Assembly (NCBI RefSeq): GCF_000377345.1
Contig: NZ_KB898047.1
Coordinates: 1-64,000, forward strand
DNA length: 64,000 bases
Reading direction: 5' to 3'
From: Thioalkalivibrio sp. ALJ16
Lineage (GTDB): Bacteria > Pseudomonadota > Gammaproteobacteria > Ectothiorhodospirales > Ectothiorhodospiraceae
Shown: piece by piece, positions 1 to 64,000 of the stretch
Numbering within the stretch: the stretch's first letter is position 1
Layout of the letters: each line of letters opens with the position of its first letter
Made by a program: the position numbers and the translations under genes
The notes under the pieces: model-generated
Told to the model about the DNA's origin: nothing
Database searches by the model: none
The model's input: only the letters and a program-made list of their open reading frames with translations

Positions 1-233
1 TCGGTGACTCCTACGACAACGCCCTGGCGGAGACCATCAACGGGCTGTACAAGACCGAGGTCCGGGCCTACTGGGGGCGTCTTAACGATCTACGCGACGT
101 CGAGTGGGCTACGCTCCAGTGGGTCGACTGGTTCAACCGGCGACGCCTGTTGGAATCCAACGGGTATCGACCGCCGGCAATGATCGAAGCGCAGTACCAT
201 CAACCACTTCAGGGGTCCGTTCGTGCAGCGTGA
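1..233 (+). CDS. IS3-family transposase OrfB, C-terminal part (5' end outside window)
   Basis: An open frame enters from the left edge and ends at TGA 231-233, giving 76 visible residues. It begins GDSYDNALAETINGLYK and contains WVDWFNRRRLLE. This is the C-terminal end of the DDE integrase core of IS3-family OrfB transposases: the catalytic Glu lies in DNALAE, and the family typically continues with a W-x-D-W-F-N-x-R-R-L segment. The catalytic Asp residues lie outside the window, so intactness cannot be judged. The probable right end of the element follows about 40 bases downstream. Confidence 0.88.
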   Translation, partial: GDSYDNALAETINGLYKTEVRAYWGRLNDLRDVEWATLQWVDWFNRRRLLESNGYRPPAMIEAQYHQPLQGSVRAA

Positions 234-237
234 CCCA

Positions 238-272
238 AACCAACGGGTCTCCGGGAAACCCGGGGCGGTTCA
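238..272 (+). mobile_element. Putative right terminal inverted repeat of the IS3-family element
   Basis: Just after the transposase stop lies a G/C-rich stretch ending ...CCCGGGGCGGTTCA. Its reverse complement starts TGAACCGCCCCGGG, which resembles the terminal repeats of many IS3-group elements. The left end and the target duplication are outside the window, so the boundary is approximate. Confidence 0.5.
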
Positions 273-296
273 CCTTTCTTGGGCAAGCAAGAAAGG
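273..296. repeat. Hairpin flanking the IS end
   Basis: A perfect 8 bp inverted repeat, cctttctt (273-280) and aagaaagg (289-296), is separated by 8 bases. There is no U-tract in either direction, so it is not a convincing intrinsic terminator. It directly abuts the presumed IS end. Confidence 0.5.
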
Positions 297-336
297 ACCT
301 CGGGGCGCGCTGGCGAGTCAGCGCACGGCAGTACGT

Positions 337-432
337 GGACCGGAGGCACCGTAAACACCGGAGGACGAACCAGGCCTAGCCAAAAATCGGCAGGTTGCGG
401 ACCGAAGGCACCATAAACACCGGAGGTCGAAC
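337..432. repeat. Pair of 34 bp imperfect direct repeats between the IS end and smpB
   Basis: Positions 337-370 and 399-432 match at 31 of 34 bases, offset by 62. Both carry the core ggc-acc-(g/a)taaacaccggagg. The rest of 234-547 holds no gene I can support; the frames across it are antisense or lack any family resemblance. The repeat may be debris of an older insertion. Confidence 0.7.
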
Positions 433-547
433 GGGGAGCAGCCGCCACCAGGCAGGCGGCTAGATGAAGACACCGTACACGGCGAGGGACGGGGTCGGGG
501 CGACCGGCGCGAGCCGGAACGGGGACGGTGGGCGGGGTGCTGTGGCG

Positions 548-1027
548 TTAGCTGTGCTTCAGGATCCGGGCGCGCTCGCGTTCCCAGTCCTTGTCCTTCT
601 TGGCGGCACGCTTGTCGAACTCCTTTTTGCCCTTGGCCAGGCCAATCTCGAGCTTGGCGCGGCCGCGCTTCCAGTACAGGGCCATCGGCACCAGGGTATA
701 GCCCTTGCGCTCCACGGCCCCGACCAGACGGTTGATCTCGGCCCGATGCAGCAGCAGTTTGCGGGTGCGGCTGGGGTCCGGGTGGATATGGGTGGAGGCG
801 GTGGGCAGCGGTGTGACGTGCGCGCCGAACAGAAAGGCCTCGCCGTTGCGCAGCAGTACGTAGGACTCACTCAGCTGCGCGCGCCCGGCGCGCATGGACT
901 TGACCTCCCAGCCTTCCAGTTCCAGCCCGGCTTCCAGTCGGTCCTCGATAAAGAAATCGTGGCGCGCCTTGCGGTTGAGCGCGATGGTGCTGGAGTTGTC
1001 TCCGCCTTGTTTCTTCTTCTTTCCCAT
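548..1027 (-). CDS. smpB: SsrA-binding protein SmpB
   Basis: SmpB binds tmRNA and delivers it to stalled ribosomes for trans-translation. The 159-residue protein, starting MGKKKK at 1027, has the expected core: [27 protein letters not shown] near the N terminus, then [11 protein letters not shown]. It ends in a basic tail ([28 protein letters not shown]) that folds on the ribosome. The frame is open further upstream, but the MGKKKK start fits family length (about 160 aa). No tmRNA gene is visible beside it, although smpB and ssrA are often neighbours; the IS remnant lies on that side. Confidence 0.96.
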
Positions 1028-1224
1028 AACCTGTGCAGTGTACTGCAGGCGGCGCGGCGAAGCAGGCCGTATGGGCCTGCGTCCGTGGTGAAAGTTGAGC
1101 CTGAGGACCCGCTGCCCCACAATTCCGGCGGACTCGGCGGCGCGCTGTGCGCCCGGGCTTGGGCGATCGCCGGGCGCGATGGCCGCGCACACGCCTTCCG
1201 TCTCCGCTCAACAAGGAGCCATTG

Positions 1225-2583
1225 ATGCCTGCCACGACTTCGATCCACGGGCAATGGACGACCCGCCTGGCCTTCATCCTGGCGGCCACCGGTTCGGCCG
1301 TCGGCCTGGGCAATATCTGGCGCTTTCCCTATATCGCCGGCGAGAACGGCGGTGGCGCCTTTGTGCTGGTTTATCTCGGCTGCATCCTGCTGATCGGCCT
1401 GCCGGTGATGATGGCCGAGATCATGCTGGGGCGGCGCGGGCGCCAGAGCCCGATCAACACGATGTCGGCGCTGGCGCGCGAGGAAGGGCTGTCACGCGCG
1501 TGGGGCATGATCGGGTGGATCGGTGTGCTGGCCGGCTTCCTGATCCTGTCGTTCTACAGCGTGGTTGCGGGCTGGTCGCTGTCCTATGTGTTCAAGTCGG
1601 GGACCGGCGGCTTCCTGGGGCTCGACGCGGAGGGGTCCGAATCGATGTTCGGCGGCATGCTGGCCGATCCCGAGGCGCTGCTGGCCTGGCATACGATCTT
1701 CATGGTGATGACCGCGATCGTGGTGGCGCGCGGGGTGCAGTCGGGGCTGGAGAAGGCCGTCACCATCCTGATGCCGCTGCTGTTCCTGATGCTGGTGGTG
1801 ATGGTCGGTTATGCGGTGGTCCAGGGGCAGTTCTTCGCCGGTCTCCAGTTCCTGCTGTATCCGGATTTCTCCGCCCTGTCCGCGAACGCGGTGCTGCTGG
1901 CCATGGGCCAGGCGTTCTTTACCCTCAGTCTCGGCATGGGCGCGATCATGATCTACGGCAGCTACCTGCAGAGCGAGGCCTCCATCGCACGGACCTCCAC
2001 CGCGGTGGTCGGGGCGGACACTCTGGTGGCGATCATGGCGGGGCTGGCGATCTTCCCCATCGTGCTCGGGGCGGGCCTGTCGGCCGAACAGGGCCCGGGC
2101 CTGATCTTCGTGACCTTGCCGCTGGCCTTTGCCGATATGCCGGGCGGGCTGTACTTCGGCACCATGTTCTTCGTGCTGCTGGTGTTCGCGGCCTGGACGT
2201 CGGCGATCTCGATCATCGAGCCGGCCGTGGCCTTCCTGGTCGAAAACCTGGGGCTGACCCGGGTGACAGCGACCACCCTGATCGCGATCGGTGCCTGGTT
2301 GCTGGGCATCGGGGCCCTGCTCTCGCTGAACGTCTGGTCCGACTACACCCTGTTCGATATGGGCATCCTGGACCTGTTCGACTATGTGACCGCCAATATC
2401 CTGCTGCCGCTGGGTGGCTTCCTGATCGCGATCTTCGTGGGCTGGCGCATGACCGAGCGCTCGGTGCAGTCCGAGCTGCGCATGCAGCACCCCGGGCTGT
2501 ACCAGTTGTGGTACTTCCTGGTCCGGTTCGTGGCCCCGGTCGCGATCCTGTTCGTGTTCCTGCGCGCAGTGGAGCTGATCTGA
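1225..2583 (+). CDS. Sodium-dependent NSS/SNF-family (LeuT-fold) transporter
   Basis: This 452-residue membrane protein belongs to the neurotransmitter:sodium symporter family, which couples Na+ influx to uptake of amino acids or similar solutes. The family signature GSAVGLGNIWRFPYIAGENGGGAF lies in TM1 and supplies Na+ and substrate ligands. At least eleven hydrophobic segments follow. The ATG at 1225 has AAGGAG 8 bases upstream. Its stop overlaps the ratA start (TGATG), implying co-transcription. The substrate cannot be read from sequence; a Na+-coupled importer would suit a sodium-rich habitat. Confidence 0.92.
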   Translation: MPATTSIHGQWTTRLAFILAATGSAVGLGNIWRFPYIAGENGGGAFVLVYLGCILLIGLPVMMAEIMLGRRGRQSPINTMSALAREEGLSRAWGMIGWIGVLAGFLILSFYSVVAGWSLSYVFKSGTGGFLGLDAEGSESMFGGMLADPEALLAWHTIFMVMTAIVVARGVQSGLEKAVTILMPLLFLMLVVMVGYAVVQGQFFAGLQFLLYPDFSALSANAVLLAMGQAFFTLSLGMGAIMIYGSYLQSEASIARTSTAVVGADTLVAIMAGLAIFPIVLGAGLSAEQGPGLIFVTLPLAFADMPGGLYFGTMFFVLLVFAAWTSAISIIEPAVAFLVENLGLTRVTATTLIAIGAWLLGIGALLSLNVWSDYTLFDMGILDLFDYVTANILLPLGGFLIAIFVGWRMTERSVQSELRMQHPGLYQLWYFLVRFVAPVAILFVFLRAVELI

Positions 2584-3023
2584 TGGCCTCGAAGATCCGG
2601 CGCTACGCGGACGTGCCCTACACCCGCGAGCAGATGTTCAACCTGGTGAACGACGTCGACGCCTATCCCGAGTTCCTGCCGGGCTGTCGCAGCGCCTCGG
2701 CGCGACCGCGCGGCGAGCACGAGGTCGAGGGGACGATCGAACTGGCCAAGGGTGCGCTGCACAAGTCGTTCACCACCCGCAACACGCTCAAGCGCCCGGA
2801 GAGTATCGACATGCGCCTGGTGTCCGGCCCGTTCCGGCGCCTGCACGGGACCTGGACCTTCTCCCAGGTCGAGGGCGGGCGCACCCGCATTGCCCTGGAG
2901 CTGGAGTTCGAGTTCGCCAACCGCATCATGGCGTTTGCGATCGGGCCGGTGTTCAACCAGATCGCCAACTCGCTGGTGGATGCCTTTGTCCAGCGCGCGC
3001 GCGAGGTGCACGGTGCCGGATAG
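2583..3023 (+). CDS. ratA: RatA/Coq10-type START-domain protein
   Basis: A 146-residue protein of the polyketide cyclase/START superfamily related to RatA and mitochondrial Coq10. It begins MASKIRRYADVPYTREQMFNLVNDVDAYPEFLPGC, the conserved opening of the family, and ends in an amphipathic helix (FNQIANSLVDAFVQRARE). Coq10 homologues bind ubiquinone or lipid; E. coli RatA has been reported to block 70S ribosome association. The ATG overlaps the stop of the upstream transporter. The reading frame is open further upstream only as a shadow of that transporter gene. The adjacent rnfH is the usual partner. Confidence 0.93.
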   Translation: MASKIRRYADVPYTREQMFNLVNDVDAYPEFLPGCRSASARPRGEHEVEGTIELAKGALHKSFTTRNTLKRPESIDMRLVSGPFRRLHGTWTFSQVEGGRTRIALELEFEFANRIMAFAIGPVFNQIANSLVDAFVQRAREVHGAG

Positions 3024-3393
3024 CCCCACGGCACCGGCCGCCGAGGACGGCATGATCCGCGTGGAGGTGGCCTATGCGCGCCCGGAGCGTCAGGTGATCC
3101 TGCCGCTGGTGGTGCCCGAGGGGACGACCGTGGACACCGCGCTGCGGCAGTCGGATATCGAGCAGCAGTTCCCCGAGATTGATCTGGAGACGGTGAAGGT
3201 CGGTATCTTCGGCAAGATCACCCGCCGCGACACGGTGCTGAGGCCGCGCGACCGTATCGAGGTCTATCGGCCGCTGCTTGCGGACCCGAAGGAGGTCCGG
3301 CGTCAGCGTGCCGGCAAGGGTCGCAAGAAGCCGGGCAAGGGGGAGGCCGCCGGCGCGGCGGCGCCGGACTCCACGTCGGAACCGCAGGGGTAG
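3013..3393 (+). CDS. rnfH: RnfH family protein (UPF0125)
   Basis: A small ubiquitin-fold (beta-grasp) protein, RnfH/UPF0125, with conserved VEVAYARPERQVILPLVVPEGTTVDTAL and VGIFGKITRRDTVLRPRDRIEVYRPL. Its role is unproven; it is usually encoded next to ratA or in rnf operons. Two starts are possible: GTG 3013, overlapping the ratA stop with GAGG 7 bases upstream, or ATG 3052 (113 aa). I chose GTG because of the Shine-Dalgarno and the coupling. The C-terminal 30 residues are low-complexity, basic and Ala-rich. Confidence 0.9.
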   Translation: MPDSPTAPAAEDGMIRVEVAYARPERQVILPLVVPEGTTVDTALRQSDIEQQFPEIDLETVKVGIFGKITRRDTVLRPRDRIEVYRPLLADPKEVRRQRAGKGRKKPGKGEAAGAAAPDSTSEPQG

Positions 3394-3422
3394 ACAGGCG
3401 CGCACCGGGGGCGGGCCCGGCG

Positions 3423-3785
3423 TCAGTTATCGTCCATGTCCACCGGGTGGTCGTCCAGTGCCACCGGCTGCGGGATGTCGGACTCCACGTGGCTCACCAC
3501 ACCGTTGTCGAAGTGGATCGTGACGCGCTGGCGCTCAGTGGCACCGAAGCCGGGGCGGCGGTAGTAGACGTAGTCCCAGCGGTCATCGGCACGGAAGGCG
3601 GGCTCCAGCTGCGGTGAGCCCATCAGGAAGCGCACCTGCTGCGGCGTCATGCCGGGCTGGATCTGGGCCACCTGGGCTGGATCGATCACATTGCCCTGCT
3701 GCACGTCCAGACGGAACTGGTTGAGGCCGCCGCAGGCGCTGAGCAGGCTTGCAGCCACGGCAATAGAAATGAGAATCTTAATCAT
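3423..3785 (-). CDS. bamE: Outer membrane assembly lipoprotein BamE (SmpA/OmlA)
   Basis: BamE is a lipoprotein of the BAM complex that inserts beta-barrel proteins into the outer membrane. The 120-residue product has a signal peptide ending in the lipobox LLSAC, then VQQGNVIDPAQVAQIQPGMTPQQVRFLMGSPQLEPAF and WDYVYYRRPG, the SmpA/OmlA core. The MIKILI start at 3785 places the lipobox correctly; the in-frame start at 3839 would put a basic 18-residue leader before the signal peptide. It is divergent from fur, an arrangement conserved in gammaproteobacteria. Confidence 0.95.
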   Translation of the reverse strand: MIKILISIAVAASLLSACGGLNQFRLDVQQGNVIDPAQVAQIQPGMTPQQVRFLMGSPQLEPAFRADDRWDYVYYRRPGFGATERQRVTIHFDNGVVSHVESDIPQPVALDDHPVDMDDN

Positions 3786-3883
3786 CTGAGCGGGCGGTCC
3801 TCGGCGTCTGGTGGGCCGTGAACGCGCATGGTACACCAAAGCATACCGCGGCCCTCAAGCCGGCGGTCGCAGGAATTCGGGTG

Positions 3884-4309
3884 ATGGAGACAAGCAATCT
3901 CAAGAAGGCGGGGCTCAAGGTCACGCTGCCGAGGATGAAGATCCTCGAGATCCTCGAGACCTCGGAGACGCGTCACCTGAGCGCCGAGGCGATCTATCGC
4001 GAACTGCTCGATTCCGGCGAGGAGATCGGCCTTGCCACCGTGTACCGCGTGCTGACGCAGTTCGAGGCGGCGGGGCTGGTGTGCCGGCTGCACCTGGAGG
4101 GCAATCAGGCGGTCTTCGAGCTGGAGCGTGGTGGCCACCATGACCATATCGTCTGCAACCAGTGCGGGCGCGTGGAGGAGTTTTTCGACGAGACGATCGA
4201 GCGGCGCCAGCGCGATGTGGCCCAGCATCATGGCTTTGCGATCAAGGATCACGCCCTGGTGCTGTACGGCGACTGCGTGGACAGCGCCTGCCCGCACCGC
4301 CCGGCTTGA
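3884..4309 (+). CDS. fur: Ferric uptake regulator Fur
   Basis: Iron-responsive transcriptional repressor, 141 aa. The N-terminal winged helix contains HLSAEAIYRELLDSGEEIGLATVYRVLTQFEAAGLV. The dimerisation half carries the metal-binding HHDH at 85-88, the structural-zinc cysteines C91 and C94 (CNQC) and the C-terminal pair C131 and C136. I chose METSNLKKAGLKVTLPRMKIL, which matches family N termini; an upstream in-frame ATG at 3818 would add 22 residues of atypical sequence. Confidence 0.96.
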   Translation: METSNLKKAGLKVTLPRMKILEILETSETRHLSAEAIYRELLDSGEEIGLATVYRVLTQFEAAGLVCRLHLEGNQAVFELERGGHHDHIVCNQCGRVEEFFDETIERRQRDVAQHHGFAIKDHALVLYGDCVDSACPHRPA

Positions 4310-4493
4310 CCGCGCCCCTTTATTCGCGGCTTCCCCAGTCGCGCCAGCGTCACATTCGAGATCCTGCTCGCCGGGCAGTGGCCGCCTGCAGAACCCGGCC
4401 TGGCCACAACCAGTCAGGTGGCGGATCGAAGCCACCGCAAATGCGCTGCACCGAACCGAGGACGCTCCAGGAGGCGGGCGGGTGCAGCCCGGG

Positions 4494-5183
4494 TCAGGTA
4501 GACGTGGCGAGCTTCGCCGCGAAATGCGCCGGTGCGAACCCCTCCTGCTGGCGCAGGTAGTCGACCAGCTGCGCGGCGAAGTCGGCCGGCACCGAGTCGC
4601 GCACGGCCGGCATGTCACGCAGAGTCTCCCAGCGCGCCGCCAGGCGCGGGAAGCTGTCCGCCTCCCAGGGGCTGTCCGGGTCCTCCAGCAGCGCATAGCG
4701 CATCAGGATCGGTGCCAGCGTGGCGTCGATCAGCGAGAAGCCCGGCGCGCCCAGCCGGTCGTCAGTGCCGATCTGCTGCTCCAGACGTTCCAGGCCGCGG
4801 GCGGCGGTGTGCCGTGCCAGCTCGAAGGCATCTTCGGTGGTGGCGGTCATCCACTGGTACTGGGCGAAGGTCTGTTCCGACAGGTACTCGATCCAGGCGC
4901 GCGTGCGGGCCTGTTCCAGCGGTTCCGCCGGCATCAGTGGGGGTGGGGTGATGGCGTCAACGTACTCGTTGATCACGGCCGATTCGAACAGCACGGTGTC
5001 GTGATCCACGATCAGCAGCGGGACCTTGCCCAGCGGCGAGCGCTCGCGAAACCAGTCTGGCGGATCGAGCAGATCGATCAGGTCCAGCTGGAACGGGACT
5101 TTTTTGTATTTCAGCGTGATCACGCTACGCTGAACGAACGGACAGATAGCGAAACTGATCAGGTGCAGATGCGGCAGATTCAT
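4494..5183 (-). CDS. Glutathione S-transferase family protein
   Basis: A 229-residue two-domain protein. The N-terminal thioredoxin-like half has FAICPFVQRSVITLKYKKVPF with Cys14 in a CPF motif, as in omega/DHAR-like and CLIC-like GSTs, plus the cis-proline segment GKVPLLIV and the ESAVINEY motif that binds the glutathione gamma-glutamyl group. The C-terminal half is helical. A cysteine instead of Ser/Tyr suggests thiol-transferase or dehydroascorbate-reductase chemistry rather than conjugation. The start at 5183 (MNLPHLHLIS) precedes the first beta strand directly. It is divergent from hslR. Confidence 0.85.
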   Translation of the reverse strand: MNLPHLHLISFAICPFVQRSVITLKYKKVPFQLDLIDLLDPPDWFRERSPLGKVPLLIVDHDTVLFESAVINEYVDAITPPPLMPAEPLEQARTRAWIEYLSEQTFAQYQWMTATTEDAFELARHTAARGLERLEQQIGTDDRLGAPGFSLIDATLAPILMRYALLEDPDSPWEADSFPRLAARWETLRDMPAVRDSVPADFAAQLVDYLRQQEGFAPAHFAAKLATST

Positions 5184-5298
5184 GGTGATGTTCGGCGTCC
5201 GCGGGCGGGTCGGTTGCCGCCCCGAATAGTCTCGGTCCGCCGGCTCCTCGCTTGGAAAGAGCGCATATTGTCTCCCCTCCGGCCGACCCGGGGAACCC

Positions 5299-5739
5299 TT
5301 GGGCAGGGGTAACGGCCAGGCCGCACCGGGCAGTGCCGGGCTGCGCATCGACAAGTGGCTGTGGGCCGCGCGCTTCTTCAAGACCCGCGCGCTGGCGACC
5401 GAGGCCGTCAGTGGCGGCAAGGTTCATGTGAACGGCGAGCGCTGCAAGCCGGCGCGTCGGCTGCACCCCGGCGATCGCCTGACGATCCATCGCGGCACCC
5501 AGGTCTGGGAGCTGGACGTGGTGGCGCTCAACGATCAGCGGCGCCCGGCGAGCGAGGCCCAGGCTTTGTACACCGAGATCCCCGAAAGCGAGGCCCGGCG
5601 CGCGGCCGAAGGCGAACGCCGCCGCGCCGAACGTGCCGGCGCCGACCGGGCCCCGGGGCGGCGGCCGGACAAGCGCGATCGGCGCAAGATTCGCCGCTTT
5701 ATCCGGCAGGACGCCAGCGACAGGAGCGAACCCGAATGA
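5299..5739 (+). CDS. hslR: Ribosome-associated heat shock protein Hsp15 (S4 domain)
   Basis: Hsp15 binds free 50S subunits carrying a nascent chain and helps recycle them. The S4 RNA-binding domain lies at about residues 15-75: LRIDKWLWAARFFKTRALATEAVSGGKVHVNG...GDRLTI. A very basic C-terminal tail follows (GRRPDKRDRRKIRRFIRQ). The start is uncertain: the only usable codon in frame before the domain is TTG at 5299, with no good Shine-Dalgarno. The stop overlaps the ATG of the NUDIX gene by the ATGA arrangement. Confidence 0.9.
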   Translation: MGRGNGQAAPGSAGLRIDKWLWAARFFKTRALATEAVSGGKVHVNGERCKPARRLHPGDRLTIHRGTQVWELDVVALNDQRRPASEAQALYTEIPESEARRAAEGERRRAERAGADRAPGRRPDKRDRRKIRRFIRQDASDRSEPE

Positions 5740-6206
5740 GTCAGACCGATGGCGCCGCCCGCGCGCCGATCACGCCCCGGCTTGCCGTGGATCTGGTAAT
5801 CCACCACCCGGCGCAGCCCGGTCGCGTGCTGGTGATCGAGCGTCGCAACCCTCCCCATGGCTGGGCCCTGCCGGGTGGTTTTGTCGATGTGGGCGAGACC
5901 ACCGAGCACGCGGCGGTCCGCGAGGCGCGCGAGGAGACCGGGCTGGAGGTCACGCTGGAGACCCTGCTCGGTGTGTATTCCGACCCCGGCCGCGACCCGC
6001 GCGGACATACCGTCAGCGCGGTCTATATCGCCCGCGGTCAGGGCCAGGCGCAGGCGGCCGACGACGCCGCCGACTGCGCCTGGCTGGCGCCGGATGACCC
6101 GGGGCAGGTCCTGGTCTTCGATCACCGGCGCATCCTGGATGACTATCTGCGCTACCGCCTGACCGGCGAGACGGCGGCGCTGCGTCGGGTACAAAAAGCG
6201 GGATGA
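5736..6206 (+). CDS. NUDIX hydrolase
   Basis: A 156-residue pyrophosphohydrolase. The Nudix box is complete at about residues 48-70 (G-x5-E-x7-REAREETGL), with the Mg2+-binding glutamates present. The preceding RRNPPHGWALPGGFVDVGE resembles ADP-ribose pyrophosphatase and related small-molecule NUDIX enzymes. The exact substrate is not readable. Translation is probably coupled to hslR, since ATG 5736 overlaps the hslR TGA. Confidence 0.92.
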   Translation: MSQTDGAARAPITPRLAVDLVIHHPAQPGRVLVIERRNPPHGWALPGGFVDVGETTEHAAVREAREETGLEVTLETLLGVYSDPGRDPRGHTVSAVYIARGQGQAQAADDAADCAWLAPDDPGQVLVFDHRRILDDYLRYRLTGETAALRRVQKAG

Positions 6207-6258
6207 AGCGGGCCAAGCTGTTACCATACGGGGCTTCCGACCACCGATACGGTTTCGA

Positions 6259-7686
6259 GTGACACAGGCAGACCCCGCAACCCGATCCCGTCGCGACGGC
6301 GACCTGCCGGAGCCGCGCGTCTACGAGCGTGCGGAACACGGCATCTCGCGCGCCCTGATCGACGATAACGCCCTGAAGGTGCTCTACCGCCTGCGCGATG
6401 CCGGTTACCGCGCATGCCTGGTGGGGGGTGGCGTGCGCGACCTGCTGCTGGGGCGCGAGCCCAAGGACTTCGATGTCGCCACCGATGCGACGCCGGAACA
6501 GGTGCGCGGCCTGTTCCGCAACTGCCGCCTGATCGGGCGCCGCTTCCGCCTGGCACATGTCCTGTTCGGCCGCGAGATGATCGAGGTCGCCACCTTCCGC
6601 GCCCCGCATGACGACGCCGAGGGCGACGAGCAGGTGGCCCTGTCCGACGAGGGCCGCATCCTGCGCGACAACCGCTACGGCACGATCGAACAGGATGCGG
6701 TGCGGCGCGACTTCAGCGTGAACGCGCTGTACTACGACATCGAGGACTTCTCGGTGCTGGATTACACCGGCGGGGTCGAGGACCTGCGCGCCGGGGTGCT
6801 GCGCCTGATCGGGGACGATGTCGAGACACGCCTGCGCGAGGACCCGGTGCGCATGCTGCGCGCGGTGCGCTTCTCCGCCAAGCTGGGGCTGCGTATCGCC
6901 CCCGAGGTCGAGGCGGGCATTCGGGAGCTGGCCACGCTGATGCAGACCGTGGCGCCGGCGCGCCTGTTCGACGAGGTGATCAAGCTGTTTCACAGCGGTG
7001 CGGCGGTCACCTGTCTGGACGAGCTGGAACGTTTCGGGCTGTTCGCGCCGATGTTCCCGGAGGCGGCCGAGTGCTTTGCCGACCCGGAGACGGGGGCCGA
7101 GCGCCGTCAGTTCCTGGTCGAGTCGCTGCTGAACACCGACAAACGCATCAACGAGGAGCTGGGCGTCAATCCGGCCTTTCTCTACGCCGCGATCCTGTGG
7201 GCCCCGGTTCAGGTCGAGGCGGCGGCACGCATCGAAGCCGGGGAGCAGGAGATCCCGGCCTGGCAACAGGCCATGGCCGAGGTGCTGGATCGCCAGGTCA
7301 GGACGGTCTCGATCCCCAAGCGTTTCAGCCTGATCGTGCGCGAGATCTGGGAGCTGCAGGCACGGCTGGAGCGCTACCGCGGCGGCCGCGCGCTGCGTCT
7401 GCTGACGCACCCGCGCTTTCGCGCCGGCTATGACTTCCTGTGCCTGCGCGCCCGCGCAGGGGATGCCGATCCGGAGCTGTGCCGCTGGTGGACCGAAATC
7501 CAGGAGCAGGACGAGGCTGGACAGAAGGCCCTGGCGGGCGCGGCTTCGGGCAAGGGGCCCAAGGGGCGCTCGCGCCGCGGCGGTCGCCGACGCCGGCGAG
7601 GCCGCAAGGGCGGCTCCGGGGGCGGCGGCCAGGACGGCAGCAGCGGCAACACCCCGTCCGGGGGTGATCAGGGGGGCGGCGAATGA
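6259..7686 (+). CDS. pcnB: Poly(A) polymerase I
   Basis: PcnB adds 3' poly(A) tails that promote RNA decay. The 475-residue protein starts at GTG 6259. The class II nucleotidyltransferase motif is LVGGGVRDLLLGREPKDFDVATDATPEQV, with the catalytic DxD in DFDV. It is followed by RRDFSVNALYYD and the RNA-binding helices with RLREDPVRMLRAVRF. The C-terminal 50 residues are Arg/Gly-rich (KGRSRRGGRRRRRGRKGG) and probably bind RNA. The stop overlaps folK, and pcnB-folK is a conserved gammaproteobacterial pair. Confidence 0.95.
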   Translation: MTQADPATRSRRDGDLPEPRVYERAEHGISRALIDDNALKVLYRLRDAGYRACLVGGGVRDLLLGREPKDFDVATDATPEQVRGLFRNCRLIGRRFRLAHVLFGREMIEVATFRAPHDDAEGDEQVALSDEGRILRDNRYGTIEQDAVRRDFSVNALYYDIEDFSVLDYTGGVEDLRAGVLRLIGDDVETRLREDPVRMLRAVRFSAKLGLRIAPEVEAGIRELATLMQTVAPARLFDEVIKLFHSGAAVTCLDELERFGLFAPMFPEAAECFADPETGAERRQFLVESLLNTDKRINEELGVNPAFLYAAILWAPVQVEAAARIEAGEQEIPAWQQAMAEVLDRQVRTVSIPKRFSLIVREIWELQARLERYRGGRALRLLTHPRFRAGYDFLCLRARAGDADPELCRWWTEIQEQDEAGQKALAGAASGKGPKGRSRRGGRRRRRGRKGGSGGGGQDGSSGNTPSGGDQGGGE

Positions 7687-8225
7687 CGGCAACCGGGGGT
7701 GGCGTGCATGCCTATATCGGCATCGGGGCGAATCTGGGTGACCCCGAGGCCCAGGTGCGCGAGTCTTTTGTCCGCCTGGCCCGCGACCTGCCGCAGACGC
7801 GCCTGACCGGTCGTTCGCGCCTGTTCCGCAACCCGCCGATGGGGCCCCAGGATCAGCCCGACTACGTAAACGCGGTGGCCCGTCTGCAGACGCACCTGCC
7901 CCCCCTGGAGCTGCTGGACGGGTTGCAGGCGATCGAGTGTGCCTGCGGGCGCGAGCGTGACGGCACCCGCTGGGGGCCGCGGCGCCTGGATCTGGATTTG
8001 CTGCTGTTCGGTGACCAGCAGCTGGAGCTGCCGGGGCTGCAGGTACCGCACGCCGGTATCGCCGAACGGGACTTCGTGGTGCTCCCGTTGCTGGAGCTGG
8101 CGCCGGGGCTGCGGGTGCCGGGTCTGGGTTCGCTGGAGCAGCTGGCGCAGCGCTTTGACGGGGCAGGGCTGCTCCCGGTCATGGAGCCAGGGGAGGCCGT
8201 GGCGACCGCGGAGGGCCGCGGATGA
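7683..8225 (+). CDS. folK: 6-hydroxymethyl-7,8-dihydropterin pyrophosphokinase
   Basis: FolK transfers pyrophosphate from ATP to hydroxymethyl-dihydropterin in folate synthesis. The 180-residue protein opens AYIGIGANLGDPEAQV. It has the signature RDGTRWGPRRLDLDLLLFGD, containing the Mg2+-binding aspartates, and VPHAGIAERDFVVLPLLELAP. Both ends overlap neighbours by 4 bases (pcnB and the kinase gene), so the three are likely one transcript. Confidence 0.96.
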   Translation: MTATGGGVHAYIGIGANLGDPEAQVRESFVRLARDLPQTRLTGRSRLFRNPPMGPQDQPDYVNAVARLQTHLPPLELLDGLQAIECACGRERDGTRWGPRRLDLDLLLFGDQQLELPGLQVPHAGIAERDFVVLPLLELAPGLRVPGLGSLEQLAQRFDGAGLLPVMEPGEAVATAEGRG

Positions 8226-8872
8226 GTCTCGGCGATTTCGACTTTATTGCGGTGGAGGGCCCCATCGGCGTCGGGAAGTCGAGCCTGGCGCAACGGCTGG
8301 CCGAACACCTCCAGGCCGAAGGCATCTTCGAGGCCCCGGACGAGAACCCGTTTCTTGACCGTTTCTACCAGGACCCGGACAAGCACGCCCTGGCCACACA
8401 GCTGCACTTTCTGGTGCAGCGCGTACGCCAGCTGACGCCGGTGGCGCAGAAGGGCCTGTTCGAACAGCGGCACGTGTCCGACTATCTGATGGACAAGGAC
8501 CCGCTGTTCGCCGAGCTGAATCTGCACCCCGACGAGCTGGAGATCTATCGCGAGATGTTCCGCCACCTGCGCGGCGGGTTGCCGCGGCCGGACCTGGTGA
8601 TCTATCTGCAGGCACCGGTGGAGGTGCTGCAGGAGCGCATCCGCCGTCGGGCACGACCGTACGAACGTCACATCGAGAGCGGTTACCTGGAACGGCTGAA
8701 CGCCGCCTACGCGGAATTCTTCTATCATTTCGAGGGACCGGCGCTCGTGATCGTGAACGCCACCGAGATTGACTGGGTGAATAACCCGGCCGATTTCGAT
8801 CAGCTGGTGCAGTTCCTGGAGCCGATCCAGGGCGGGCGGCACTACTTCAACCCGTTGCCGATCTCGCTTTAG
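8222..8872 (+). CDS. Deoxynucleoside kinase (dAK/dGK family)
   Basis: A 216-residue P-loop kinase that phosphorylates deoxynucleosides for salvage. The Walker A motif is EGPIGVGKSSLAQ, the substrate-site segment is PDENPFLDRFYQD, and the LID region with arginines is QERIRRRARPYERHI. DLVIYLQAPVEVL is typical of the deoxyguanosine/deoxyadenosine kinase family. It lies inside a folate/pantothenate gene row, overlapping folK, with panB 29 bases on. Specificity (dA, dG or dC) cannot be decided from sequence. Confidence 0.9.
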   Translation: MSLGDFDFIAVEGPIGVGKSSLAQRLAEHLQAEGIFEAPDENPFLDRFYQDPDKHALATQLHFLVQRVRQLTPVAQKGLFEQRHVSDYLMDKDPLFAELNLHPDELEIYREMFRHLRGGLPRPDLVIYLQAPVEVLQERIRRRARPYERHIESGYLERLNAAYAEFFYHFEGPALVIVNATEIDWVNNPADFDQLVQFLEPIQGGRHYFNPLPISL

Positions 8873-8901
8873 GCACGCCGGACTGCCCGGGAGGCATGAG
8901 T

Positions 8902-9696
8902 ATGCGGCCGATTACCGTGAACACCCTGGCCAGCCGCAAGCAGGCGGGTGAACCCATTGCCTGCCTGACGGCCTATGACGCGGCCTTCGCCGGTCTGCTG
9001 GACCGCTGCGGCGTGGATGTGATCCTGGTGGGCGATTCGCTGGGCATGGTGGTCCAGGGTCATGCGACCACCCTGCCGGTCACACTGGACGACATGGTCT
9101 ACCACGTTGCCTGTGTGGCGCGCGGCAGCGCGAATGCCCTGATCATGGCGGACATCCCGTTTCTGGGTGACGTCGATCCGGCCACGGCACTGACCCAGGC
9201 TGGCGCACTGCTGCGCGCTGGCGCACACATGGTCAAGGTCGAGTGCGGCACGGTCGAGGTTCCGGTGGTCGAGCGGCTGGTCGCCGCCGGCATCCCGGTC
9301 TGTGCCCACCTGGGGCTGACGCCGCAGGCCGTGCACCGCTTCGGGGGGCACCGGGTCCAGGGGCGCGACCCGAAGGCGGCGGCGGAGATGGAATCACTGG
9401 CCGCCTGCCTGGAGGATGCCGGCGCACAGGCCTTGCTGCTGGAAGGCATCCCGGAAAGCCTGGCCGATGCCATTGTGCGCAGTGCCGGGGTGCCCGTGAT
9501 CGGTATCGGTGCCAGCCCCCGCTGCGATGGCCAGGTGCTGGTGCTGTCCGATGTGCTTGGCCTGACGCCGGAGCCGCCGCGTTTCGCACGGGATTTTCTT
9601 GCCGACGGTGGCTCCCTCGAAGGCGCGGTACGGGCCTACTGCGAGGCTGTGCGCACGCGCGCCTTCCCACAGTCTGGTGTGCATACATTCAGCTAG
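8902..9696 (+). CDS. panB: 3-methyl-2-oxobutanoate hydroxymethyltransferase
   Basis: PanB makes ketopantoate from alpha-ketoisovalerate using 5,10-methylene-THF, the first step to pantothenate. The 264-residue TIM barrel has TAYDAAFAGLLD, the metal-binding VGDSLGMV, and HLGLTPQAVHRFGGHRVQG. It ends with GASPRCDGQVLVLSDVLGL, which normally reads GAG in homologues. Two ATGs are in frame, 8896 and 8902; the Shine-Dalgarno GGGAGG is 7 bases before 8902 and only 1-2 before 8896, so I chose 8902. Confidence 0.95.
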   Translation: MRPITVNTLASRKQAGEPIACLTAYDAAFAGLLDRCGVDVILVGDSLGMVVQGHATTLPVTLDDMVYHVACVARGSANALIMADIPFLGDVDPATALTQAGALLRAGAHMVKVECGTVEVPVVERLVAAGIPVCAHLGLTPQAVHRFGGHRVQGRDPKAAAEMESLAACLEDAGAQALLLEGIPESLADAIVRSAGVPVIGIGASPRCDGQVLVLSDVLGLTPEPPRFARDFLADGGSLEGAVRAYCEAVRTRAFPQSGVHTFS

Positions 9697-9775
9697 TAGT
9701 GAGTCGGCAGCCGCGGTGCCCAAGCTCGCATCGTACCGGCCGGGTATTGACCGAGGATCAAGACGGACCTGACCC

Positions 9776-10654
9776 ATGAGAATTCTGCGTGATCGGCCCC
9801 AGCTGGTAGCCATGCATCGAGAGTGGTCGCGCAAGGGGCGCGGCACCGTGGCACTGGTGCCCACCATGGGCAACCTCCACGAGGGACACCTGACCCTGAT
9901 TCGCCATGCCCGGGCGCGGGCTCAGCGCGTGGTGGTGTCGATCTTCGTGAACCCGCTGCAGTTCGACCGCCCCGAGGACCTGGAGCGCTATCCGCGTACC
10001 CTCGACGAGGATGCCCGGCTTGCCACTGACGCCGGCGTGGATGCCCTGTTCTGCCCCAGCGACGAGGACATGTACGCCCCGGACGGGATGCCCCCGGTGC
10101 GCGTGGTCGTGCCGGTGCTGTCCGAGATCCTGGAGGGCAGCTACCGTCCCGGGCATTTCGACGGGGTCGCCACGGTGGTTACCAAGCTGTTCAATCTGGT
10201 GCGTCCGGACCTGGCGCTGTTCGGCGAGAAGGACTACCAGCAGTTCAAGCTGATCGAGCGCATGGTGCAGGGGCTGGATATCCCGACCCGGGTGGAGGCG
10301 ATCCCGACCGTGCGCGAGCCGGACGGGCTGGCGTTCAGTTCGCGCAACAGCCAGTTGCCCGAATCGGCGCGCAGCGTGGCCCCCGAACTCAAGCGGGTGC
10401 TGGACGAGGTCGCGACGGTCTGCCGCACCGCGACCGTGTTCGACGCCGATCGCATCCCCGAGGTCGAGGGGCGTGCCTGCGAGCGCCTGCGCGAGGCCGG
10501 TTTCGATCCGGAGTACCTGTCGATCCGGCGCGCCGACGACCTGCTGGAGCCGGCATCGGGCGTGCCGCTGGCAGAGCAGGACCTGGTGGTCCTGGCGGCG
10601 GCCTGGCTGGAGGGCGTACGCCTGATCGACAATGTCCGCACCCGCCCGGACTGA
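9776..10654 (+). CDS. panC: Pantothenate synthetase (pantoate-beta-alanine ligase)
   Basis: PanC joins pantoate and beta-alanine through a pantoyl-adenylate. The 292-residue protein carries the nucleotidyl-transferase motif VPTMGNLHEGHLTLI (HIGH-like), FVNPLQFDRPEDLERYPRT, FDGVATVVTKLFNLVRPD and FGEKDYQQFKLI. Near the C terminus DGLAFSSRNSQL gives the KMSKS-like SSRN. It follows panB by 79 bases on the same strand; panD is about 280 bases further, past a palindromic repeat. Confidence 0.96.
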   Translation: MRILRDRPQLVAMHREWSRKGRGTVALVPTMGNLHEGHLTLIRHARARAQRVVVSIFVNPLQFDRPEDLERYPRTLDEDARLATDAGVDALFCPSDEDMYAPDGMPPVRVVVPVLSEILEGSYRPGHFDGVATVVTKLFNLVRPDLALFGEKDYQQFKLIERMVQGLDIPTRVEAIPTVREPDGLAFSSRNSQLPESARSVAPELKRVLDEVATVCRTATVFDADRIPEVEGRACERLREAGFDPEYLSIRRADDLLEPASGVPLAEQDLVVLAAAWLEGVRLIDNVRTRPD

Positions 10655-10668
10655 GCCCATCTCTTTGT

Positions 10669-10842
10669 AACCACGCAGCGCACGAAGCAAAGAGCGGTCA
10701 CAGGAAGACGGGAAGATTCGAAGAGGGCCGGATGGCCCTCGATCGTTTACGCACCGCCAACCAAGAATCCCTTCCTGTCTTCCAGCCTTCCTGTGAATGG
10801 CCCTTGAACTGCTTCGTTTTTTCGTGGGCTTCGTGGTGAAAA
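10669..10842. repeat. Nested-palindrome intergenic repeat, copy A
   Basis: Outer arms: aaccacgcagcgcacgaag at the left edge against ttcgtgggcttcgtggtg at the right. Inner arms: tcacaggaagacgggaag (about 10698-10715) against cttccagccttcctgtga (10779-10796). The element fills the panC-panD gap. The same inner arm recurs in copies C, D and E. Confidence 0.82.
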
Positions 10843-10930
10843 ACATTGACCTGAACGGGCGGGTTTGCCGTGGTCGCCGGGATCGCGGATAATTTTTCGC
10901 CCCCAGAGGTTATCGCCGGGAAAATCGCCG

Positions 10931-11311
10931 ATGCACGTCACCATGCTCAAGGGCAAGCTGCACAAGGCCCAGGTCACTCATTGTGAGCTGGAGTACGAGG
11001 GCTCGTGCGCCATCGATACGCGGCTGCTGGAAGCCGCCGGCATCCTGCCGTTCGAGCAGATCCAGATCTACAACGTCGACAACGGCGAGCGCTTCACCAC
11101 CTACGCGATCGAGGGCGAGCCGGGCTCCGGCATCATCTCGGTCAATGGCGCGGCCGCGCACAAGGCGGCGGTGGGGCACCGCGTGATCATCTGCGCCTAC
11201 GCGCAGATGGAGGCCGCCGCGGCCCGGGAATTCACCCCGAACCTCGTGTATCTCGACGCCCGCAACGCGATCGTGCGCACCGGCCACGGCATCCCGGTGC
11301 AGGCCGCCTGA
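10931..11311 (+). CDS. panD: Aspartate 1-decarboxylase (pyruvoyl enzyme)
   Basis: PanD makes beta-alanine from aspartate for pantothenate. The 126-residue proenzyme contains the self-cleavage site in [11 protein letters not shown], where Gly-Ser cleavage creates the pyruvoyl cofactor. [24 protein letters not shown] and [10 protein letters not shown] are also conserved. The start [17 protein letters not shown] at 10931 fits the family; MLKGKL at 10943 is an alternative. With panB and panC, all three dedicated pantothenate steps are present here; ketopantoate reductase is not in the window. Confidence 0.96.
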
Positions 11312-11335
11312 AAAACCATCCCCCCTCGCGTGCTC

Positions 11336-11365
11336 CCCGCAGTTGTAGGGCCCGCAGTTGTAGGG
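11336..11365. repeat. 15 bp perfect tandem duplication upstream of sucC
   Basis: The unit cccgcagttgtaggg occurs twice head to tail at 11336-11350 and 11351-11365, ending 29 bases before the sucC ATG. I see no clear Shine-Dalgarno or hairpin from it; it may be slippage. Confidence 0.8.
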
Positions 11366-11394
11366 CAACGGCCTCGCCGCTATCCTCCACACCC

Positions 11395-12555
11395 ATGAAT
11401 CTCCACGAATTTCAGGCCAAGGTGCGCTTTCGCGACGCCGGCATCCCCGTTCCCGACGGACAGGTGATCACCCACCCCGACCAGCTCCCCGCCGCCTGGC
11501 AGGCCCTGGGCGCCGAGCGCGTGCTGGTCAAGGCCCAGGTGCATTCCGGCGGGCGCGGCAAGGCCGGTGGCGTGGTGATGGCGGATTCCCCCGAGGCCGC
11601 GCGCGAGGCCGCGGAGAGGCTGCTGGGCTCGCGCCTGGTCACCGGGCAGAGCGGTCCCGAGGGCCTGCCGGTGGATCAGCTCCTGCTGGAGCCGGCCGCG
11701 GATATCGCCCGCGAGTTCTACTTTGCCCTGCTGGTGGACCGGGCCCGCGAGCGCCTGGCGCTGGTGGTCTCCGCCGAGGGCGGCATGGACATCGAAACCC
11801 TGGCCGCCGAACGGCCCGAGGCGGTGATCACCCTGCCGATCCACCCGGCCACGGGCGTGATGCCGTTTCACGGGCGGCGGGTTGCCTTTGCCCTCGGGCT
11901 GTCGGGCGAGCCGGCCAAGGCGATGGCCCAACTGGTGACCAATGCCCATGCCCTGTTCCAGCAGCTGGATGCGCAGTTGCTGGAGATCAACCCGCTGGTG
12001 CTGACCGCTGACGATCAGCTGCTGGCCATCGACGCCAAGCTGACCGTGGACGACTCCGCCGCCTACCGCCAGAAGTCGCTGATGGCCGAACGCGACGCAC
12101 GCCAGCGCGACCCGGCCGAGGAACAGGCGCACGAGCACGACCTCAACTACATCCGCCTGGACGGCTCCATCGGCTGCATGGTGAACGGGGCGGGCCTGGC
12201 CATGGCCACGATGGACCTGATCAAGCACCACGGCGGCGAGCCGGCCAACTTCCTGGATGTCGGCGGCGGCACGACGGTGGAGCGGGTCACGGCCGCGTTC
12301 AAGTTGATCCTGTCGGACCCCTCGGTGAAGGCGGTGCTGGTGAATATCTTTGGCGGCATCGTGCGCTGCGACCTGATCGCCGAGGGCATCATCGCCGCGA
12401 TCCGCGAGGTGCAGGTCCAGGTGCCGGTGGTGGTGCGGCTGGAAGGCACCAACGCGGAGCAGGGCCGCGAGGCGCTGGCCAGCTCCGGTCTGGACGTGAT
12501 CCCGGCCGCGGACCTCGACCGCGCGGCGCGCACCGTGGTGGAGGCCGTGGCATGA
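11395..12555 (+). CDS. sucC: Succinate-CoA ligase (ADP-forming) beta subunit
   Basis: The beta subunit of succinyl-CoA synthetase carries the ATP-grasp nucleotide site. At 386 aa the family length is normal. It opens [25 protein letters not shown] and has [18 protein letters not shown] (nucleotide binding), [27 protein letters not shown], and the C-terminal [19 protein letters not shown]...[17 protein letters not shown]. It overlaps sucD by 4 bases. A related malate-CoA ligase (MtkAB) cannot be excluded, but the context gives no serine-cycle genes. Confidence 0.93.
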
Positions 12556-13427
12556 GCATCCTCGTCGATCGCGATACGAAGGTGATCTGCCAGGGCTTTA
12601 CCGGCAAGCAGGGCAGCTTCCACTCCGAGCAGGCGATCGCCTACGGCACCCGTCTGGTCGGGGGCGTGACGCCCGGCAAGGGCGGGCAGACGCATCTGGA
12701 CCGTCCGGTGTTCGATACCGTCGCCGATGCGGTGGCGCAGACCGGTGCGACCGTCAGCATGATCTATGTCCCGGCCCCGTTCGCGGCCGATGCGATCTGC
12801 GAGGCGGCGGATGCCGGCATCGAACTGGCCGTGTGCATCACCGAGGGCATCCCGGTACAGGACATGATCCGGGTGAAGCAGGTCCTCGCCGGCAGCCCGA
12901 CCCGCCTGATCGGGCCGAACTGCCCCGGCATCATCACGCCGGATGCCTGCAAGGTCGGCATCATGCCGGGCTATATCCACCAGCGCGGGCGCATCGGCAT
13001 CGTCTCGCGCTCCGGCACCCTGACCTACGAGGCGGTCAAGCAGACCTCGGATCGGGGGCTGGGCCAGAGCACCTGCATCGGCATCGGTGGCGACCCGATC
13101 CAGGGGCTCGACTTCGTCGACTGCCTGCGGCTGTTCCGCGACGATCCGGAGACCGACGGTGTGCTGCTGGTCGGCGAGATCGGCGGCGATGCCGAGGAGC
13201 GCGCCGCGCGCTATATCGAGAGCGAATTCGACAAGCCGGTGGCGGCCTATATCGCGGGTGCCACCGCACCGCCCGGACGTCGCATGGGCCATGCCGGGGC
13301 GATTATCGCCGGCGGCCAGGGCACGGCCGAACAGAAGATGGCGGCCCTGCGCGCGGCGGGTGCGAGCGTGGCCGAGAGCCCGGCCGAACTCGGCCAGGCC
13401 ATGCAGTCCGCGCTCGATCGCGCCTGA
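12552..13427 (+). CDS. sucD: Succinate-CoA ligase (ADP-forming) alpha subunit
   Basis: The 291-residue alpha subunit binds CoA and carries the phospho-histidine. The CoA-binding Rossmann half starts [35 protein letters not shown]. The active-site loop [28 protein letters not shown] contains the phosphorylated His in GHAGA. The gene pair stands alone rather than downstream of the 2-oxoglutarate dehydrogenase genes, and nadE follows 9 bases later, so nadE may be co-transcribed. Confidence 0.94.
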
Positions 13428-13436
13428 TACGCCGCG

Positions 13437-15131
13437 ATGGCGTCCGCCGATGACCTGCCGCTGGCCCTGGCCCAGATCAACCCGATCGTGGGCGGGCTGG
13501 ATACGAACCGCCACCTGATCGAGGACGCGATCGAACAGGCCCGCGCCGCCGGCGCGCGCGCGGTGGTCTTCCCCGAACTCGCCCTGACCGGCTACCCCCC
13601 GGAGGACCTGCTGCTGCGTCCGGCCTTCCTGCGCGCGGTGGAACAGTCCCTGGCCGCGATCACGCGCGCGGTGCAGGGCATCGATGTGATCCTCGGCGCG
13701 CCGGTGGCCACCGATCAGGGCCTGGTGAACGCCGCGCTGTGGCTGCGCGACGGCCGCGAGATCGCGCGCTATGCCAAGCAGGTCCTGCCCAACTATTCGG
13801 TATTCGACGAACAGCGCTATTTCGTCGCGGGCGATCAGGCCTGCGTGGTCGAGCTCGCGGGCTGGCGGATCGGCCTGACCGTCTGCGAGGACATCTGGCA
13901 GGCGGCGCCGGCCGCCGCCGCAAAGGCGGCCGGCGCCGAACTGATCCTGAACCTGAATGCCTCGCCCTATCATCGCGGCAAGGCCGAGGAACGCCTGCAG
14001 GTGGTGGGGGCGCGGGTCGCCGAGACCGGCTGCCCGGTGGTCTACGTGAACCAGGTGGGGGGGCAGGACGAGCTGGTGTTCGACGGCCGCTCCTTCGTGC
14101 ACGATGCCGCGCACGGGGCGCGCGCGGTACTGCCGGCCTGGGCGACCGGATATGCCCTGGTGCAGGCCCGGCGCGGACCGTCGGGGATCGAACTGCAGCC
14201 GCGCCCCGAGACCATGCACCTGTCCGCCTGCGGCATCCGCCCGACGCTGACCGACCCCGGCCCGGAGCCGGACGAGACGGATGCCCGCGACCTCTACCAG
14301 GCCCTGATGATCGGCATCCGCGACTATGTCGCCAAGAACGGGTTTCCCGGCGTGCTGCTGGGCCTGTCCGGCGGCATCGACTCGGGGCTGACGGCCGCGC
14401 TGGCGGTGGATGCCCTGGGGCCGGCCGCGGTGACCGCGGTGATGATGCCGTATCGCTATACGGCGTCGATGAGTATCGAGGACGCCGAGGCACAGGCCCG
14501 GCTGCTGGGCATCGAGTACCACGAGATCGCGATCGAACCGATGGTGCAGGACTTCCTCGAGGGGCTGTCACCGGCGTTCGCCGCCATGCCGGCCCACGCG
14601 GGGGATGTGACCGAGGAGAATCTGCAGTCGCGCGCACGCGGGGTGCTGCTGATGGCACTGTCGAACCGCAGCGGCAAGCTGCTGCTGGCGACCGGGAACA
14701 AGTCCGAGATGGCCGTGGGCTATTCCACGCTGTACGGCGACATGAACGGCGGCTTCGCCCCGCTCAAGGATGTCTCCAAGCAGTGGGTGTACCGCCTGGC
14801 GCGCTGGCGCAATACGCGTGGCGCGGCGGTCCCCGAGCGGGTGATCGAGCGTCCGCCCAGCGCCGAACTGGCGCCTGATCAGAAGGATGCCGATTCGCTG
14901 CCCCCCTACGAGGTGCTGGATGCGGTGCTGGAGGCCTTCGTCGAACAGGAGCGCTCGGTGGAGGAGATCGTGGCCGATGGCTTTGATCGGGCCACCGTGG
15001 AACGCATCGCGCGGCTGGTGTTCCTGGCCGAGTACAAGCGCCGTCAGGCCCCGCCCGGCGTGCGCGTCAGCCGCCGCGCCTTCGGCCGCGACCGGCGCTA
15101 CCCAATCACCTCCGGCTACCGCCCGGACTGA
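13437..15131 (+). CDS. nadE: Glutamine-dependent NAD+ synthetase
   Basis: This 564-residue two-domain enzyme amidates deamido-NAD using glutamine. The N-terminal nitrilase domain holds the catalytic triad: Glu in VFPELALTGYPPEDLLLR, Lys in KQVLPNYSVFDEQRYF and Cys in GLTVCEDIWQ. The C-terminal ATP pyrophosphatase domain has LLGLSGGIDSGLTAALAVDALG (P-loop SGGxDS) and LLATGNKSEMAVGYSTLYGDMNGG. Length and order match the bacterial glutamine-dependent type, as distinct from the short ammonia-dependent NadE. Confidence 0.96.
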   Translation: MASADDLPLALAQINPIVGGLDTNRHLIEDAIEQARAAGARAVVFPELALTGYPPEDLLLRPAFLRAVEQSLAAITRAVQGIDVILGAPVATDQGLVNAALWLRDGREIARYAKQVLPNYSVFDEQRYFVAGDQACVVELAGWRIGLTVCEDIWQAAPAAAAKAAGAELILNLNASPYHRGKAEERLQVVGARVAETGCPVVYVNQVGGQDELVFDGRSFVHDAAHGARAVLPAWATGYALVQARRGPSGIELQPRPETMHLSACGIRPTLTDPGPEPDETDARDLYQALMIGIRDYVAKNGFPGVLLGLSGGIDSGLTAALAVDALGPAAVTAVMMPYRYTASMSIEDAEAQARLLGIEYHEIAIEPMVQDFLEGLSPAFAAMPAHAGDVTEENLQSRARGVLLMALSNRSGKLLLATGNKSEMAVGYSTLYGDMNGGFAPLKDVSKQWVYRLARWRNTRGAAVPERVIERPPSAELAPDQKDADSLPPYEVLDAVLEAFVEQERSVEEIVADGFDRATVERIARLVFLAEYKRRQAPPGVRVSRRAFGRDRRYPITSGYRPD

Positions 15132-15154
15132 TCTGCCCTGCCGCGCTCTGGATG

Positions 15155-15378
15155 CACCACAAAGCACGAAGGCACGAAGAAGGGCAAAAATCTTGTCACC
15201 ACAGAGGGCACGGAGAACACAGAGAAAATCAGGATTGAAGTGCTAGGCGCATCGATTTCCGCCCTCGCCCTACATACATCACAAATGTGCCCTTTCTTTT
15301 CTCTGTGTCCTCTGTGATCTCTGTGGTGCAAACGCCCTTGACCTTGCCTTTCTCCGTGCCTTCGTGGGCTTCGTGGTG
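15155..15378. repeat. Nested-palindrome intergenic repeat, copy B (divergent member)
   Basis: The outer arms match closely: caccacaaagcacgaaggca at 15155 against tgccttcgtgggcttcgtgg ending at 15378. The inner arms are different from the other copies: caccacagagggcacggaga (near 15199) against a ctctgtg-rich arm ending tgatctctgtggtg near 15334. It fills most of the 366-base gap between nadE and glnB; I see no gene there. Confidence 0.82.
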
Positions 15379-15441
15379 ATCCATCAGCAGGGTCAGACGT
15401 TGTGAGGAGGTGAGGAGCGCGGCGCAAGGCTGGGGGTTTGA

Positions 15442-15837
<396 letters not shown>

Positions 15838-15867
15838 GCGACGGATCCTCCGGCGCTTGATCGATCT

Positions 15868-16052
15868 GCCACGAAGCGCACGAAGAAGGTCAGGGGCGGT
15901 TAACGGGAAGGCTGGAAGAGGGGAAGGGTGATTGGGGTGTGGGGTTGGCTGGTGTCCGTCGCAGCCCCGAACGTACGCAATATCCGTGGCGGCCAAACCC
16001 GATCAACCTTCCAGTCTTCCCATCTTCCTGTAGACGCTTTTCCCTCTGTGCC
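15868..16052. repeat. Nested-palindrome intergenic repeat, copy C
   Basis: The left part reads gccacgaagcgcacgaagaa and then cgggaaggctggaag. The right part reads cttccagtcttcccatcttc and then tgtagacgcttttccctctg. It fills the space between the convergent glnB and bamD genes and could form a long hairpin serving both. Confidence 0.78.
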
Positions 16053-16080
16053 GTAGCGGACTGAACGAGTGCCCGGGGGC

Positions 16081-16920
16081 TCAGTTGGTGAGGAACGGGA
16101 TGCGGTCCATTACGCGCCACAGGCCACGGCGTTCGTCGCCTTCCAGTTCCACTGGTTCGCCCGCGCGCACGGCCACGGCGGCGTCCGGGTAGTTCAGCTC
16201 CAGCACGGTCATGGTGTTCTCGGCGTGATCGTCCAGGCCAAGCTCGGTGTAGGCGCGATGCAGCACGGCCAGGGCCTTCGGCATGACCTCGGAGCCGGGG
16301 TACACGGCCACCACGTTGCGGGCGCGCTGCGCGGCGGCGACCCAGGCGGTGCGCTCGATGTAGAACTCGGCCACCCGCAGTTCGTAGGCGGCCAGCGCAT
16401 TGCGGATGTAGATCATGCGCTGGTAGGCGTCCGGGGCATAGCGACTGTCGGGAAACTCGCGGATCAGGCGGTCGAAGTCCTGGAACGCCTGGTCGAACGG
16501 CTCCGGGTCCATCTCGGCCGGGTCGCGCGGGAACAGGTTGGCGAGGAAGCCCTGCTGACGGTTGAAGTTGATCAGCCCGCGCAGGTAGTACGCATAATCC
16601 AGGTTCGGATGGCGCGGGTTCAGCTGCACGAAGCGGTCCACCGCGGCCAGGGCGGGTTCCGGCTCGCCGGCCTTGTAGTAGGCGTAGGGGATCTCGATCT
16701 GCGCCTGCTGCGCGTAGCGCCCGAAGGGATAGCGCGCCTCGAGTTTTTCGTAGTAGTCGACGGCCTGGTCGTAGTTGCCCGCGTTGAGGGCGCTCTTGGC
16801 CTCGCCGTAGAGCTGACTGGCGGACCAGCCCAGTGTGGGGTCTTCGCGCCCGGCACAGCCGGCGACCACGAGCGCCACGAGCAGAACGACGAGCAGGCGC
16901 GGCAGTTGCGGGACAAACAT
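16081..16920 (-). CDS. bamD: Outer membrane assembly lipoprotein BamD (ComL)
   Basis: BamD is the essential TPR lipoprotein of the BAM complex. The 279-residue product has a signal peptide with lipobox VAGC (Cys22). Tandem TPRs follow, with LYGEAKSALNAGNYDQAVDYYEKLEARYPFGRYAQQAQIEIPYAYYKAGEPEPAL. FNRQQGFLANLFPRDPAEMDPEPFDQAFQDFDRLIREFPDSRYAPDAYQRM is the diagnostic central repeat. ATG 16920 was chosen over GTG 16923. It is divergent from rluD, as in many gammaproteobacteria. Confidence 0.96.
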   Translation of the reverse strand: MFVPQLPRLLVVLLVALVVAGCAGREDPTLGWSASQLYGEAKSALNAGNYDQAVDYYEKLEARYPFGRYAQQAQIEIPYAYYKAGEPEPALAAVDRFVQLNPRHPNLDYAYYLRGLINFNRQQGFLANLFPRDPAEMDPEPFDQAFQDFDRLIREFPDSRYAPDAYQRMIYIRNALAAYELRVAEFYIERTAWVAAAQRARNVVAVYPGSEVMPKALAVLHRAYTELGLDDHAENTMTVLELNYPDAAVAVRAGEPVELEGDERRGLWRVMDRIPFLTN

Positions 16921-17000
16921 CACGGCGAGGCCTCACAGATGAATCAAAGTCCACGGATTCTACAACATCACGCCCCGGTGGCGACGAGCAGGGGTACGCG

Positions 17001-17960
17001 ATGAGCACGAGCCGCGAGGCCTTCTTGCCGGAGGAGGCTGCCGGCCAGCGTCTGGACGCGGCGCTGGCGCGCCTGTTCCCGGAGTATTCCCGCAGCCAGC
17101 TGACGCAGTGGCTGAAGGAAGGCGCCCTGCGGGTGGATGGCGCGCAGCCGCGTCCACGCACCCCGGTTCGGGGCGGGGAACGGGTGGAACTGAGCCCCCC
17201 GGATGCGCCGGTGCTGGCGGCGGAACCCGAGCCGATCGCGCTGGACATTGTGTACGCGGATGCCGCGGTGCTGGTGATCAACAAGCCGGCCGGGCTGGTG
17301 GTGCACCCGGCGGCCGGGCATCGTGACGGCACCCTGGTGAATGCGCTGCTGCACCATGCCCCGGAGCTGGCGCAGCTGCCGCGGGCCGGGGTTGTGCACC
17401 GCCTGGACAAGGACACCACCGGCCTGATGGTGGTCGCGCGTACCCCGGAGGCCCAGACCGCCCTGGTGCGGCAGCTGCAGGCGCGCACGGTGCACCGCGA
17501 ATACCGGGCGCTGGTGCAGGGTCGGGTCATCAGCGGGGCCACCATCGACGAACCGATCGGGCGCCATCCGGTGGATCGGAAGCGCCAGGCAGTCACCGGC
17601 GGCGGCAAACCCGCCGTGACCCACTACCGCGTAGCCGAGCGCTTCCCCGCCCACACCCTCCTGAATGTGCGGCTGGAGACCGGGCGCACGCATCAGATCC
17701 GGGTTCATATGGCGCATATCCGGCATCCCATCGTGGGCGATCTGACCTATGGTGGGCGTCCGCGCCCGGTCCGGGGCATGAGCGAGGCGATCCGCGCCAC
17801 CCTGGCGGCCTTCAAGCGACAGGCCCTGCACGCGGCGCGACTGGAGTTCGAGCACCCCGTCACCGGCGACCCCTGCAGCTTCGAGGCCCCGCTGCCGGCC
17901 GATTTCGAGGCCCTGCTGACCGCCCTGCGCGAGGACGCCGGAGAGCACCCGGATGGCTGA
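17001..17960 (+). CDS. rluD: 23S rRNA pseudouridine synthase RluD
   Basis: RluD forms pseudouridines 1911, 1915 and 1917 in helix 69 of 23S rRNA. The 319-residue protein has an N-terminal S4 domain (QRLDAALARLFPEYSRSQLTQWLKEGALRVDG) and the catalytic motif GVVHRLDKDTTGLMVVAR with the nucleophilic Asp, then LETGRTHQIRVHMAHIRHPIVGDLTYGG. The neighbours, divergent bamD and overlapping pgeF, match the conserved E. coli order. The frame is open upstream but ATG 17001 follows a GAGCAGGGG Shine-Dalgarno. Confidence 0.95.
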   Translation: MSTSREAFLPEEAAGQRLDAALARLFPEYSRSQLTQWLKEGALRVDGAQPRPRTPVRGGERVELSPPDAPVLAAEPEPIALDIVYADAAVLVINKPAGLVVHPAAGHRDGTLVNALLHHAPELAQLPRAGVVHRLDKDTTGLMVVARTPEAQTALVRQLQARTVHREYRALVQGRVISGATIDEPIGRHPVDRKRQAVTGGGKPAVTHYRVAERFPAHTLLNVRLETGRTHQIRVHMAHIRHPIVGDLTYGGRPRPVRGMSEAIRATLAAFKRQALHAARLEFEHPVTGDPCSFEAPLPADFEALLTALREDAGEHPDG

Positions 17961-18726
17961 ATCCTTGCCCCTGCTTGTGCCGCCGCGGACGGCATTGCCG
18001 GCGGCGGTGCGCGCGCTGCAGACCACGCGCCGGGGCGGGGTCAGCCCCGCCCCCTGGGATACGCTGAATCTGGCCCTGCACACTGGCGATGACCACGAGC
18101 GGGTCGGCATGAACCGGGAGCGTCTGCAGCGTCACCTCGGGCTTGCGCAGGTGGTTGCCTGGCCGCGCCAGGTGCACGGGACGCAGGTGGTCCGGGCCGA
18201 GGATCTGCAGGCGGCGCAGGCGCGGGGCGTGACGCTCGAGGCCGATGCCGTCGTCACCGCCCGCCCCGGCGTGGTTTGCGCGGTGCAGACCGCCGACTGT
18301 CTGCCTGTGGTGTTCGCCGCCGTCGATGGCCGGGCCGTGGGCGTGGCCCATGCCGGCTGGCGCGGGCTGGTCGATGGCGTACTTGAGGCGACCGTGGAGG
18401 CCCTGCGTGCGGAGTATCCGGACACGTCGATTCAGGCCTGGATGGGGGCGTCCATAGGGCCTGAGGCCTTCGAGGTCGGCCCCGAGGTGCGCGCGGCCTT
18501 CCTGGCGCAGGACCCAGGGGCCGGGGCCGCGTTTGTTCCGACAGGCGCCGGCCGCCTGCTGGCGGACCTGTACCACCTGGCCCGGAGACGGCTCGAACGC
18601 GCCGGCGTGAGCCGTGTGGCCGGCGGTGGCCGCTGCACCTTCCGCGAGGCGGAGCACTTCTTTTCCTACCGTCGCGAAGGCGAGACCGGGCGCATGGGCA
18701 CGCTGGTGTGGATCGAGCCACTCTAG
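17953..18726 (+). CDS. pgeF: Peptidoglycan editing factor PgeF / multicopper-oxidase-like YfiH
   Basis: This 257-residue member of the laccase-domain (DUF152) family includes E. coli YfiH/PgeF, which removes misincorporated L-Ser from peptidoglycan precursors. Related proteins act as purine nucleoside phosphorylases. The metal-site residues are present in PRQVHGTQVVRAED, QTADCLPVVFA and VAHAGWRGLVDGVLE. The gene overlaps rluD by 8 bases. A palindromic element begins at its stop codon. Confidence 0.93.
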   Translation: MAESLPLLVPPRTALPAAVRALQTTRRGGVSPAPWDTLNLALHTGDDHERVGMNRERLQRHLGLAQVVAWPRQVHGTQVVRAEDLQAAQARGVTLEADAVVTARPGVVCAVQTADCLPVVFAAVDGRAVGVAHAGWRGLVDGVLEATVEALRAEYPDTSIQAWMGASIGPEAFEVGPEVRAAFLAQDPGAGAAFVPTGAGRLLADLYHLARRRLERAGVSRVAGGGRCTFREAEHFFSYRREGETGRMGTLVWIEPL

Positions 18727-18869
18727 GGAGACGCTGATTTGATCGCACGTCCGCGCTGGTGCCCCCCTGTGTTCCAGGACAAGGCGCGTCGTGCAGCGGG
18801 TAGTGGTTCTACCCGCCCGTTTTTGATCAAGAACGGGTGCGCGTACGTGCGATTCAATCAGCGTCTCCC
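18726..18869. repeat. MITE-like palindromic element after pgeF
   Basis: Terminal inverted repeats of 25 bases, 18726-18750 and 18845-18869, match at 23 of 25 and start gggagacgctgatt. Inside are two further hairpins: gggta-gtggttc-taccc and the near-palindrome around tttgatca (18822-18829) flanked by cccgtt and aacggg. The left repeat begins on the last base of the pgeF TAG. No transposase is encoded. The family is distinct from copies A-E. Confidence 0.82.
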
Positions 18870-18910
18870 GAGCCCTGGCCACCCCACCCCGGCGGCGGTC
18901 GTTTGTTGCG

Positions 18911-18945
18911 ATCCTCCTTGAAGCCGCCCGGGCTGCCCCCATGAT
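18911..18945 (+). promoter_or_regulatory. Sigma-32 heat-shock promoter of clpB
   Basis: The sequence ATCCTCCTTGAA (18911-18922) gives a -35 close to TCTCnCCCTTGAA. After 14 bases, CCCCATGAT (18937-18945) gives a -10 like CCCCATnTA. Transcription would start near 18953, 32 bases before the clpB ATG. ClpB is a classical sigma-32 regulon member, which supports the assignment. Confidence 0.8.
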
Positions 18946-18984
18946 TCGTGTCAGTTCATCAAGATTTGACCGAGGGGTTTCCCA

Positions 18985-21573
<2,589 letters not shown>

Positions 21574-21618
21574 CGCGGCGCATCGGCAGACCCTGGCTCA
21601 TTCTCCTGGCCCAGCCCC

Positions 21619-21650
21619 CGAAAGGCCCGCTTGCGCGGGCCTTTTTCTTT
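21619..21650 (+). terminator. Intrinsic terminator of clpB
   Basis: The stem aaggcccgc-ttgc-gcgggcctt is followed by a T-rich tract (21640-21650), about 45 bases after the clpB stop. Confidence 0.88.
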
Positions 21651-21772
21651 CTGTCCGGGGCGTGGGGCGCGCCCGGGGTGCCGGGATATTGCCCGGCACT
21701 TGCGGGTCTACGGAGAATGCGCCCCAGCCCCCGCGTCGGGGCAGGCGTCCACATCATTGCAAGGAGACCGGC

Positions 21773-22537
21773 ATGGGTGACCTGAACGGAAAGGTGTTTG
21801 TGATGACCGGCGGTGCCGGTGGCATTGGCGAGGCAACCGCAAGGCGGGCACACGCCGAGGGTGCGTGCGTGGTCATTACCGACCGCGAGGCCGCGCCGGT
21901 GGAGGCCATCGCCGCAGAACTGGGTGACCGCGCACTCGGATTGGCCGTGGATGTGACCCGGCGTACAGACAACGAGCGCATGGTCGCGGCCGCGCTGGAG
22001 CGCTTCGGGCACCTCGACGGGGCGTTCCTGAATGCCGGCATCGAGGGTGAGGTAGGCCCGTTCGACAGCCGTTCCGAGGCCGCCTGGGAGAAGGTCTTCG
22101 CGGTCAACGTGCATGGCGTGCGTCTTGGCGTGGAGGCCGTCCTTCCTGCCCTGCGCCGCGGGCTGGGCGGCAGCATCGTGATGACCTCCAGCGTGGCCGG
22201 CTTGCGCGGGGCCGCCGGCCTGGCACCCTACGTGTCCAGCAAGCACGCGGTGGTCGGCATGATGAAATGCCTGGCCGCGGAGCTGGGGCCGGAGCACATT
22301 CGGGTCAATACGTTGAACCCGGGGCCGGTGGCCAATCGCATGATGCAGTCGATCGAGGAACAGGCGAACCCGGGGCACGGCGAAGAGGTGCACCAGTCCT
22401 TCGAGTCGCGCATCCCGCTGGGTCGTTACGTCAGCAACGAGGAGTGCGCCGGACTGGCCGTATTCCTATTATCCGATGCGGCGTCCGGCTGTACCGGCAA
22501 CACCTACGTTGTCGACGGCGGCCTTTGTGCCCAGTAG
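21773..22537 (+). CDS. Short-chain dehydrogenase/reductase
   Basis: A 254-residue NAD(P)-dependent oxidoreductase of the classical SDR type. It has the cofactor motif TGGAGGIG at 12-19, LNAGI (NNAG equivalent), a catalytic Ser in SIVMTSSVAG, and the YxxxK motif in YVSSKHAVV. The C-terminal GCTGNTYVVDGGLCAQ is typical. Asp at the end of the second strand (ITDRE) suggests NAD preference. AAGGAG precedes ATG 21773. The substrate is unknown and the neighbours give no pathway. Confidence 0.9.
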   Translation: MGDLNGKVFVMTGGAGGIGEATARRAHAEGACVVITDREAAPVEAIAAELGDRALGLAVDVTRRTDNERMVAAALERFGHLDGAFLNAGIEGEVGPFDSRSEAAWEKVFAVNVHGVRLGVEAVLPALRRGLGGSIVMTSSVAGLRGAAGLAPYVSSKHAVVGMMKCLAAELGPEHIRVNTLNPGPVANRMMQSIEEQANPGHGEEVHQSFESRIPLGRYVSNEECAGLAVFLLSDAASGCTGNTYVVDGGLCAQ

Positions 22538-22570
22538 CAGCGGCTTTGGGGTTGCGGTTGTACGTCCCGG

Positions 22571-22602
22571 GCACACAGGCACACAGGCACACAGGCACAC
22601 AG
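22571..22602. repeat. Octanucleotide tandem repeat (gcacacag)x4
   Basis: Four perfect head-to-tail copies of an 8 bp unit lie in the gap between the SDR gene and the sigma-54 promoter of the chemoreceptor gene, about 145 bases upstream of the inferred transcription start. They are outside any coding frame I accept, so length change would not shift a frame. Confidence 0.9.
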
Positions 22603-22719
22603 GCGGGCAGGGCCGGACGGATGCACCGTTCCCGGACGTTGGCGGCACCGGAGGGGAGCGCGTGCCCCGCGACGGTGCGTGGATGTGGCGTGAGCTGTGA
22701 TAAGTCAGGCCCCTTGAAA

Positions 22720-22737
22720 CTGGCACGTGGATTGCTG
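22720..22737 (+). promoter_or_regulatory. Sigma-54 promoter of the chemoreceptor gene
   Basis: CTGGCACGTGGATTGCTG matches the sigma-54 consensus YTGGCACGrNNNTTGCW. The GG (22722-22723) and GC (22734-22735) are separated by exactly 10 bases. The inferred start is near 22746, 32 bases before the gene. An enhancer-binding activator would be required. Confidence 0.82.
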
Positions 22738-22777
22738 AAACGGGAGGTTTATCCGTAACCAAAGGTCACCAAGAACC

Positions 22778-24208
22778 ATGCCCCTGTTTCCGGCCCTCAG
22801 CCCCCGCAGCAACACCCGCAGCCAGCTCGCCCGTTTATTGGAGCGTCAGACCGAACGCGACTGGGACCTGACCCTGTCCTTTCGCGTGCAGCGGGTCGAG
22901 GCGATGATCGCCGAGCCCCTGGATCGCTTTGTCGGCAAACTGCACGAGGCGATCGGCCGCGCCTCGCGGGCGACCGTGGCGGTCGCCGACCGGGTGCCGG
23001 CCCTGGCCGATGCGGCCCGCGAGACCCGGGATCACAGCGGCCTGCTGAACGGGTCGGCCAACAGCATCGCCGCGGCCGCGGAGGAGATGGCCGCCACGCT
23101 GGAACAGGATCTGGCCCCGAACACCCAGCATGTGGCGCGGCTTGCGCGCCAGGTGGCGCAATCGACCTCGGAATGCGACCACTTCGGCGAGCATGCCTGG
23201 CAACGCGTGAACTCGATCGGGCAGGGGGTCGATACCCTGGCCGACCGGGTGGCCGCACTCAGCGAACAGGCGGATCAGATCGGGCAGATCATCGGCCTGA
23301 TTGACGGCATTGCGAAGCAGACCAACCTGCTGGCGCTGAATGCCGCGATCGAGGCGGTCCGCGCCGGGCAGCATGGCGCCGGGTTCTCGGTGGTGGCCGA
23401 CGAGGTCCGCCAGCTGGCGGATCAGACCGGCGCGGCGACGCGGCAGGTCCAGGCCTTGCTGGACCAGGTGCAAACCGGTGTGGGCGATACGGTGGCCGGG
23501 GTCGATGCCGTACGTGAGGACATGCAGCAGGGCCTGGAGGCGGTGCGTTCCACGCGCGATGGTCTGCGTGCCGCGCGTGAGGCCACCGATGAACTGGGCG
23601 ACAGCATTCACCAGATCGCCAGTGCCACCGAGCAGATGAGTTCCACGGCGAAGTCGGTGTCCGCGGATATCCAGCAGGTGGCCGGGGTAGCCGCGCGCAT
23701 GGAGGGCAAGGCCCGCGAGGCCGGAGCCTTCAGCGACGAACTGGAGGCCCTGGCCAGCAGTGCGCTGGATGCGATCGGCGTGTTTCGCCTGGATATCCAT
23801 CGGCGTGCCCGTGAATGCGTGGAGTCGCTGGCCGCGCCGTTCCAGCGTGGCGAGCTGGATACGGCCACGCTCGAGGGCGCGATGCACCGTGCCCTGGCCG
23901 AACACCAGTTCCTGGAGCTGTTGTATGTGACCGACGCCAGTGGCCGGCAGGTCACGGCCAATATCGCACCGGACGGATTTGCCGCGCAGTACACCGGGAC
24001 CGGGGCCGGCCAGGACTGGTCCGGCCGCGAGTGGTTCCGCTGTGTGGCGGAGGATGGTGATACCTATGCCACGCCGCTGTACCGGTCGGCCGCGACCGGG
24101 ACCTACTGCTTCACCGTGGCGGTGCCGCTGCGTGCCAGCAACGGCACCCTGGGCGGTGTGCTGGCCGCAGATATCTCCCTGAGCGCGATCTACCGTATGC
24201 CAGAGTGA
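22778..24208 (+). CDS. Soluble methyl-accepting chemotaxis protein with C-terminal Cache-like sensor
   Basis: A 476-residue chemoreceptor with no hydrophobic membrane segment. The signalling hairpin occupies about residues 80-330, with the conserved tip [40 protein letters not shown] near residue 175-210. A separate domain follows at about 375-470: [45 protein letters not shown] and [13 protein letters not shown], resembling PDC/Cache sensors. This is reversed from the usual sensor-first order, and the Cache-like part would be cytoplasmic. Expression should be sigma-54 dependent. The ligand is unknown. Confidence 0.86.
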
Positions 24209-24321
24209 CCGGGCGCCCCGGTACGGGCGGCTCCGTGGCACCCGCTCGGACCGCTCCCGAAGACCTGATCGGTTCCCGGCTGGCTACACTATGGCTACGT
24301 GCCGGTTGAAGGGATGCAGGG

Positions 24322-25596
24322 ATGGGCGCAGCCAGGCTGTTGTGGATTGTGGGGCTGGGGGTGCTGCTGTCGGGGTGTGCACTGATCGATGCGCGCGAGC
24401 AGTTCGCGCGCATGGGCGGCGCCTGTGTGATCAGCGGGACGGTGGGCCCCGCAGTCGTGGAGCCCGCGGGCTCCGGGCCCTACGTGGTCGTGGTCTTTCG
24501 CGAGCCCGACGGGGCGGGGCGGGTGCCCGAGGCGGTGGACCACGTGCTCAGCGCGCATGGTGGCCGCTGGTTCTTCGCGCTGGAACCGGGCATCTACACC
24601 GTGGTGGCCTTTCGCGATGACGCCGGTGACGGGCTCCACCCGGCCGGTGCACCGGTGCAACGGCTGTCCGGGGGCGAGCCGCTGGAATGCGGTCCCGGGG
24701 TGCGCCTGAGCGGTCTCGACATCCCGGTGGCGGGGGAGGATCGCCTGGCCCACGCCATCGACCTCGCGCCGCTACGCGGGCGCCAGGATACGGATGCCGC
24801 GGGCCCGGCGGCTCTGGGGCGGGTGACCGCCTACGGCGAGATCGTGCACCTGTCCGATCCGCGGTTTGACCGCGCGGTGGCGCGTGGCAGTCAGTGGCGG
24901 CCGCTGGACTTCGTGCTGGCGGGACATGCCGGCGTGTATTTCCTGGAACCCTACGACCCCGAGCGGACCCCGGTGCTGTTCATCCACGGGATGAACGGCT
25001 CGCCGCGCGACTTCACGACCCTGCTCGAGCAGCTGGACCGGGATCGCTATCAGCCGTGGTTCTTCTACTACGCCTCCGGCCTGCCGCTACGTTCCTCGGC
25101 GGCCTACCTCGCCCAGATCGTGGAGGAGCTGGAGGTGCGCCATAACGTGGAGCAATTGCCGGTGGTGGCTCACAGCATGGGCGGGCTGATTGCGCTTGGT
25201 TTTCTGCAGGAACGGGCACAGCGGGCCGCCACGGTGCCGCAGCTGATCACCCTTGCAACCCCCTGGGGCGGCCACGAACGCGCCCAGCAGGGGGTCGAGC
25301 GTTCCCCGGTGGTGATCCCGGTGTGGCGCGACATGGCCGTGGGCAGTGGCTACCTCGAGACGTTGTTCGCGGAACCGGCGCTGGATGCCACGCAGCTGCA
25401 TCTGCTGTTCGGCTACCAGCGCGGCGAAGGCGCGGCCCGCGCCACGGCGGATGGCGTGGTTTCGCTGGTCAGTGTGCTGCATCCGCCAGCGCAGCAGGCG
25501 GCCACGTCCGTCTTTGGCGTACCGGCTACGCATGAAGGTATCCTGTCGCACCCGATGACGCTGGAGCGCGTTACCCAGCTGCTGGAGGCACCCTGA
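24322..25596 (+). CDS. Alpha/beta-hydrolase lipoprotein (lipase/esterase-like)
   Basis: A 424-residue secreted lipoprotein. The signal peptide ends at lipobox LLSGC (Cys19). Residues about 30-140 form a beta-rich N-terminal region (PYVVVVFREPD...GIYTVVAFRDDAGDGL) resembling a carboxypeptidase-regulatory-like fold. The hydrolase domain has the oxyanion segment PVLFIHGMNGSPRDF and the nucleophile motif AHSMGG (Ser285); a late His in ATHEGILSHP may complete the triad. The role is probably lipid or ester hydrolysis at the envelope. It is monocistronic by spacing. Confidence 0.8.
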   Translation: MGAARLLWIVGLGVLLSGCALIDAREQFARMGGACVISGTVGPAVVEPAGSGPYVVVVFREPDGAGRVPEAVDHVLSAHGGRWFFALEPGIYTVVAFRDDAGDGLHPAGAPVQRLSGGEPLECGPGVRLSGLDIPVAGEDRLAHAIDLAPLRGRQDTDAAGPAALGRVTAYGEIVHLSDPRFDRAVARGSQWRPLDFVLAGHAGVYFLEPYDPERTPVLFIHGMNGSPRDFTTLLEQLDRDRYQPWFFYYASGLPLRSSAAYLAQIVEELEVRHNVEQLPVVAHSMGGLIALGFLQERAQRAATVPQLITLATPWGGHERAQQGVERSPVVIPVWRDMAVGSGYLETLFAEPALDATQLHLLFGYQRGEGAARATADGVVSLVSVLHPPAQQAATSVFGVPATHEGILSHPMTLERVTQLLEAP

Positions 25597-25728
25597 TCCA
25601 GCGGATCGACCGGCGCGCTCCGGGAGAGGCCGGATACCGGGTTGCAACGTCGGTCGGGGGATTTGAGTAAGCTGGGGGCCATACCGGCTTCGGGCTCGAA
25701 CCGGGTGGGGCAGACAGCAGGGGACGCC

Positions 25729-26895
25729 ATGCAGTTATTCGAATGCGAGGTTTGCCACCAGGCCGTGTATTTCGACAACACGGTCTGTACCAGCTGCGGG
25801 CACCGGCTGGGCTTTCGCCCGGATGCCCTGGAACTCTCGGCACTGGTGATGGCGGGGGATGCGAACGATGCCCGCGGGCGTCCGATTCCGGGCGGGCTGT
25901 GGCGGGTCGCGGATGACCCGGCCGAGCGTCTGTACCGGCAGTGCCGTCACTATGCCGTTGATGCGGTCTGCAACTGGCTGGTGCCGTATGACGACCCGGA
26001 ACGCTTCTGCCGCGCCTGCCGTCTGAACCGGACCATTCCGGATCTCAGTGTCCCCGGCAATGCGCGTCTGTGGGAACGCCTGGAGGTGGAGAAGCGGCGG
26101 CTGGTCTACGGCCTGCTGCGGCTGGGGCTGCCGGTACTCCCCAGAAAGAACGATCCCGCGGGCCTGGCATTCGATTTTCTCGCGGACCCGAACCCCGATT
26201 TCCACGAGGGCGGGGGCGTGATGACCGGCCATGCGAACGGGCTGATTACGCTCAACATTGCCGAGGCCGATCCCGCGGTGCGCGAGCGCATGCGCGAGGC
26301 GATGGCGGAGCCGTATCGCACGATCCTCGGGCATTTTCGGCACGAGTCCGCGCACTACTACTGGGACCGCCTGATCCGCGATACCCACTGGCATACGGCG
26401 TTTCGCGAGCGCTTCGGTGACGAGCGCGAGGACTACGACGAGGCTTTGCGGCGCCATTACGCCGGAGGGCCGCCGGCTGACTGGCAGGACGCCTTCGTCT
26501 CGGCCTATGCCAGTTCCCACCCCTGGGAGGACTGGGCGGAGACCTGGGCACACTACATGCACATCGTGGATACTCTGGATACGGCGGCGGCCTACGGCAT
26601 GGACATCGTGCCCCGGGCCGGGCCCTCGGCGCGGCTGCGGGCCGCGGGCGGGCACCCGGCGTTCGATGCCTACGCCACGGTGGAATTCGACCTGCTGATC
26701 GACCACTGGCTGCCGCTGGCCGGCGCCCTGAACAGCCTCAACCGCAGCATGGGCCATCCCCATGTCTATCCGTTTGTTCTGACCGCGGTGGCCATCGAGA
26801 AGCTGGCCTTCGTGCATCGGGTTATTCAGGATTTCCGCACTGCCACACGTGCCGAGGCGTCGTGGACGCGGTCGCCGCAGGCCTCGAGCCTCTGA
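25729..26895 (+). CDS. Putative zinc-binding metallopeptidase with N-terminal zinc ribbon
   Basis: A 388-residue cytoplasmic protein. The N terminus MQLFECEVCHQAVYFDNTVCTSCGHRLGF is a CxxC...CxxC zinc ribbon, and a second cysteine cluster is in QCRHYAVDAVCNW and RFCRACRLN. The catalytic motif is HFRHESAHYYW, an HExxH zinc site. The conserved HPWEDWAETWAHYMHIVDTLDTA, with a possible third ligand Glu, is typical of the DUF2248-type family. The substrate is unknown. The start at 25729 was chosen because it precedes the ribbon directly. Confidence 0.82.
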   Translation: MQLFECEVCHQAVYFDNTVCTSCGHRLGFRPDALELSALVMAGDANDARGRPIPGGLWRVADDPAERLYRQCRHYAVDAVCNWLVPYDDPERFCRACRLNRTIPDLSVPGNARLWERLEVEKRRLVYGLLRLGLPVLPRKNDPAGLAFDFLADPNPDFHEGGGVMTGHANGLITLNIAEADPAVRERMREAMAEPYRTILGHFRHESAHYYWDRLIRDTHWHTAFRERFGDEREDYDEALRRHYAGGPPADWQDAFVSAYASSHPWEDWAETWAHYMHIVDTLDTAAAYGMDIVPRAGPSARLRAAGGHPAFDAYATVEFDLLIDHWLPLAGALNSLNRSMGHPHVYPFVLTAVAIEKLAFVHRVIQDFRTATRAEASWTRSPQASSL

Positions 26896-26952
26896 CCGCG
26901 GAGCCGTGTCCGCGACCCCGTACCCCGCGCGGTCGCATGAAAAGGACCCAGG

Positions 26953-28608
26953 ATGTATAACGTCGCCACCCGCGGCCCGTTCAAGGGCCTGAATCCTCGA
27001 GTCGCCCCGCTGGCCCTGGTGCTGGTGGTGATTATCGCTCTGCTGGGGGTGTACCGCACCGAGGAGCTGGGCACGGTCGTGGGCGATGCGCGCAGCTTCG
27101 TCACGCCGTTTCTGGAGTGGTACTACGTGGTCGTCATGGCCTTTTTTCTGGTCATGGTGGTGTGGCTCGGTATCGGGCGCTACAAGAACGTCCGCCTGGG
27201 TCGGGACGACGAAGTGCCGGAGTTCACCACGTTGTCCTGGCTGTCGATGCTGTTTGCCGCCGGCATGGGGGTGGGGCTTCTGTTCTGGGCCGTGGCGGAG
27301 CCGCTGTCGCACTATGGCGGGAATCCCTTTCTCTCCGGCAACGACGACCGCGCTGCCGCAGCCGACATGTCCATGGTGCTGACCTATTTCCACTGGGGGC
27401 TGAACGCCTGGGGCGTGTTCGCGCTGCTGGCGCTGATCCTCGCCTATTTCGGGTTTCGCAAGGGTCAGCCACTGGCGTTGCGTTCCGCGCTGCATCCCTT
27501 GATCGGAAAGTACAGCCACACCTGGCCGGGAGATCTGGTCGACCTGCTGGCGATCATCGCCACCGTGTTTGGCATTGCGACTACGCTGGGGCTGGGCATC
27601 CAGCAGCTGGAGACCGGGCTGGCGCATACTATCGGGCTCTCGCTGGAAGGCGACCGCGGGCTGCTGATGCTGACGGCACTGCTGACGGTGGTGGCCATCG
27701 TCTCGGTGGTCGCCGGCATGCAGTCCGGTGTGCAGCGGGTCAGCCAGGCCAATCTGTGGTTCAGCGTCGCCCTGCTGGGGCTGCTGCTGATCTGGGGGCC
27801 AACCCAGTACCTGCTGGCCCTGGTGGTGCAGTCCAGCGGTAGCTACCTGCAGAACCTGCTGGGCCTGTCGCTGTACACCCATGCCCACCATATGGATGAA
27901 TGGCATTCCGACTGGACCGTCTTCTACTGGGGCTGGTGGCTGGCCTGGGCACCGTTCGTGGGCCTGTTCATCGCCCGCATCTCGCGGGGGCGCACGCTGC
28001 GCGAGTTCGTGATGGGGGTCCTGCTGGTGCCGACCCTGATTACGTTCTTCTGGCTGGCTCTGCTGGGGGGCACAGCCCTGCATGCCGAGGTGGAAGGGAT
28101 CGGGAATATCGCCGAGCGCGTATCCGAGGACCTGACCATGGCGACCTTTGCCACCATGGAGACCCTGGAGCCATGGCTGATCGCAAAGACCGGGGCGATC
28201 CTGATTACGATCCTGATCGCCACCTACCTGCTGACCTCGGCGAACGCCGGCATCGTGGTGATCAACACCCTGTTGGCCCACGGGTCCACTGAACACCGTT
28301 CGGTGCACCTGATCCTGTGGGGGGCGATGATCGGGCTGGTGACGGGTGTGCTGCTGCTGGCCGGGGGGCTGGAGGTCCTGCAGAACGCGGTCATCCTGGC
28401 TGCGCTGCCGTTCTCGCTGGTCATGCTGATGATGGTCGTGGGGCTGGTCCGCGGTCTGGAGACGGAGCGCTTTGCCCCGCGGCCCGGCGAGCACACCATT
28501 GTGCCGAGCGAGCCATGGACCATCCCGCCTGATCGGGTCCACGAGGATTTCGATGTGGACGACGATGTCCCCGAGGCCCAAGACGAAGACGACCGCCGGG
28601 TTCCCTGA
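26953..28608 (+). CDS. BCCT-family betaine/choline/carnitine transporter
   Basis: A 551-residue integral membrane protein with twelve predicted segments. The BCCT signature WTVFYWGWWLAWAPFVGLFIARISRGRTLREF is intact, and YFHWGLNAWGVFALLALILAYFGFRKGQPL is conserved. Such carriers import glycine betaine, choline or ectoine using Na+ or H+, usually for osmoprotection. The acidic C-terminal tail (HEDFDVDDDVPEAQDEDD) is shorter than the osmosensing tails of BetP-type members. It fits a salt-adapted organism, but the substrate is not readable. Confidence 0.93.
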   Translation: MYNVATRGPFKGLNPRVAPLALVLVVIIALLGVYRTEELGTVVGDARSFVTPFLEWYYVVVMAFFLVMVVWLGIGRYKNVRLGRDDEVPEFTTLSWLSMLFAAGMGVGLLFWAVAEPLSHYGGNPFLSGNDDRAAAADMSMVLTYFHWGLNAWGVFALLALILAYFGFRKGQPLALRSALHPLIGKYSHTWPGDLVDLLAIIATVFGIATTLGLGIQQLETGLAHTIGLSLEGDRGLLMLTALLTVVAIVSVVAGMQSGVQRVSQANLWFSVALLGLLLIWGPTQYLLALVVQSSGSYLQNLLGLSLYTHAHHMDEWHSDWTVFYWGWWLAWAPFVGLFIARISRGRTLREFVMGVLLVPTLITFFWLALLGGTALHAEVEGIGNIAERVSEDLTMATFATMETLEPWLIAKTGAILITILIATYLLTSANAGIVVINTLLAHGSTEHRSVHLILWGAMIGLVTGVLLLAGGLEVLQNAVILAALPFSLVMLMMVVGLVRGLETERFAPRPGEHTIVPSEPWTIPPDRVHEDFDVDDDVPEAQDEDDRRVP

Positions 28609-28621
28609 CGGTCCGGCCTTC

Positions 28622-28813
28622 CACCACGACGAACACCGTAAAGAGCGATTAACAGGAGCTGGGAAGACGGGAAGAATGAATGGTCGGAACCCCTTGCGCT
28701 TAGCGGGGGGGGTGTTCAGGGCTATGCATCCAATGCACCGTCATCCAAATAGCTCCTTCCGACCTTCCCTTCTTCCTGTAAATGCTCTTTGGTTTTTCGG
28801 GCGCTTGGTGGTG
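28622..28813. repeat. Nested-palindrome intergenic repeat, copy D
   Basis: The left part has ccaccacgacgaacacc and then agcgattaacagg with gggaagacgggaag. The right part has cttccgaccttcccttcttc and then tgtaaatgctctttgg, ending cgcttggtggtga. It lies between the BCCT gene and the next small gene. The rest of 28609-28912 holds only a short leader. Confidence 0.8.
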
Positions 28814-28912
28814 AGCCGCTGGAAAGGCCCGCGCATCCTGCGGCCGCTTTCGGGTGGGTGGGGCTTGCCGTAGCCTGTGCGCCCATCGTCAACCGAACCG
28901 CGAGAGGAACCC

Positions 28913-29197
28913 ATGAGCGATACCCTGCAGTTGTCCGGCGAACTGATCCAGAAGGTCCAGGATCTGCTGACCGAGGTGGACCCGAAGGCGCAGCAGCCCA
29001 TCGTGGCGGTACAGTACCTGGCCGCGATCACGGGGTTCATGGTTGCGCAGATGCCGGAGTCGGTGAACGAGCGCAAGGACTACCTGAAGCAGCTGTCGCA
29101 GTTTGCCGAGTCAGTCTTTGTCGATGTGGAGAGCCGCAAGCAGGCCGCCCCGCCGCCACAGGCGGCCAGCGGCGTATGGCGCCCCGGCGACAGCTGA
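28913..29197 (+). CDS. Small protein of unknown function
   Basis: A 94-residue soluble protein that I do not recognise. ATG 28913 has AGAGG about 6 bases upstream. The first 70 residues look helical (LSGELIQKVQDLLTEVDPKAQQPIVAVQYLAAITGFMVAQ), and the last 20 are Pro/Ala-rich with VWRPGD at the end. It is convergent with the TM2-domain gene. Base composition and codon use resemble its neighbours, so it is probably a real gene. Confidence 0.62.
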   Translation: MSDTLQLSGELIQKVQDLLTEVDPKAQQPIVAVQYLAAITGFMVAQMPESVNERKDYLKQLSQFAESVFVDVESRKQAAPPPQAASGVWRPGDS

Positions 29198-29221
29198 TCG
29201 ACCGACGGCCCGAACTCGCGG

Positions 29222-29800
29222 TCAGTCCTCGCCGGTGTCCGGCTTCCGGTCACGGCGCATCTGCCGCAGCATGGCCTCCTGTTCATTGAAGCTGGGCATG
29301 CGGCTGCGCCCGCCCACGTCGCGATCGCGGACGTTGGCACCGGCGGGGCCCGGGTGGCCCGCCTTTTCACTCTCCTTGATGCGCTGGTATTCCTCGAGTT
29401 CGCGGCGGGCATCCTCGTCGCTGGTGTAGCGGCCGCGATAGTCCTGCGGCGGCTTGTGGCCGCGGCGCAGGAACACCTGCTTGCGCAGTTCCTTGTTGTA
29501 GTCGGTCACCCGTCGGTCAATCCACCACAGGTCCACGCCTGCCCACAGCAGGGCCGCGCCGAGGGGGATTAGCCACCAGGCGGCCGGGGCCAACACGGCC
29601 AGGCCTATCGTGGTGGCGGTGAGCAGCGGGAAGCCGGCGCCGCCCAGGGGGTCGCGCAGGTAGAAGCGGTGCAGCCCCAGCGGGAACAGGACCCAGGCCG
29701 CGTAGGCCGCCGGGCGCGTGCGCATCTCGCGTGCCAGCCGTGCATTGACCGCCTGCAGGCCACCGCCTTCGAGATCGAGTTCCTTCCAGGCCTTGCTCAT
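29222..29800 (-). CDS. TM2-domain membrane protein
   Basis: A 192-residue protein with two hydrophobic segments (about 30-48 and 55-90). They are joined by the FPLGLHRFYLRDPLGGAGFPLL motif, the signature of TM2-domain proteins, whose function is unknown. A hydrophilic tail follows (YNKELRKQVFLRRGHKPPQDYRGRYTSDEDARRELEEYQRIKE). The start MSKAWKELDLEGGG at 29800 was chosen; the frame is open further but low-complexity. It is the last gene in the minus-strand row from arsR. Confidence 0.75.
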   Translation of the reverse strand: MSKAWKELDLEGGGLQAVNARLAREMRTRPAAYAAWVLFPLGLHRFYLRDPLGGAGFPLLTATTIGLAVLAPAAWWLIPLGAALLWAGVDLWWIDRRVTDYNKELRKQVFLRRGHKPPQDYRGRYTSDEDARRELEEYQRIKESEKAGHPGPAGANVRDRDVGGRSRMPSFNEQEAMLRQMRRDRKPDTGED

Positions 29801-29929
29801 CCCTGCCTCCATTGCGTTCGCGTGGGGTTCCACGGTAGCTGCATCCGGGGGGCGGGGCGATTGTGCGGGTGGCGTGCGGGGATTTTGTGGCGCGGCGCTC
29901 CAAGGAAGCACGGATGTGCCCGTGGGTCC

Positions 29930-30922
29930 CTAGTCTTCCTCGCGTGTGGGATCGCGTTCCAGCAGGCGGCGCACGGTGTCGTGGACCGGGCGGCCCTGGT
30001 AGAGCACGGCGTGCACCTCGGCGCAGATCGGCATTTCCACGTCCAGTGCCTGGGCCCGCGTGACGGCGACTCGGGCCGTCTCCACGCCCTCCACCGACTG
30101 TCCGACCCGGGCCCGGGCCGTCGCCAGGTCCAGCCCCTCGCCCAGCATCCGGCCAAGGCGACGGTTGCGTGACTGGTCGTCGGTGCAGGTGAGGATCATG
30201 TCGCCCAGCCCGGAGAGGCCGGTGAGGGTGGTGGGGCGGGCGCCGACGGCGGCCCCGAAGCGCTGGATCTCGGCCAGCCCCCGGGTCATCAGCGCGGCCC
30301 GGGCATTGGCCCCGAACCCGGCGCCATCGGCAATGCCGGTGGCCACCGCCAGTACGTTCTTCAGGGCCCCGCCCAGCTCCACCCCGATCACGTCGGGGTT
30401 GCGGTACAGCCGCAGCGAACGCCCGTGCAGGGCCCTTACCAGGCAGTCCATGTGGCCCTCGTCGGTGGAGGCCACGGACAGCGCGGTGGGTTGTTCCTGC
30501 GCGACCTCGGCGGCGAAGGAGGGGCCGGAGATCAGGGCCGGGGGCCGTTCCGGACCCAGCTCCTGTTCCGCGATCTCGTGCAGCCAGGCGCCGGTTGCGG
30601 TCTCCAGTCCCTTGGTGGCCCAGGCCACGACCTGGTGTTGCGCCAGTCGCGGCGCCAGCCAGCGCAGGGTTGTGCGGAAGGCGCCGGAGGGTACCGCGAT
30701 CAGGACCAGGTCGCGGTCGTCCACGCTCGCCGGATCGGCGCTGACACGGAGGTTGTCCGGGAAGCGGTGGCCGGGCAGGTAGCGGGCATTTTCGCGGGCA
30801 TCCTGCAGCCGCGTGGCGGCGTCGATGTCGCGCACCCACAGGGTTACGTCGTCATGCAGGCGCGCCGCATGCAGTGCCAGTGCCGTGCCCCAGCAGCCGC
30901 CTCCAAGGACCGCGATGCGCAT
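29930..30922 (-). CDS. gpsA: Glycerol-3-phosphate dehydrogenase [NAD(P)+]
   Basis: GpsA reduces dihydroxyacetone phosphate to sn-glycerol 3-phosphate for phospholipid synthesis. The 330-residue protein has the Rossmann motif IAVLGGGCWGTALALHAA, the catalytic Lys region VIGVELGGALKNVLAVATGIADG, and GLSGLGDMILTCTDDQSRNRRLG. It is 15 bases downstream of secB on the minus strand, as in the conserved gammaproteobacterial yibN-grxC-secB-gpsA operon. Confidence 0.96.
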   Translation of the reverse strand: MRIAVLGGGCWGTALALHAARLHDDVTLWVRDIDAATRLQDARENARYLPGHRFPDNLRVSADPASVDDRDLVLIAVPSGAFRTTLRWLAPRLAQHQVVAWATKGLETATGAWLHEIAEQELGPERPPALISGPSFAAEVAQEQPTALSVASTDEGHMDCLVRALHGRSLRLYRNPDVIGVELGGALKNVLAVATGIADGAGFGANARAALMTRGLAEIQRFGAAVGARPTTLTGLSGLGDMILTCTDDQSRNRRLGRMLGEGLDLATARARVGQSVEGVETARVAVTRAQALDVEMPICAEVHAVLYQGRPVHDTVRRLLERDPTREED

Positions 30923-30937
30923 CCTGTCTGCCCGGCG

Positions 30938-31462
30938 TCAGGCCTGCTCGGTCGGCGCTGCCGGCTCGCCGCCCGCCTGCTGCTTCTGCTCCTGCAGATG
31001 CTGGGCGTACAGCGACTCGAAGTTGACCGGCTGCAGCAGCAGCTGCGGGAAGCCGCCCTTCAGGACCAGATCGGCGACGGTCTCGCGCGCGAACGGGAAC
31101 AGCACGTTGGGGCAGTAGGCGCCCAGCAGGTGATTGCGCTGGTCCTCGGGGAAGTCGCGCACGATGAACACGCCGGCCTGCTTGATCTCCACCAGGTACG
31201 CGGTCTTGCCGTTGGACTCGGTGGTCACGGTCAGCCCCAGTTCCACTTCGAAGGCGCCTGCGGCCTCGTCGATCGGGCGGGCGTTGGTGTTCAGCTGGAT
31301 GTTGGTATCGCCCTTCCACTCGCGCATGAAGACCTCGGGGGAGTCCGGCGCTTCGAAGGACAGGTCCTTGATAAAGACCTTCTGGATGGAGAAGTCCGGG
31401 CGCGCCTTCTGTTCGTCCTGGGCCGCGCCGTTGCCGCTTTTCGGGGTGTTCTCTTCAGCCAT
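30938..31462 (-). CDS. secB: Protein-export chaperone SecB
   Basis: SecB is a tetrameric chaperone that keeps preproteins unfolded and passes them to SecA. The 174-residue protein has FSIQKVFIKDLSFEAPDSPEVF, LGLTVTTESNGKTAYLVEIKQAGVF and LLGAYCPNVLFPFARETVADLVLKGGFPQLLLQPVNFESLY, the family core. Both tails are longer than in E. coli (155 aa): an acidic N-terminal extension and a Gln/Ala-rich C-terminal one. The start is at 31462 (MAEENTPKSG). Confidence 0.96.
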   Translation of the reverse strand: MAEENTPKSGNGAAQDEQKARPDFSIQKVFIKDLSFEAPDSPEVFMREWKGDTNIQLNTNARPIDEAAGAFEVELGLTVTTESNGKTAYLVEIKQAGVFIVRDFPEDQRNHLLGAYCPNVLFPFARETVADLVLKGGFPQLLLQPVNFESLYAQHLQEQKQQAGGEPAAPTEQA

Positions 31463-31560
31463 GATGGGTCTCGCAGTCTCTTGGATTCGGGAGGTTGGGA
31501 ATTCGGAAGATTGTAGCGGTCGCGGCACCGGCGGGCAGGGCCCGGATGGTACCCATGCGC

Positions 31561-31851
31561 TCAGCCGGTCGTGTCGCCGGTCTCGGGCGTGAGCCCGGCC
31601 TGCGCGGCCAGCGGCTCCAGCTCTCCGCGGGCGTCGAGTGCCTGCAGGTCGTCGAAGCCCCCGATATGGGTGCCGCCAAGGAAGATCTGGGGGACCGAGG
31701 TGCGGCCGCCGGCACGCTGTTCCATCTCCGCGCGCAGGCCCGGTTCGCGATCGACCGCGTATTCCGTGAAGGGGTAGCCGCGCTGGTTGAGCAGGCGGCG
31801 GGCCAGCAGACAGAACGGGCAGCGGCCGCTGGAGTAGACCTCGAACTGCAT
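31561..31851 (-). CDS. grxC: Glutaredoxin 3
   Basis: A 96-residue dithiol glutaredoxin that reduces disulfides with glutathione. The active site is CPFC (Cys11 and Cys14). The cis-proline motif TSVPQIF and the glutathione-binding GGFDDLQALDA are present. The start codon overlaps the stop of the upstream rhodanese gene (TAATG), so translation is coupled. Its position between rhodanese and secB is conserved. Confidence 0.95.
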   Translation of the reverse strand: MQFEVYSSGRCPFCLLARRLLNQRGYPFTEYAVDREPGLRAEMEQRAGGRTSVPQIFLGGTHIGGFDDLQALDARGELEPLAAQAGLTPETGDTTG

Positions 31852-32279
31852 TACTTCTTCTTGACGGGCATGTTGGCCGATTGCCAGGCCTGGATGCCGC
31901 CCTGCAGGTTGACCACGTCCTGGAAACCGGCTGCGGTGAGCTGCTGTGCGGCGCTCGCGGAACGGTTGCCGCTGCGGCAGTAGACCACCACCGGCTTATC
32001 TTTGTATTTCTCGATGTCGCCCATGCGCTTTTGCAGGCTGCCGAGCGGGATATGCTTGGCGCCGCCGATGCGGCCGGCCGCGACCTCGTTGTCCTCGCGC
32101 ACGTCCAGCACCAGGGCTTCGTCCTGGTTGATTACTCGCACCGCCTCGGTGGGCGAGAGCGAGCGGTACTTGCGATTCAGGCGCCGGAACTCGGCGAACA
32201 GGATCATGCCGATGACGGCGAGCAGGGCGCCGGTCAGGATGGGGTGGTTGGCAAGGAATTCGGGCAGACGTTCTAGCAT
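31851..32279 (-). CDS. Membrane-anchored rhodanese (YibN-like)
   Basis: A 142-residue protein with an N-terminal transmembrane helix at about 13-30 and one rhodanese domain. It carries ALVLDVREDNEVAAGRIGGAKHIPLG and the active-site loop VVYCRSGNRS with Cys101. Rhodaneses carry a cysteine persulfide and transfer sulfane sulfur. It sits directly behind a predicted persulfide-sensing repressor gene and before grxC, so a role in handling reactive sulfur is plausible. It matches the yibN slot of E. coli. Confidence 0.9.
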   Translation of the reverse strand: MLERLPEFLANHPILTGALLAVIGMILFAEFRRLNRKYRSLSPTEAVRVINQDEALVLDVREDNEVAAGRIGGAKHIPLGSLQKRMGDIEKYKDKPVVVYCRSGNRSASAAQQLTAAGFQDVVNLQGGIQAWQSANMPVKKK

Positions 32280-32307
32280 TCGGGAGACCGGATCGGAGGG
32301 GTGATTG

Positions 32308-32658
32308 TCAGGAGCTGCAGAAAACGTCCTGCATCATACCGATCAGACGAAGGGTCCGGGAGTCCCCGACACGGTAAAAGACCCGATTGGCGTCCTTGCG
32401 TGTGGCGAGAATGCCCTTGTCGCGCAGGATACCCAGGTGCTGCGAGATATTGCTCTGGGAGGTCCCGACCTGATCGACGATTTCCTGTACGCTGATTTCG
32501 CGATCGCCGAGAATGCAGAGGATCTTCAGGCGCAGCGGGTGGGACATGGCCTTGAGCGAGCGCGAGGCACGCTCGATGTCTTCGTCCTGTGACATCAGGC
32601 CGTCTTCGACGGACATTTCGAATTCAACCGTTTCGTTGCTCACGGGATGCCTCTTCAT
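32308..32658 (-). CDS. ArsR-family repressor, predicted persulfide sensor (SqrR/BigR/YgaV type)
   Basis: A 116-residue winged-helix repressor. AMSHPLRLKILCILGDREISVQEIVDQVGTSQSNISQHLGILRDKGILATRKDANRVFYRVGD is the ArsR core. Only two cysteines are present, Cys48 and Cys114, 66 residues apart. That is the spacing of the reactive pair in SqrR and BigR, which close a tetrasulfide bridge with persulfides and release DNA. Metal-site motifs such as ELCVCDL are absent. It heads the rhodanese-grxC-secB-gpsA row, 28 bases upstream. ATG 32658 is chosen from domain length. Confidence 0.85.
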   Translation of the reverse strand: MKRHPVSNETVEFEMSVEDGLMSQDEDIERASRSLKAMSHPLRLKILCILGDREISVQEIVDQVGTSQSNISQHLGILRDKGILATRKDANRVFYRVGDSRTLRLIGMMQDVFCSS

Positions 32659-32660
32659 TG

Positions 32661-32677
32661 TGCGAGGGGGCCTCGCA
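32661..32677. promoter_or_regulatory. Palindromic candidate operator of the ArsR gene
   Basis: TGCGAG-ggggc-CTCGCA is a perfect 6 bp inverted repeat lying 3 bases upstream of the arsR start codon and between it and the divergent envC gene. Just upstream on the minus strand is an AT-rich patch (32686-32700) that could hold the -10. An autorepressor site is a reasonable reading, but the palindrome also overlaps the likely ribosome-binding region. Confidence 0.45.
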
Positions 32678-32714
32678 ACTGGGTCAGAATATAAGTACCT
32701 AAACGTACCCCGAT

Positions 32715-33890
32715 ATGCGAATTTGCGCAATCTTGACTCCCCGATGCGGTTTCCGCGCCCCATTTCGGTGCGTGGTGTCGGCCTTGCTGCTGCTGGCGGG
32801 GCCCGCCATGGCGCTGGAGCCGGAGGCCGAACTGCGCGAGACCCGCGAGGCCATTCAGGACGTCCAGCGCAGCCAGCAGGAACGTCAGGCCGCGCTGCAG
32901 GAGCTGGAAGGGATGCTGGCGGATGCCGCCCGCGGGACCGAGGCCTCGCGGCGTGATTTGCGCGAGCTGGCGCGCGCCCGTTCCAGTCAGGAGACGGTGG
33001 TGGCCGAGCAGGAGGGCCGCGTTGACGAGGCCCGTGACCACCTGGATGCCGAGCGCGCGGCCGCCGCCCGCCTGGTGCGTGACCAGTGGCAGCGCGAGCG
33101 TCACCCCGGGCGCAGCCCCGACCGGGCGGGCGACGATCGCCACCAGGCGGCCTTTGCCGCACGCATCCGCAGTGCCCGGGAGCGGGCCCTGGCGGGGTTG
33201 CGCGAACGTCTGGAGGCACTGGAAGCGGCGCGCGAGCAGCTGGCGCGCGAGCGCGAGGTGCTGGCCGAGAAGGAGGAGCAGGCGCGTGCCGCGCTGGCCG
33301 GTCTCGAACGCGAGGAGGCGCGCCAGCGTCAGGCCATGGCCGAGCTGGAGGCGGTCATCGAGGACGAGGCCCTGGAATTGGAGCGGCTGCAGCGCAACGC
33401 CGCCACCCTGGAGGCCGTGATCGAGGAGGTCGAGGCGCGCAGCGCGGCGCAGGCCCCGAGCGCGGCCCCTGCGGCGCGTCCGGAGGTGGACTTCGCCGCA
33501 CTCGAGGGCGAGTTGCCGCGCCCGGCCGACGGGCGGGTGATCCGCAGTTTCAACGATTCACGGGGCAGCCGGCTGCGCTCGCGCTGGCGCGGCACGGTGC
33601 TGGAAGTTGCGAATGGCGAGGCGGTGCGGGCGGTGCATTACGGGCAGGTGGTGTATGCCGACTGGATGCAGGGCTACGGCTTCCTGGTGATCGTGGACCA
33701 CGGCGAGCGCTACCTGACGCTTTATAGCAATGTTGAGGAGATCCTCGTGGCCGAGGGCGATGCGGTCGCGGCCGGAGAGCAGCTGGCGGTGGCCGGGACT
33801 GGCAGCGAGGCCATCGCGCCCGGGCTGTACTTCGAAATCCGTCACAACGGCGGTCCGTTGAACCCTGAAGGCTGGTGGCCCTCTCAGTAG
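32715..33890 (+). CDS. envC: Murein hydrolase activator EnvC (degenerate LytM)
   Basis: EnvC activates the septal amidases AmiA/AmiB during division. The 391-residue protein has a signal peptide (cleavage near AMA-LE, residue 33) and a long coiled coil (about 35-250). A C-terminal M23/LytM fold contains DGRVIRSFNDSRG, WRGTVLEVANGEAVRAVHYGQVVYADWMQGYGFLVIVDHGERYLTLYSN and GLYFEIRHNGGPLNPEGW. The zinc ligands of active M23 peptidases are incomplete, as expected for EnvC. ctpA follows, as in E. coli-like orders. Confidence 0.9.
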   Translation: MRICAILTPRCGFRAPFRCVVSALLLLAGPAMALEPEAELRETREAIQDVQRSQQERQAALQELEGMLADAARGTEASRRDLRELARARSSQETVVAEQEGRVDEARDHLDAERAAAARLVRDQWQRERHPGRSPDRAGDDRHQAAFAARIRSARERALAGLRERLEALEAAREQLAREREVLAEKEEQARAALAGLEREEARQRQAMAELEAVIEDEALELERLQRNAATLEAVIEEVEARSAAQAPSAAPAARPEVDFAALEGELPRPADGRVIRSFNDSRGSRLRSRWRGTVLEVANGEAVRAVHYGQVVYADWMQGYGFLVIVDHGERYLTLYSNVEEILVAEGDAVAAGEQLAVAGTGSEAIAPGLYFEIRHNGGPLNPEGWWPSQ

Positions 33891-34007
33891 GAGGGTGGAT
33901 GCATGCCTTGGCCGAATAGGCCGTACAACGACGCGCATTCAGGCGCTGGTCACGTTGCCGGTGCTACCATCGTCACAATAAGTCACCTCAAGTACGAGGA
34001 CAGGTTC

Positions 34008-35285
34008 ATGAGTAAGTCTTGTCGCACCGGATACGCCCTGGTTGTCGGATTGGTGGTCGGGGTCATGCTGAGTGTCTCGGTGGCCGTCTACGCCGACCGC
34101 GGGAACGGCGCGCACTCCGCCCTGCCGGTGGAGGATCTGCAGCGCTTCACCGACGTGTACATGCGCATCAAGCGCAATTACGTTACCGAGGTCGATGACA
34201 AGGACCTCCTGGATAGCGCGATCCAGGGCATGCTGTCCGGGCTCGACGAACACTCGGCCTATCTGGACGAGCAGGACTTCGAGGATATGCAGGTCGGGAC
34301 CTCCGGCGAGTTCGGCGGTCTCGGTATCGAGGTCGGCATGGAAGACGGCTTTGTGAAGGTCATCGCCCCGATCGACGGCACCCCGGCCAGCCGCGCCGGG
34401 ATCGAGGCCGGTGATCTGATCATCCGCCTGGACGGCGAGTCGGTGAAGGGGATGTCCCTGTCCGATGCCGTCGCGAAGATGCGCGGCGAGAAGGGCTCGG
34501 ATATCACCCTGACCGTGCTGCGCGAGGGCGAGGACCGCCCGATGGACATTACCATCACCCGCGACGTGATCCAGGTGCAGAGCGTGCGCTCCGAAATCCT
34601 GGAGGATGGCTACGGCTACGTCCGCATCAGCAACTTCCAGCAGCGCACGGCGCGTGATCTGGTGCGCGCGGTGGAGGAGATGCAGAAGGAGGGCGAACTC
34701 AAGGGCCTGATCCTGGATCTGCGCAACAACCCCGGCGGTATCCTGAACGGTGCCGTGGGCGTCTCCGACGCCTTCCTCGAGGAAGGCCTGATCGTCTACA
34801 CCGAGGGCCGCCGCGAGGACTCGCAGTTCCGCTACCAGGCCTCGCCGGGCGACGTACTCAAGGGTGCCCCCATGGTGGTGCTGGTCAACCGCGGTTCGGC
34901 CTCGGCCTCGGAGATTGTCGCCGGCGCCCTGCAGGACCACAAGCGGGCCGTGGTCATGGGGCAGAACACCTTTGGCAAGGGCTCGGTCCAGACCATCCTG
35001 CCGCTGACCCAGAACACCGGGATCAAGCTGACCACCGCGCGCTACTTCACGCCCGAGGGTCGGGCGATCAACTCGGACGGCATCGAGCCGGACATCCGCC
35101 TGCAGCAGCTCGTGGTGCAGCGTTCCGACGACGACAATGGTGGCGCGCGCATGGGTCGGGACGGCCTGCCGGAAGCGGCCGACGCCGATGATGACGACAA
35201 CGGCGAGACCCTGGCCGAGCGCGACTACGGCATGAACGAGGCGCTCAACCTGCTCAAGGGCCTGAACTTCTACAGCCGCCGCTAG
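34008..35285 (+). CDS. Carboxy-terminal processing protease (S41)
   Basis: A 425-residue periplasmic serine protease of the CtpA/Prc type. It has an N-terminal signal anchor (about 8-26), then a PDZ domain (about 90-170, GGLGIEVGMEDGFVKVIAPIDGTPASRAGIEAGDLIIRLDG). The catalytic core has LRNNPGG, the nucleophile in RGSASASEIVAGALQDHKRAVVMG and the general-base Lys in NTFGKGSVQTILPL. An Asp-rich segment (about 378-400) lies near the C terminus. The frame is open upstream to 33903, but MSKSCRTGYALVVGL begins the signal sequence. Confidence 0.94.
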   Translation: MSKSCRTGYALVVGLVVGVMLSVSVAVYADRGNGAHSALPVEDLQRFTDVYMRIKRNYVTEVDDKDLLDSAIQGMLSGLDEHSAYLDEQDFEDMQVGTSGEFGGLGIEVGMEDGFVKVIAPIDGTPASRAGIEAGDLIIRLDGESVKGMSLSDAVAKMRGEKGSDITLTVLREGEDRPMDITITRDVIQVQSVRSEILEDGYGYVRISNFQQRTARDLVRAVEEMQKEGELKGLILDLRNNPGGILNGAVGVSDAFLEEGLIVYTEGRREDSQFRYQASPGDVLKGAPMVVLVNRGSASASEIVAGALQDHKRAVVMGQNTFGKGSVQTILPLTQNTGIKLTTARYFTPEGRAINSDGIEPDIRLQQLVVQRSDDDNGGARMGRDGLPEAADADDDDNGETLAERDYGMNEALNLLKGLNFYSRR

Positions 35286-35315
35286 CACGGGGCCGAGGTC
35301 AGCAAGGGCTTGCGT

Positions 35316-35858
35316 ATGCCGACTGTGCTCGTACCCCTGGCCACCGGGGCCGAGGAGCTGGAGGCGGTCACCGTGATCGACCTGCTGCGGCGGGCGCAGT
35401 TCGAGGTCACGGTGGCCGGGCTGGAGCCTGGCCCGGTGACCTGTTCCCGCGGCACGGTGATCCAGCCGGACACCACCCTGGATCAGGTGCTGGACGCCAC
35501 CTTTGACCTGATCGTGTTGCCGGGCGGCCTGCCCGGCGCCGACCACCTGCGGGACGACGCCCGGGTGCAGGGGCTCCTGCGCGCTCAGGCCGAACGCGAC
35601 GGCTTTCTCGCGGCCATCTGCGCCGGGCCGAAGGCACTGGCCGCGGCCGGTTTGCTGCAGGGGCGCCGGGTGACCGCCTACACCGGGGCACTGGATGCGG
35701 CCGGGGTGCCCTCCACCGGGGCCTCGGTGGAGGTGGACGGGCGCCTGATCACCGGTCGCGGTCCGGGCGCGGCGATGGACTTTGCCCTGACCCTGATCGA
35801 ACAGCTCGCCGGCCGCGCCGCCCGCGACGCGGTCGAAGGCCCGTTGCTAAGGCCCTGA
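35316..35858 (+). CDS. DJ-1/PfpI family protein (YajL-like)
   Basis: A 180-residue DJ-1 superfamily protein. It opens MPTVLVPLATGAEELEAVTVIDLLRRAQFEVTVAG and carries the nucleophile elbow AAICAGPKALAAAGLL, with a conserved Glu (in GAEELEA) and Cys. YajL and DJ-1 proteins protect against oxidative and carbonyl stress; the enzymatic activity is debated. ATG 35316 is preferred; an in-frame TTG lies 6 bases upstream. Confidence 0.9.
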   Translation: MPTVLVPLATGAEELEAVTVIDLLRRAQFEVTVAGLEPGPVTCSRGTVIQPDTTLDQVLDATFDLIVLPGGLPGADHLRDDARVQGLLRAQAERDGFLAAICAGPKALAAAGLLQGRRVTAYTGALDAAGVPSTGASVEVDGRLITGRGPGAAMDFALTLIEQLAGRAARDAVEGPLLRP

Positions 35859-35883
35859 ATCTTCTAGCCGAGGCGGGCCTGGG

Positions 35884-36025
35884 CACAAAAAAGGTCAAGA
35901 GCGATTTACAGGAAGGCGGGAAGACAGGAAGAAATTCTTGTTGAGCAATCTGCTGGTCATCGCAGTGCCCCGGACCCCTTCCAGTCTTCCCGTCTTCCTG
36001 TTGATGCTTTTTCCTGCGTAGTGCG
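35884..36025. repeat. Nested-palindrome intergenic repeat, copy E
   Basis: The left part is aaaaaaggtcaagagcga and then acaggaaggcgggaagacag. The right part is cttccagtcttcccgtcttc and then tgttgatgctttttcctgcg. It sits between the convergent thiJ and recG genes. The arm is the same as in A, C and D. Confidence 0.82.
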
Positions 36026-36037
36026 ATCGCCTTTCGG

Positions 36038-38101
36038 TTATCCCACGGTGGCGTAGCGGGTGGCGCTGCCCAGCCAGCGCTCGATCAGCGCACCGGCGCG
36101 GGGCGCATCGCTCTCGACCCGCAGCGCGAGGCGGGTGGCCGCGTCCAGAAGGTCCTGATCGCGGCCCCAGTCCGCGACCCGGAAGCTGCGATCACCGGTC
36201 TGGCGCGTACCCAGCAGCTCTCCCGGGCCGCGCAGCTTCAGGTCTACCTCGGCAATCTCGAAGCCGTCGTCGGTACGACGCATCGCCTCCAGACGCTCGC
36301 GGGCCGTCTCGCCCAGAGGCGGGCGGTACAGCAGCACACAGGCGGAGGCGCTGGCCCCGCGGCCGACGCGGCCGCGCAGCTGGTGCAGCTGTGACAGGCC
36401 CATGCGTTCGGCATTCTCGATGATCATCAGACTCGCATTGGGCACATCCACGCCGACCTCGATGACCGTGGTGGCCACGAGCAGGTCAATGCCTCCGGCC
36501 CGGAAGCGTTCCATCACCGCATCGCGCTCGGGGCCCTTCATGCGGCCGTGCGCCAGCCCGATGGTCAGTTCCGGCAGGGCCTCGCGCAGCCGCTCGGCCG
36601 TCGCCTCGGCGGACTCCGCTTCCAGCTGTTCCGAGTCCTCGACCAGCGGGCAGACCCAGTAGGCCTGGGTGCCGCTGCCGCAGGCCGCCCGGATGCGCTC
36701 GATCACCTCGTCACGGCGTTCGTGACTGATCAGTGCCGTGCGCACGGGGGTGCGCCCGGGCGGGCGTTCGTCGATGACCGAGGAGGCCAGTTCGGCATAC
36801 AGGGCCATGGCCAGTGTGCGCGGGATCGGGGTCGCGGTCATGATCAGCTGGTGCGGCATGCGGCCGTTGCCCTTGTCCCGCAGGGCCATGCGCTGGTGCA
36901 CGCCGAAGCGGTGTTGTTCGTCGATGATCGCGAGCCCCAGACGCTGGAATTGCACCTCGTCCTGGAACAGGGCGTGGGTCCCGATCGCGACCTGGCGCTG
37001 TCCGGCGGCCAGCGCCGCCAGCAGCTGGCCGCGCTCCGCCGCGCCCTGGCGCCCTCCCAGCCAGGCGACCGTGACCCCGAGCGGTTCCAGCCACTGCGCC
37101 AGGTTGCGCCCGTGCTGGCGCGCGAGCAGTTCGGTCGGGGCCATGAAGGCGACCTGGTAGCCGGCCTCGGCGGCGGCCAGGGCCGCGGCCACCGCGACCA
37201 GGGTCTTGCCCGACCCGACGTCGCCCTGGACCAGCCGGTTCATCGGGGTCGTCCGCGCGAGGTCCGCGAGGATCTCGGCGATCACCCGGGACTGCGCACC
37301 AGTGGGGCTGAACGGCAGCTGTTCCAGCAGTTGCGCCCAGAGTTTCCCGGGGGGCTGGATGACCGGTGCATCGCAGTGGTTCCGGGGGGTGCGGCTTTGC
37401 TGCACGCGGGCGAGCTGATGGGCGCACAGCTCTTCCAGTGCCAGGCGGGTGCGCGCCGGCCCGCGTTCCGCCGCGGTGTCGGCGGGCTCCAGCGTGTGCG
37501 CCTGTGCGGGCGGCTGGTGCAGGCGTTCCAGTGCGGTGTGAAGATCGGGCAGGCCCTCCGCTGCCAGCTCCGGGAGCAGGTCCGGCAATCCCCGCAGCCC
37601 GGGCAGGGCCGCGGCCACCAGCTGGCGCAGCAGTCGCTGCGAGACACCCTCGGTGGCCGGATAGATCGGGGTCAGATGGGTCTCCATTGCCGGTGGTGTG
37701 GCACCCACGGCCTGGACCTCCGGGTGCACGCATTCCAGCGCGCCCGGCAGGCCGCGGGGTTCGCCGAAGGCGCGGACCCGGACCCCGGGGGCCAGGCGTC
37801 GCTGCTGGTTGGCGCCAAAGTGGAAAAAACGCAGCAGGATTTGCGCCTGGTGGTCGGCCAGGGTGACGACCAGCATGCGGCGCCGGCGATGGACGACCTC
37901 GCTGTGGGTGACACAACCTTCGAACAGCGCGGACAGGCCCGGGCGCAACGCGCGGATGGGGGTCAGTCGGGTGCGGTCCTCGAAGCGCAGCGGCAGGTGG
38001 AACAGCAGGTCCTGCACCTCGGCGAGGCCCAGCCGCTGCAGGCGTTCGGCCACGGCCGGACCGACGCCCTTCAGCGTGGTGAGCGGGGCCTTCAGCTCCA
38101 T
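36038..38101 (-). CDS. recG: ATP-dependent DNA helicase RecG
   Basis: RecG remodels stalled forks and Holliday junctions. The 687-residue protein has the N-terminal wedge domain with an HhH-like TLKGVGPAVAERL and DLLFHLPLRFEDRTRLTPI. The helicase motifs are Walker A QGDVGSGKTLVAVAAALAA, DEQH box AIIDEQHRFGVHQR, MTATPIPRTLAM, and motifs V/VI with LVATTVIEVGVDVPNASLM and QLRGRVGRG. The start at 38101 (MELKAPLTTLKG) fits the family N terminus. Confidence 0.97.
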   Translation of the reverse strand: MELKAPLTTLKGVGPAVAERLQRLGLAEVQDLLFHLPLRFEDRTRLTPIRALRPGLSALFEGCVTHSEVVHRRRRMLVVTLADHQAQILLRFFHFGANQQRRLAPGVRVRAFGEPRGLPGALECVHPEVQAVGATPPAMETHLTPIYPATEGVSQRLLRQLVAAALPGLRGLPDLLPELAAEGLPDLHTALERLHQPPAQAHTLEPADTAAERGPARTRLALEELCAHQLARVQQSRTPRNHCDAPVIQPPGKLWAQLLEQLPFSPTGAQSRVIAEILADLARTTPMNRLVQGDVGSGKTLVAVAAALAAAEAGYQVAFMAPTELLARQHGRNLAQWLEPLGVTVAWLGGRQGAAERGQLLAALAAGQRQVAIGTHALFQDEVQFQRLGLAIIDEQHRFGVHQRMALRDKGNGRMPHQLIMTATPIPRTLAMALYAELASSVIDERPPGRTPVRTALISHERRDEVIERIRAACGSGTQAYWVCPLVEDSEQLEAESAEATAERLREALPELTIGLAHGRMKGPERDAVMERFRAGGIDLLVATTVIEVGVDVPNASLMIIENAERMGLSQLHQLRGRVGRGASASACVLLYRPPLGETARERLEAMRRTDDGFEIAEVDLKLRGPGELLGTRQTGDRSFRVADWGRDQDLLDAATRLALRVESDAPRAGALIERWLGSATRYATVG

Positions 38102-38123
38102 GCGGCCGGCCCGCGCGGCGGCG

Positions 38124-38513
38124 TCAGCCGCGCGGACACCAGGCGATGGCGTCCATCTCGACCTGGGCGCCCTTGGGCAGGGCCGCCACGCCGATCGCCG
38201 CGCGCGCGGGGTAGGGTTCGGCAAACACCTCGCTCATGATCTCGTTGACCACCGGGAAGTGGGTGAGATCGGTCAGGAAGATGTTCAGCTTGGCGATGTC
38301 GGCCGTCCCGGCCCCCGCGGCCTCCAGGACCGCGGAGAGGTTGGCGAAGACCTGACGGATCTGGTCCTCAATGCCGCCCGCGACCAGCTCCATCGTGGCC
38401 GGGTCCAGCGGGATCTGCCCGGACAGGTAGAGGGTGTCGCCCGCGCGTACCGCCTGCGAGTAGGGACCGATGGCGGCAGGGGCGTTGTCGGTATAGATGA
38501 TCTCGCGCGACAT
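38124..38513 (-). CDS. ridA: RidA family enamine/imine deaminase
   Basis: RidA hydrolyses reactive 2-aminoacrylate and related imines, here perhaps from IlvA-type dehydratases. The 129-residue protein has [44 protein letters not shown] and the signature [23 protein letters not shown], whose Arg binds the substrate carboxylate. It lies 22 bases upstream of recG on the same strand. In E. coli spoT and trmH also occur nearby; they are absent here. Confidence 0.95.
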
Positions 38514-38666
38514 GCGGGCTCCTTGTGGGAAATGACTTGTTGGGCATGGCTGGGGCGCCATTCTAACGGATCAATGTACACGCTCGCGCGGGGCGGCACT
38601 CGGCAGCGCCGCGCGAGGATGGCTACACTGCCGGCGGGATTCGCAAACCGATAAAGAGGGCAGGCA

Positions 38667-39134
38667 ATGACGGGATACGCACTGGCGAACGTGCTGCATG
38701 TGCTGGCGGTCGTGATTTGGGTCGGCGGGATGTTCTTCGCCTATATGTTTCTGCGGCCGGTGGCCGGACAGCAACTGGAGGGGATGCCCCGGCTGCGGTT
38801 GTGGGAGGGCGTGTTCGCCCGCTTCTTCCCGTGGGTCTGGGCGTCGGTGCTGGTGATCCTGGCAACCGGCTTCTACATGATCTTCGGGGTGTTCGGTGGC
38901 ATGGGGGATGTACACCCCAGCGTGCATACCATGCTGCTGCTGGGCCTGATCATGATGGCGATCTTCGCCCACGTGTTCTTCGCCCCGTTTCGCCGCATGC
39001 GCCAGGCTATTGCCGCGGATGACACCGCGGAGGGGCTGCGCCGCCTCGGCCAGATTCGCATCCTGGTCGGCATCAACACCGTGCTCGGGCTGGTGACGGT
39101 GGTGGTCGCGTCGGGGGGGCGTCTGCCCCTTTAG
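38667..39134 (+). CDS. CopD-like four-helix membrane protein
   Basis: A 155-residue protein with four hydrophobic segments: about 5-28, 55-75, 85-108 and 130-150. LANVLHVLAVVIWVGGMFFAYMFLRPV contains a membrane His (LHVLAVVIWVGG), and VHTMLLLGLIMMAIFAHVFFAPFRRMR has further histidines. This fits the CopD/DUF4149-like family, associated with copper or haem handling. The role is not established; no copper genes are adjacent. Confidence 0.72.
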   Translation: MTGYALANVLHVLAVVIWVGGMFFAYMFLRPVAGQQLEGMPRLRLWEGVFARFFPWVWASVLVILATGFYMIFGVFGGMGDVHPSVHTMLLLGLIMMAIFAHVFFAPFRRMRQAIAADDTAEGLRRLGQIRILVGINTVLGLVTVVVASGGRLPL

Positions 39135-39179
39135 GTGTGCTTTTCGGTTCCGCGTCCCTTAGGGGGGGCACGAACCTGA

Positions 39180-39650
39180 TCAGCGTCTCCGTAGTGCCGG
39201 GTGCCACACGAGTCGAGGCGGGGCCGGTGGCTCCAGCAGTAGCGCCGCGTTCTGTCCGAAACGGGCAAGCCAGGCGGCGAGCAGCGCATCGGGGAGCTCG
39301 GCGATGGCCAGGCCCGGTTCGTCGGGCCAGTGTCCCCGTGGGTCGCGGTTGCTGGCGGGCCAGGCCGCGAGCCCGTGGTCACGGACGGCGACTTCCAGCT
39401 GGCGCTGGCGGTCCGCGTTGGCCACGGCGCCACCGGGCTGACTGCCGGGGTTGCAGGCGGTGAACAGCACCAGCCGGCGCAGGTTGTGCTCGCGCATCCA
39501 GGCTGCGACCGCTGGCGCCGGTTGGTCGATGCGGAGGACGTGACGCCCGGCCGGGGTGACCAGTTCGTAGTCCGCGGCACGGTAGGCCCGTTCCAGGGCC
39601 GGGGTGCGCCTCGGCGCTACGGGGGCGTCGTAGCTTGTGTTTGCGGCCAT
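39180..39650 (-). CDS. DUF3293-family protein
   Basis: A 156-residue soluble protein. The core LERAYRAADYELVTPAGRHVLRIDQ, LVLFTACNPGSQPGGAVANADRQRQLEVAV, GHWPDEPGLAIAEL and LARFGQNAALLL match the pattern of the DUF3293 family as I remember it. No function is known to me. The start MAANTSYDAP at 39650 keeps it clear of the divergent GGDEF gene at 39709. Confidence 0.72.
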   Translation of the reverse strand: MAANTSYDAPVAPRRTPALERAYRAADYELVTPAGRHVLRIDQPAPAVAAWMREHNLRRLVLFTACNPGSQPGGAVANADRQRQLEVAVRDHGLAAWPASNRDPRGHWPDEPGLAIAELPDALLAAWLARFGQNAALLLEPPAPPRLVWHPALRRR

Positions 39651-39708
39651 CTCGCGGCACCCTCCCGGCTGGATCGCGCGGATGCGGTCAATCACACAGG
39701 GGGAGACC

Positions 39709-41499
39709 ATGCGCGTCAAGGGAACCGCTGCGGAAGGCGATATCCCGAGCGCCGTCGCGGGCCGTCTCGCCCCTTCCGTGCCTGGTCTGACCAGCGCCTT
39801 CGTGGCGGTGCTGCTGCTGGTCGTGGCGGTCGCGCTGGCCAGCTGGCTGCGGGTGCAGCAGCTGCAGAAGGACGTCCAGGCCCTCACCGAGCAGTATGTG
39901 CAGAAGGTGGATCGCGTCCACCGCATGCGCAGTCTGGTCCGCGAGCGCATGCTCCGGGTTGCACTGGTCATCAGTGCCGAGGACCCGACGCTGCAGGATC
40001 GCTACCAGCGCGAGTTCCGCGAGCTGGCCGAACGCTTCATCGAGGCCCGCGAGGACGCGGAGCTGCTGGCGCAGACCCCGCGCGATGTCGCGTTGCTGGC
40101 CGAACTGCGCGAACTGACCGCGACCGGTGCCCCGATTCTGTCGGAGCTGGTGGACGTGGCGCTGGCCGGCGGGCGCAACGACGCCCTGGCCCGCCTGTAC
40201 GCCGAGGCGATGCCGGTCCAGGAGGACGTGCTGGCGCAGATGGAGTCCGTCCTCGCGGCCTTCGAGCGTGACAACGCGGAGGCGGTGGAGGCCATGGCCC
40301 GGCGCCACGAGCGCGCGCAGCAGGTCATGCTCGTGGCGACCGCCCTGACCCTGATGATCATCATCTATATGGGCATGCGGGTGCGCGCGCGTATTCGCCG
40401 CGATCACACCGCACTGCGCAGGGAGCTGGCGGAACGACAGCAGGTTGAGGCGCGCCTGCGCGAGACGCAGAGTGGCCTGGAGGAGGCGGTTGCGCGCCGC
40501 ACCGCGGCCCTGCAGGAGACCACCGAGCGCCTGGAGGAGGCCCAGCGCATTGCCGGCGCCGGTTACTGGGACTGGGATATTCGCGGCCAGCGGATGAACT
40601 GGTCGCGGCATGTCTTCGATCTGTTCGGACTGGATCCGCAAACCGACGCGGCCGGGTTCGAGGCCTACATGCGCGCGGTTCATCCCGACGACCGTACGCG
40701 CGTGCGCCGGGCCACCAATGCGGCCCTGGAACACGAGCATTTCTACCGGGTGGATCATCGCGTGGTGCGCCAGGACGGCGGTATGCGCCACGTCCGCGTG
40801 GAAGGCGAGATCGACCGTGACGGCGACGGGCGGCCGGTACAGGTGCTCGGCATGGTGCGCGATATCACCCGTGACAAGGCCTCGGAGGAGCGTCTCTGGC
40901 ATCAGGCCCATCACGACTCCCTGACCGGCCTGCCGAACCGCAGCCTGTTGCAGGAGCACCTGCAACAGGCCCTGCGTCGTGCCCAGCGCGCCGGCACCGG
41001 GCTGGCCCTGGTCGTCTGCGACCTGGACGGATTCAAGCCGATCAATGACCGTCTCGGGCACGATGCAGGTGATCTCATGCTGGTGACCGTGGCGCGGCGG
41101 CTGCGTGAAGGGGTGCGCGACAGTGACGTGGTCGCCCGGGTCGGCGGCGACGAGTTCGTGCTGCTGCTGGAGACCGTCCGCGATCCGGATGCGGTGACCG
41201 GGGTGGGGCTCAAGCTGATCGAACGCTTTGCGGAGCCGGTGGAGGTGAACCGCGAGGCGCTGAATGTGGGGCTGAGTATGGGGGCCGCGATCTGGCCCGA
41301 GGATGGCGCCGACGCCGATACGCTCCTGCAGCATGCGGACCGCGCGATGTACGCGGCCAAGGCGGAGGGCGGTAGCCGGATCGTGCTGTTCCGGGATTGC
41401 GACGCGGACGCGGCTGCCGGCGCGGGTCCGCGTCCACGCGGGGCGCTTGGCTGCGGTCTTGCCGGCGATCCCGGTTCGGAACGCCGGCCGCCGGGCTGA
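39709..41499 (+). CDS. Membrane-bound PAS-GGDEF diguanylate cyclase
   Basis: This 596-residue protein makes cyclic di-GMP. Two transmembrane helices (about 24-45 and 205-222) enclose a helical periplasmic sensor. A coiled coil follows, then a PAS domain (about 280-400, AGYWDWDIRGQRMNWSRHVFDLFGL...VLGMVRDITRDK). The GGDEF domain has the intact active site RVGGDEFVLLL and, five residues before it, RDSD, an allosteric inhibitory RxxD site. It is convergent with the EAL-protein gene. An upstream in-frame start at 39637 was not used. Confidence 0.92.
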   Translation: MRVKGTAAEGDIPSAVAGRLAPSVPGLTSAFVAVLLLVVAVALASWLRVQQLQKDVQALTEQYVQKVDRVHRMRSLVRERMLRVALVISAEDPTLQDRYQREFRELAERFIEAREDAELLAQTPRDVALLAELRELTATGAPILSELVDVALAGGRNDALARLYAEAMPVQEDVLAQMESVLAAFERDNAEAVEAMARRHERAQQVMLVATALTLMIIIYMGMRVRARIRRDHTALRRELAERQQVEARLRETQSGLEEAVARRTAALQETTERLEEAQRIAGAGYWDWDIRGQRMNWSRHVFDLFGLDPQTDAAGFEAYMRAVHPDDRTRVRRATNAALEHEHFYRVDHRVVRQDGGMRHVRVEGEIDRDGDGRPVQVLGMVRDITRDKASEERLWHQAHHDSLTGLPNRSLLQEHLQQALRRAQRAGTGLALVVCDLDGFKPINDRLGHDAGDLMLVTVARRLREGVRDSDVVARVGGDEFVLLLETVRDPDAVTGVGLKLIERFAEPVEVNREALNVGLSMGAAIWPEDGADADTLLQHADRAMYAAKAEGGSRIVLFRDCDADAAAGAGPRPRGALGCGLAGDPGSERRPPG

Positions 41500-41526
41500 G
41501 TGCCGGCGGCCGGCCCGGGCCCGGCG

Positions 41527-44412
41527 TCAGCCGTTGCGCCGGCGCAGGTGGTCGGCAAAGTCCACCGCCGCCACCGGTGCGCCGAACAGGAACCCCTGAA
41601 AGCGGGTGCAGCCCAGCGCCAGCAGCTGTTCGTGCTGCTCGGTGCTGGCGACGCCCTCGGCAATGACGTCCAGCTCCATGTTGCGGGCGATGTCCACGAT
41701 GTTCTCGATCAGCGTGCGGTCGCCACCGGTGACCAGCTCGTCGACGAAGGACTTGTCGATCTTCAGTTCGTCCACTGGCAGGTCGCGCAGGTAGGCCAGC
41801 GAGGAATATCCGGTCCCGAAGTCGTCCAGGGCGATGCGTGCGCCGGACTGGCGCAGCGCACCCAGCTTGGCGATGGCATCCGGCAGATCCCGCAACAGCC
41901 CGGACTCGGTGACCTCCAGCGTCAGCGCCTGCGCATCCATGCCGAGCGTGCGCAGGCGGGCGCGGAACTGATCGACGAAATCGGGGCGGGACAGCTGCCA
42001 GGGGGAGAGATTCAGGGCCAGCCGTGGTGGTTGCAGGCCTTCTGCCCGCCACCGCACCACCTGTGACAGCCCCTCCTCCAGGACCCAGTTGCCGATGGCA
42101 TGGATCAGTCCCGTCTCCTCCGCCACCGGGATAAACAGGTCCGGCGCGACCGCGCCCATCTCCGGGTGCTGCCAGCGCAGCAGGGCCTCGGCGCCGATCA
42201 GGCGTTGGGCGCTGTCGAACTGCGGCTGATAGTGCAGCGACAGCTCGCCCTGTTCCACCGCGCGGCGCAGGCCCTCCTCGATCTGCAGCCGGGCATGGGC
42301 CTCGTCCTGCAGCGCGTGGCGATAGAACTGGACACCCCCGCGCCCTGCGCGCTTGGCCTGATACAGGGCGATGTCGGCGTGGCGCAGGGCGTCGGCGGAG
42401 GTCTCGCCGGCATCCGGATAGCAGACACAGCCGAGGCTGGCACCGACCGCGAAGGTGCGTTCGCCGATCACGATGGGTCGCTGCAGGGCCTCCAGGATGC
42501 GCTCTGCGATCACGCGCAGCTCGGGCTCCACGGCCTCGAGTTCGTGGCTGCGCGGGGGCAGGACCACGGCAAATTCGTCGCCTCCCAGGCGCACGATCAG
42601 GGCATCTTCCGGTGACTGGCTGCGCAGGCGGTCGGCGACCGCCCCCAGCACGGTATCGCCCACGGCATGCCCGAGGGCATCGTTGATGGTCTTGAAGTGG
42701 TCGAGGTCGATCAGGATCAGGCCACCGTGCAGCCCGTCGATCATGGCCTCCTCGATGTGCCGGGTCAGGTCGTCATGCAGCCGGGTGCGATTGGCCAGCC
42801 CGGTCAGGGAGTCGTGGTAGGCGAGGGCGTGGATATGTTCCTCGGTATGCAGACGCTCCAGCTCGGCGCCGGCGCGGTCGGCCATGATGTCGAGCACCTC
42901 CATGGCCTTGTCGACATCGTCGACCGGATGGCGGTTGACCATAGCGATATGCCCGAGCAGCCTGCCCTGGCTGTCCAGCATCGGTGCGCCGAGGTAGCTC
43001 TCCGCCGCCATGTCCACCAGCATCTCGTCATGGGGAAAGCGTTTCTGCACCTCGCAGGGGTAGATGCAGGTGCCGATCTCCAGCACGCGTTCACAGGGCG
43101 TCTCGGCCAGGTTGTAGCGGACGTTCTCCACGATGCGGCCATGCGCGCACAGCGCGGCGGTGACCACCACCCCGGGCCGCTCCGGGTCCTCCAGGCCAAC
43201 CAGGGCGTAATCGGCCCCGAACAGGTTGCTCAGCTTGAGCACCAGCTGCTGGAAGAACTCCTCGCGGGTGCGCGCCTGCAGGCCTTCCGCGATGAGTCGC
43301 AGGGCGGCCTCGCTGCGGTGCTGGGTGGTGATGTCCTCCTGCATCACGATCACGTCCTGGACCTCGCCCTGCGCGTCCCGCAGCGGGTACATGCAGCCGC
43401 GCAGCCAGCGTTCGGCCGCCGCATCCGGGGCGACGTCGTCGCCTGTCCCGGATGCGTCCGGCGGGGGTGTGTACGGCAGCGGGCCGAATTCCTGGTACTG
43501 CCCCCGGGTCGCGGCCTTCAGTGGGGCCTGCAGCTGGCGGTCTATGGCATCCGGGTGTTCCAGCACGTTGCCGCCCGGCAGCGAGGCGGCGTTGCCGTGC
43601 ATGTGCTTCCAGGCCGGGTTGATCTGGCGAATCGCGCCGTCCGGCGTCAGCACCTGGATACCGATTGGCGACTGTTCCACCAGCGCCCGGAAGCGGCTCT
43701 CCGAATCGCGCAGACGTTCCTCGGTCTCCCGGTTCAGGACCAGGCTCATCATGATCACCATCACCACATAGCCGAAGGGCGTGAGATGGGGCATGTCGAG
43801 CACGCCCAGTCGCGCCAGGACGCCCTGCAGGGTCAGTGCGACGAACAGGGCAATCCCCGCCAGCAGGAGCAGCGTGGTCGGCTGCCGGTGACGCTGGTAG
43901 TGCCGCGCCAGGCTTGCCAGGGCAAAGCCGAGAACCATCAGTACCGCGGCCACCGCGATCCCGAACCAGGGGCTGAGGCTGCCGACCCCGAGGGCCAGGG
44001 TCTCGCCCCATGGCAGCTCCAGCAGGCGGATCTCGTCGATCGAGCGGAACTGCATGCTGTAGGGCTGCAGGTAGTTGACGACCCAGGTGATGGCGAGCAG
44101 GACCAGGAGCCCGGCGAGCAGTGGCCGTGCCGGGGTGCGGGTGTGCGCCGCCACGAAGGCGGCGAACAGCACGAAGAAGGGGCCCTGCAGGTAGAGGTTC
44201 AGCGTCAGCGCGCGGGTGTAGGACTCGACATCGCCCGCCTGATAGGTATGGGCCGCGCCGATCGCGAGCAGGGCCATCAGTGCGCTCATCGCCGCGAACA
44301 GCTGGTGCTCCCTGCGATGCGCACTGCGGCGGCTGTGCAGCAGGTGGATCAGCATGGCGTAGACCGCGAGCCCGGCCGCCAGGTACAGCGCGGGGATCAG
44401 GAGCCCGTGCAT
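41527..44412 (-). CDS. MHYT-like membrane PAS-GAF-GGDEF-EAL protein
   Basis: A 961-residue cyclic-di-GMP enzyme. The N terminus has about seven hydrophobic segments (1-215). Then come PAS (about 235-365), GAF (about 375-530, with EIGTCIYPCEVQKRF), GGDEF (about 540-700, RLGGDEFAVVL intact) and EAL (about 715-955). The EAL motifs are complete: GAEALLRWQHPE, LNLSPWQLS, LEVTESGLL, DDFGTGYSSLAYL, KIDKSFV and EGVAS. Both synthesis and hydrolysis are possible. The start at 44412 (MHGLLIPALYLAAG) precedes the first helix. The next 295 bases upstream hold nothing I can name. Confidence 0.9.
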   Translation of the reverse strand: MHGLLIPALYLAAGLAVYAMLIHLLHSRRSAHRREHQLFAAMSALMALLAIGAAHTYQAGDVESYTRALTLNLYLQGPFFVLFAAFVAAHTRTPARPLLAGLLVLLAITWVVNYLQPYSMQFRSIDEIRLLELPWGETLALGVGSLSPWFGIAVAAVLMVLGFALASLARHYQRHRQPTTLLLLAGIALFVALTLQGVLARLGVLDMPHLTPFGYVVMVIMMSLVLNRETEERLRDSESRFRALVEQSPIGIQVLTPDGAIRQINPAWKHMHGNAASLPGGNVLEHPDAIDRQLQAPLKAATRGQYQEFGPLPYTPPPDASGTGDDVAPDAAAERWLRGCMYPLRDAQGEVQDVIVMQEDITTQHRSEAALRLIAEGLQARTREEFFQQLVLKLSNLFGADYALVGLEDPERPGVVVTAALCAHGRIVENVRYNLAETPCERVLEIGTCIYPCEVQKRFPHDEMLVDMAAESYLGAPMLDSQGRLLGHIAMVNRHPVDDVDKAMEVLDIMADRAGAELERLHTEEHIHALAYHDSLTGLANRTRLHDDLTRHIEEAMIDGLHGGLILIDLDHFKTINDALGHAVGDTVLGAVADRLRSQSPEDALIVRLGGDEFAVVLPPRSHELEAVEPELRVIAERILEALQRPIVIGERTFAVGASLGCVCYPDAGETSADALRHADIALYQAKRAGRGGVQFYRHALQDEAHARLQIEEGLRRAVEQGELSLHYQPQFDSAQRLIGAEALLRWQHPEMGAVAPDLFIPVAEETGLIHAIGNWVLEEGLSQVVRWRAEGLQPPRLALNLSPWQLSRPDFVDQFRARLRTLGMDAQALTLEVTESGLLRDLPDAIAKLGALRQSGARIALDDFGTGYSSLAYLRDLPVDELKIDKSFVDELVTGGDRTLIENIVDIARNMELDVIAEGVASTEQHEQLLALGCTRFQGFLFGAPVAAVDFADHLRRRNG

Positions 44413-44707
44413 GGTCGCGCGTGCGTTGCCAACATCGGTTGTAACATCCCTATTACTCCTGCTTGCCCGGACCGCCCGGGGCCCCGTCGGGGACAGCGCC
44501 GAAGGATCGCGGCCGGTGCGCCGCGGCCGCGGATCCGTCAGCCGCCACAGTACAAAAGACCACAGCGCGTTGCCGGGGTTCTGTGCGCTGCGGCGGACGG
44601 CCACCTAACGCCGCGCCTACGCGGCCGTGTGCACGGCGTTGCGGCTCCATCGCGCGGAATGACGGCACGGCGGTCACCGTGCCTTGTGCGGCCGCGAAAG
44701 CGGCGCG

Positions 44708-46129
44708 CTAGAGGTAGGGCGTCAACAGGCGGGCGGCGCCGTCGCGCAGCTGGCCGAGCAGCGGCCGCGCGCGCACTTCCTCCAGCGTGAGGGGATGCGA
44801 CTGCTCGCGCAGGTCGTCCGCCCAGCGGGCGAGCTCCGCGCCGAGTCCGCGATCCACGCATTCCAGGTTGAACTCGAAATTCAGGCGCAGGCTGCGCGGG
44901 TCCCAGTTGGCCGATCCGACCAGTGCCCATTCCCGGTCGACCAGCATCAGCTTGGAATGGTTGAAGGGTTCGGGCGTGAGCCACAGCCGGCAGCCACGCT
45001 CCAGCAGTTCGGCCTGCTGCGGGCGGCCGGCCCATTCCACCAGGCGCAGGTTGCTGCGCGCCGGGATCAGGATGTCCACCTGGACCCCGCGCAGCGCCGC
45101 GGCCTTGAGGGCCCCGTTCAGTGCGACGCCGGGGAGGAAGTAAGGCGTGGCGATGGTGACCTGCTCGCGGGCCTCGGCCAGGGCCGCCTGCAGCGTGAAG
45201 TGGAGGACCTCGAAGTCCTCGTCCGGTCCGTCCGGCAGTCCGCGGCAGGCCCGTGCACCGGCGGCGGCGACGGTCTCCGGGAACCATTTCGGCCCTTCCA
45301 GGCGCTCGCCGGTGGCGAACAGCCAGTCCTCCCCGAATACGCGCTGCAGCTGCGCGCAGGCGGGGCCGCGCAGCTCGAAGTGGAGGTCCTGGACGGGGTG
45401 ACGGCCGGGATCGGCATGGCTGTGTCCACGGCGGATGTTCATGCCCCCGGTAAACGCCCGCCGGCCATCGACCACCAGCATCTTGCGGTGATTGCGCAGG
45501 TTGATGGCGGCGAGGCTGCGGGGCAGATGGACCGGCATGAAGGTGGTGGCCGGGATCCCCGCCCGGCGCAGGCGCCGCAGCGTGTTGCGCCGGCTGTAGC
45601 GGGCGCCGATCGCGTCGATCAGCACGCGTACCTGTACACCGCGGTCCTGCGCCCGGTGCAGGCGCGCGATGAAGCGTTCGCCCACCGGGTCACAGTCGAA
45701 GATGTAGGTGGCCAGGGAGATGCTGTCGCGCGCGCTGTCGATCGCGTCCAGCATGCGTGCATAGGCGCGGTCACCGTCGAACAGCGGTTCGATGGCGTTG
45801 CCGCCGGTCAGGCGAAACGGGCTCAGCTGGTCCCCGGCCCGCAGCAGGCGCGCCCAGCGTGCCGGGGGTTCGACCCGGGTGGCGTGATGCAGGCTGGGGT
45901 CGGTGATCAGGTAGCCCTCGCGCAGCGCGTGGGCCCGGCGTCGGATGCGGTTGACGCCAAACAGCCAGTACAGCAGGGATCCGGCCACGGGCAGCAGCAC
46001 GATCAGGCCGACCCAGGCGATGATGGTGCCGGTATCGCGGCGCTGCAGCAGGGCATGCACCGCACTGACGGCCGCGAGGACGAAGATGGCGGCGGCGGCG
46101 ATACTGGCAATCCAGCCTGTATCCGGCAC
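44708..46129 (-). CDS. cls: Cardiolipin synthase (PLD family)
   Basis: Cls condenses phosphatidylglycerol units into cardiolipin. The 473-residue protein has two N-terminal membrane helices (about 6-26 and 36-58). Two HKD motifs follow: NHRKMLVVDGRRAFTGGMNI and FNHSKLMLVDREWALVGSANWDPRSL. The start is GTG at 46129 (VPDTGWIASI), with GAGGAG 8 bases upstream; the frame stays open far beyond, but as antisense to parC. It is divergent from parC. Confidence 0.92.
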   Translation of the reverse strand: MPDTGWIASIAAAAIFVLAAVSAVHALLQRRDTGTIIAWVGLIVLLPVAGSLLYWLFGVNRIRRRAHALREGYLITDPSLHHATRVEPPARWARLLRAGDQLSPFRLTGGNAIEPLFDGDRAYARMLDAIDSARDSISLATYIFDCDPVGERFIARLHRAQDRGVQVRVLIDAIGARYSRRNTLRRLRRAGIPATTFMPVHLPRSLAAINLRNHRKMLVVDGRRAFTGGMNIRRGHSHADPGRHPVQDLHFELRGPACAQLQRVFGEDWLFATGERLEGPKWFPETVAAAGARACRGLPDGPDEDFEVLHFTLQAALAEAREQVTIATPYFLPGVALNGALKAAALRGVQVDILIPARSNLRLVEWAGRPQQAELLERGCRLWLTPEPFNHSKLMLVDREWALVGSANWDPRSLRLNFEFNLECVDRGLGAELARWADDLREQSHPLTLEEVRARPLLGQLRDGAARLLTPYL

Positions 46130-46264
46130 GAGCGGGCTCCTCGGTTGCTGCGATCCGGTATCGCGGTTTGCCGTCGCACGTGGAACGACCGGCGTGTGCC
46201 CGCTACAGTACGCGGGCCAGGCCCGGCGTAAAACCCCGGCCCATCCACGTCCGCGAGATCGCCG

Positions 46265-48526
46265 ATGACCGATATCGAGACCCCCAGCCTGTTCGCCAGC
46301 AGTGGCGAGCAGCTGCCGCTGAAGGACTTCACCGAGAAGGCGTACCTGGACTACTCCATGTACGTGATCCTGGATCGTGCGCTCCCGCACATCGGCGACG
46401 GGCTCAAGCCCGTGCAGCGCCGCATCATCTACGCGATGAGCGAGCTGGGGCTCTCGGCCACGGCCAAGTACAAGAAGTCCGCGCGCACCGTCGGCGACGT
46501 GCTCGGCAAGTTCCATCCGCATGGCGACTCGGCGTGCTACGAGGCGATGGTGCTGATGGCGCAGCCCTTCTCCTACCGCTACCCGTTCGTCGACGGGCAG
46601 GGCAACTGGGGCTCGCCGGATGATCCCAAGTCCTTCGCCGCAATGCGCTATACCGAGTCGCGCCTGTCGCGCTACGCGCAGCTGCTGCTCTCGGAGCTGG
46701 GGCAGGGCACGGTGGACTGGGTGCCGAACTTCGACGGCGCGCTGGACGAGCCGAAGGTGCTGCCGGCGCGGCTGCCGAACGTGCTGCTGAACGGCGGTTC
46801 CGGGATTGCCGTGGGCATGGCCACCGATATCCCACCGCACAACCTGCGCGAGGTGGCCGCGGCCTGCGTGCACCTGCTGGAGCACCCGAAGGCGACGGTG
46901 GCGGAGCTGTGCGAGCACCTGCCGGCGCCGGACTTTCCCACCGAGGCCGAGATCATCTCCCCGCCCGCCGAGCTGCGAAAGGTCTACGAGACCGGCCAGG
47001 GCTCGATCCGCGCGCGGGCGCGCTATGAACGCGAAGGCGACGACATCGTGGTCACCGCGCTGCCGCACCAGGTCTCCGGGGCCAAGCTGCTGGAGCAGAT
47101 CGCCAGCCAGATCCGCGCGAAGAAGCTGCCGATGGTCGAGGACCTGCGCGACGAGTCCGATCACGAGCACCCGACCCGCCTGGTGATCACCCCGCGCTCC
47201 AACCGTGTGGATGTCGAGGCGCTGATGGCGCATCTGTTCGCGACCACGGATCTGGAAAAGACCTACCGCGTCAACATGAACGTGATCGGCCTCGACGGGC
47301 GCCCGCAGGTACGCGATCTGGCCGGGCTGCTGGGCGAATGGCTGACCTTCCGCATCGAGACCGTGCGCCGGCGCCTGCAGTGGCGCCTGGACAAGGTGCA
47401 GGCGCGGCTGCATGTGCTGGAAGGCCTGCTGATCGCCTATCTCAATATCGACGAGGTGATCGCGATCATCCGCGAGTACGACCAGCCGAAGCCCGAACTG
47501 ATGAGCCGCTTTGGCCTGTCCGACATCCAGGCCGAGGCGATCCTGGAACTGAAGCTGCGCCACCTGGCGAAGCTCGAGGAGATGAAGATCCGCGGCGAGC
47601 AGGACGAACTGGCGCAGGAGCGCGACCAGCTGGAGCAGACCCTGGGGTCCGAACGCCGCCTGCGCACCCAGGTGCGCCGCGAGATCGTGAAGGACGCCGC
47701 GGACTACGGCGACGAACGCCGCTCGCCGCTGGTCCAGCGCGCCGCTGCGCAGGCCCTGGACGAGTCCGCGCTGGTGCCCACCGAGCCGCTGACCATCGTG
47801 CTGTCGGAAAAGGGCTGGGCGCGCGCGGCCAAGGGCCACGACGTGGATGCCCGCGGCCTGAACTACAAGGCCGGGGATGCCTTCCAGGCCGCGGTCACCG
47901 GGCGCAGCAACCAGCCGGTCGCATTCATCGACTCCACCGGCCGCACCTATACCATCCCCGCGCATACCCTGCCGTCTGCGCGCGGGCAGGGCGAGCCACT
48001 GTCCGGCCGCGTGAACCCGCCGGAGGGCGCGCGCTTTGTCGGCATGGCCACCGGGGCGGAGGAAGACCGCTGGCTGCTGGGCTCGGATCACGGTTACGGC
48101 TTCGTCGCCAAACTGGGCGATCTGCTGGGGCGGCAGAAGGCGGGCAAGAACGTGCTCACCGTGCCCGCTGGGGCGGCCGTGCTGCAGCCGGCCCCGGTGC
48201 GCAACCCGCACGAGGACCACATCGCGGTCGTCACCACGCGTGGCTACCTGCTCCTGTTCCCGGCCACCGAGCTGCCGGAGCTGGCGCGCGGCAAGGGCAA
48301 CAAGCTGATCGGCATCCCGTCGGCCGCGCTCAAGGACGGCTCCGAGCGGGTGCTCGACGTGGCCGTGCTGGGGCCGCAGGACACCCTGGTCGTGCACGCC
48401 GGCAAGCGCTTCAAGGCGCTGGCCCCGGCGGAGTGGGCGGAGTACGTGGGCGAACGCGCCCGGCGCGGGCGCCAGCTGCCGCGCGGCTACCAGAACGCCG
48501 ATCGCCTGGAAGTGCGCCCGGCCTGA
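46265..48526 (+). CDS. parC: DNA topoisomerase IV subunit A
   Basis: ParC cleaves DNA in the topoisomerase IV heterotetramer that unlinks daughter chromosomes. The 753-residue length matches ParC rather than GyrA (about 870). The catalytic Tyr129 is in [11 protein letters not shown]. The quinolone-determining region [13 protein letters not shown] has Ser89 and Glu93 (equivalents of E. coli 80 and 84), the wild-type, sensitive residues. The C-terminal beta-pinwheel lacks a GyrA box. parE is not in the window. Confidence 0.96.
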
Positions 48527-48576
48527 ACGCGTGCCTGAACCTGGGCCGGCAAACGTGGTCTGTTTTCGGGGCGAGA

Positions 48577-48605
48577 CTTGAATTCGAGTGCAGTGCCCCG
48601 ATGAT
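48577..48605 (+). promoter_or_regulatory. Sigma-32-like promoter of htpX
   Basis: CTTGAA (48577-48582), 13 bases, then CCCCGATGA (48596-48604) follows the heat-shock pattern CTTGAA-N13-15-CCCCATnT with one -10 difference. The inferred start is near 48612, about 40 bases before htpX. htpX is heat-shock induced in E. coli. The clpB promoter here has the same architecture. Confidence 0.6.
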
Positions 48606-48649
48606 CAGTACATCCTGAATAATCTATCGATGGAGTACAGGAAGGCTTC

Positions 48650-49537
48650 ATGAAACGTATTGCGCTGTTTCTGGCGACCAACTTCGCCATCATTATCGTC
48701 CTCAGCATCACCCTGCGCCTGCTGGGAGTGGAGCGCATCCTTGACGAGGAGGGGGTCAACCTCAACCTGAATGCGCTGCTGATATTTGCCGCGGTATTCG
48801 GCTTTGGCGGTTCCTTCATCTCGCTGGCCATCTCCAAGTGGATGGCGAAGAAGACGATGAAGGTCCACGTGATCGACAAGCCGCGCAATGCCACCGAGCA
48901 GTGGTTGCTGGAGACTGTTCAGCGCCAGGCCCGCGAGGCCGGGATTGGCATGCCGGAGGTGGGCATCTATGACTCGCCGGACCCGAACGCCTTTGCCACT
49001 GGCATGAGCAAGAACAATGCGCTGGTCGCGGTCAGTACCGGGCTGATGCAGAACATGGGGCAGGGCGAGGTCGAGGCCGTGCTGGGCCACGAGGTCGGGC
49101 ACGTGGCCAACGGCGACATGGTCACGCTGGCCCTGATCCAGGGGGTGGTGAACACCTTCGTGATCTTCCTGGCCCGCGTGGCTGGCCACTTCGTCGACCG
49201 CGTGGTGTTCAAGAACGAGTCCGGTCATGGCCCGGCGTTCTGGATCACGACCATCGTCACTGAGATCATCCTGGCGATCCTGGCCTCGATCATCGTGATG
49301 TGGTTCTCGCGCCAGCGCGAGTTCCGCGCCGACGAGGCAGGGGCGAAACTGGCCGGGCGCGAAAAGATGATCGGTGCGCTGGAGTCGCTGGCGCGCGCTT
49401 CGGGGCGCCAGGTGGACATGCCCGATCAGATGGCGGCCTTCGGCATCCGCGGGGGCATGGCCCAGGGGCTGAAGAAGCTGTTCATGAGCCACCCGCCGAT
49501 CGAGCAGCGCATCGCGTCGTTGCGCGCCAATGGCTGA
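48650..49537 (+). CDS. htpX: Membrane zinc protease HtpX
   Basis: HtpX is an M48 metalloprotease of the inner membrane that degrades misfolded membrane proteins alongside FtsH. The 295-residue protein has membrane helices at about 5-25 and 40-60, the zinc motif HEVGH (147-151), two more helices at about 160-175 and 190-215, and the third ligand in [14 protein letters not shown]. The tail [15 protein letters not shown] is conserved. The GAAGG near 48640 serves as Shine-Dalgarno. Confidence 0.96.
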
Positions 49538-49576
49538 TCGTATCGGCTGATTCGTAACGGCGAGTCAGGCAGGAGA

Positions 49577-49607
49577 ATAAAAGGCCGCCCTCAGGGCGGC
49601 CTTTATC
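49577..49607 (+). terminator. Intrinsic terminator of htpX
   Basis: The stem aaaggccgccc-tca-gggcggccttt is followed by atcgtttt, 40 bases after the htpX stop. The flanking A and T runs allow it to work for the converging gene as well. Confidence 0.87.
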
Positions 49608-49666
49608 GTTTTGCAGCGGCGTGCATCGCAGAAAGCGGTCAGCATCGCGACACGCAACGGGACTCT

Positions 49667-50347
49667 CTAATAGAAGCGACCGCGTCCGGCCGGACCGCCG
49701 AGGGCGAGGGCCGCATCCCCGACAAACGGGTTGCAGCGGCGCTCCTCCCCGAAGGTCGATTCCGGCCCGTGGCCGGGGACGAAGCGCGTGTCGTCCCCCA
49801 GCGGCCAGAGTTTGCCCGTGATGGACTCGAGCAGCTCACGGCCATTGCCGCGGGGGAAATCGCTGCGGCCGATGGCGCCATGAAAGAGGACATCGCCGAC
49901 CAGGGCCAGACGGCTTTCGGGGTCGTGGAATACCACATGGCCCGGGGTATGGCCCGGGCAGTGCAGCACCTGCAGGGTGACCTCGCCGAGTGCGATGCGG
50001 TCACCATCCTCCAGCCACTGGTCGGGCGTCAGGGGCGCGATCTCGGAAACCCCGAAGACCCGCGCCTGGTCCGGCAGCTGGTCCAGCCAGAAGGCGTCGT
50101 CGCGATGGGGCCCGATCACTGGCAGGCCCGCATCTCGGGCCAGTTCGGCGGAGGCGCCGACGTGGTCCAGGTGGCCGTGGGTCAGCAGGATTTTTTCCAG
50201 GCGCACGCCGTGGTCCCGGGCGATCTGTGCCAGGTCCGCGGCATCCGCACCGGGGTCGACCCACGCGCCGGTCCCGGTGACGTCGCACCAGATCAGGGTG
50301 GCGTTCTGTGCCAGGGGGGTGACGGGGTGGCTGAGGTGGCGAAGCAT
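49667..50347 (-). CDS. MBL-fold metallo-hydrolase (glyoxalase II-like, YcbL type)
   Basis: A 226-residue zinc hydrolase. The metal motif is THGHLDHVG, with further ligands in [27 protein letters not shown] and [13 protein letters not shown]. The GRSDFPRGN segment and the lack of the C-terminal glutathione-binding helix point to YcbL-like type II glyoxalases. The natural substrate is uncertain. The start at 50347 follows the convergent htpX terminator region by orientation. Confidence 0.88.
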
Positions 50348-50511
50348 GGCGGCGGATCCGTGAATGAATTCGAGTTTTCGGGGCGGCCCGAACGATCGTG
50401 TCGGGACCGGGGAATAGATTGGTTGCAGGCGCGTCTATTCGGGTATGTAGGTCTTCAAGGGTACGTGATATGACGGAACGGTGAACTTGTGACCCCCTGC
50501 GCATTCACCGG

Positions 50512-50540
50512 TTGACAAGAACATCGTCATATTAGAAGAT
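50512..50540 (+). promoter_or_regulatory. Promoter candidate for the small RNA
   Basis: A perfect -35 hexamer TTGACA (50512-50517) is followed 17 bases later by a weak -10, GAAGAT (50535-50540), 3 of 6 matches. The predicted start near 50547 falls just before the first hairpin of the candidate RNA. An inverted repeat, ggtgaa (50480-50485) and ttcacc (50504-50509), abuts the -35 and could be an operator. Confidence 0.45.
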
Positions 50541-50546
50541 TTGCAT

Positions 50547-50641
50547 ACGCTAATTGCTGTCCCCCCTGTCAGTAATTAGTGGACTCCTCCATCCTCCTTT
50601 GGTGGTTTTCTTGGCGCGGGCCTCGTCCCGCGCTTTTTTTT
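50547..50641 (+). ncRNA. Candidate small regulatory RNA with anti-Shine-Dalgarno motifs
   Basis: The gap 50348-50754 has no gene but is organised like a small RNA. A 10 bp hairpin, ctaattgctg (50550-50559) with cagtaattag (50570-50579), has a C-rich loop, tcccccctgt. A single-stranded stretch follows (50583-50600) containing ctcctcc and atcctcct, complementary to Shine-Dalgarno sequences. It ends with a strong intrinsic terminator at 50614-50641. No start codon and no frame of useful size lie in it. No match to a named family is claimed. Confidence 0.6.
50614..50641 (+). terminator. Intrinsic terminator of the candidate small RNA
   Basis: The stem gcgcggg (50614-50620) and cccgcgc (50627-50633) with loop cctcgt is followed by eight T residues. 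No protein-coding gene on the plus strand precedes it within 1 kb, which is why a non-coding transcript is inferred. Confidence 0.88.
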
Positions 50642-50754
50642 GCCTGTAATTCGCCTCCCGGCGCCGGGCATGTCTACCATGGACCCTGCCCGGGCCGCTG
50701 TGCCCGGTGGCACGCGTATCCATTCATCCCTGTTTCCCTAGCCGATAGCCTTCC

Positions 50755-52251
50755 ATGACCCGACGCCTGAACAGTCTGCGTACCGCGGTGTTGTCCTTCG
50801 TGCTGCTGCCACTGTTGCTGCTGATGGCCGCCGTGGTGGCACTCGGACTGCATGAATTCCAGACGCAGATGGAGAATCGCATGCAGGAAGACATCGAGCT
50901 GGTCGCACGTTCGATTCGCCTGCCGGTGGCCAGCGGGATGCTGCAGGACGATGCCGCGGCGGTGCAACAGTCTCTGGATTCGCTGTTCCAGATCGAGGAG
51001 GTATTCGGGGTCTATGTCTACGATGCCGAAGGGCGCATGGTGGCGGCCAGTGGCCCACCAAGTCCGACCCTGCAGCGACGCGGGGAGGCGCGGGTCATCA
51101 GCGAGACCGGGAGTCTCGGGGCCTTCGGCGAGCACCGGGGCCGCGAGACCTTCTCCTTTTTCCTGCCGCTGTCCGATCCCGCCGGCCGTATCGTGGGGCT
51201 GCTGCAGGTCACCCGCGACGTCACCCCGTTCCGTGCCTATGTGACCCAGTTGCAGGGCCAGGGGCTGCTGTTGCTGCTGGCGGTGGCCGGCCTGTTCCTG
51301 GTGGTGGTCCTGTTCGGCTATCACCGCGCGGTGGGCCGGCACGTCTCGCGTCTGATGGCCGCCATGGGCGCGATCGGGGATGGCCAGCGCGGCCTGCGCG
51401 CGCCCGAGGACGGGCCGGCCGAGTTGCGCGGGCTGGCGGTGTCGATGAACCGCATGATGGAGCGGCGCGAGGCCTCGGAGGCCGAGCTCGAGGTGCAGCG
51501 CCGTGAACAGGTGCGTCTGGAGGAGAAGCTGCGGCATTCGGAGAAGCTGGCGGCCATCGGCCAGCTCGCCGCCGGGGTGGCGCACGAGCTGGGGACGCCC
51601 CTGGGGATTATCGCGGGGCGTGTGCAGCGCGCGATCCGGCACCTGCCGGACGGGGACCCGGCACGCAAGGAGATGCAGGCCCTGAAGACCGAACTGGAGC
51701 GGGTGGAGGTCATCGTGCGCCAGTTGCTGGACTTCGCCCGGCGCAACCCGCTGCAGCAGCGATCACTGGAGTTGGGGACGCTGGTGGCGGATCTGATCGA
51801 ACGCGTGCATTCCCGCCATTCCGAACGGGCGGTGGAGTTTTACGTGCAGGGCGAACCGCTGACCCTGGTGGCCGATCCGCTGCGTCTGGGACAAGCCCTG
51901 GAGAATCTGCTGGAGAACGCGTCCCAGGCGGCCGCGAGCATGGTGCAGGTGAGCTGGCGGGCGGTTCCGGAGGGTGTCGAACTGGTGGTGGCGGACGATG
52001 GACCCGAGGCCGGGCGCGGGATCGGAGACGAGCAGGCCGCGCGCCTGTTCGAGCCGTTCTACACCACCAAGCCGACCGGCCAGGGGACCGGGCTCGGCCT
52101 CGCGGTGGTGCAGGTGGCCCTGGAGGACCACGGGGGGCGTGTGGTGCTGGATCGTAGTGTCCCGGGTGCGACGCGGTTTGTCGTGACCCTGCCGACGGAC
52201 CCCGGGGATCTCCGGGGCGCCGGCGGTGATGGCGAGGAGGTGCCCCGATGA
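50755..52251 (+). CDS. Membrane sensor histidine kinase (NtrB/AtoS-like output)
   Basis: A 498-residue kinase. It has TM1 at about 10-31, a periplasmic domain at about 32-168 (VFGVYVYDAEGRMVAASG, a dCache/sCache-like strand pattern), TM2 at about 170-190 and HAMP at about 190-245. The dimerisation domain has the phospho-accepting His277 in GVAHELGTPLGIIAGRV. The ATPase domain has LENLLENASQAA (N box), ADDGPEAGRGI and GQGTGLGLAVVQVALEDHGG. It overlaps the response-regulator gene by 4 bases. The signal is unknown. Confidence 0.93.
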   Translation: MTRRLNSLRTAVLSFVLLPLLLLMAAVVALGLHEFQTQMENRMQEDIELVARSIRLPVASGMLQDDAAAVQQSLDSLFQIEEVFGVYVYDAEGRMVAASGPPSPTLQRRGEARVISETGSLGAFGEHRGRETFSFFLPLSDPAGRIVGLLQVTRDVTPFRAYVTQLQGQGLLLLLAVAGLFLVVVLFGYHRAVGRHVSRLMAAMGAIGDGQRGLRAPEDGPAELRGLAVSMNRMMERREASEAELEVQRREQVRLEEKLRHSEKLAAIGQLAAGVAHELGTPLGIIAGRVQRAIRHLPDGDPARKEMQALKTELERVEVIVRQLLDFARRNPLQQRSLELGTLVADLIERVHSRHSERAVEFYVQGEPLTLVADPLRLGQALENLLENASQAAASMVQVSWRAVPEGVELVVADDGPEAGRGIGDEQAARLFEPFYTTKPTGQGTGLGLAVVQVALEDHGGRVVLDRSVPGATRFVVTLPTDPGDLRGAGGDGEEVPR

Positions 52252-53660
52252 GCGGCAACACGCAGACCCGGGAGACGGTCCTGGTCGTGGAAGACGATCG
52301 CGGCCACCGCGAGCTGCTGGCGGAGGAGCTGGGCGAGGCGGGATATGCCGTGACCGCGGTGGCCAGCGCGGAGGATGCCGAACAGGTGCTGGCGCAGCAT
52401 GCCTTCAGCCTGGTCGTGAGCGATCTGCGCCTGCCGGGTGCGGACGGCTTTCAGGTGCTGGAAGCGACACGGGCGCAGGCTCCGGCACCCGGGTTCATCA
52501 TGTTGACCGGTTTCGGGACCATCGATCAGGCGGTGACGGCGCTGAAGGCCGGGGCGGACGAGTTCCTGACCAAGCCCGTGGATCTGGATCACCTGCGCCT
52601 GGCGGCCGATCGCGTCACCGAGGCCCGCCAGCTGAAGGCCGAGGTCCGTCGCTACCGGGAGGTCCTCGCGCAGGGCGACGGCTTCCATGGCATGCAGGGT
52701 TCCAGTCCGGCCATGCTGCGGCTGTTCGACCTGATTCGGCGTATCGCGGTGGCCGACGGCAGCGTGCTCATTACCGGCGAATCGGGCACCGGCAAGGAAC
52801 TGGTGGCCCGCGCGCTGCACGCGGAGAGTCCGCGCGCCGAGGGCCCCTTCGTGGCGATCAACTGCGCGGGCATCCCCGAGGCGCTGCTGGAGTCGGAACT
52901 CCTGGGGCATGTGGCCGGTGCGTTCAGTGGAGCTCGGGGCGCGCGCCGCGGTCTGTTTACCGAGGCGGACGGTGGCACCCTGTTCCTGGACGAGATCGCG
53001 GAGATGCCCACGGCGATGCAGAGCAAGCTGCTGCGGCTGTTGCAGGATGGCCGCGTGCGGCCGGTGGGGTCCAACGAGGAGATCGCCACCAATGTGCGCA
53101 TTGTGGCGGCCACGCATCAGGACCTGCAGACGCATATCGCCGAAGGGCGTTTCCGCGAGGACCTGTATTACCGCCTGGAAACCTTCCGGATCGAGATCCC
53201 GCCGCTGCGCGAGCGTGGCGAGGATGTCGAGCGCCTGGCGCTGCAGTTCCTGCGCGAACAGAGCCTGGCCCGGGGTCTTCCGGAGCGCCGCCTGAGCCCG
53301 GAGGCGCTGCGCGCCCTGCTGCGCTACCCCTTCCCCGGCAATGTGCGCGAACTGGCAAGTCTGATGGAACGCGCGGCCACGCTGGCGGCGGGCGAGGTGA
53401 TCGAGCCCCGCGACCTGCCTGAGCGGGTCTTCGAGCAGGCCGGCAACGCTCCTGCCGCCACCGGGGCGGCGGACACCGCGGATGCCCCGGTGCCGGGCGT
53501 GGCGGACGACAGCCAGTGGCCCACCCTGGAGGAGCGCGAACGCGAGTACATCCAGCGGGTTCTGGAGCACGTGGGTGGCAACAAGCAGCGGGCGGCACGG
53601 ATCCTCGGGATCGGCCGCAAAACGCTGTATCGCAAGCTCGGGGAAACCGACCCGACGTGA
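52248..53660 (+). CDS. Sigma-54-dependent response regulator (NtrC family)
   Basis: A 470-residue enhancer-binding protein. The receiver domain (1-125) has acidic D16/D17, phosphoacceptor D59 (VVSDLRLPGADG) and K109. The AAA+ domain has Walker A ITGESGTGKELVARALH (about 174-190) and the sigma-54-contacting loop near 224-229, which reads GAFSGA rather than GAFTGA, a conservative change. GTLFLDEIAEMP is Walker B. A Fis-type HTH (GGNKQRAARILGIGRKTLYRKL) ends the protein. A sigma-54 promoter lies 135 bases downstream, before a DUF4168 gene. Confidence 0.95.
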   Translation: MSGNTQTRETVLVVEDDRGHRELLAEELGEAGYAVTAVASAEDAEQVLAQHAFSLVVSDLRLPGADGFQVLEATRAQAPAPGFIMLTGFGTIDQAVTALKAGADEFLTKPVDLDHLRLAADRVTEARQLKAEVRRYREVLAQGDGFHGMQGSSPAMLRLFDLIRRIAVADGSVLITGESGTGKELVARALHAESPRAEGPFVAINCAGIPEALLESELLGHVAGAFSGARGARRGLFTEADGGTLFLDEIAEMPTAMQSKLLRLLQDGRVRPVGSNEEIATNVRIVAATHQDLQTHIAEGRFREDLYYRLETFRIEIPPLRERGEDVERLALQFLREQSLARGLPERRLSPEALRALLRYPFPGNVRELASLMERAATLAAGEVIEPRDLPERVFEQAGNAPAATGAADTADAPVPGVADDSQWPTLEEREREYIQRVLEHVGGNKQRAARILGIGRKTLYRKLGETDPT

Positions 53661-53664
53661 CACC

Positions 53665-53678
53665 CTGACCCGGGTCAG
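53665..53678. promoter_or_regulatory. Palindromic candidate upstream activator site
   Basis: CTGACCCGGGTCAG is a perfect 14 bp palindrome just after the regulator stop codon and about 150 bases before the inferred start of the DUF4168 transcript. That is the usual distance for enhancer-binding-protein sites. No U-tract follows, so a terminator is less likely. Confidence 0.45.
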
Positions 53679-53794
53679 CCCGACTCATGTGTCGTTATGA
53701 CCCGCTTGTGATTGCCCGGCCTGGCCCTGGCGCTGCGGGCCGTGCATTACTTAAGATCATGTCGTAAAAAGACTTTTCGTTTTTTTTCGCGTTT

Positions 53795-53812
53795 TTGGCA
53801 CGATGCCTGCTC
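53795..53812 (+). promoter_or_regulatory. Sigma-54 promoter of the DUF4168 gene
   Basis: TTGGCACGATGCCTGCTC carries GG (53797-53798) and GC (53809-53810) exactly 10 bases apart and matches TTGGCACGnnnnTTGCW except for one -12 base. The inferred start is near 53821, leaving a leader of about 139 bases. An AT-rich, bendable stretch (53765-53795) precedes it. Confidence 0.78.
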
Positions 53813-53959
53813 CTTCCCTGGGCAGCAATCGAGGTCGCCGATCCTGAACAGCGGATCGGAACCTCCACACACGGTTGCGAAGAAAACGGGCCGAACGATG
53901 GCGGGACGCGATCCCGGTCCGATTCGGAACGAACCTCAAAGGAACCAAGGAGCACAATG

Positions 53960-54472
53960 ATGAATATGCGCAAGACGATCCTCGCGATGGCCCTGACCTC
54001 CCTGTTCGCCGTTGGTGGCGCGGCCTCGGCCCAGTACGGCGGTGCCGAAGGCGGCGCTGGCGGCGGCGACATGGGCGGTGCCCAGGGCGGTCAGCCGCCG
54101 GCTCAGGAAGGCGGTGGTGCCGGTGCCCAGGGTGGCCAGCCCCCGCAGGGTGAAGCCGGCGGTGGCGCGGCCCAGGGTGGCGCCCCGATGCAGGAAGCCC
54201 CCGAGGTTGACCTGACCGAAGAAGACATCGACACCTTCGTGTCCGCCTTCGTCGCCGTGCAGGAAGTGCGCGAAGACTTCGCCGACCGCCTGCAGAATGC
54301 CGAGGACGAGACCGAGGCCCAGTCCATGCAGCAGGAAGCGCAGGACGAAATGGTCAGCGCGGTCGAAGATGCGGGCATGAGCGTCGAGGAATACAACGAA
54401 GTCGCCATGGCCCTGCAGAACGATCCCGAGCTGATGCAGGAAGTGCAGGAGCGCGCCGAAGCCCAGCTGTAA
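53960..54472 (+). CDS. Exported Gly/Gln-rich protein with DUF4168 domain
   Basis: A 170-residue secreted protein. The signal peptide [24 protein letters not shown] is followed by about 60 residues of Gly/Gln/Pro/Ala-rich low complexity with repeated GAxGGQPP units. The C-terminal 85 residues ([31 protein letters not shown]...[19 protein letters not shown]) match the DUF4168 pattern. AAGGAG is 7 bases before ATG 53960; ATG 53957 is also in frame. Control by sigma-54 and the adjacent two-component system is likely. The function is unknown; an envelope or biofilm role is only a guess. Confidence 0.82.
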
Positions 54473-54514
54473 GTGGGGCATGCCGCGACCCCGGGCCGGG
54501 TGCCCGGGGGCTGC

Positions 54515-54546
54515 AGGGGGCGTCCTTCGGGGCGTCCCCTTTATTA
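54515..54546 (+). terminator. Intrinsic terminator of the DUF4168 gene
   Basis: The stem aggggg-cg at 54515-54522 pairs with cg-tcccct at 54533-54540, followed by ttattat. The remaining 54547-54725 holds no feature I can support. Confidence 0.72.
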
Positions 54547-54725
54547 TGTGTGCGGGCGCGGCCATCTCGACACCGCGCAAAGCCATCCGCGTCCCCTCGG
54601 GACGGACTGGACTGTGGAGGCTGTACCGGGCCCGTGATTGCCTCTCTGCGCGCCGGCGTGGCGCCTCGCGCCCCCGCCTGGGTCTGCGTCCGTCCCGCCT
54701 CGGGTGGAATTCCTTTCCGCCTCGC

Positions 54726-54754
54726 TTGAATCGGCTGTCGGGAAGCGTTATTCT
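54726..54754 (+). promoter_or_regulatory. Sigma-70 promoter of rplM-rpsI
   Basis: TTGAAT (54726-54731), a 17-base spacer and TATTCT (54749-54754) form a good vegetative promoter. Transcription near 54761 would leave a 37-base leader before rplM. Confidence 0.65.
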
Positions 54755-54797
54755 TGCGCGCTTTCTGAATCGCCCCGACCTCGGAGCATCGAACATC

Positions 54798-55226
54798 ATG
54801 AGCACCATCAGCGCCAAGCCGGCCGAAGTCGAACGCGACTGGTTTCTCGTCGACGCCGACGGCAAGACCCTCGGCCGACTCGCCACGGAGATCGCACGCC
54901 GTCTGCGCGGGAAGCACAAGCCCGTGTACACGCCGCATGTCGACACCGGCGACTACATCGTCGTGATCAACGCGGAGAAGATCCGCGTCTCCGGCAACAA
55001 GGCCATGGACAAGAAGTACTTCCACCACACCGGTTACCCGGGTGGCATCAAGGAAGCCAACTTCACCCAGATGATCGAGCGTCATCCGGAGAAGGTGCTG
55101 GAGCTTGCCGTCAAGGGCATGCTGCCGCGCAACCCGCTTGGCCGGGCCATGTTCAAGAAGCTCAAGGTCTACGCCGGCACCGAACATCGGCACACGGCCC
55201 AGCAGCCGCAGCCGCTCGAAGTCTGA
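54798..55226 (+). CDS. rplM: 50S ribosomal protein L13
   Basis: A 142-residue ribosomal protein with normal family length. [56 protein letters not shown] and [10 protein letters not shown] are conserved. [32 protein letters not shown] is the L13 signature. It lies 31 bases before rpsI, the invariant operon order. Confidence 0.98.
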
Positions 55227-55257
55227 GCCGCACGAAACAGCAAGGGAATCGATCCGA

Positions 55258-55650
55258 ATGGCTAGCAATCAGTATTACGGCACCGGCCGCCGCAAGACCG
55301 CCGCTGCGCGCGTCTTCCTGCGTCCCGGTACGGGCAACATCACGGTTAACGAGAAGCCGCTGGACGAGTTCTTCGGCCGTCAGACCTCGCGCATGGTGGT
55401 ACGCCAGCCGCTGGAGGCGACCGAGTCGACCGAGAACTTCGACGTGATCGCAACCGTCAAGGGTGGTGGCGGCAACGGTCAGGCCGGCGCGATTCGTCTG
55501 GGTATTGCCCGCGCCCTGGTGCAGTACAACGAAGAGCTGCGCTCGCCGCTGCGTCGTGGTGGTCACCTGACCCGTGACGCCCGCGAGGTGGAGCGGAAGA
55601 AGATCGGCCTGCGCAAGGCCCGTCGTGCAACCCAGTACTCGAAGCGTTAA
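55258..55650 (+). CDS. rpsI: 30S ribosomal protein S9
   Basis: A 130-residue ribosomal protein. [34 protein letters not shown] opens it. [61 protein letters not shown] is the S9 core with the C-terminal SKR that touches P-site tRNA. A tRNA-Gln gene follows 43 bases on. Confidence 0.98.
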
Positions 55651-55693
55651 AATCCGCCTCGAGTTTCTGCGGGACGCACGCGATCCGGTTTAC

Positions 55694-55767
55694 TGGGGGA
55701 TCGTCTAGCGGTAGGACTGCGGACTCTGACTCCGCCAACCCAGGTTCGAATCCTGGTCCCCCAGCCA
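55694..55767 (+). tRNA. glnT: tRNA-Gln (anticodon CUG)
   Basis: A complete cloverleaf: acceptor TGGGGGA (55694-55700) with TCCCCCA (55757-55763), a D arm containing AGCGGTAGGA, an anticodon stem GCGGA/TCCGC with loop CTCTGAC giving anticodon CTG, and T arm CCAGG-TTCGAAT-CCTGG. Discriminator G and an encoded CCA end it. It could be transcribed with rpsI or from its own promoter. Confidence 0.96.
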
Positions 55768-55810
55768 TCCATAGAGAAGGGCCCCCTCGCGGGGCCCTTT
55801 TCTATGGATA
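55768..55810. terminator. Long palindromic terminator after tRNA-Gln
   Basis: The region is a near-perfect palindrome: atccataga on the left and tctatggat on the right enclose aagggcccc-ctcg-cggggccctttt. The T run supports termination on the plus strand. The inner part (from 55777) is repeated 224 bases downstream. Confidence 0.85.
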
Positions 55811-55934
55811 TTTGAGCGAGCCCAGGGTTCGAACCTGGAAGGTTCGGCGGAGCGCAGCGGAGCACTGCACGCGCGAAGCGTGTGCAGCCCGAAGGGTGAG
55901 GCGGCGCAGCCGCCGAATCATCCTGGTCCCCCAG
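55777..55934 (+). repeat. tRNA-Gln-derived interrupted repeat, copy 1
   Basis: A 158 bp unit: terminator palindrome, then gagcccagggttcgaa (like the tRNA T-arm), about 85 bases of hairpin-rich insert (gcggagcgcagcggagc, cgcgcgaagcgtgtg, aggcggcgcagccgccga), then tcctggtcccccag identical to the tRNA-Gln 3' end. It looks like a tRNA 3' half split in the T loop. Copy 2 differs by one base. Confidence 0.85.
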
Positions 55935-55936
55935 CC

Positions 55937-55971
55937 ATGGCGGTGTGCCCCTCGACGGGGCTCACCGCCAT
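55937..55971 (+). terminator. Second hairpin downstream of the tRNA 3' fragment
   Basis: atggcggtg and caccgccat close a stem, with an inner gcccc-tcga-cgggg, followed by ttgcttc. It sits immediately after the tcctggtcccccagcca of repeat copy 1, as a terminator would after a tRNA gene. Confidence 0.65.
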
Positions 55972-56000
55972 TTGCTTCGGACTGGTCACTCCTTCAGGTG

Positions 56001-56158
56001 AAGGGCCCCCTCGCGGGGCCCTTTTCTATGGATATTTGAGCGAGCCCAGGGTTCGAACCCGGAAGGTTCGGCGGAGCGCAGCGGAGCACTGCACGCGCGA
56101 AGCGTGTGCAGCCCGAAGGGTGAGGCGGCGCAGCCGCCGAATCATCCTGGTCCCCCAG
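56001..56158 (+). repeat. tRNA-Gln-derived interrupted repeat, copy 2
   Basis: Identical to 55777-55934 at an offset of 224 except one transition (T55836 against C56060). It again ends in tcctggtcccccag. The high identity means a recent duplication or conversion. From 56159 to 56393 I see nothing beyond a leader for the next gene. Confidence 0.87.
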
Positions 56159-56393
56159 AGGCCTCCCCCGACGCGGTCCCCGCAACCCGGCCGGGTCGGG
56201 ATCATGCCGTCGTGGATGTCGTTTTGTCGCCCCTGCACCCCCGCCAAACTCGCTACACTGCCGACAGAGGCGCCGCGAACCGTCACCGGCGGGAATTCTT
56301 GCGGCCTTGTCGCGTCGAACCCTGCAGGAAGGTTGCGAACATCGCAGGATGGATGTGCGCCTGATAAAAAACGAAAGGATGAGGAGAGTGTTC

Positions 56394-57311
56394 ATGTCGG
56401 TACCTGACAACCCTTACGAGCCCGTGACTGTCGATACCACCGCCCACGAGGTGGAAGGGGCCGATACCTGGTACATGGTCGGGATCTCCGGTATCCCGGA
56501 CCCGGAGAACGAGGGGCATACCTCGAATGCCGGGTTCGTGGTCACCGACGAGGGCGTGGTGGTGTATGACGCGCTGGGCACGCCCCCGCTGGGCTTCGAG
56601 ATGATCCGGCGCATCCGCGAGGTGACCGACCAGCCGATCAAGTACGTGATCGCCGGGCACTACCACGCGGATCACATCTACGGCCTGCAGGCGTTCGCGG
56701 ATCATACCGATGCCAAGATCATCGGCCAGGCCCGTGCCCGCGACTACCTGGCCAGCCCGGGCGCGGTGTCGCGTCTGGAGCAGCGTCGGGGCGTGCTGGC
56801 GCCCTGGGTGGATGAAGATACCCAGATTATCCCGCCGGACGAATTTTTCGAGGACGAATACACCATCCGGCTGGGTGGCAAGACCTTCCGGTGCGTGCAT
56901 GCCGGCCCGGCACATTCTCCCGACGACATCATCATGGTGGTGGAGGAGACCGGCGTGGTCTTCGCCGGGGATATCGTGTTCGATGGCCGCATTCCGTTCC
57001 TGGGGGACGATGCGCTGGACTCCGGAAACTGGGTTCGACGCCTGGAAGAACTGATGGAGATGGACCTCAAGTTCCTCGTGCCCGGCCACGGCGACGGGAC
57101 CGATCAGGCCGCGCGGGCGGTCAAGTTCACGCGTGACTACCTGGTCAAGCTGCGCGAACACATGGCCGAGGCGGTGGAGAACATGGATTCCTTCGACGAG
57201 GCCTACGCCGCGATGGACTGGAGCGACTACGAGGACCTCCCCGCGTTCGAGCAGACCAATCGCAGCAACGCGAACGCGGTCTACCTGGAGATGGAAGAAA
57301 AGCTCTTCTGA
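56394..57311 (+). CDS. MBL-fold metallo-hydrolase
   Basis: A 305-residue beta-lactamase-fold protein. Zinc ligands: HYHADHIYG (HxHxDH), His in AGPAHSPDDIIMVVEE, Asp in VFAGDIVFDGRIPF and His in VPGHGDGTDQAA. The N terminus (WYMVGISGIPDPENEGHTSNAGFVVTDEGVVVYDALG) resembles SoxH-like and quinoprotein-relay hydrolases, which are found near sulfur or methanol oxidation genes. No signal peptide is seen. The start at 56394 has GAGGAG 8 bases upstream. The substrate is unknown. Confidence 0.84.
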   Translation: MSVPDNPYEPVTVDTTAHEVEGADTWYMVGISGIPDPENEGHTSNAGFVVTDEGVVVYDALGTPPLGFEMIRRIREVTDQPIKYVIAGHYHADHIYGLQAFADHTDAKIIGQARARDYLASPGAVSRLEQRRGVLAPWVDEDTQIIPPDEFFEDEYTIRLGGKTFRCVHAGPAHSPDDIIMVVEETGVVFAGDIVFDGRIPFLGDDALDSGNWVRRLEELMEMDLKFLVPGHGDGTDQAARAVKFTRDYLVKLREHMAEAVENMDSFDEAYAAMDWSDYEDLPAFEQTNRSNANAVYLEMEEKLF

Positions 57312-57535
57312 CCCGTTTCGTGGCGGGCCCGTGTCCACCCCGGTCGGGGCGGGCGCGGCTTGGTGTGGGCGCGTGCCGCGCCGGATCCGGCCCGTCCCCG
57401 GCCCCGGATTCAGGCCCGGGTGCTGCGGCAAGATACTTTGGTGCCCAAAAGCATGGACGAAGAGTGCGAGTTCGTGCGCCCCCGACACGGACCCGTTACT
57501 CTTTGCGCTCATTCTGATCGGGGGGCCAAGCCTCA

Positions 57536-60500
57536 ATGACCGCCGAACGCGTTCGAGAAATACCCTATAACTACACCTCATTTTCCGACCGCGAAATCGT
57601 CATCCGCTTCCTCGGATCCGATACCTGGGACCTCCTCAACGAGCTGCGCGGCGAGCGTCGCACGGGCGTGTCCGCGCGCATGCTGTTCGAGGTGCTGGGC
57701 GACATGTGGGTGGTCACCCGTAATCCCTACATCCAGGATGATCTCCTTGAGGACAAGAAGCGTCGCAAGGCCCTGATCGATGCGATGCAGCACCGCCTGG
57801 ACCAGATCGCGGCCCGCGCCGACGGCAACGAGAAGGCCCTGAAGCTGGCCGAGCGCGCGCAGGCCGCGGTCTCCGCGTTTGCCCGCGAGTTCACCGATAC
57901 CGCGGCCCTGCGCGAGCAGGTGCGCAAGCGCATGAAGGGGCTGACGCACAAGGACAACATCCAGTTCGGCGGCCTGGCGCGGGTCTCGCATGTCACCGAC
58001 GCCACCGACTGGCGCGTGGAACTCCCGTTCGTGGTCCTCACGCCCGACTCCGAGGAGGAGATGGGCCCGCTGGTGGCGGCCTGCATCGACCTCGGGCTGA
58101 CGGTGATTCCGCGCGGGGGCGGCACTGGCTACACCGGGAGCGCGGTGCCGCTGTCGAAGCGCTCCGCGGTCATCAACACCGAGAAGCTGGAGGGACTGGG
58201 CGAGGTCAAACGCCGCGCCCTGCCCGGCGTGGATCACGAGGTGCCGGTGGTGCGGGTGGAGGCCGGCGTGGTGACCAAGCGTGTCTCCGAACTGGCCGAC
58301 CGCAACGGCCTGGTATTCGCCGTGGACCCGACCTCGCAGGATGCCTCCACCATCGGTGGCAATGTGGCGATGAACGCCGGCGGCAAGAAGGCCGTGCTCT
58401 GGGGTACCGCGCTGGACAACCTTGCGGCCTGGACCATGGTCACGCCCGAGGCGGAGTGGCTGTACATCGAACGCCTGGAACACAACCTGGGCAAGATCCA
58501 TGACGCCGCGACCGTGCGCTTCCGGGTCACGCGTTACCAGCCGGACGGGAGGACCCCGAAGGGCGAGCCCGAGATCCTGGAGATGCCGGGGCAGAACTTC
58601 CGCAAGCTGGGACTCGGCAAGGACGTGACCGACAAGACCCTGATGGGGGTCCCGGGGATCCAGAAGGAGGGCTGTGACGGCCTGATTACCTCGGCGGAAT
58701 TCATCCTGCACCGGATGCCGGACAACATCCGCACCGTGTGCCTGGAGTTCTACGGGACCGACCTGCACCAGGCGGTGCCGGCGATTGTGGAGATCAAGGA
58801 TTCGGTGGATGCCGAGGACGACGTGCTGCTGGCCGGTCTGGAGCATCTGGACGAGCGCTACGTACGTGCCGTGAAGTACACGCCGAAGGGTGCTCGGGGC
58901 GACCTCCCGAAGATGGTGCTGATTGCCGATATCGTCTCCGACAACGAAGACGCCCTGGGCAAGCTCGCCGCCAAGATGGTGCGCGCCGCCAATGCCCGTA
59001 ACGGCGAGGGTTTCATCGCGGTGAGCCCGGAGGCGCGCAAGCGTTTCTGGGCCGACCGTGCACGGACCGCGGCGATCGCGCATCACACCAATGCGTTCAA
59101 GATCAATGAGGACGTGGTGATCCCGCTGGAGCGCCTGGCGGAGTACACCGAGGGCGTGGAGTCGCTGAACGTCCGCGAGTCACTGAAGAACAAGCTGACC
59201 ATGGTCGACGAGATGCTCGACTGCCTGCGCGGCGACCACCCGGAACTGCGCGACCTGCTGGAGGACACCGGCGGCGAGGGCAAGCAGTGGTTCGAGACCA
59301 AACGCGAGCGGGCGGTGGAGCTTCTGGGCGAGGTGCGTCAGCGCTGGCAGGCGATCGCGGAGAACTTCTTCACGCTGGCCAGCGAGTGCGACACCCTCCT
59401 GGATGAACCGGCGCGGGCCGACCTGCGTGCGCACGACAAGCTGATCAACCTGCTGTTGCGGCGCAGCCTGCGCATCTCCTATCGCGCCGAGGTCGAGCGC
59501 CCGCTGTTCGAGATCTTTGGCGGGCACCAGCTGGAGCCCGTGCGCAAGCGCCTGACGGCGATCCATGACCGTGTGCTGACCAGCCGGCTTTTCATCGCCC
59601 TGCACATGCACGCCGGGGATGGCAACGTGCACACCAACATCCCGGTGAATTCCAACGACTATCAGATGATGCATCAGGCCGAACGCCTGGTGGACGACGT
59701 GATGCGCCTGGCCCGCGAGCTCAACGGGGTAATCTCCGGCGAGCACGGGATCGGCCTGACCAAGATGCAGTACCTGGAACCCGAGCGCATCGAGTCGTTC
59801 GCGAAGTACAAGAAGCAGGTCGACCCGAACGGCGTGTTCAACGCCGGCAAGCTGCTGGAGGGCTCCGGGCTGTCCAATGCCTACACGCCGTCCCTGCGCC
59901 TGGTGAAGCAGGAGGCGCTGATCCTGGAGCAGAGCGAGCTGGGCGATCTCAACGACGAGATCAAGGACTGCCTGCGCTGCGGCAAGTGCAAGCCGGAGTG
60001 CAACACGCATGTCCCGCGCGCCAATCTGCTCTACTCGCCGCGCAACAAGATCCTGGCGACCGGGCTGATTGTCGAGGCCTTCCTCTACGAGGAGCAGACC
60101 CGGCGCGGGCTGTCGCTGAATCACTTCGAGGAAATGAACGATGTGGCGGACCACTGCACCATCTGCCACAAGTGCCTGAACCCGTGCCCGGTGGACATCG
60201 ACTTCGGTGATGTCACCATGCACATGCGTTCCATTCTGAACAAGAAGGGCAAGCGCAAGATGGCGCCGGCGACCATGATGTCGATGGCCTTCCTCAACGC
60301 GAAGGATCCGTCCACCATCAAGGGCATTCGCAAGGGCGCGATCCAGATGGGCTATGCGGCGCAGCGTTTCGGCCACATGGCATTCAAGAAGCTCAACCTG
60401 ACCGGTGAGGGCAAGCGCCCACGCTCCACCACCGGCAAGTCGCCGGTGCACGAGCAGGTGGTGCACTTCGTCAAGAAGCCGATGCCGGCCGGGCTGCCGA

Positions 60501-61378
60501 GCCAGACCACCCGCCAGATGCTGGGGCTGGAGGACGCCCGCTACGTCCCGATCCTGCGCGACCCGGTCAAGACGGATCTGGACTCCGACGCGGTGTTCTA
60601 CTTCCCCGGCTGTGGTTCCGAACGCCTGTTCAGCCAGGTCGGCCTGGCCACGCTCGCGATGCTGTACGACGTGGGCGCGCAGACGGTCCTGCCCCCGGGG
60701 TATCTGTGCTGCGGCTATCCGCAGAACTCCAACGGCGACTTCGAAAAGGGCTCGCAGATCAGCACCGAGAACCGGGTGCTGTTCCACCGCGTGGCGACCA
60801 CCCTCAACTATCTGGACATCAAGACGGTGGTGGTCTCCTGCGGGACCTGCATGGATCAGCTGCTCAAGTACGAGTTCGAACGCATCTTCCCGGGCTGCCG
60901 CCTGCTTGATATCCACGAGTACCTGATGGAGAAGGGCGTGAAGCTGGAGGGGCTCAAGGGCGTGCAGTACATGTACCACGACCCCTGCCATTCCCCGATG
61001 AAGTCGCACAAGCCGACCGATGTCGCGGCCCGGCTCCTCGGCCAGGAGGTCCTGCAGTCGAACCGCTGCTGCGGCGAGGCGGGTACCTTTGCGGTCAGCC
61101 GCCCGGACATTGCCACCCAGGTGCGCTTCCGCAAGCAGGAAGAACTGCACAAGGGCATCAAGGAGCTGACCGGCAATGAGAAGGCGGAGAACGGCAACGT
61201 GAAGATGCTGACCTCCTGTCCGGCCTGCCAGCAGGGGCTGTCGCGCTACCGCGAGGACACCGGCCTGGATACCGACTACATCGTGGTCGAGATGGCCAAC
61301 CGCCTGATGGGCGAGGGCTGGCAGAAGGCCTTTATCGAGCGTGCCCGCGAGGGCGGGATCGAGAAGGTCCTGCTGTAA
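57536..61378 (+). CDS. Giant FAD-linked oxidase / Fe-S oxidoreductase with DUF3683 domain
   Basis: A 1280-residue fusion. Residues 1-140 are the DUF3683-type N terminus ([21 protein letters not shown]). Residues about 160-780 form a GlcD/D-lactate-dehydrogenase-like FAD module with [37 protein letters not shown], the metal-site [15 protein letters not shown] and [14 protein letters not shown]. Two ferredoxin clusters follow: [11 protein letters not shown] from residue 812 and [12 protein letters not shown] from about 874. Two CCG (GlpC-like) repeats with [23 protein letters not shown] and CPACQQGL end it. It probably oxidises a 2-hydroxyacid and passes electrons to quinone or a haem protein. 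Confidence 0.88.
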
Positions 61379-61384
61379 TTCCCG

Positions 61385-61415
61385 TTGCACACAAAGGGTG
61401 CGGGTTGGCTACAAT
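61385..61415 (+). promoter_or_regulatory. Weak promoter before the double rhodanese gene
   Basis: TTGCAC (61385-61390) and TACAAT (61410-61415) are separated by 19 bases, longer than optimal. The good -10 box lies about 130 bases before the gene, leaving a long GC-rich leader in which I see no defined riboswitch. Confidence 0.35.
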
Positions 61416-61547
61416 CGGGCGAGGCGAGCGGTCGGGCCGGGGAATAAAGCCCGGTCGGACCACGTCGCCCAACGGGCGTCGGATACGCCTATACAGGGCC
61501 GCGGCAGTGCATGCGGCTTGACCACCCGTCCATGCAAGGGAGTTCGC

Positions 61548-62378
61548 ATGACCATACGCTCTTTGAGTCCCCGCCTTGCGGCCATGGCCCTCTGTTTCGG
61601 GCTGGCCGCCGCCCCTATTGCGGCCAGTGCCCAGGCCTTTGTCGAATTCCCCGGTCGCAGCCTCTACGAGCGTTTCGGCGTGGATGCGGTCGACCTGTTC
61701 GACCTGCGTGGCCAGTTGTCCGGTTCCACGCTGATTGATGTCCGCCCGCGTCTTGAATACGACATCATGCATATCGAGGGGGCCCATCATGTCCCGTTGA
61801 GCGCCCCGGATTTTGAAGAACAGGTGCGCGCGCTCGAGCAGGAGCACGGCGGTCCGCTGGTGTTCTACTGCAACGGGCGCGAAAGCTACCTGTCCTACCG
61901 CGCGGCGGCGCGCGCCAACTCGGCCGGGCTGGGCCCGACCCAGGCCTACGATGCGGGTGTGAAGGACTGGGCCGACCGTTACCCTGGTCTGGCGATGCTG
62001 CGTGGCGAACCGATCGACGACCCCGAGTCCCAGCTGATCCCGGAAGAACGCTTCGATGCACGGCTGCTGGATGCTGACACCTTTGCCAGCCGCGTGCGTG
62101 CCGGCAACGCCGTGGTGCTGGACGTGCGTGGCAACGAGGAGCGTGACGAGATCTCGCTGTTCGCCGGCCGCGAGGTCTCGGCCCCGCTGGAGAATATCGA
62201 CGCCCTCAACCGGATTGTCGATCAGGCTCGCCGGGACGGTCAGCCGCTGCTGATCTTCGACCAGAATGGCCAGCAGGTGCGCTGGCTGCAGTACCACCTC
62301 GAGGACCGCGGCGTCGAGGAATACCACTTCCTGGAAGGCGGGCTGCAGCGCTTCTATGACGAGGTCATGAGCCGCTAA
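61548..62378 (+). CDS. Secreted tandem rhodanese-domain protein
   Basis: A 276-residue protein with a signal peptide (about 1-28, ending ASA-QA) and two rhodanese domains. Domain 1 (about 45-145) has LIDVRPRLEYDIMHIEGAHHVPL and the loop VFYCNGRESYLS with Cys108. Domain 2 (about 175-275) has VVLDVRGNEERDEI, but the active position reads LLIFDQNGQQ, with Asp238 instead of Cys, so it is probably inactive. A periplasmic sulfurtransferase or sulfur carrier is likely. GGGAG lies just before ATG 61548. Confidence 0.86.
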   Translation: MTIRSLSPRLAAMALCFGLAAAPIAASAQAFVEFPGRSLYERFGVDAVDLFDLRGQLSGSTLIDVRPRLEYDIMHIEGAHHVPLSAPDFEEQVRALEQEHGGPLVFYCNGRESYLSYRAAARANSAGLGPTQAYDAGVKDWADRYPGLAMLRGEPIDDPESQLIPEERFDARLLDADTFASRVRAGNAVVLDVRGNEERDEISLFAGREVSAPLENIDALNRIVDQARRDGQPLLIFDQNGQQVRWLQYHLEDRGVEEYHFLEGGLQRFYDEVMSR

Positions 62379-62418
62379 AGCCGGTGCACGCGGGCGGAGG
62401 GTTTGCGTTCGTGTGTGT

Positions 62419-62460
62419 ACAAAAAAGGGCCGGGATCTGCTGATCCCGGCCCTTTTTCCT
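62419..62460. terminator. Bidirectional terminator
   Basis: aaaaaagggccgggatc-tgct-gatcccggccctttttcc has A and T runs on either side of an 13-14 bp GC-rich stem. It lies between the converging rhodanese and DUF2905 genes and can serve both. Confidence 0.92.
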
Positions 62461-62471
62461 GGTGCTTTCCG

Positions 62472-62681
62472 TCAGCGCCGGAACAGCGCCAGGAGGATCG
62501 AGATCACCACGCTGATTATCAGCATGGTGGTGATCGGAAAGTAAAACCGCGCGTTCTCGCGCTCGATCACGATGTCACCGGGCAGACGGCCCCAGGGGAT
62601 CTTGCCCAGCCAGGGCCAGAGCAGGCCGATGGCGACCAGCAATCCGCCGATGATGATCAGCCACTTGCCGGTCTCGTTCAT
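62472..62681 (-). CDS. DUF2905 small membrane protein
   Basis: A 69-residue protein with two transmembrane helices (about 7-25 and 48-66). They are joined by WLGKIPWGRLPGDIVIERENARFYFPITT, the hallmark of the DUF2905 family. The function is unknown. It is 12 bases downstream of rpiA on the same strand, and probably co-transcribed. Confidence 0.9.
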   Translation of the reverse strand: MNETGKWLIIIGGLLVAIGLLWPWLGKIPWGRLPGDIVIERENARFYFPITTMLIISVVISILLALFRR

Positions 62682-62693
62682 CGGTGCAGTCGC

Positions 62694-63356
62694 CTATCCG
62701 GCGGTCATTTCCTCGACACCGGAGGCGGAGCCGACCAGCATCACGTCCGCCGGCCGCCGTGCAAACAGGCCGTTGGTCACGACACCGGCGATGTGGTCGA
62801 GCTCGGATTCCAGTTCCACCGGATTCATGATGCGCAGGTTGTGCACGTCCAGGATCACGTTGCCGTTGTCGGTGCGGAAGCCTTCGCGCAGCTCCGGGTT
62901 GCCGCCCTGTTTCGACAGGGCGCGGGCGACATGGCTGCGGGCCATCGGGATCACCTCCACCGGCAGCGGGTAGGCACCCAGGTAGTCCACGACCTTGGTC
63001 TCGTCGACCACGCACACGAAGGTCTTCGATGCGGCCGCGACGATCTTCTCGCGGGTCAGGGCCCCGCCCCCGCCCTTGGTCAGGTGCAGGTGCCGGGTGG
63101 CCTCGTCGGCGCCGTCCACGTAGATCGGCAGCGGGCCGGCGGAGTTCAGGTCCAGCACCTCGATGCCATGTCCGCGCAGGCGCTCGGCGCTGGCCTCGCT
63201 GGAGGCGACGGCTCCGTCGATCTTGCCCTTGATGCCCGCCAGGGCGTCGATGAAGTAGTTCGCGGTAGACCCGGTACCCACACCCACGATCCAGCCGCTC
63301 TCGATCCGTTCCAGCGCCGCCTCGGCCACGGCCTTCTTCATTTCGTCCTGATTCAT
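62694..63356 (-). CDS. rpiA: Ribose-5-phosphate isomerase A
   Basis: RpiA interconverts ribose 5-phosphate and ribulose 5-phosphate. The 220-residue protein has [19 protein letters not shown] (phosphate loop), [28 protein letters not shown] with catalytic Asp, Glu and Lys residues, and [13 protein letters not shown]. The start [15 protein letters not shown] at 63356 is preferred; MREMLMNQ at 63371 is possible. It is divergent from ilvA, as in many gammaproteobacteria. Confidence 0.96.
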
Positions 63357-63458
63357 CAACATCTCTCGCATGTACGATCCATAACCTATTGAGGATACCG
63401 ACTGCTCCGGCCCCGGGACAAGCGGAACCGTGAACCGCTCGCATGCTATGGTTTCGCC

Positions 63459-64000
63459 ATGCAAATCCCCTATCTCGAGAAGATCCTGACCGCGCGGGTC
63501 TACGACGTGGCCCGCGAGACCCCTCTGGACTCGATGCCGACCCTTTCGCAGCGCCTGGGCTCGACGCTCTGGCTCAAGCGCGAGGACCTGCAGCCGGTGT
63601 TCTCGTTCAAGCTGCGCGGGGCCTACAACAAGATGGCCCAGTTGACCCCGGACCAGCGTGCAAAGGGCGTGGTGGCGGCCTCCGCAGGCAACCATGCCCA
63701 GGGCGTCGCGCTGGGGGCGAACCACCTCGGCATCAAGGCCGTGATCGTGATGCCGGTGACCACTCCCTCGATCAAGATCGCCGCGGTGCGTCGCTTCGGC
63801 GGCAAGGCCGTACTCCACGGGGATTCCTTCGACGAGGCCGCCGCCCACGCCCGCGAGCTGGAAGCCAAGCACGGCTACACGTTCATCCATCCGTTCGACG
63901 ACCCCGACGTGATTGCCGGGCAGGGCACGGTGGCCATGGAGCTGCTGCGTCAGCATCCGGGCGAGCTCGATGCCGTGTTCGTCTGCATCGGAGGTGGTGG
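63459..64000 (+). CDS. ilvA: Threonine ammonia-lyase, biosynthetic (3' end outside window)
   Basis: Threonine deaminase makes 2-oxobutanoate for isoleucine. About 180 residues are visible, starting [23 protein letters not shown]. The PLP-binding Lys is in [48 protein letters not shown] and the SGNHAQG-like loop are conserved, and the window ends at CIGGG of the phosphate-binding glycine loop. The length of the C-terminal regulatory part cannot be judged, so the catabolic type is not excluded, but divergent rpiA favours IlvA. Confidence 0.93.

Follow-up and report, generated by a model that had tools for sequence, protein, structure and literature searches.

A probable anti-Shine-Dalgarno small RNA of Thioalkalivibrio with a conserved predicted target site on a fadL-type porin mRNA

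The 64,000-nucleotide stretch of DNA analysed here (the window), from the sulfur-oxidising gammaproteobacterium Thioalkalivibrio, probably encodes, at positions 50547-50641, a free-standing trans-acting small RNA (sRNA) of approximately 95 nt that belongs to the old beta/gammaproteobacterial RF02278/ncS27/S17 family, acts on Shine-Dalgarno sites and has a fadL mRNA as its target. Comparative evidence gives good support to the reading of the unit as an sRNA that acts by anti-Shine-Dalgarno pairing, because its conservation, the compensatory changes in its stems, its conserved promoter and terminator and its conserved predicted target all speak for it. We infer that the unit is transcribed, that fadL is repressed and that the RNA is bound by Hfq. 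The original prediction of a probable new sRNA stands as regards the sRNA itself, which conservation and covariation support, but the RNA is not wholly new, being a branch of the family of RF02278, ncS27 and S17.

Architecture of the transcription unit

The unit is preceded on the plus strand by the predicted -35 element, TTGACA (50512-50517), and, after a 17-nt spacer, by the -10 element GAAGAT (50535-50540), a weak match to TATAAT with a conserved ATATTA before it. The A at 50547, 7 nt past the -10 element, is the transcription start predicted from this promoter spacing. A simple sigma-70 consensus scan reported no promoter, owing to the poor match of GAAGAT to TATAAT; the promoter is still credible despite its weak -10 element, because the placement of TTGAC and a GAAAAT -10 element recur across copies of the sRNA. 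Of 157 distinct copies with the exact core and full flanks, 108 have TTGAC at the corresponding place, 62-105 nt ahead of that core, compared to 4.8% of base-shuffled upstream stretches, and 153 have a T-run after it, although these copies are related and the counts are not independent. The copies used for the promoter and neighbour counts (157 and 163, respectively) were picked by exact core. In the 77 copies with TTGAC and an ATATTA-like spacer, the commonest -10 element is GAAAAT at 17-nt spacing. Within these 77 copies, selected for that very spacer, ATATTA (window 50529-50540 and counterparts) is conserved nearly as well as the hexamer, and it may mark the site of a regulator or an unusual setting of the -10 element.

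The 5' hairpin (50550-50579, plus strand), predicted as 10 bp with a C-rich loop, was found as such: the inverted repeat CTAATTGCTG/CAGTAATTAG (50550-50559/50570-50579) encloses the C6 loop TCCCCCCTGT, also written UCCCCCCUGU. Two CCUCC motifs follow, in ACTCCTCC (50583-50590; anti-Shine-Dalgarno motif 1, ACUCCUCC) and in TCCTCCTTT (50592-50600), the latter within a 20-nt core, CTCCATCCTCCTTTGGTGGT (50587-50606), that is predicted to form a small internal hairpin with anti-Shine-Dalgarno motif 2, UCCUCCUU, as its loop. Both motifs had been described as exposed, which holds for the second, located in a loop of the minimum free energy (MFE) structure, but not for the first, which is partly paired. 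The linker past the core reads TTTTCTTGG in the clade with the fadL site. The strong, GC-rich terminator with eight Ts is also present, at 50613-50641, as an 8-pair stem (50613-50634) and a T8 run (50634-50641). It is one of five terminator-like sites in 49500-51500, where 1.0 ± 1.0 were expected; a separate strong terminator hairpin of 11 pairs lies at 49580-49604, between an ORF that is presumably HtpX-like and the gene for a metallo-beta-lactamase-fold protein. The unit's own promoter, its intrinsic terminator with a U tail and the presence of an Hfq gene in the genome are the features of an Hfq-dependent trans-acting sRNA, the promoter being recognized by comparison rather than by the consensus scan.

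The MFE fold of 50549-50642 has an energy of -35.7 kcal/mol, against -18.6 ± 2.8 kcal/mol for 200 dinucleotide shuffles (z -6.2). Among 28 sequences of the genus, compensatory changes occur at 5 of 20 consensus pairs, two in the terminator and three in the 5' hairpin, where they affect three of the seven outer pairs of the alignment-fold model; the inner pairs of this hairpin are absent from the model, and the covariation covers the outer pairs. The internal pairing of the core is beyond judgement by covariation because its pairs are invariant in the genus. That the locus holds no RNA gene at all, and consists of a conserved terminator with a chance hairpin or of a short ORF, is scarcely tenable: a 59-codon GTG ORF does cross the unit, whose transcription is predicted, but the promoter is conserved, two stems carry compensatory changes and the core is identical among copies. 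Moreover, linker indels of 1-2 nt break any reading frame, and a small ORF over the unit was rejected on this ground.

Conservation and distribution

A similarity search of 58 genomes, including the window's own, returned matches in 39 at E 1.7e-8 or better, comprising 28 of 30 genomes of the genus, all 7 further genomes of the family and 4 of 21 from the class. The two genus genomes lacking a match (G006 and G023) are each approximately 80% complete. The core does not vary among the 39 aligned copies, drawn from several genera, while the sequence of the 5' hairpin varies freely; this identity applies to aligned copies only, because a fortieth, weaker copy (L045 in G050) with another core failed to align and was dropped. 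Core variants occur in more distant loci of the class, such as L252, L265, L267, L272 and L273. The conservation among relatives on which the original prediction had staked itself is thus evident in both genus and family, with compensatory changes in both outer stems.

A covariance model (R1) built from the 39 copies matches 130 of 369 sampled class genomes, approximately a third, of which 8 are training genomes, and 22 of 398 phylum genomes, of which 8 lie outside the class with E-values of 1e-4 or worse; these counts, and the 103 of 369 given below for RF02278, come from searches with stricter filters in which weak matches are lost. Betaproteobacteria are taken here to sit inside this class in the taxonomy used. 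R1 has one match in the window's own genome. Among the matches listed, a Thiotrichaceae MAG (L178, 5785-6024) carries three tandem core copies spaced 103-118 nt apart, and two genomes (G318 and G337) have several model matches each. Carriage by phages was considered and rejected, the 19-nt core having 0 exact matches in viral_contigs.

Genomic neighbourhood

As predicted, a two-component system follows the unit on the plus strand, with a sensor histidine kinase (HAMP, HisKA, HATPase_c; 50755-52251) starting 113 nt past the T-run and a sigma-54-dependent response regulator (52248-53660) behind it. On the other side lies the divergent metallo-beta-lactamase-fold protein gene (49667-50347, minus strand), and rplM, for ribosomal protein L13, is found approximately 4.2 kb downstream (54795-55226, plus strand), whereas it lies close downstream in other lineages. 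Between the response regulator and rplM, an ORF at 53795-54472 encodes a Gly/Gln-rich low-complexity protein that is perhaps secreted. In 10 of 20 related loci, the sRNA is followed on its own strand by a tRNA gene at a distance of approximately 1-1.4 kb, and in the window tRNA-Gln (55694-55767) comes after rplM.

Within 177 distinct loci, where a missing neighbour was often merely unread because flank lengths differ, rplM was found in 78; its start is 141-949 nt past the core, and on the strand of the core, in 76 of these, whereas the other 2 are loci of the window's genus in which rplM comes 4.1-4.6 kb downstream. Upstream, 39 of the 177 have coq7 or osmC; 33 of the 39 also have rplM downstream, and all three genes are present in 6 (Pfam confirmed COQ7 in L296 and L299, and OsmC in L298). 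This coq7/osmC - sRNA - rplM arrangement, a yardstick derived from the loci of this analysis, recurs wholly or partly in many loci of both the RF02278 and the gammaproteobacterial set; of its genes the window has kept rplM alone, separated from the sRNA by approximately 4.2 kb that include the two-component system.

Such close downstream genes raise the question of whether the hairpins and terminator form a cis-acting leader or attenuator, i.e. a 5' UTR controlling read-through into the two-component system here and into rplM elsewhere. The short distance to the kinase and the same-strand position of rplM in 76 of 78 rplM loci, and likewise in three loci passing the RF02278 cut-off, would suit such a role. 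Yet the next gene varies while core, promoter and terminator persist: where 1,200 nt or more of downstream sequence could be read, in 140 distinct loci, it is the kinase in 26, rplM in 61 and neither in 53. The single MFE fold shows no anti-terminator form, and the core is complementary, in trans, to ribosome-binding sites. A cis-acting leader is therefore considered improbable. All 26 loci with a kinase next belong to the window's genus, where the two-component system separates the sRNA from rplM; because the adjacency is seen in this genus only, the two-component system does not define the sRNA, and a leader of that system was rejected as the main reading. A leader of rplM is retained as a rival reading.

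Kinship with RF02278 and other named small RNAs

At Rfam cut-offs, a scan of the window and of 20 related loci passes tRNA alone. The best match below the cut-offs is RF02278, which aligns end to end with 50581-50641 and scores 33.2 bits against a gathering cut-off of 50 (E 5.9e-5 in 501 bases). On the 369 class genomes this model finds 103 at E ≤ 0.001, two of them above the cut-off, and 92 of the 103 are also matched by R1. The sRNA of L157 (Gallionellaceae, Betaproteobacteria) has the identical 19-nt core and scores 51.8 bits with RF02278, above the cut-off, and because it unites core and score, it joins the RF02278 set to the gammaproteobacterial set by sequence alone. Coq7, osmC and rplM are absent from the flanks read at L157, which cover approximately 370 nt downstream. 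Eight further loci (L261, L262 and L298-L303) score 54.5-73.2, all over the cut-off; their betaproteobacterial origin is presumed from that score, L157 alone having a named taxon. There, osmC lies close upstream of the sRNA in 8 of 8, coq7 is found in 5 of 8 and rplM in 3 of 8. RNase P RNA genes occur upstream of the sRNA in the three rplM-linked ones among these eight loci (L298, L300 and L301, at about 240-650).

RF02278 comprises ncS03, ncS05, ncS27 and ncS62 of Burkholderia cenocepacia and bdhR1, and shares with the window unit a double-hairpin plan and terminator as well as a CUCCUCCA..CUCC..GGUGG core; two hairpins, CU-rich anti-Shine-Dalgarno stretches and an intrinsic terminator, the structural hallmarks of the family, are all found in the window. 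Differences are also apparent. The core reads CCAUCCUCCUUUGG in the window but CCACC(C)UCCUC in L261 and L298-L303, the window unit bears an additional 5' hairpin with its C6 loop, and its genome has one match compared to three to five reported for Burkholderia genomes (PMC5688073). The gene for ncS27 is located between BCAL3348a and BCAL3349 (PMC4603805), and BCAL3348 is given among ribosomal-protein genes (PMC5688073).

The S17 RNA of Bordetella adjoins coq7, is Hfq-dependent and includes 27 nt kept throughout Betaproteobacteria; it directly represses a sigma-54 activator via a CU-rich site, as demonstrated with compensatory mutations, and its candidate targets include transporter genes (PMC11722255). 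Its S17S form is processed from a longer RNA, and overexpression of S17S leaves the exponential growth of E. coli unimpaired (PMC11722255). The likeness to S17 is drawn from description and neighbourhood, the sequence comparison having been made with the other loci, as a motif search of the text of PMC11722255 found no S17 letters; a word search of that text likewise returned no mention of gammaproteobacteria. NmsRA and NmsRB of Neisseria (NgncR_162/163; RF02877 for NmsRb) have in common with the window unit a 5' hairpin, two anti-Shine-Dalgarno motifs and a terminator, but they are two sibling RNAs with targets in the TCA cycle and amino-acid metabolism (PMC5362039; PMC13104608), and the RF02877 alignment over 50550-50639 reaches 22.5 bits against a gathering score of 52.

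Judged on sequence and gene neighbourhood, the sRNA is a gammaproteobacterial branch of the family variously named RF02278 'toxic sRNA', ncS27 and S17. We infer that the window unit, the RF02278 copies, S17 and ncS27 all descend from one sRNA, a single family being supported because the neighbourhood of coq7/osmC upstream and rplM downstream is shared. No report of a gammaproteobacterial member was found in the open-licence literature searched, in which a screen of 50 genomes, Thioalkalivibrio included, for RNA motifs may have this RNA among its candidates (PMC11109978); the core letters used as a literature query returned one unrelated mouse paper.

A conserved site on a fadL-type porin mRNA

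A complementarity search of the window's own genome gave a single match at E ≤ 1, the ribosome-binding site of a fadL-type gene encoding a FadL/OmpP1/TodX-type porin (PF03349), to which 50594-50613 of the plus strand is predicted to pair over 20 contiguous pairs, including one G-U. The E-value of 0.054 is not significant alone, so the weight of the match comes from its position and conservation. The exact 12-mer CCACCAAAGGAG occurs in this genome at the fadL ribosome-binding site and in the sRNA only. With the clade defined as the sRNAs carrying the matching linker, 16 of its fadL copies with a readable start were read, and all but one, L090, the second copy in G001, have the site. None of the 12 FadL homologues from further afield contains the 12-mer. 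The species are related and these counts are not independent events. Linker TTTTCTTGG is carried by 16 of 16 clade sRNAs, including that of G007, whose fadL start is off the contig, and by 0 of 12 other sRNAs of the genus. Left out of the fadL comparison were L102 (G003), a second G010 copy and further paralogues in G013 and G026, which lack the exact 12-mer. Two candidates compete in G001, where L090 has the better E-value and is without the site, whereas L112 has the higher identity and contains it.

In the 15 leaders with the site, the 12-mer served as anchor, and its identity there is by construction, but the 10 nt ahead of it (AACAAGAAGA) are also invariant, compared to 1 of 50 columns further up; in the first 40 of the upstream columns, the commonest base averages 70%. 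This constancy may be partly general, because the first 20 codons of fadL are also well conserved: 40 of their 60 columns do not vary, among them 10 of the 20 third positions. Co-folding the 15 leaders with the sRNA gives a mean net energy of -26.6 kcal/mol (range -16.8 to -30.2; own genome -26.5). For comparison, 200 base-shuffled leaders give -7.1 ± 3.2 (lowest -21.5), and six genes of the window lie between -0.1 and -6.9. Two of the 15 pairings (-16.8 and -21.4) do not surpass the strongest of the shuffled leaders. Seven of the 12 other genus sRNAs, those covered by this test, reach net energies of -17.5 to -20.3 kcal/mol on the window's fadL leader. When duplex energies are calculated with bulges permitted, one ordinary GC-rich leader (-36.9) equals fadL (-37.1). 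In the predicted co-fold, the 5' hairpin stays intact, as does the greater part of the terminator stem.

The broad reach of the core invites the opposite explanation, that the sRNA is a general translation damper competing for Shine-Dalgarno sites, with fadL matched only incidentally. For betaproteobacterial relatives, pairing with numerous ribosome-binding sites has been predicted, and growth is attenuated when ncS27 is overexpressed (PMC5688073); a core identical in 39 copies of several genera would also agree with such a role. However, the linker tracks the fadL site, being present in every clade sRNA and in none of the other 12, and the site itself is kept in 15 of 16 clade copies against 0 of 12 distant homologues, such that a general damper is given little credence. 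The preferred reading remains that of an sRNA with fadL as its predicted strong target. The gene after fadL, which has no Pfam match, is preceded by one of two genomic AAAGGAGGA-N2-9-ATG sites, where the reversed control pattern has one genomic match; this site would form about 12-13 pairs (net -12.1) and is kept in 11 of 15 genomes.

The 12-mer CCACCAAAGGAG has 69 exact matches in the 58 genomes, comprising 39 sRNAs, 15 fadL sites and 15 others. Several of the latter precede a start codon, but these sites are not counted as targets because the reversed control gave 53 matches in the same 58 genomes. One of them, L285 (G034:C1:2911100-2911800), lies close to a start codon with approximately 16-17 nt complementary to the G034 sRNA, linker included, while two congeners of G034 have the exact 12-mer in the sRNA only; the site may extend to 16-17 pairs and is regarded as a lead, not a target. 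On the minus strand, L280 (G004:C3:89200-89800) and L289 (G022:C25:25950-26650) each show an apparent gene end and, after it, ACCACCCCTTCCTCCTTTGGTGGTCTTTTT; this terminator-like hairpin has CCTCCTTT in its loop, as in the sRNA core, and is possibly a 3'-UTR mimic of that core.

Proposed mechanism and implications

The RNA would be transcribed from its own sigma-70-type promoter and ended at its own terminator, and its CU-rich middle, which presumably resembles the 3' end of 16S rRNA, would pair with Shine-Dalgarno regions and keep ribosomes off (a 16S tail query, GGATCACCTCCTT, had 0 matches in the window's assembly). Pairing would begin at the Shine-Dalgarno sequence with the anti-Shine-Dalgarno loop, and on fadL the linker would then zip up and block initiation, while the 5' hairpin and the bulk of the terminator stem would stay folded and Hfq would probably assist. 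The variable linker past the core would provide extra target choice; in the Thioalkalivibrio clade, it is predicted to extend pairing to 20 bp on the ribosome-binding site of the fadL/ompP1-type outer-membrane porin, with a weaker site before the next gene.

A wider interpretation, offered as speculation and with considerable doubt, is that an anti-Shine-Dalgarno RNA imitating the 16S tail has stood beside rplM since before the split of beta- and gammaproteobacteria and links the production of ribosomes to the selection of mRNAs for translation, lineages retuning it by linker edits such as that behind the 20-bp fadL duplex while the core is nearly untouchable. With the present analysis, a family whose name refers to Betaproteobacteria reaches about a third of the sampled class genomes, of which the Rfam model passes its cut-off in just 2 of 369, and the coq7/osmC - sRNA - rplM neighbourhood ties together RNAs that had been named separately. 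The analysis also offers a testable division of labour between a conserved anti-Shine-Dalgarno core and a variable linker that would choose targets, together with one strong target pair on which to examine it.
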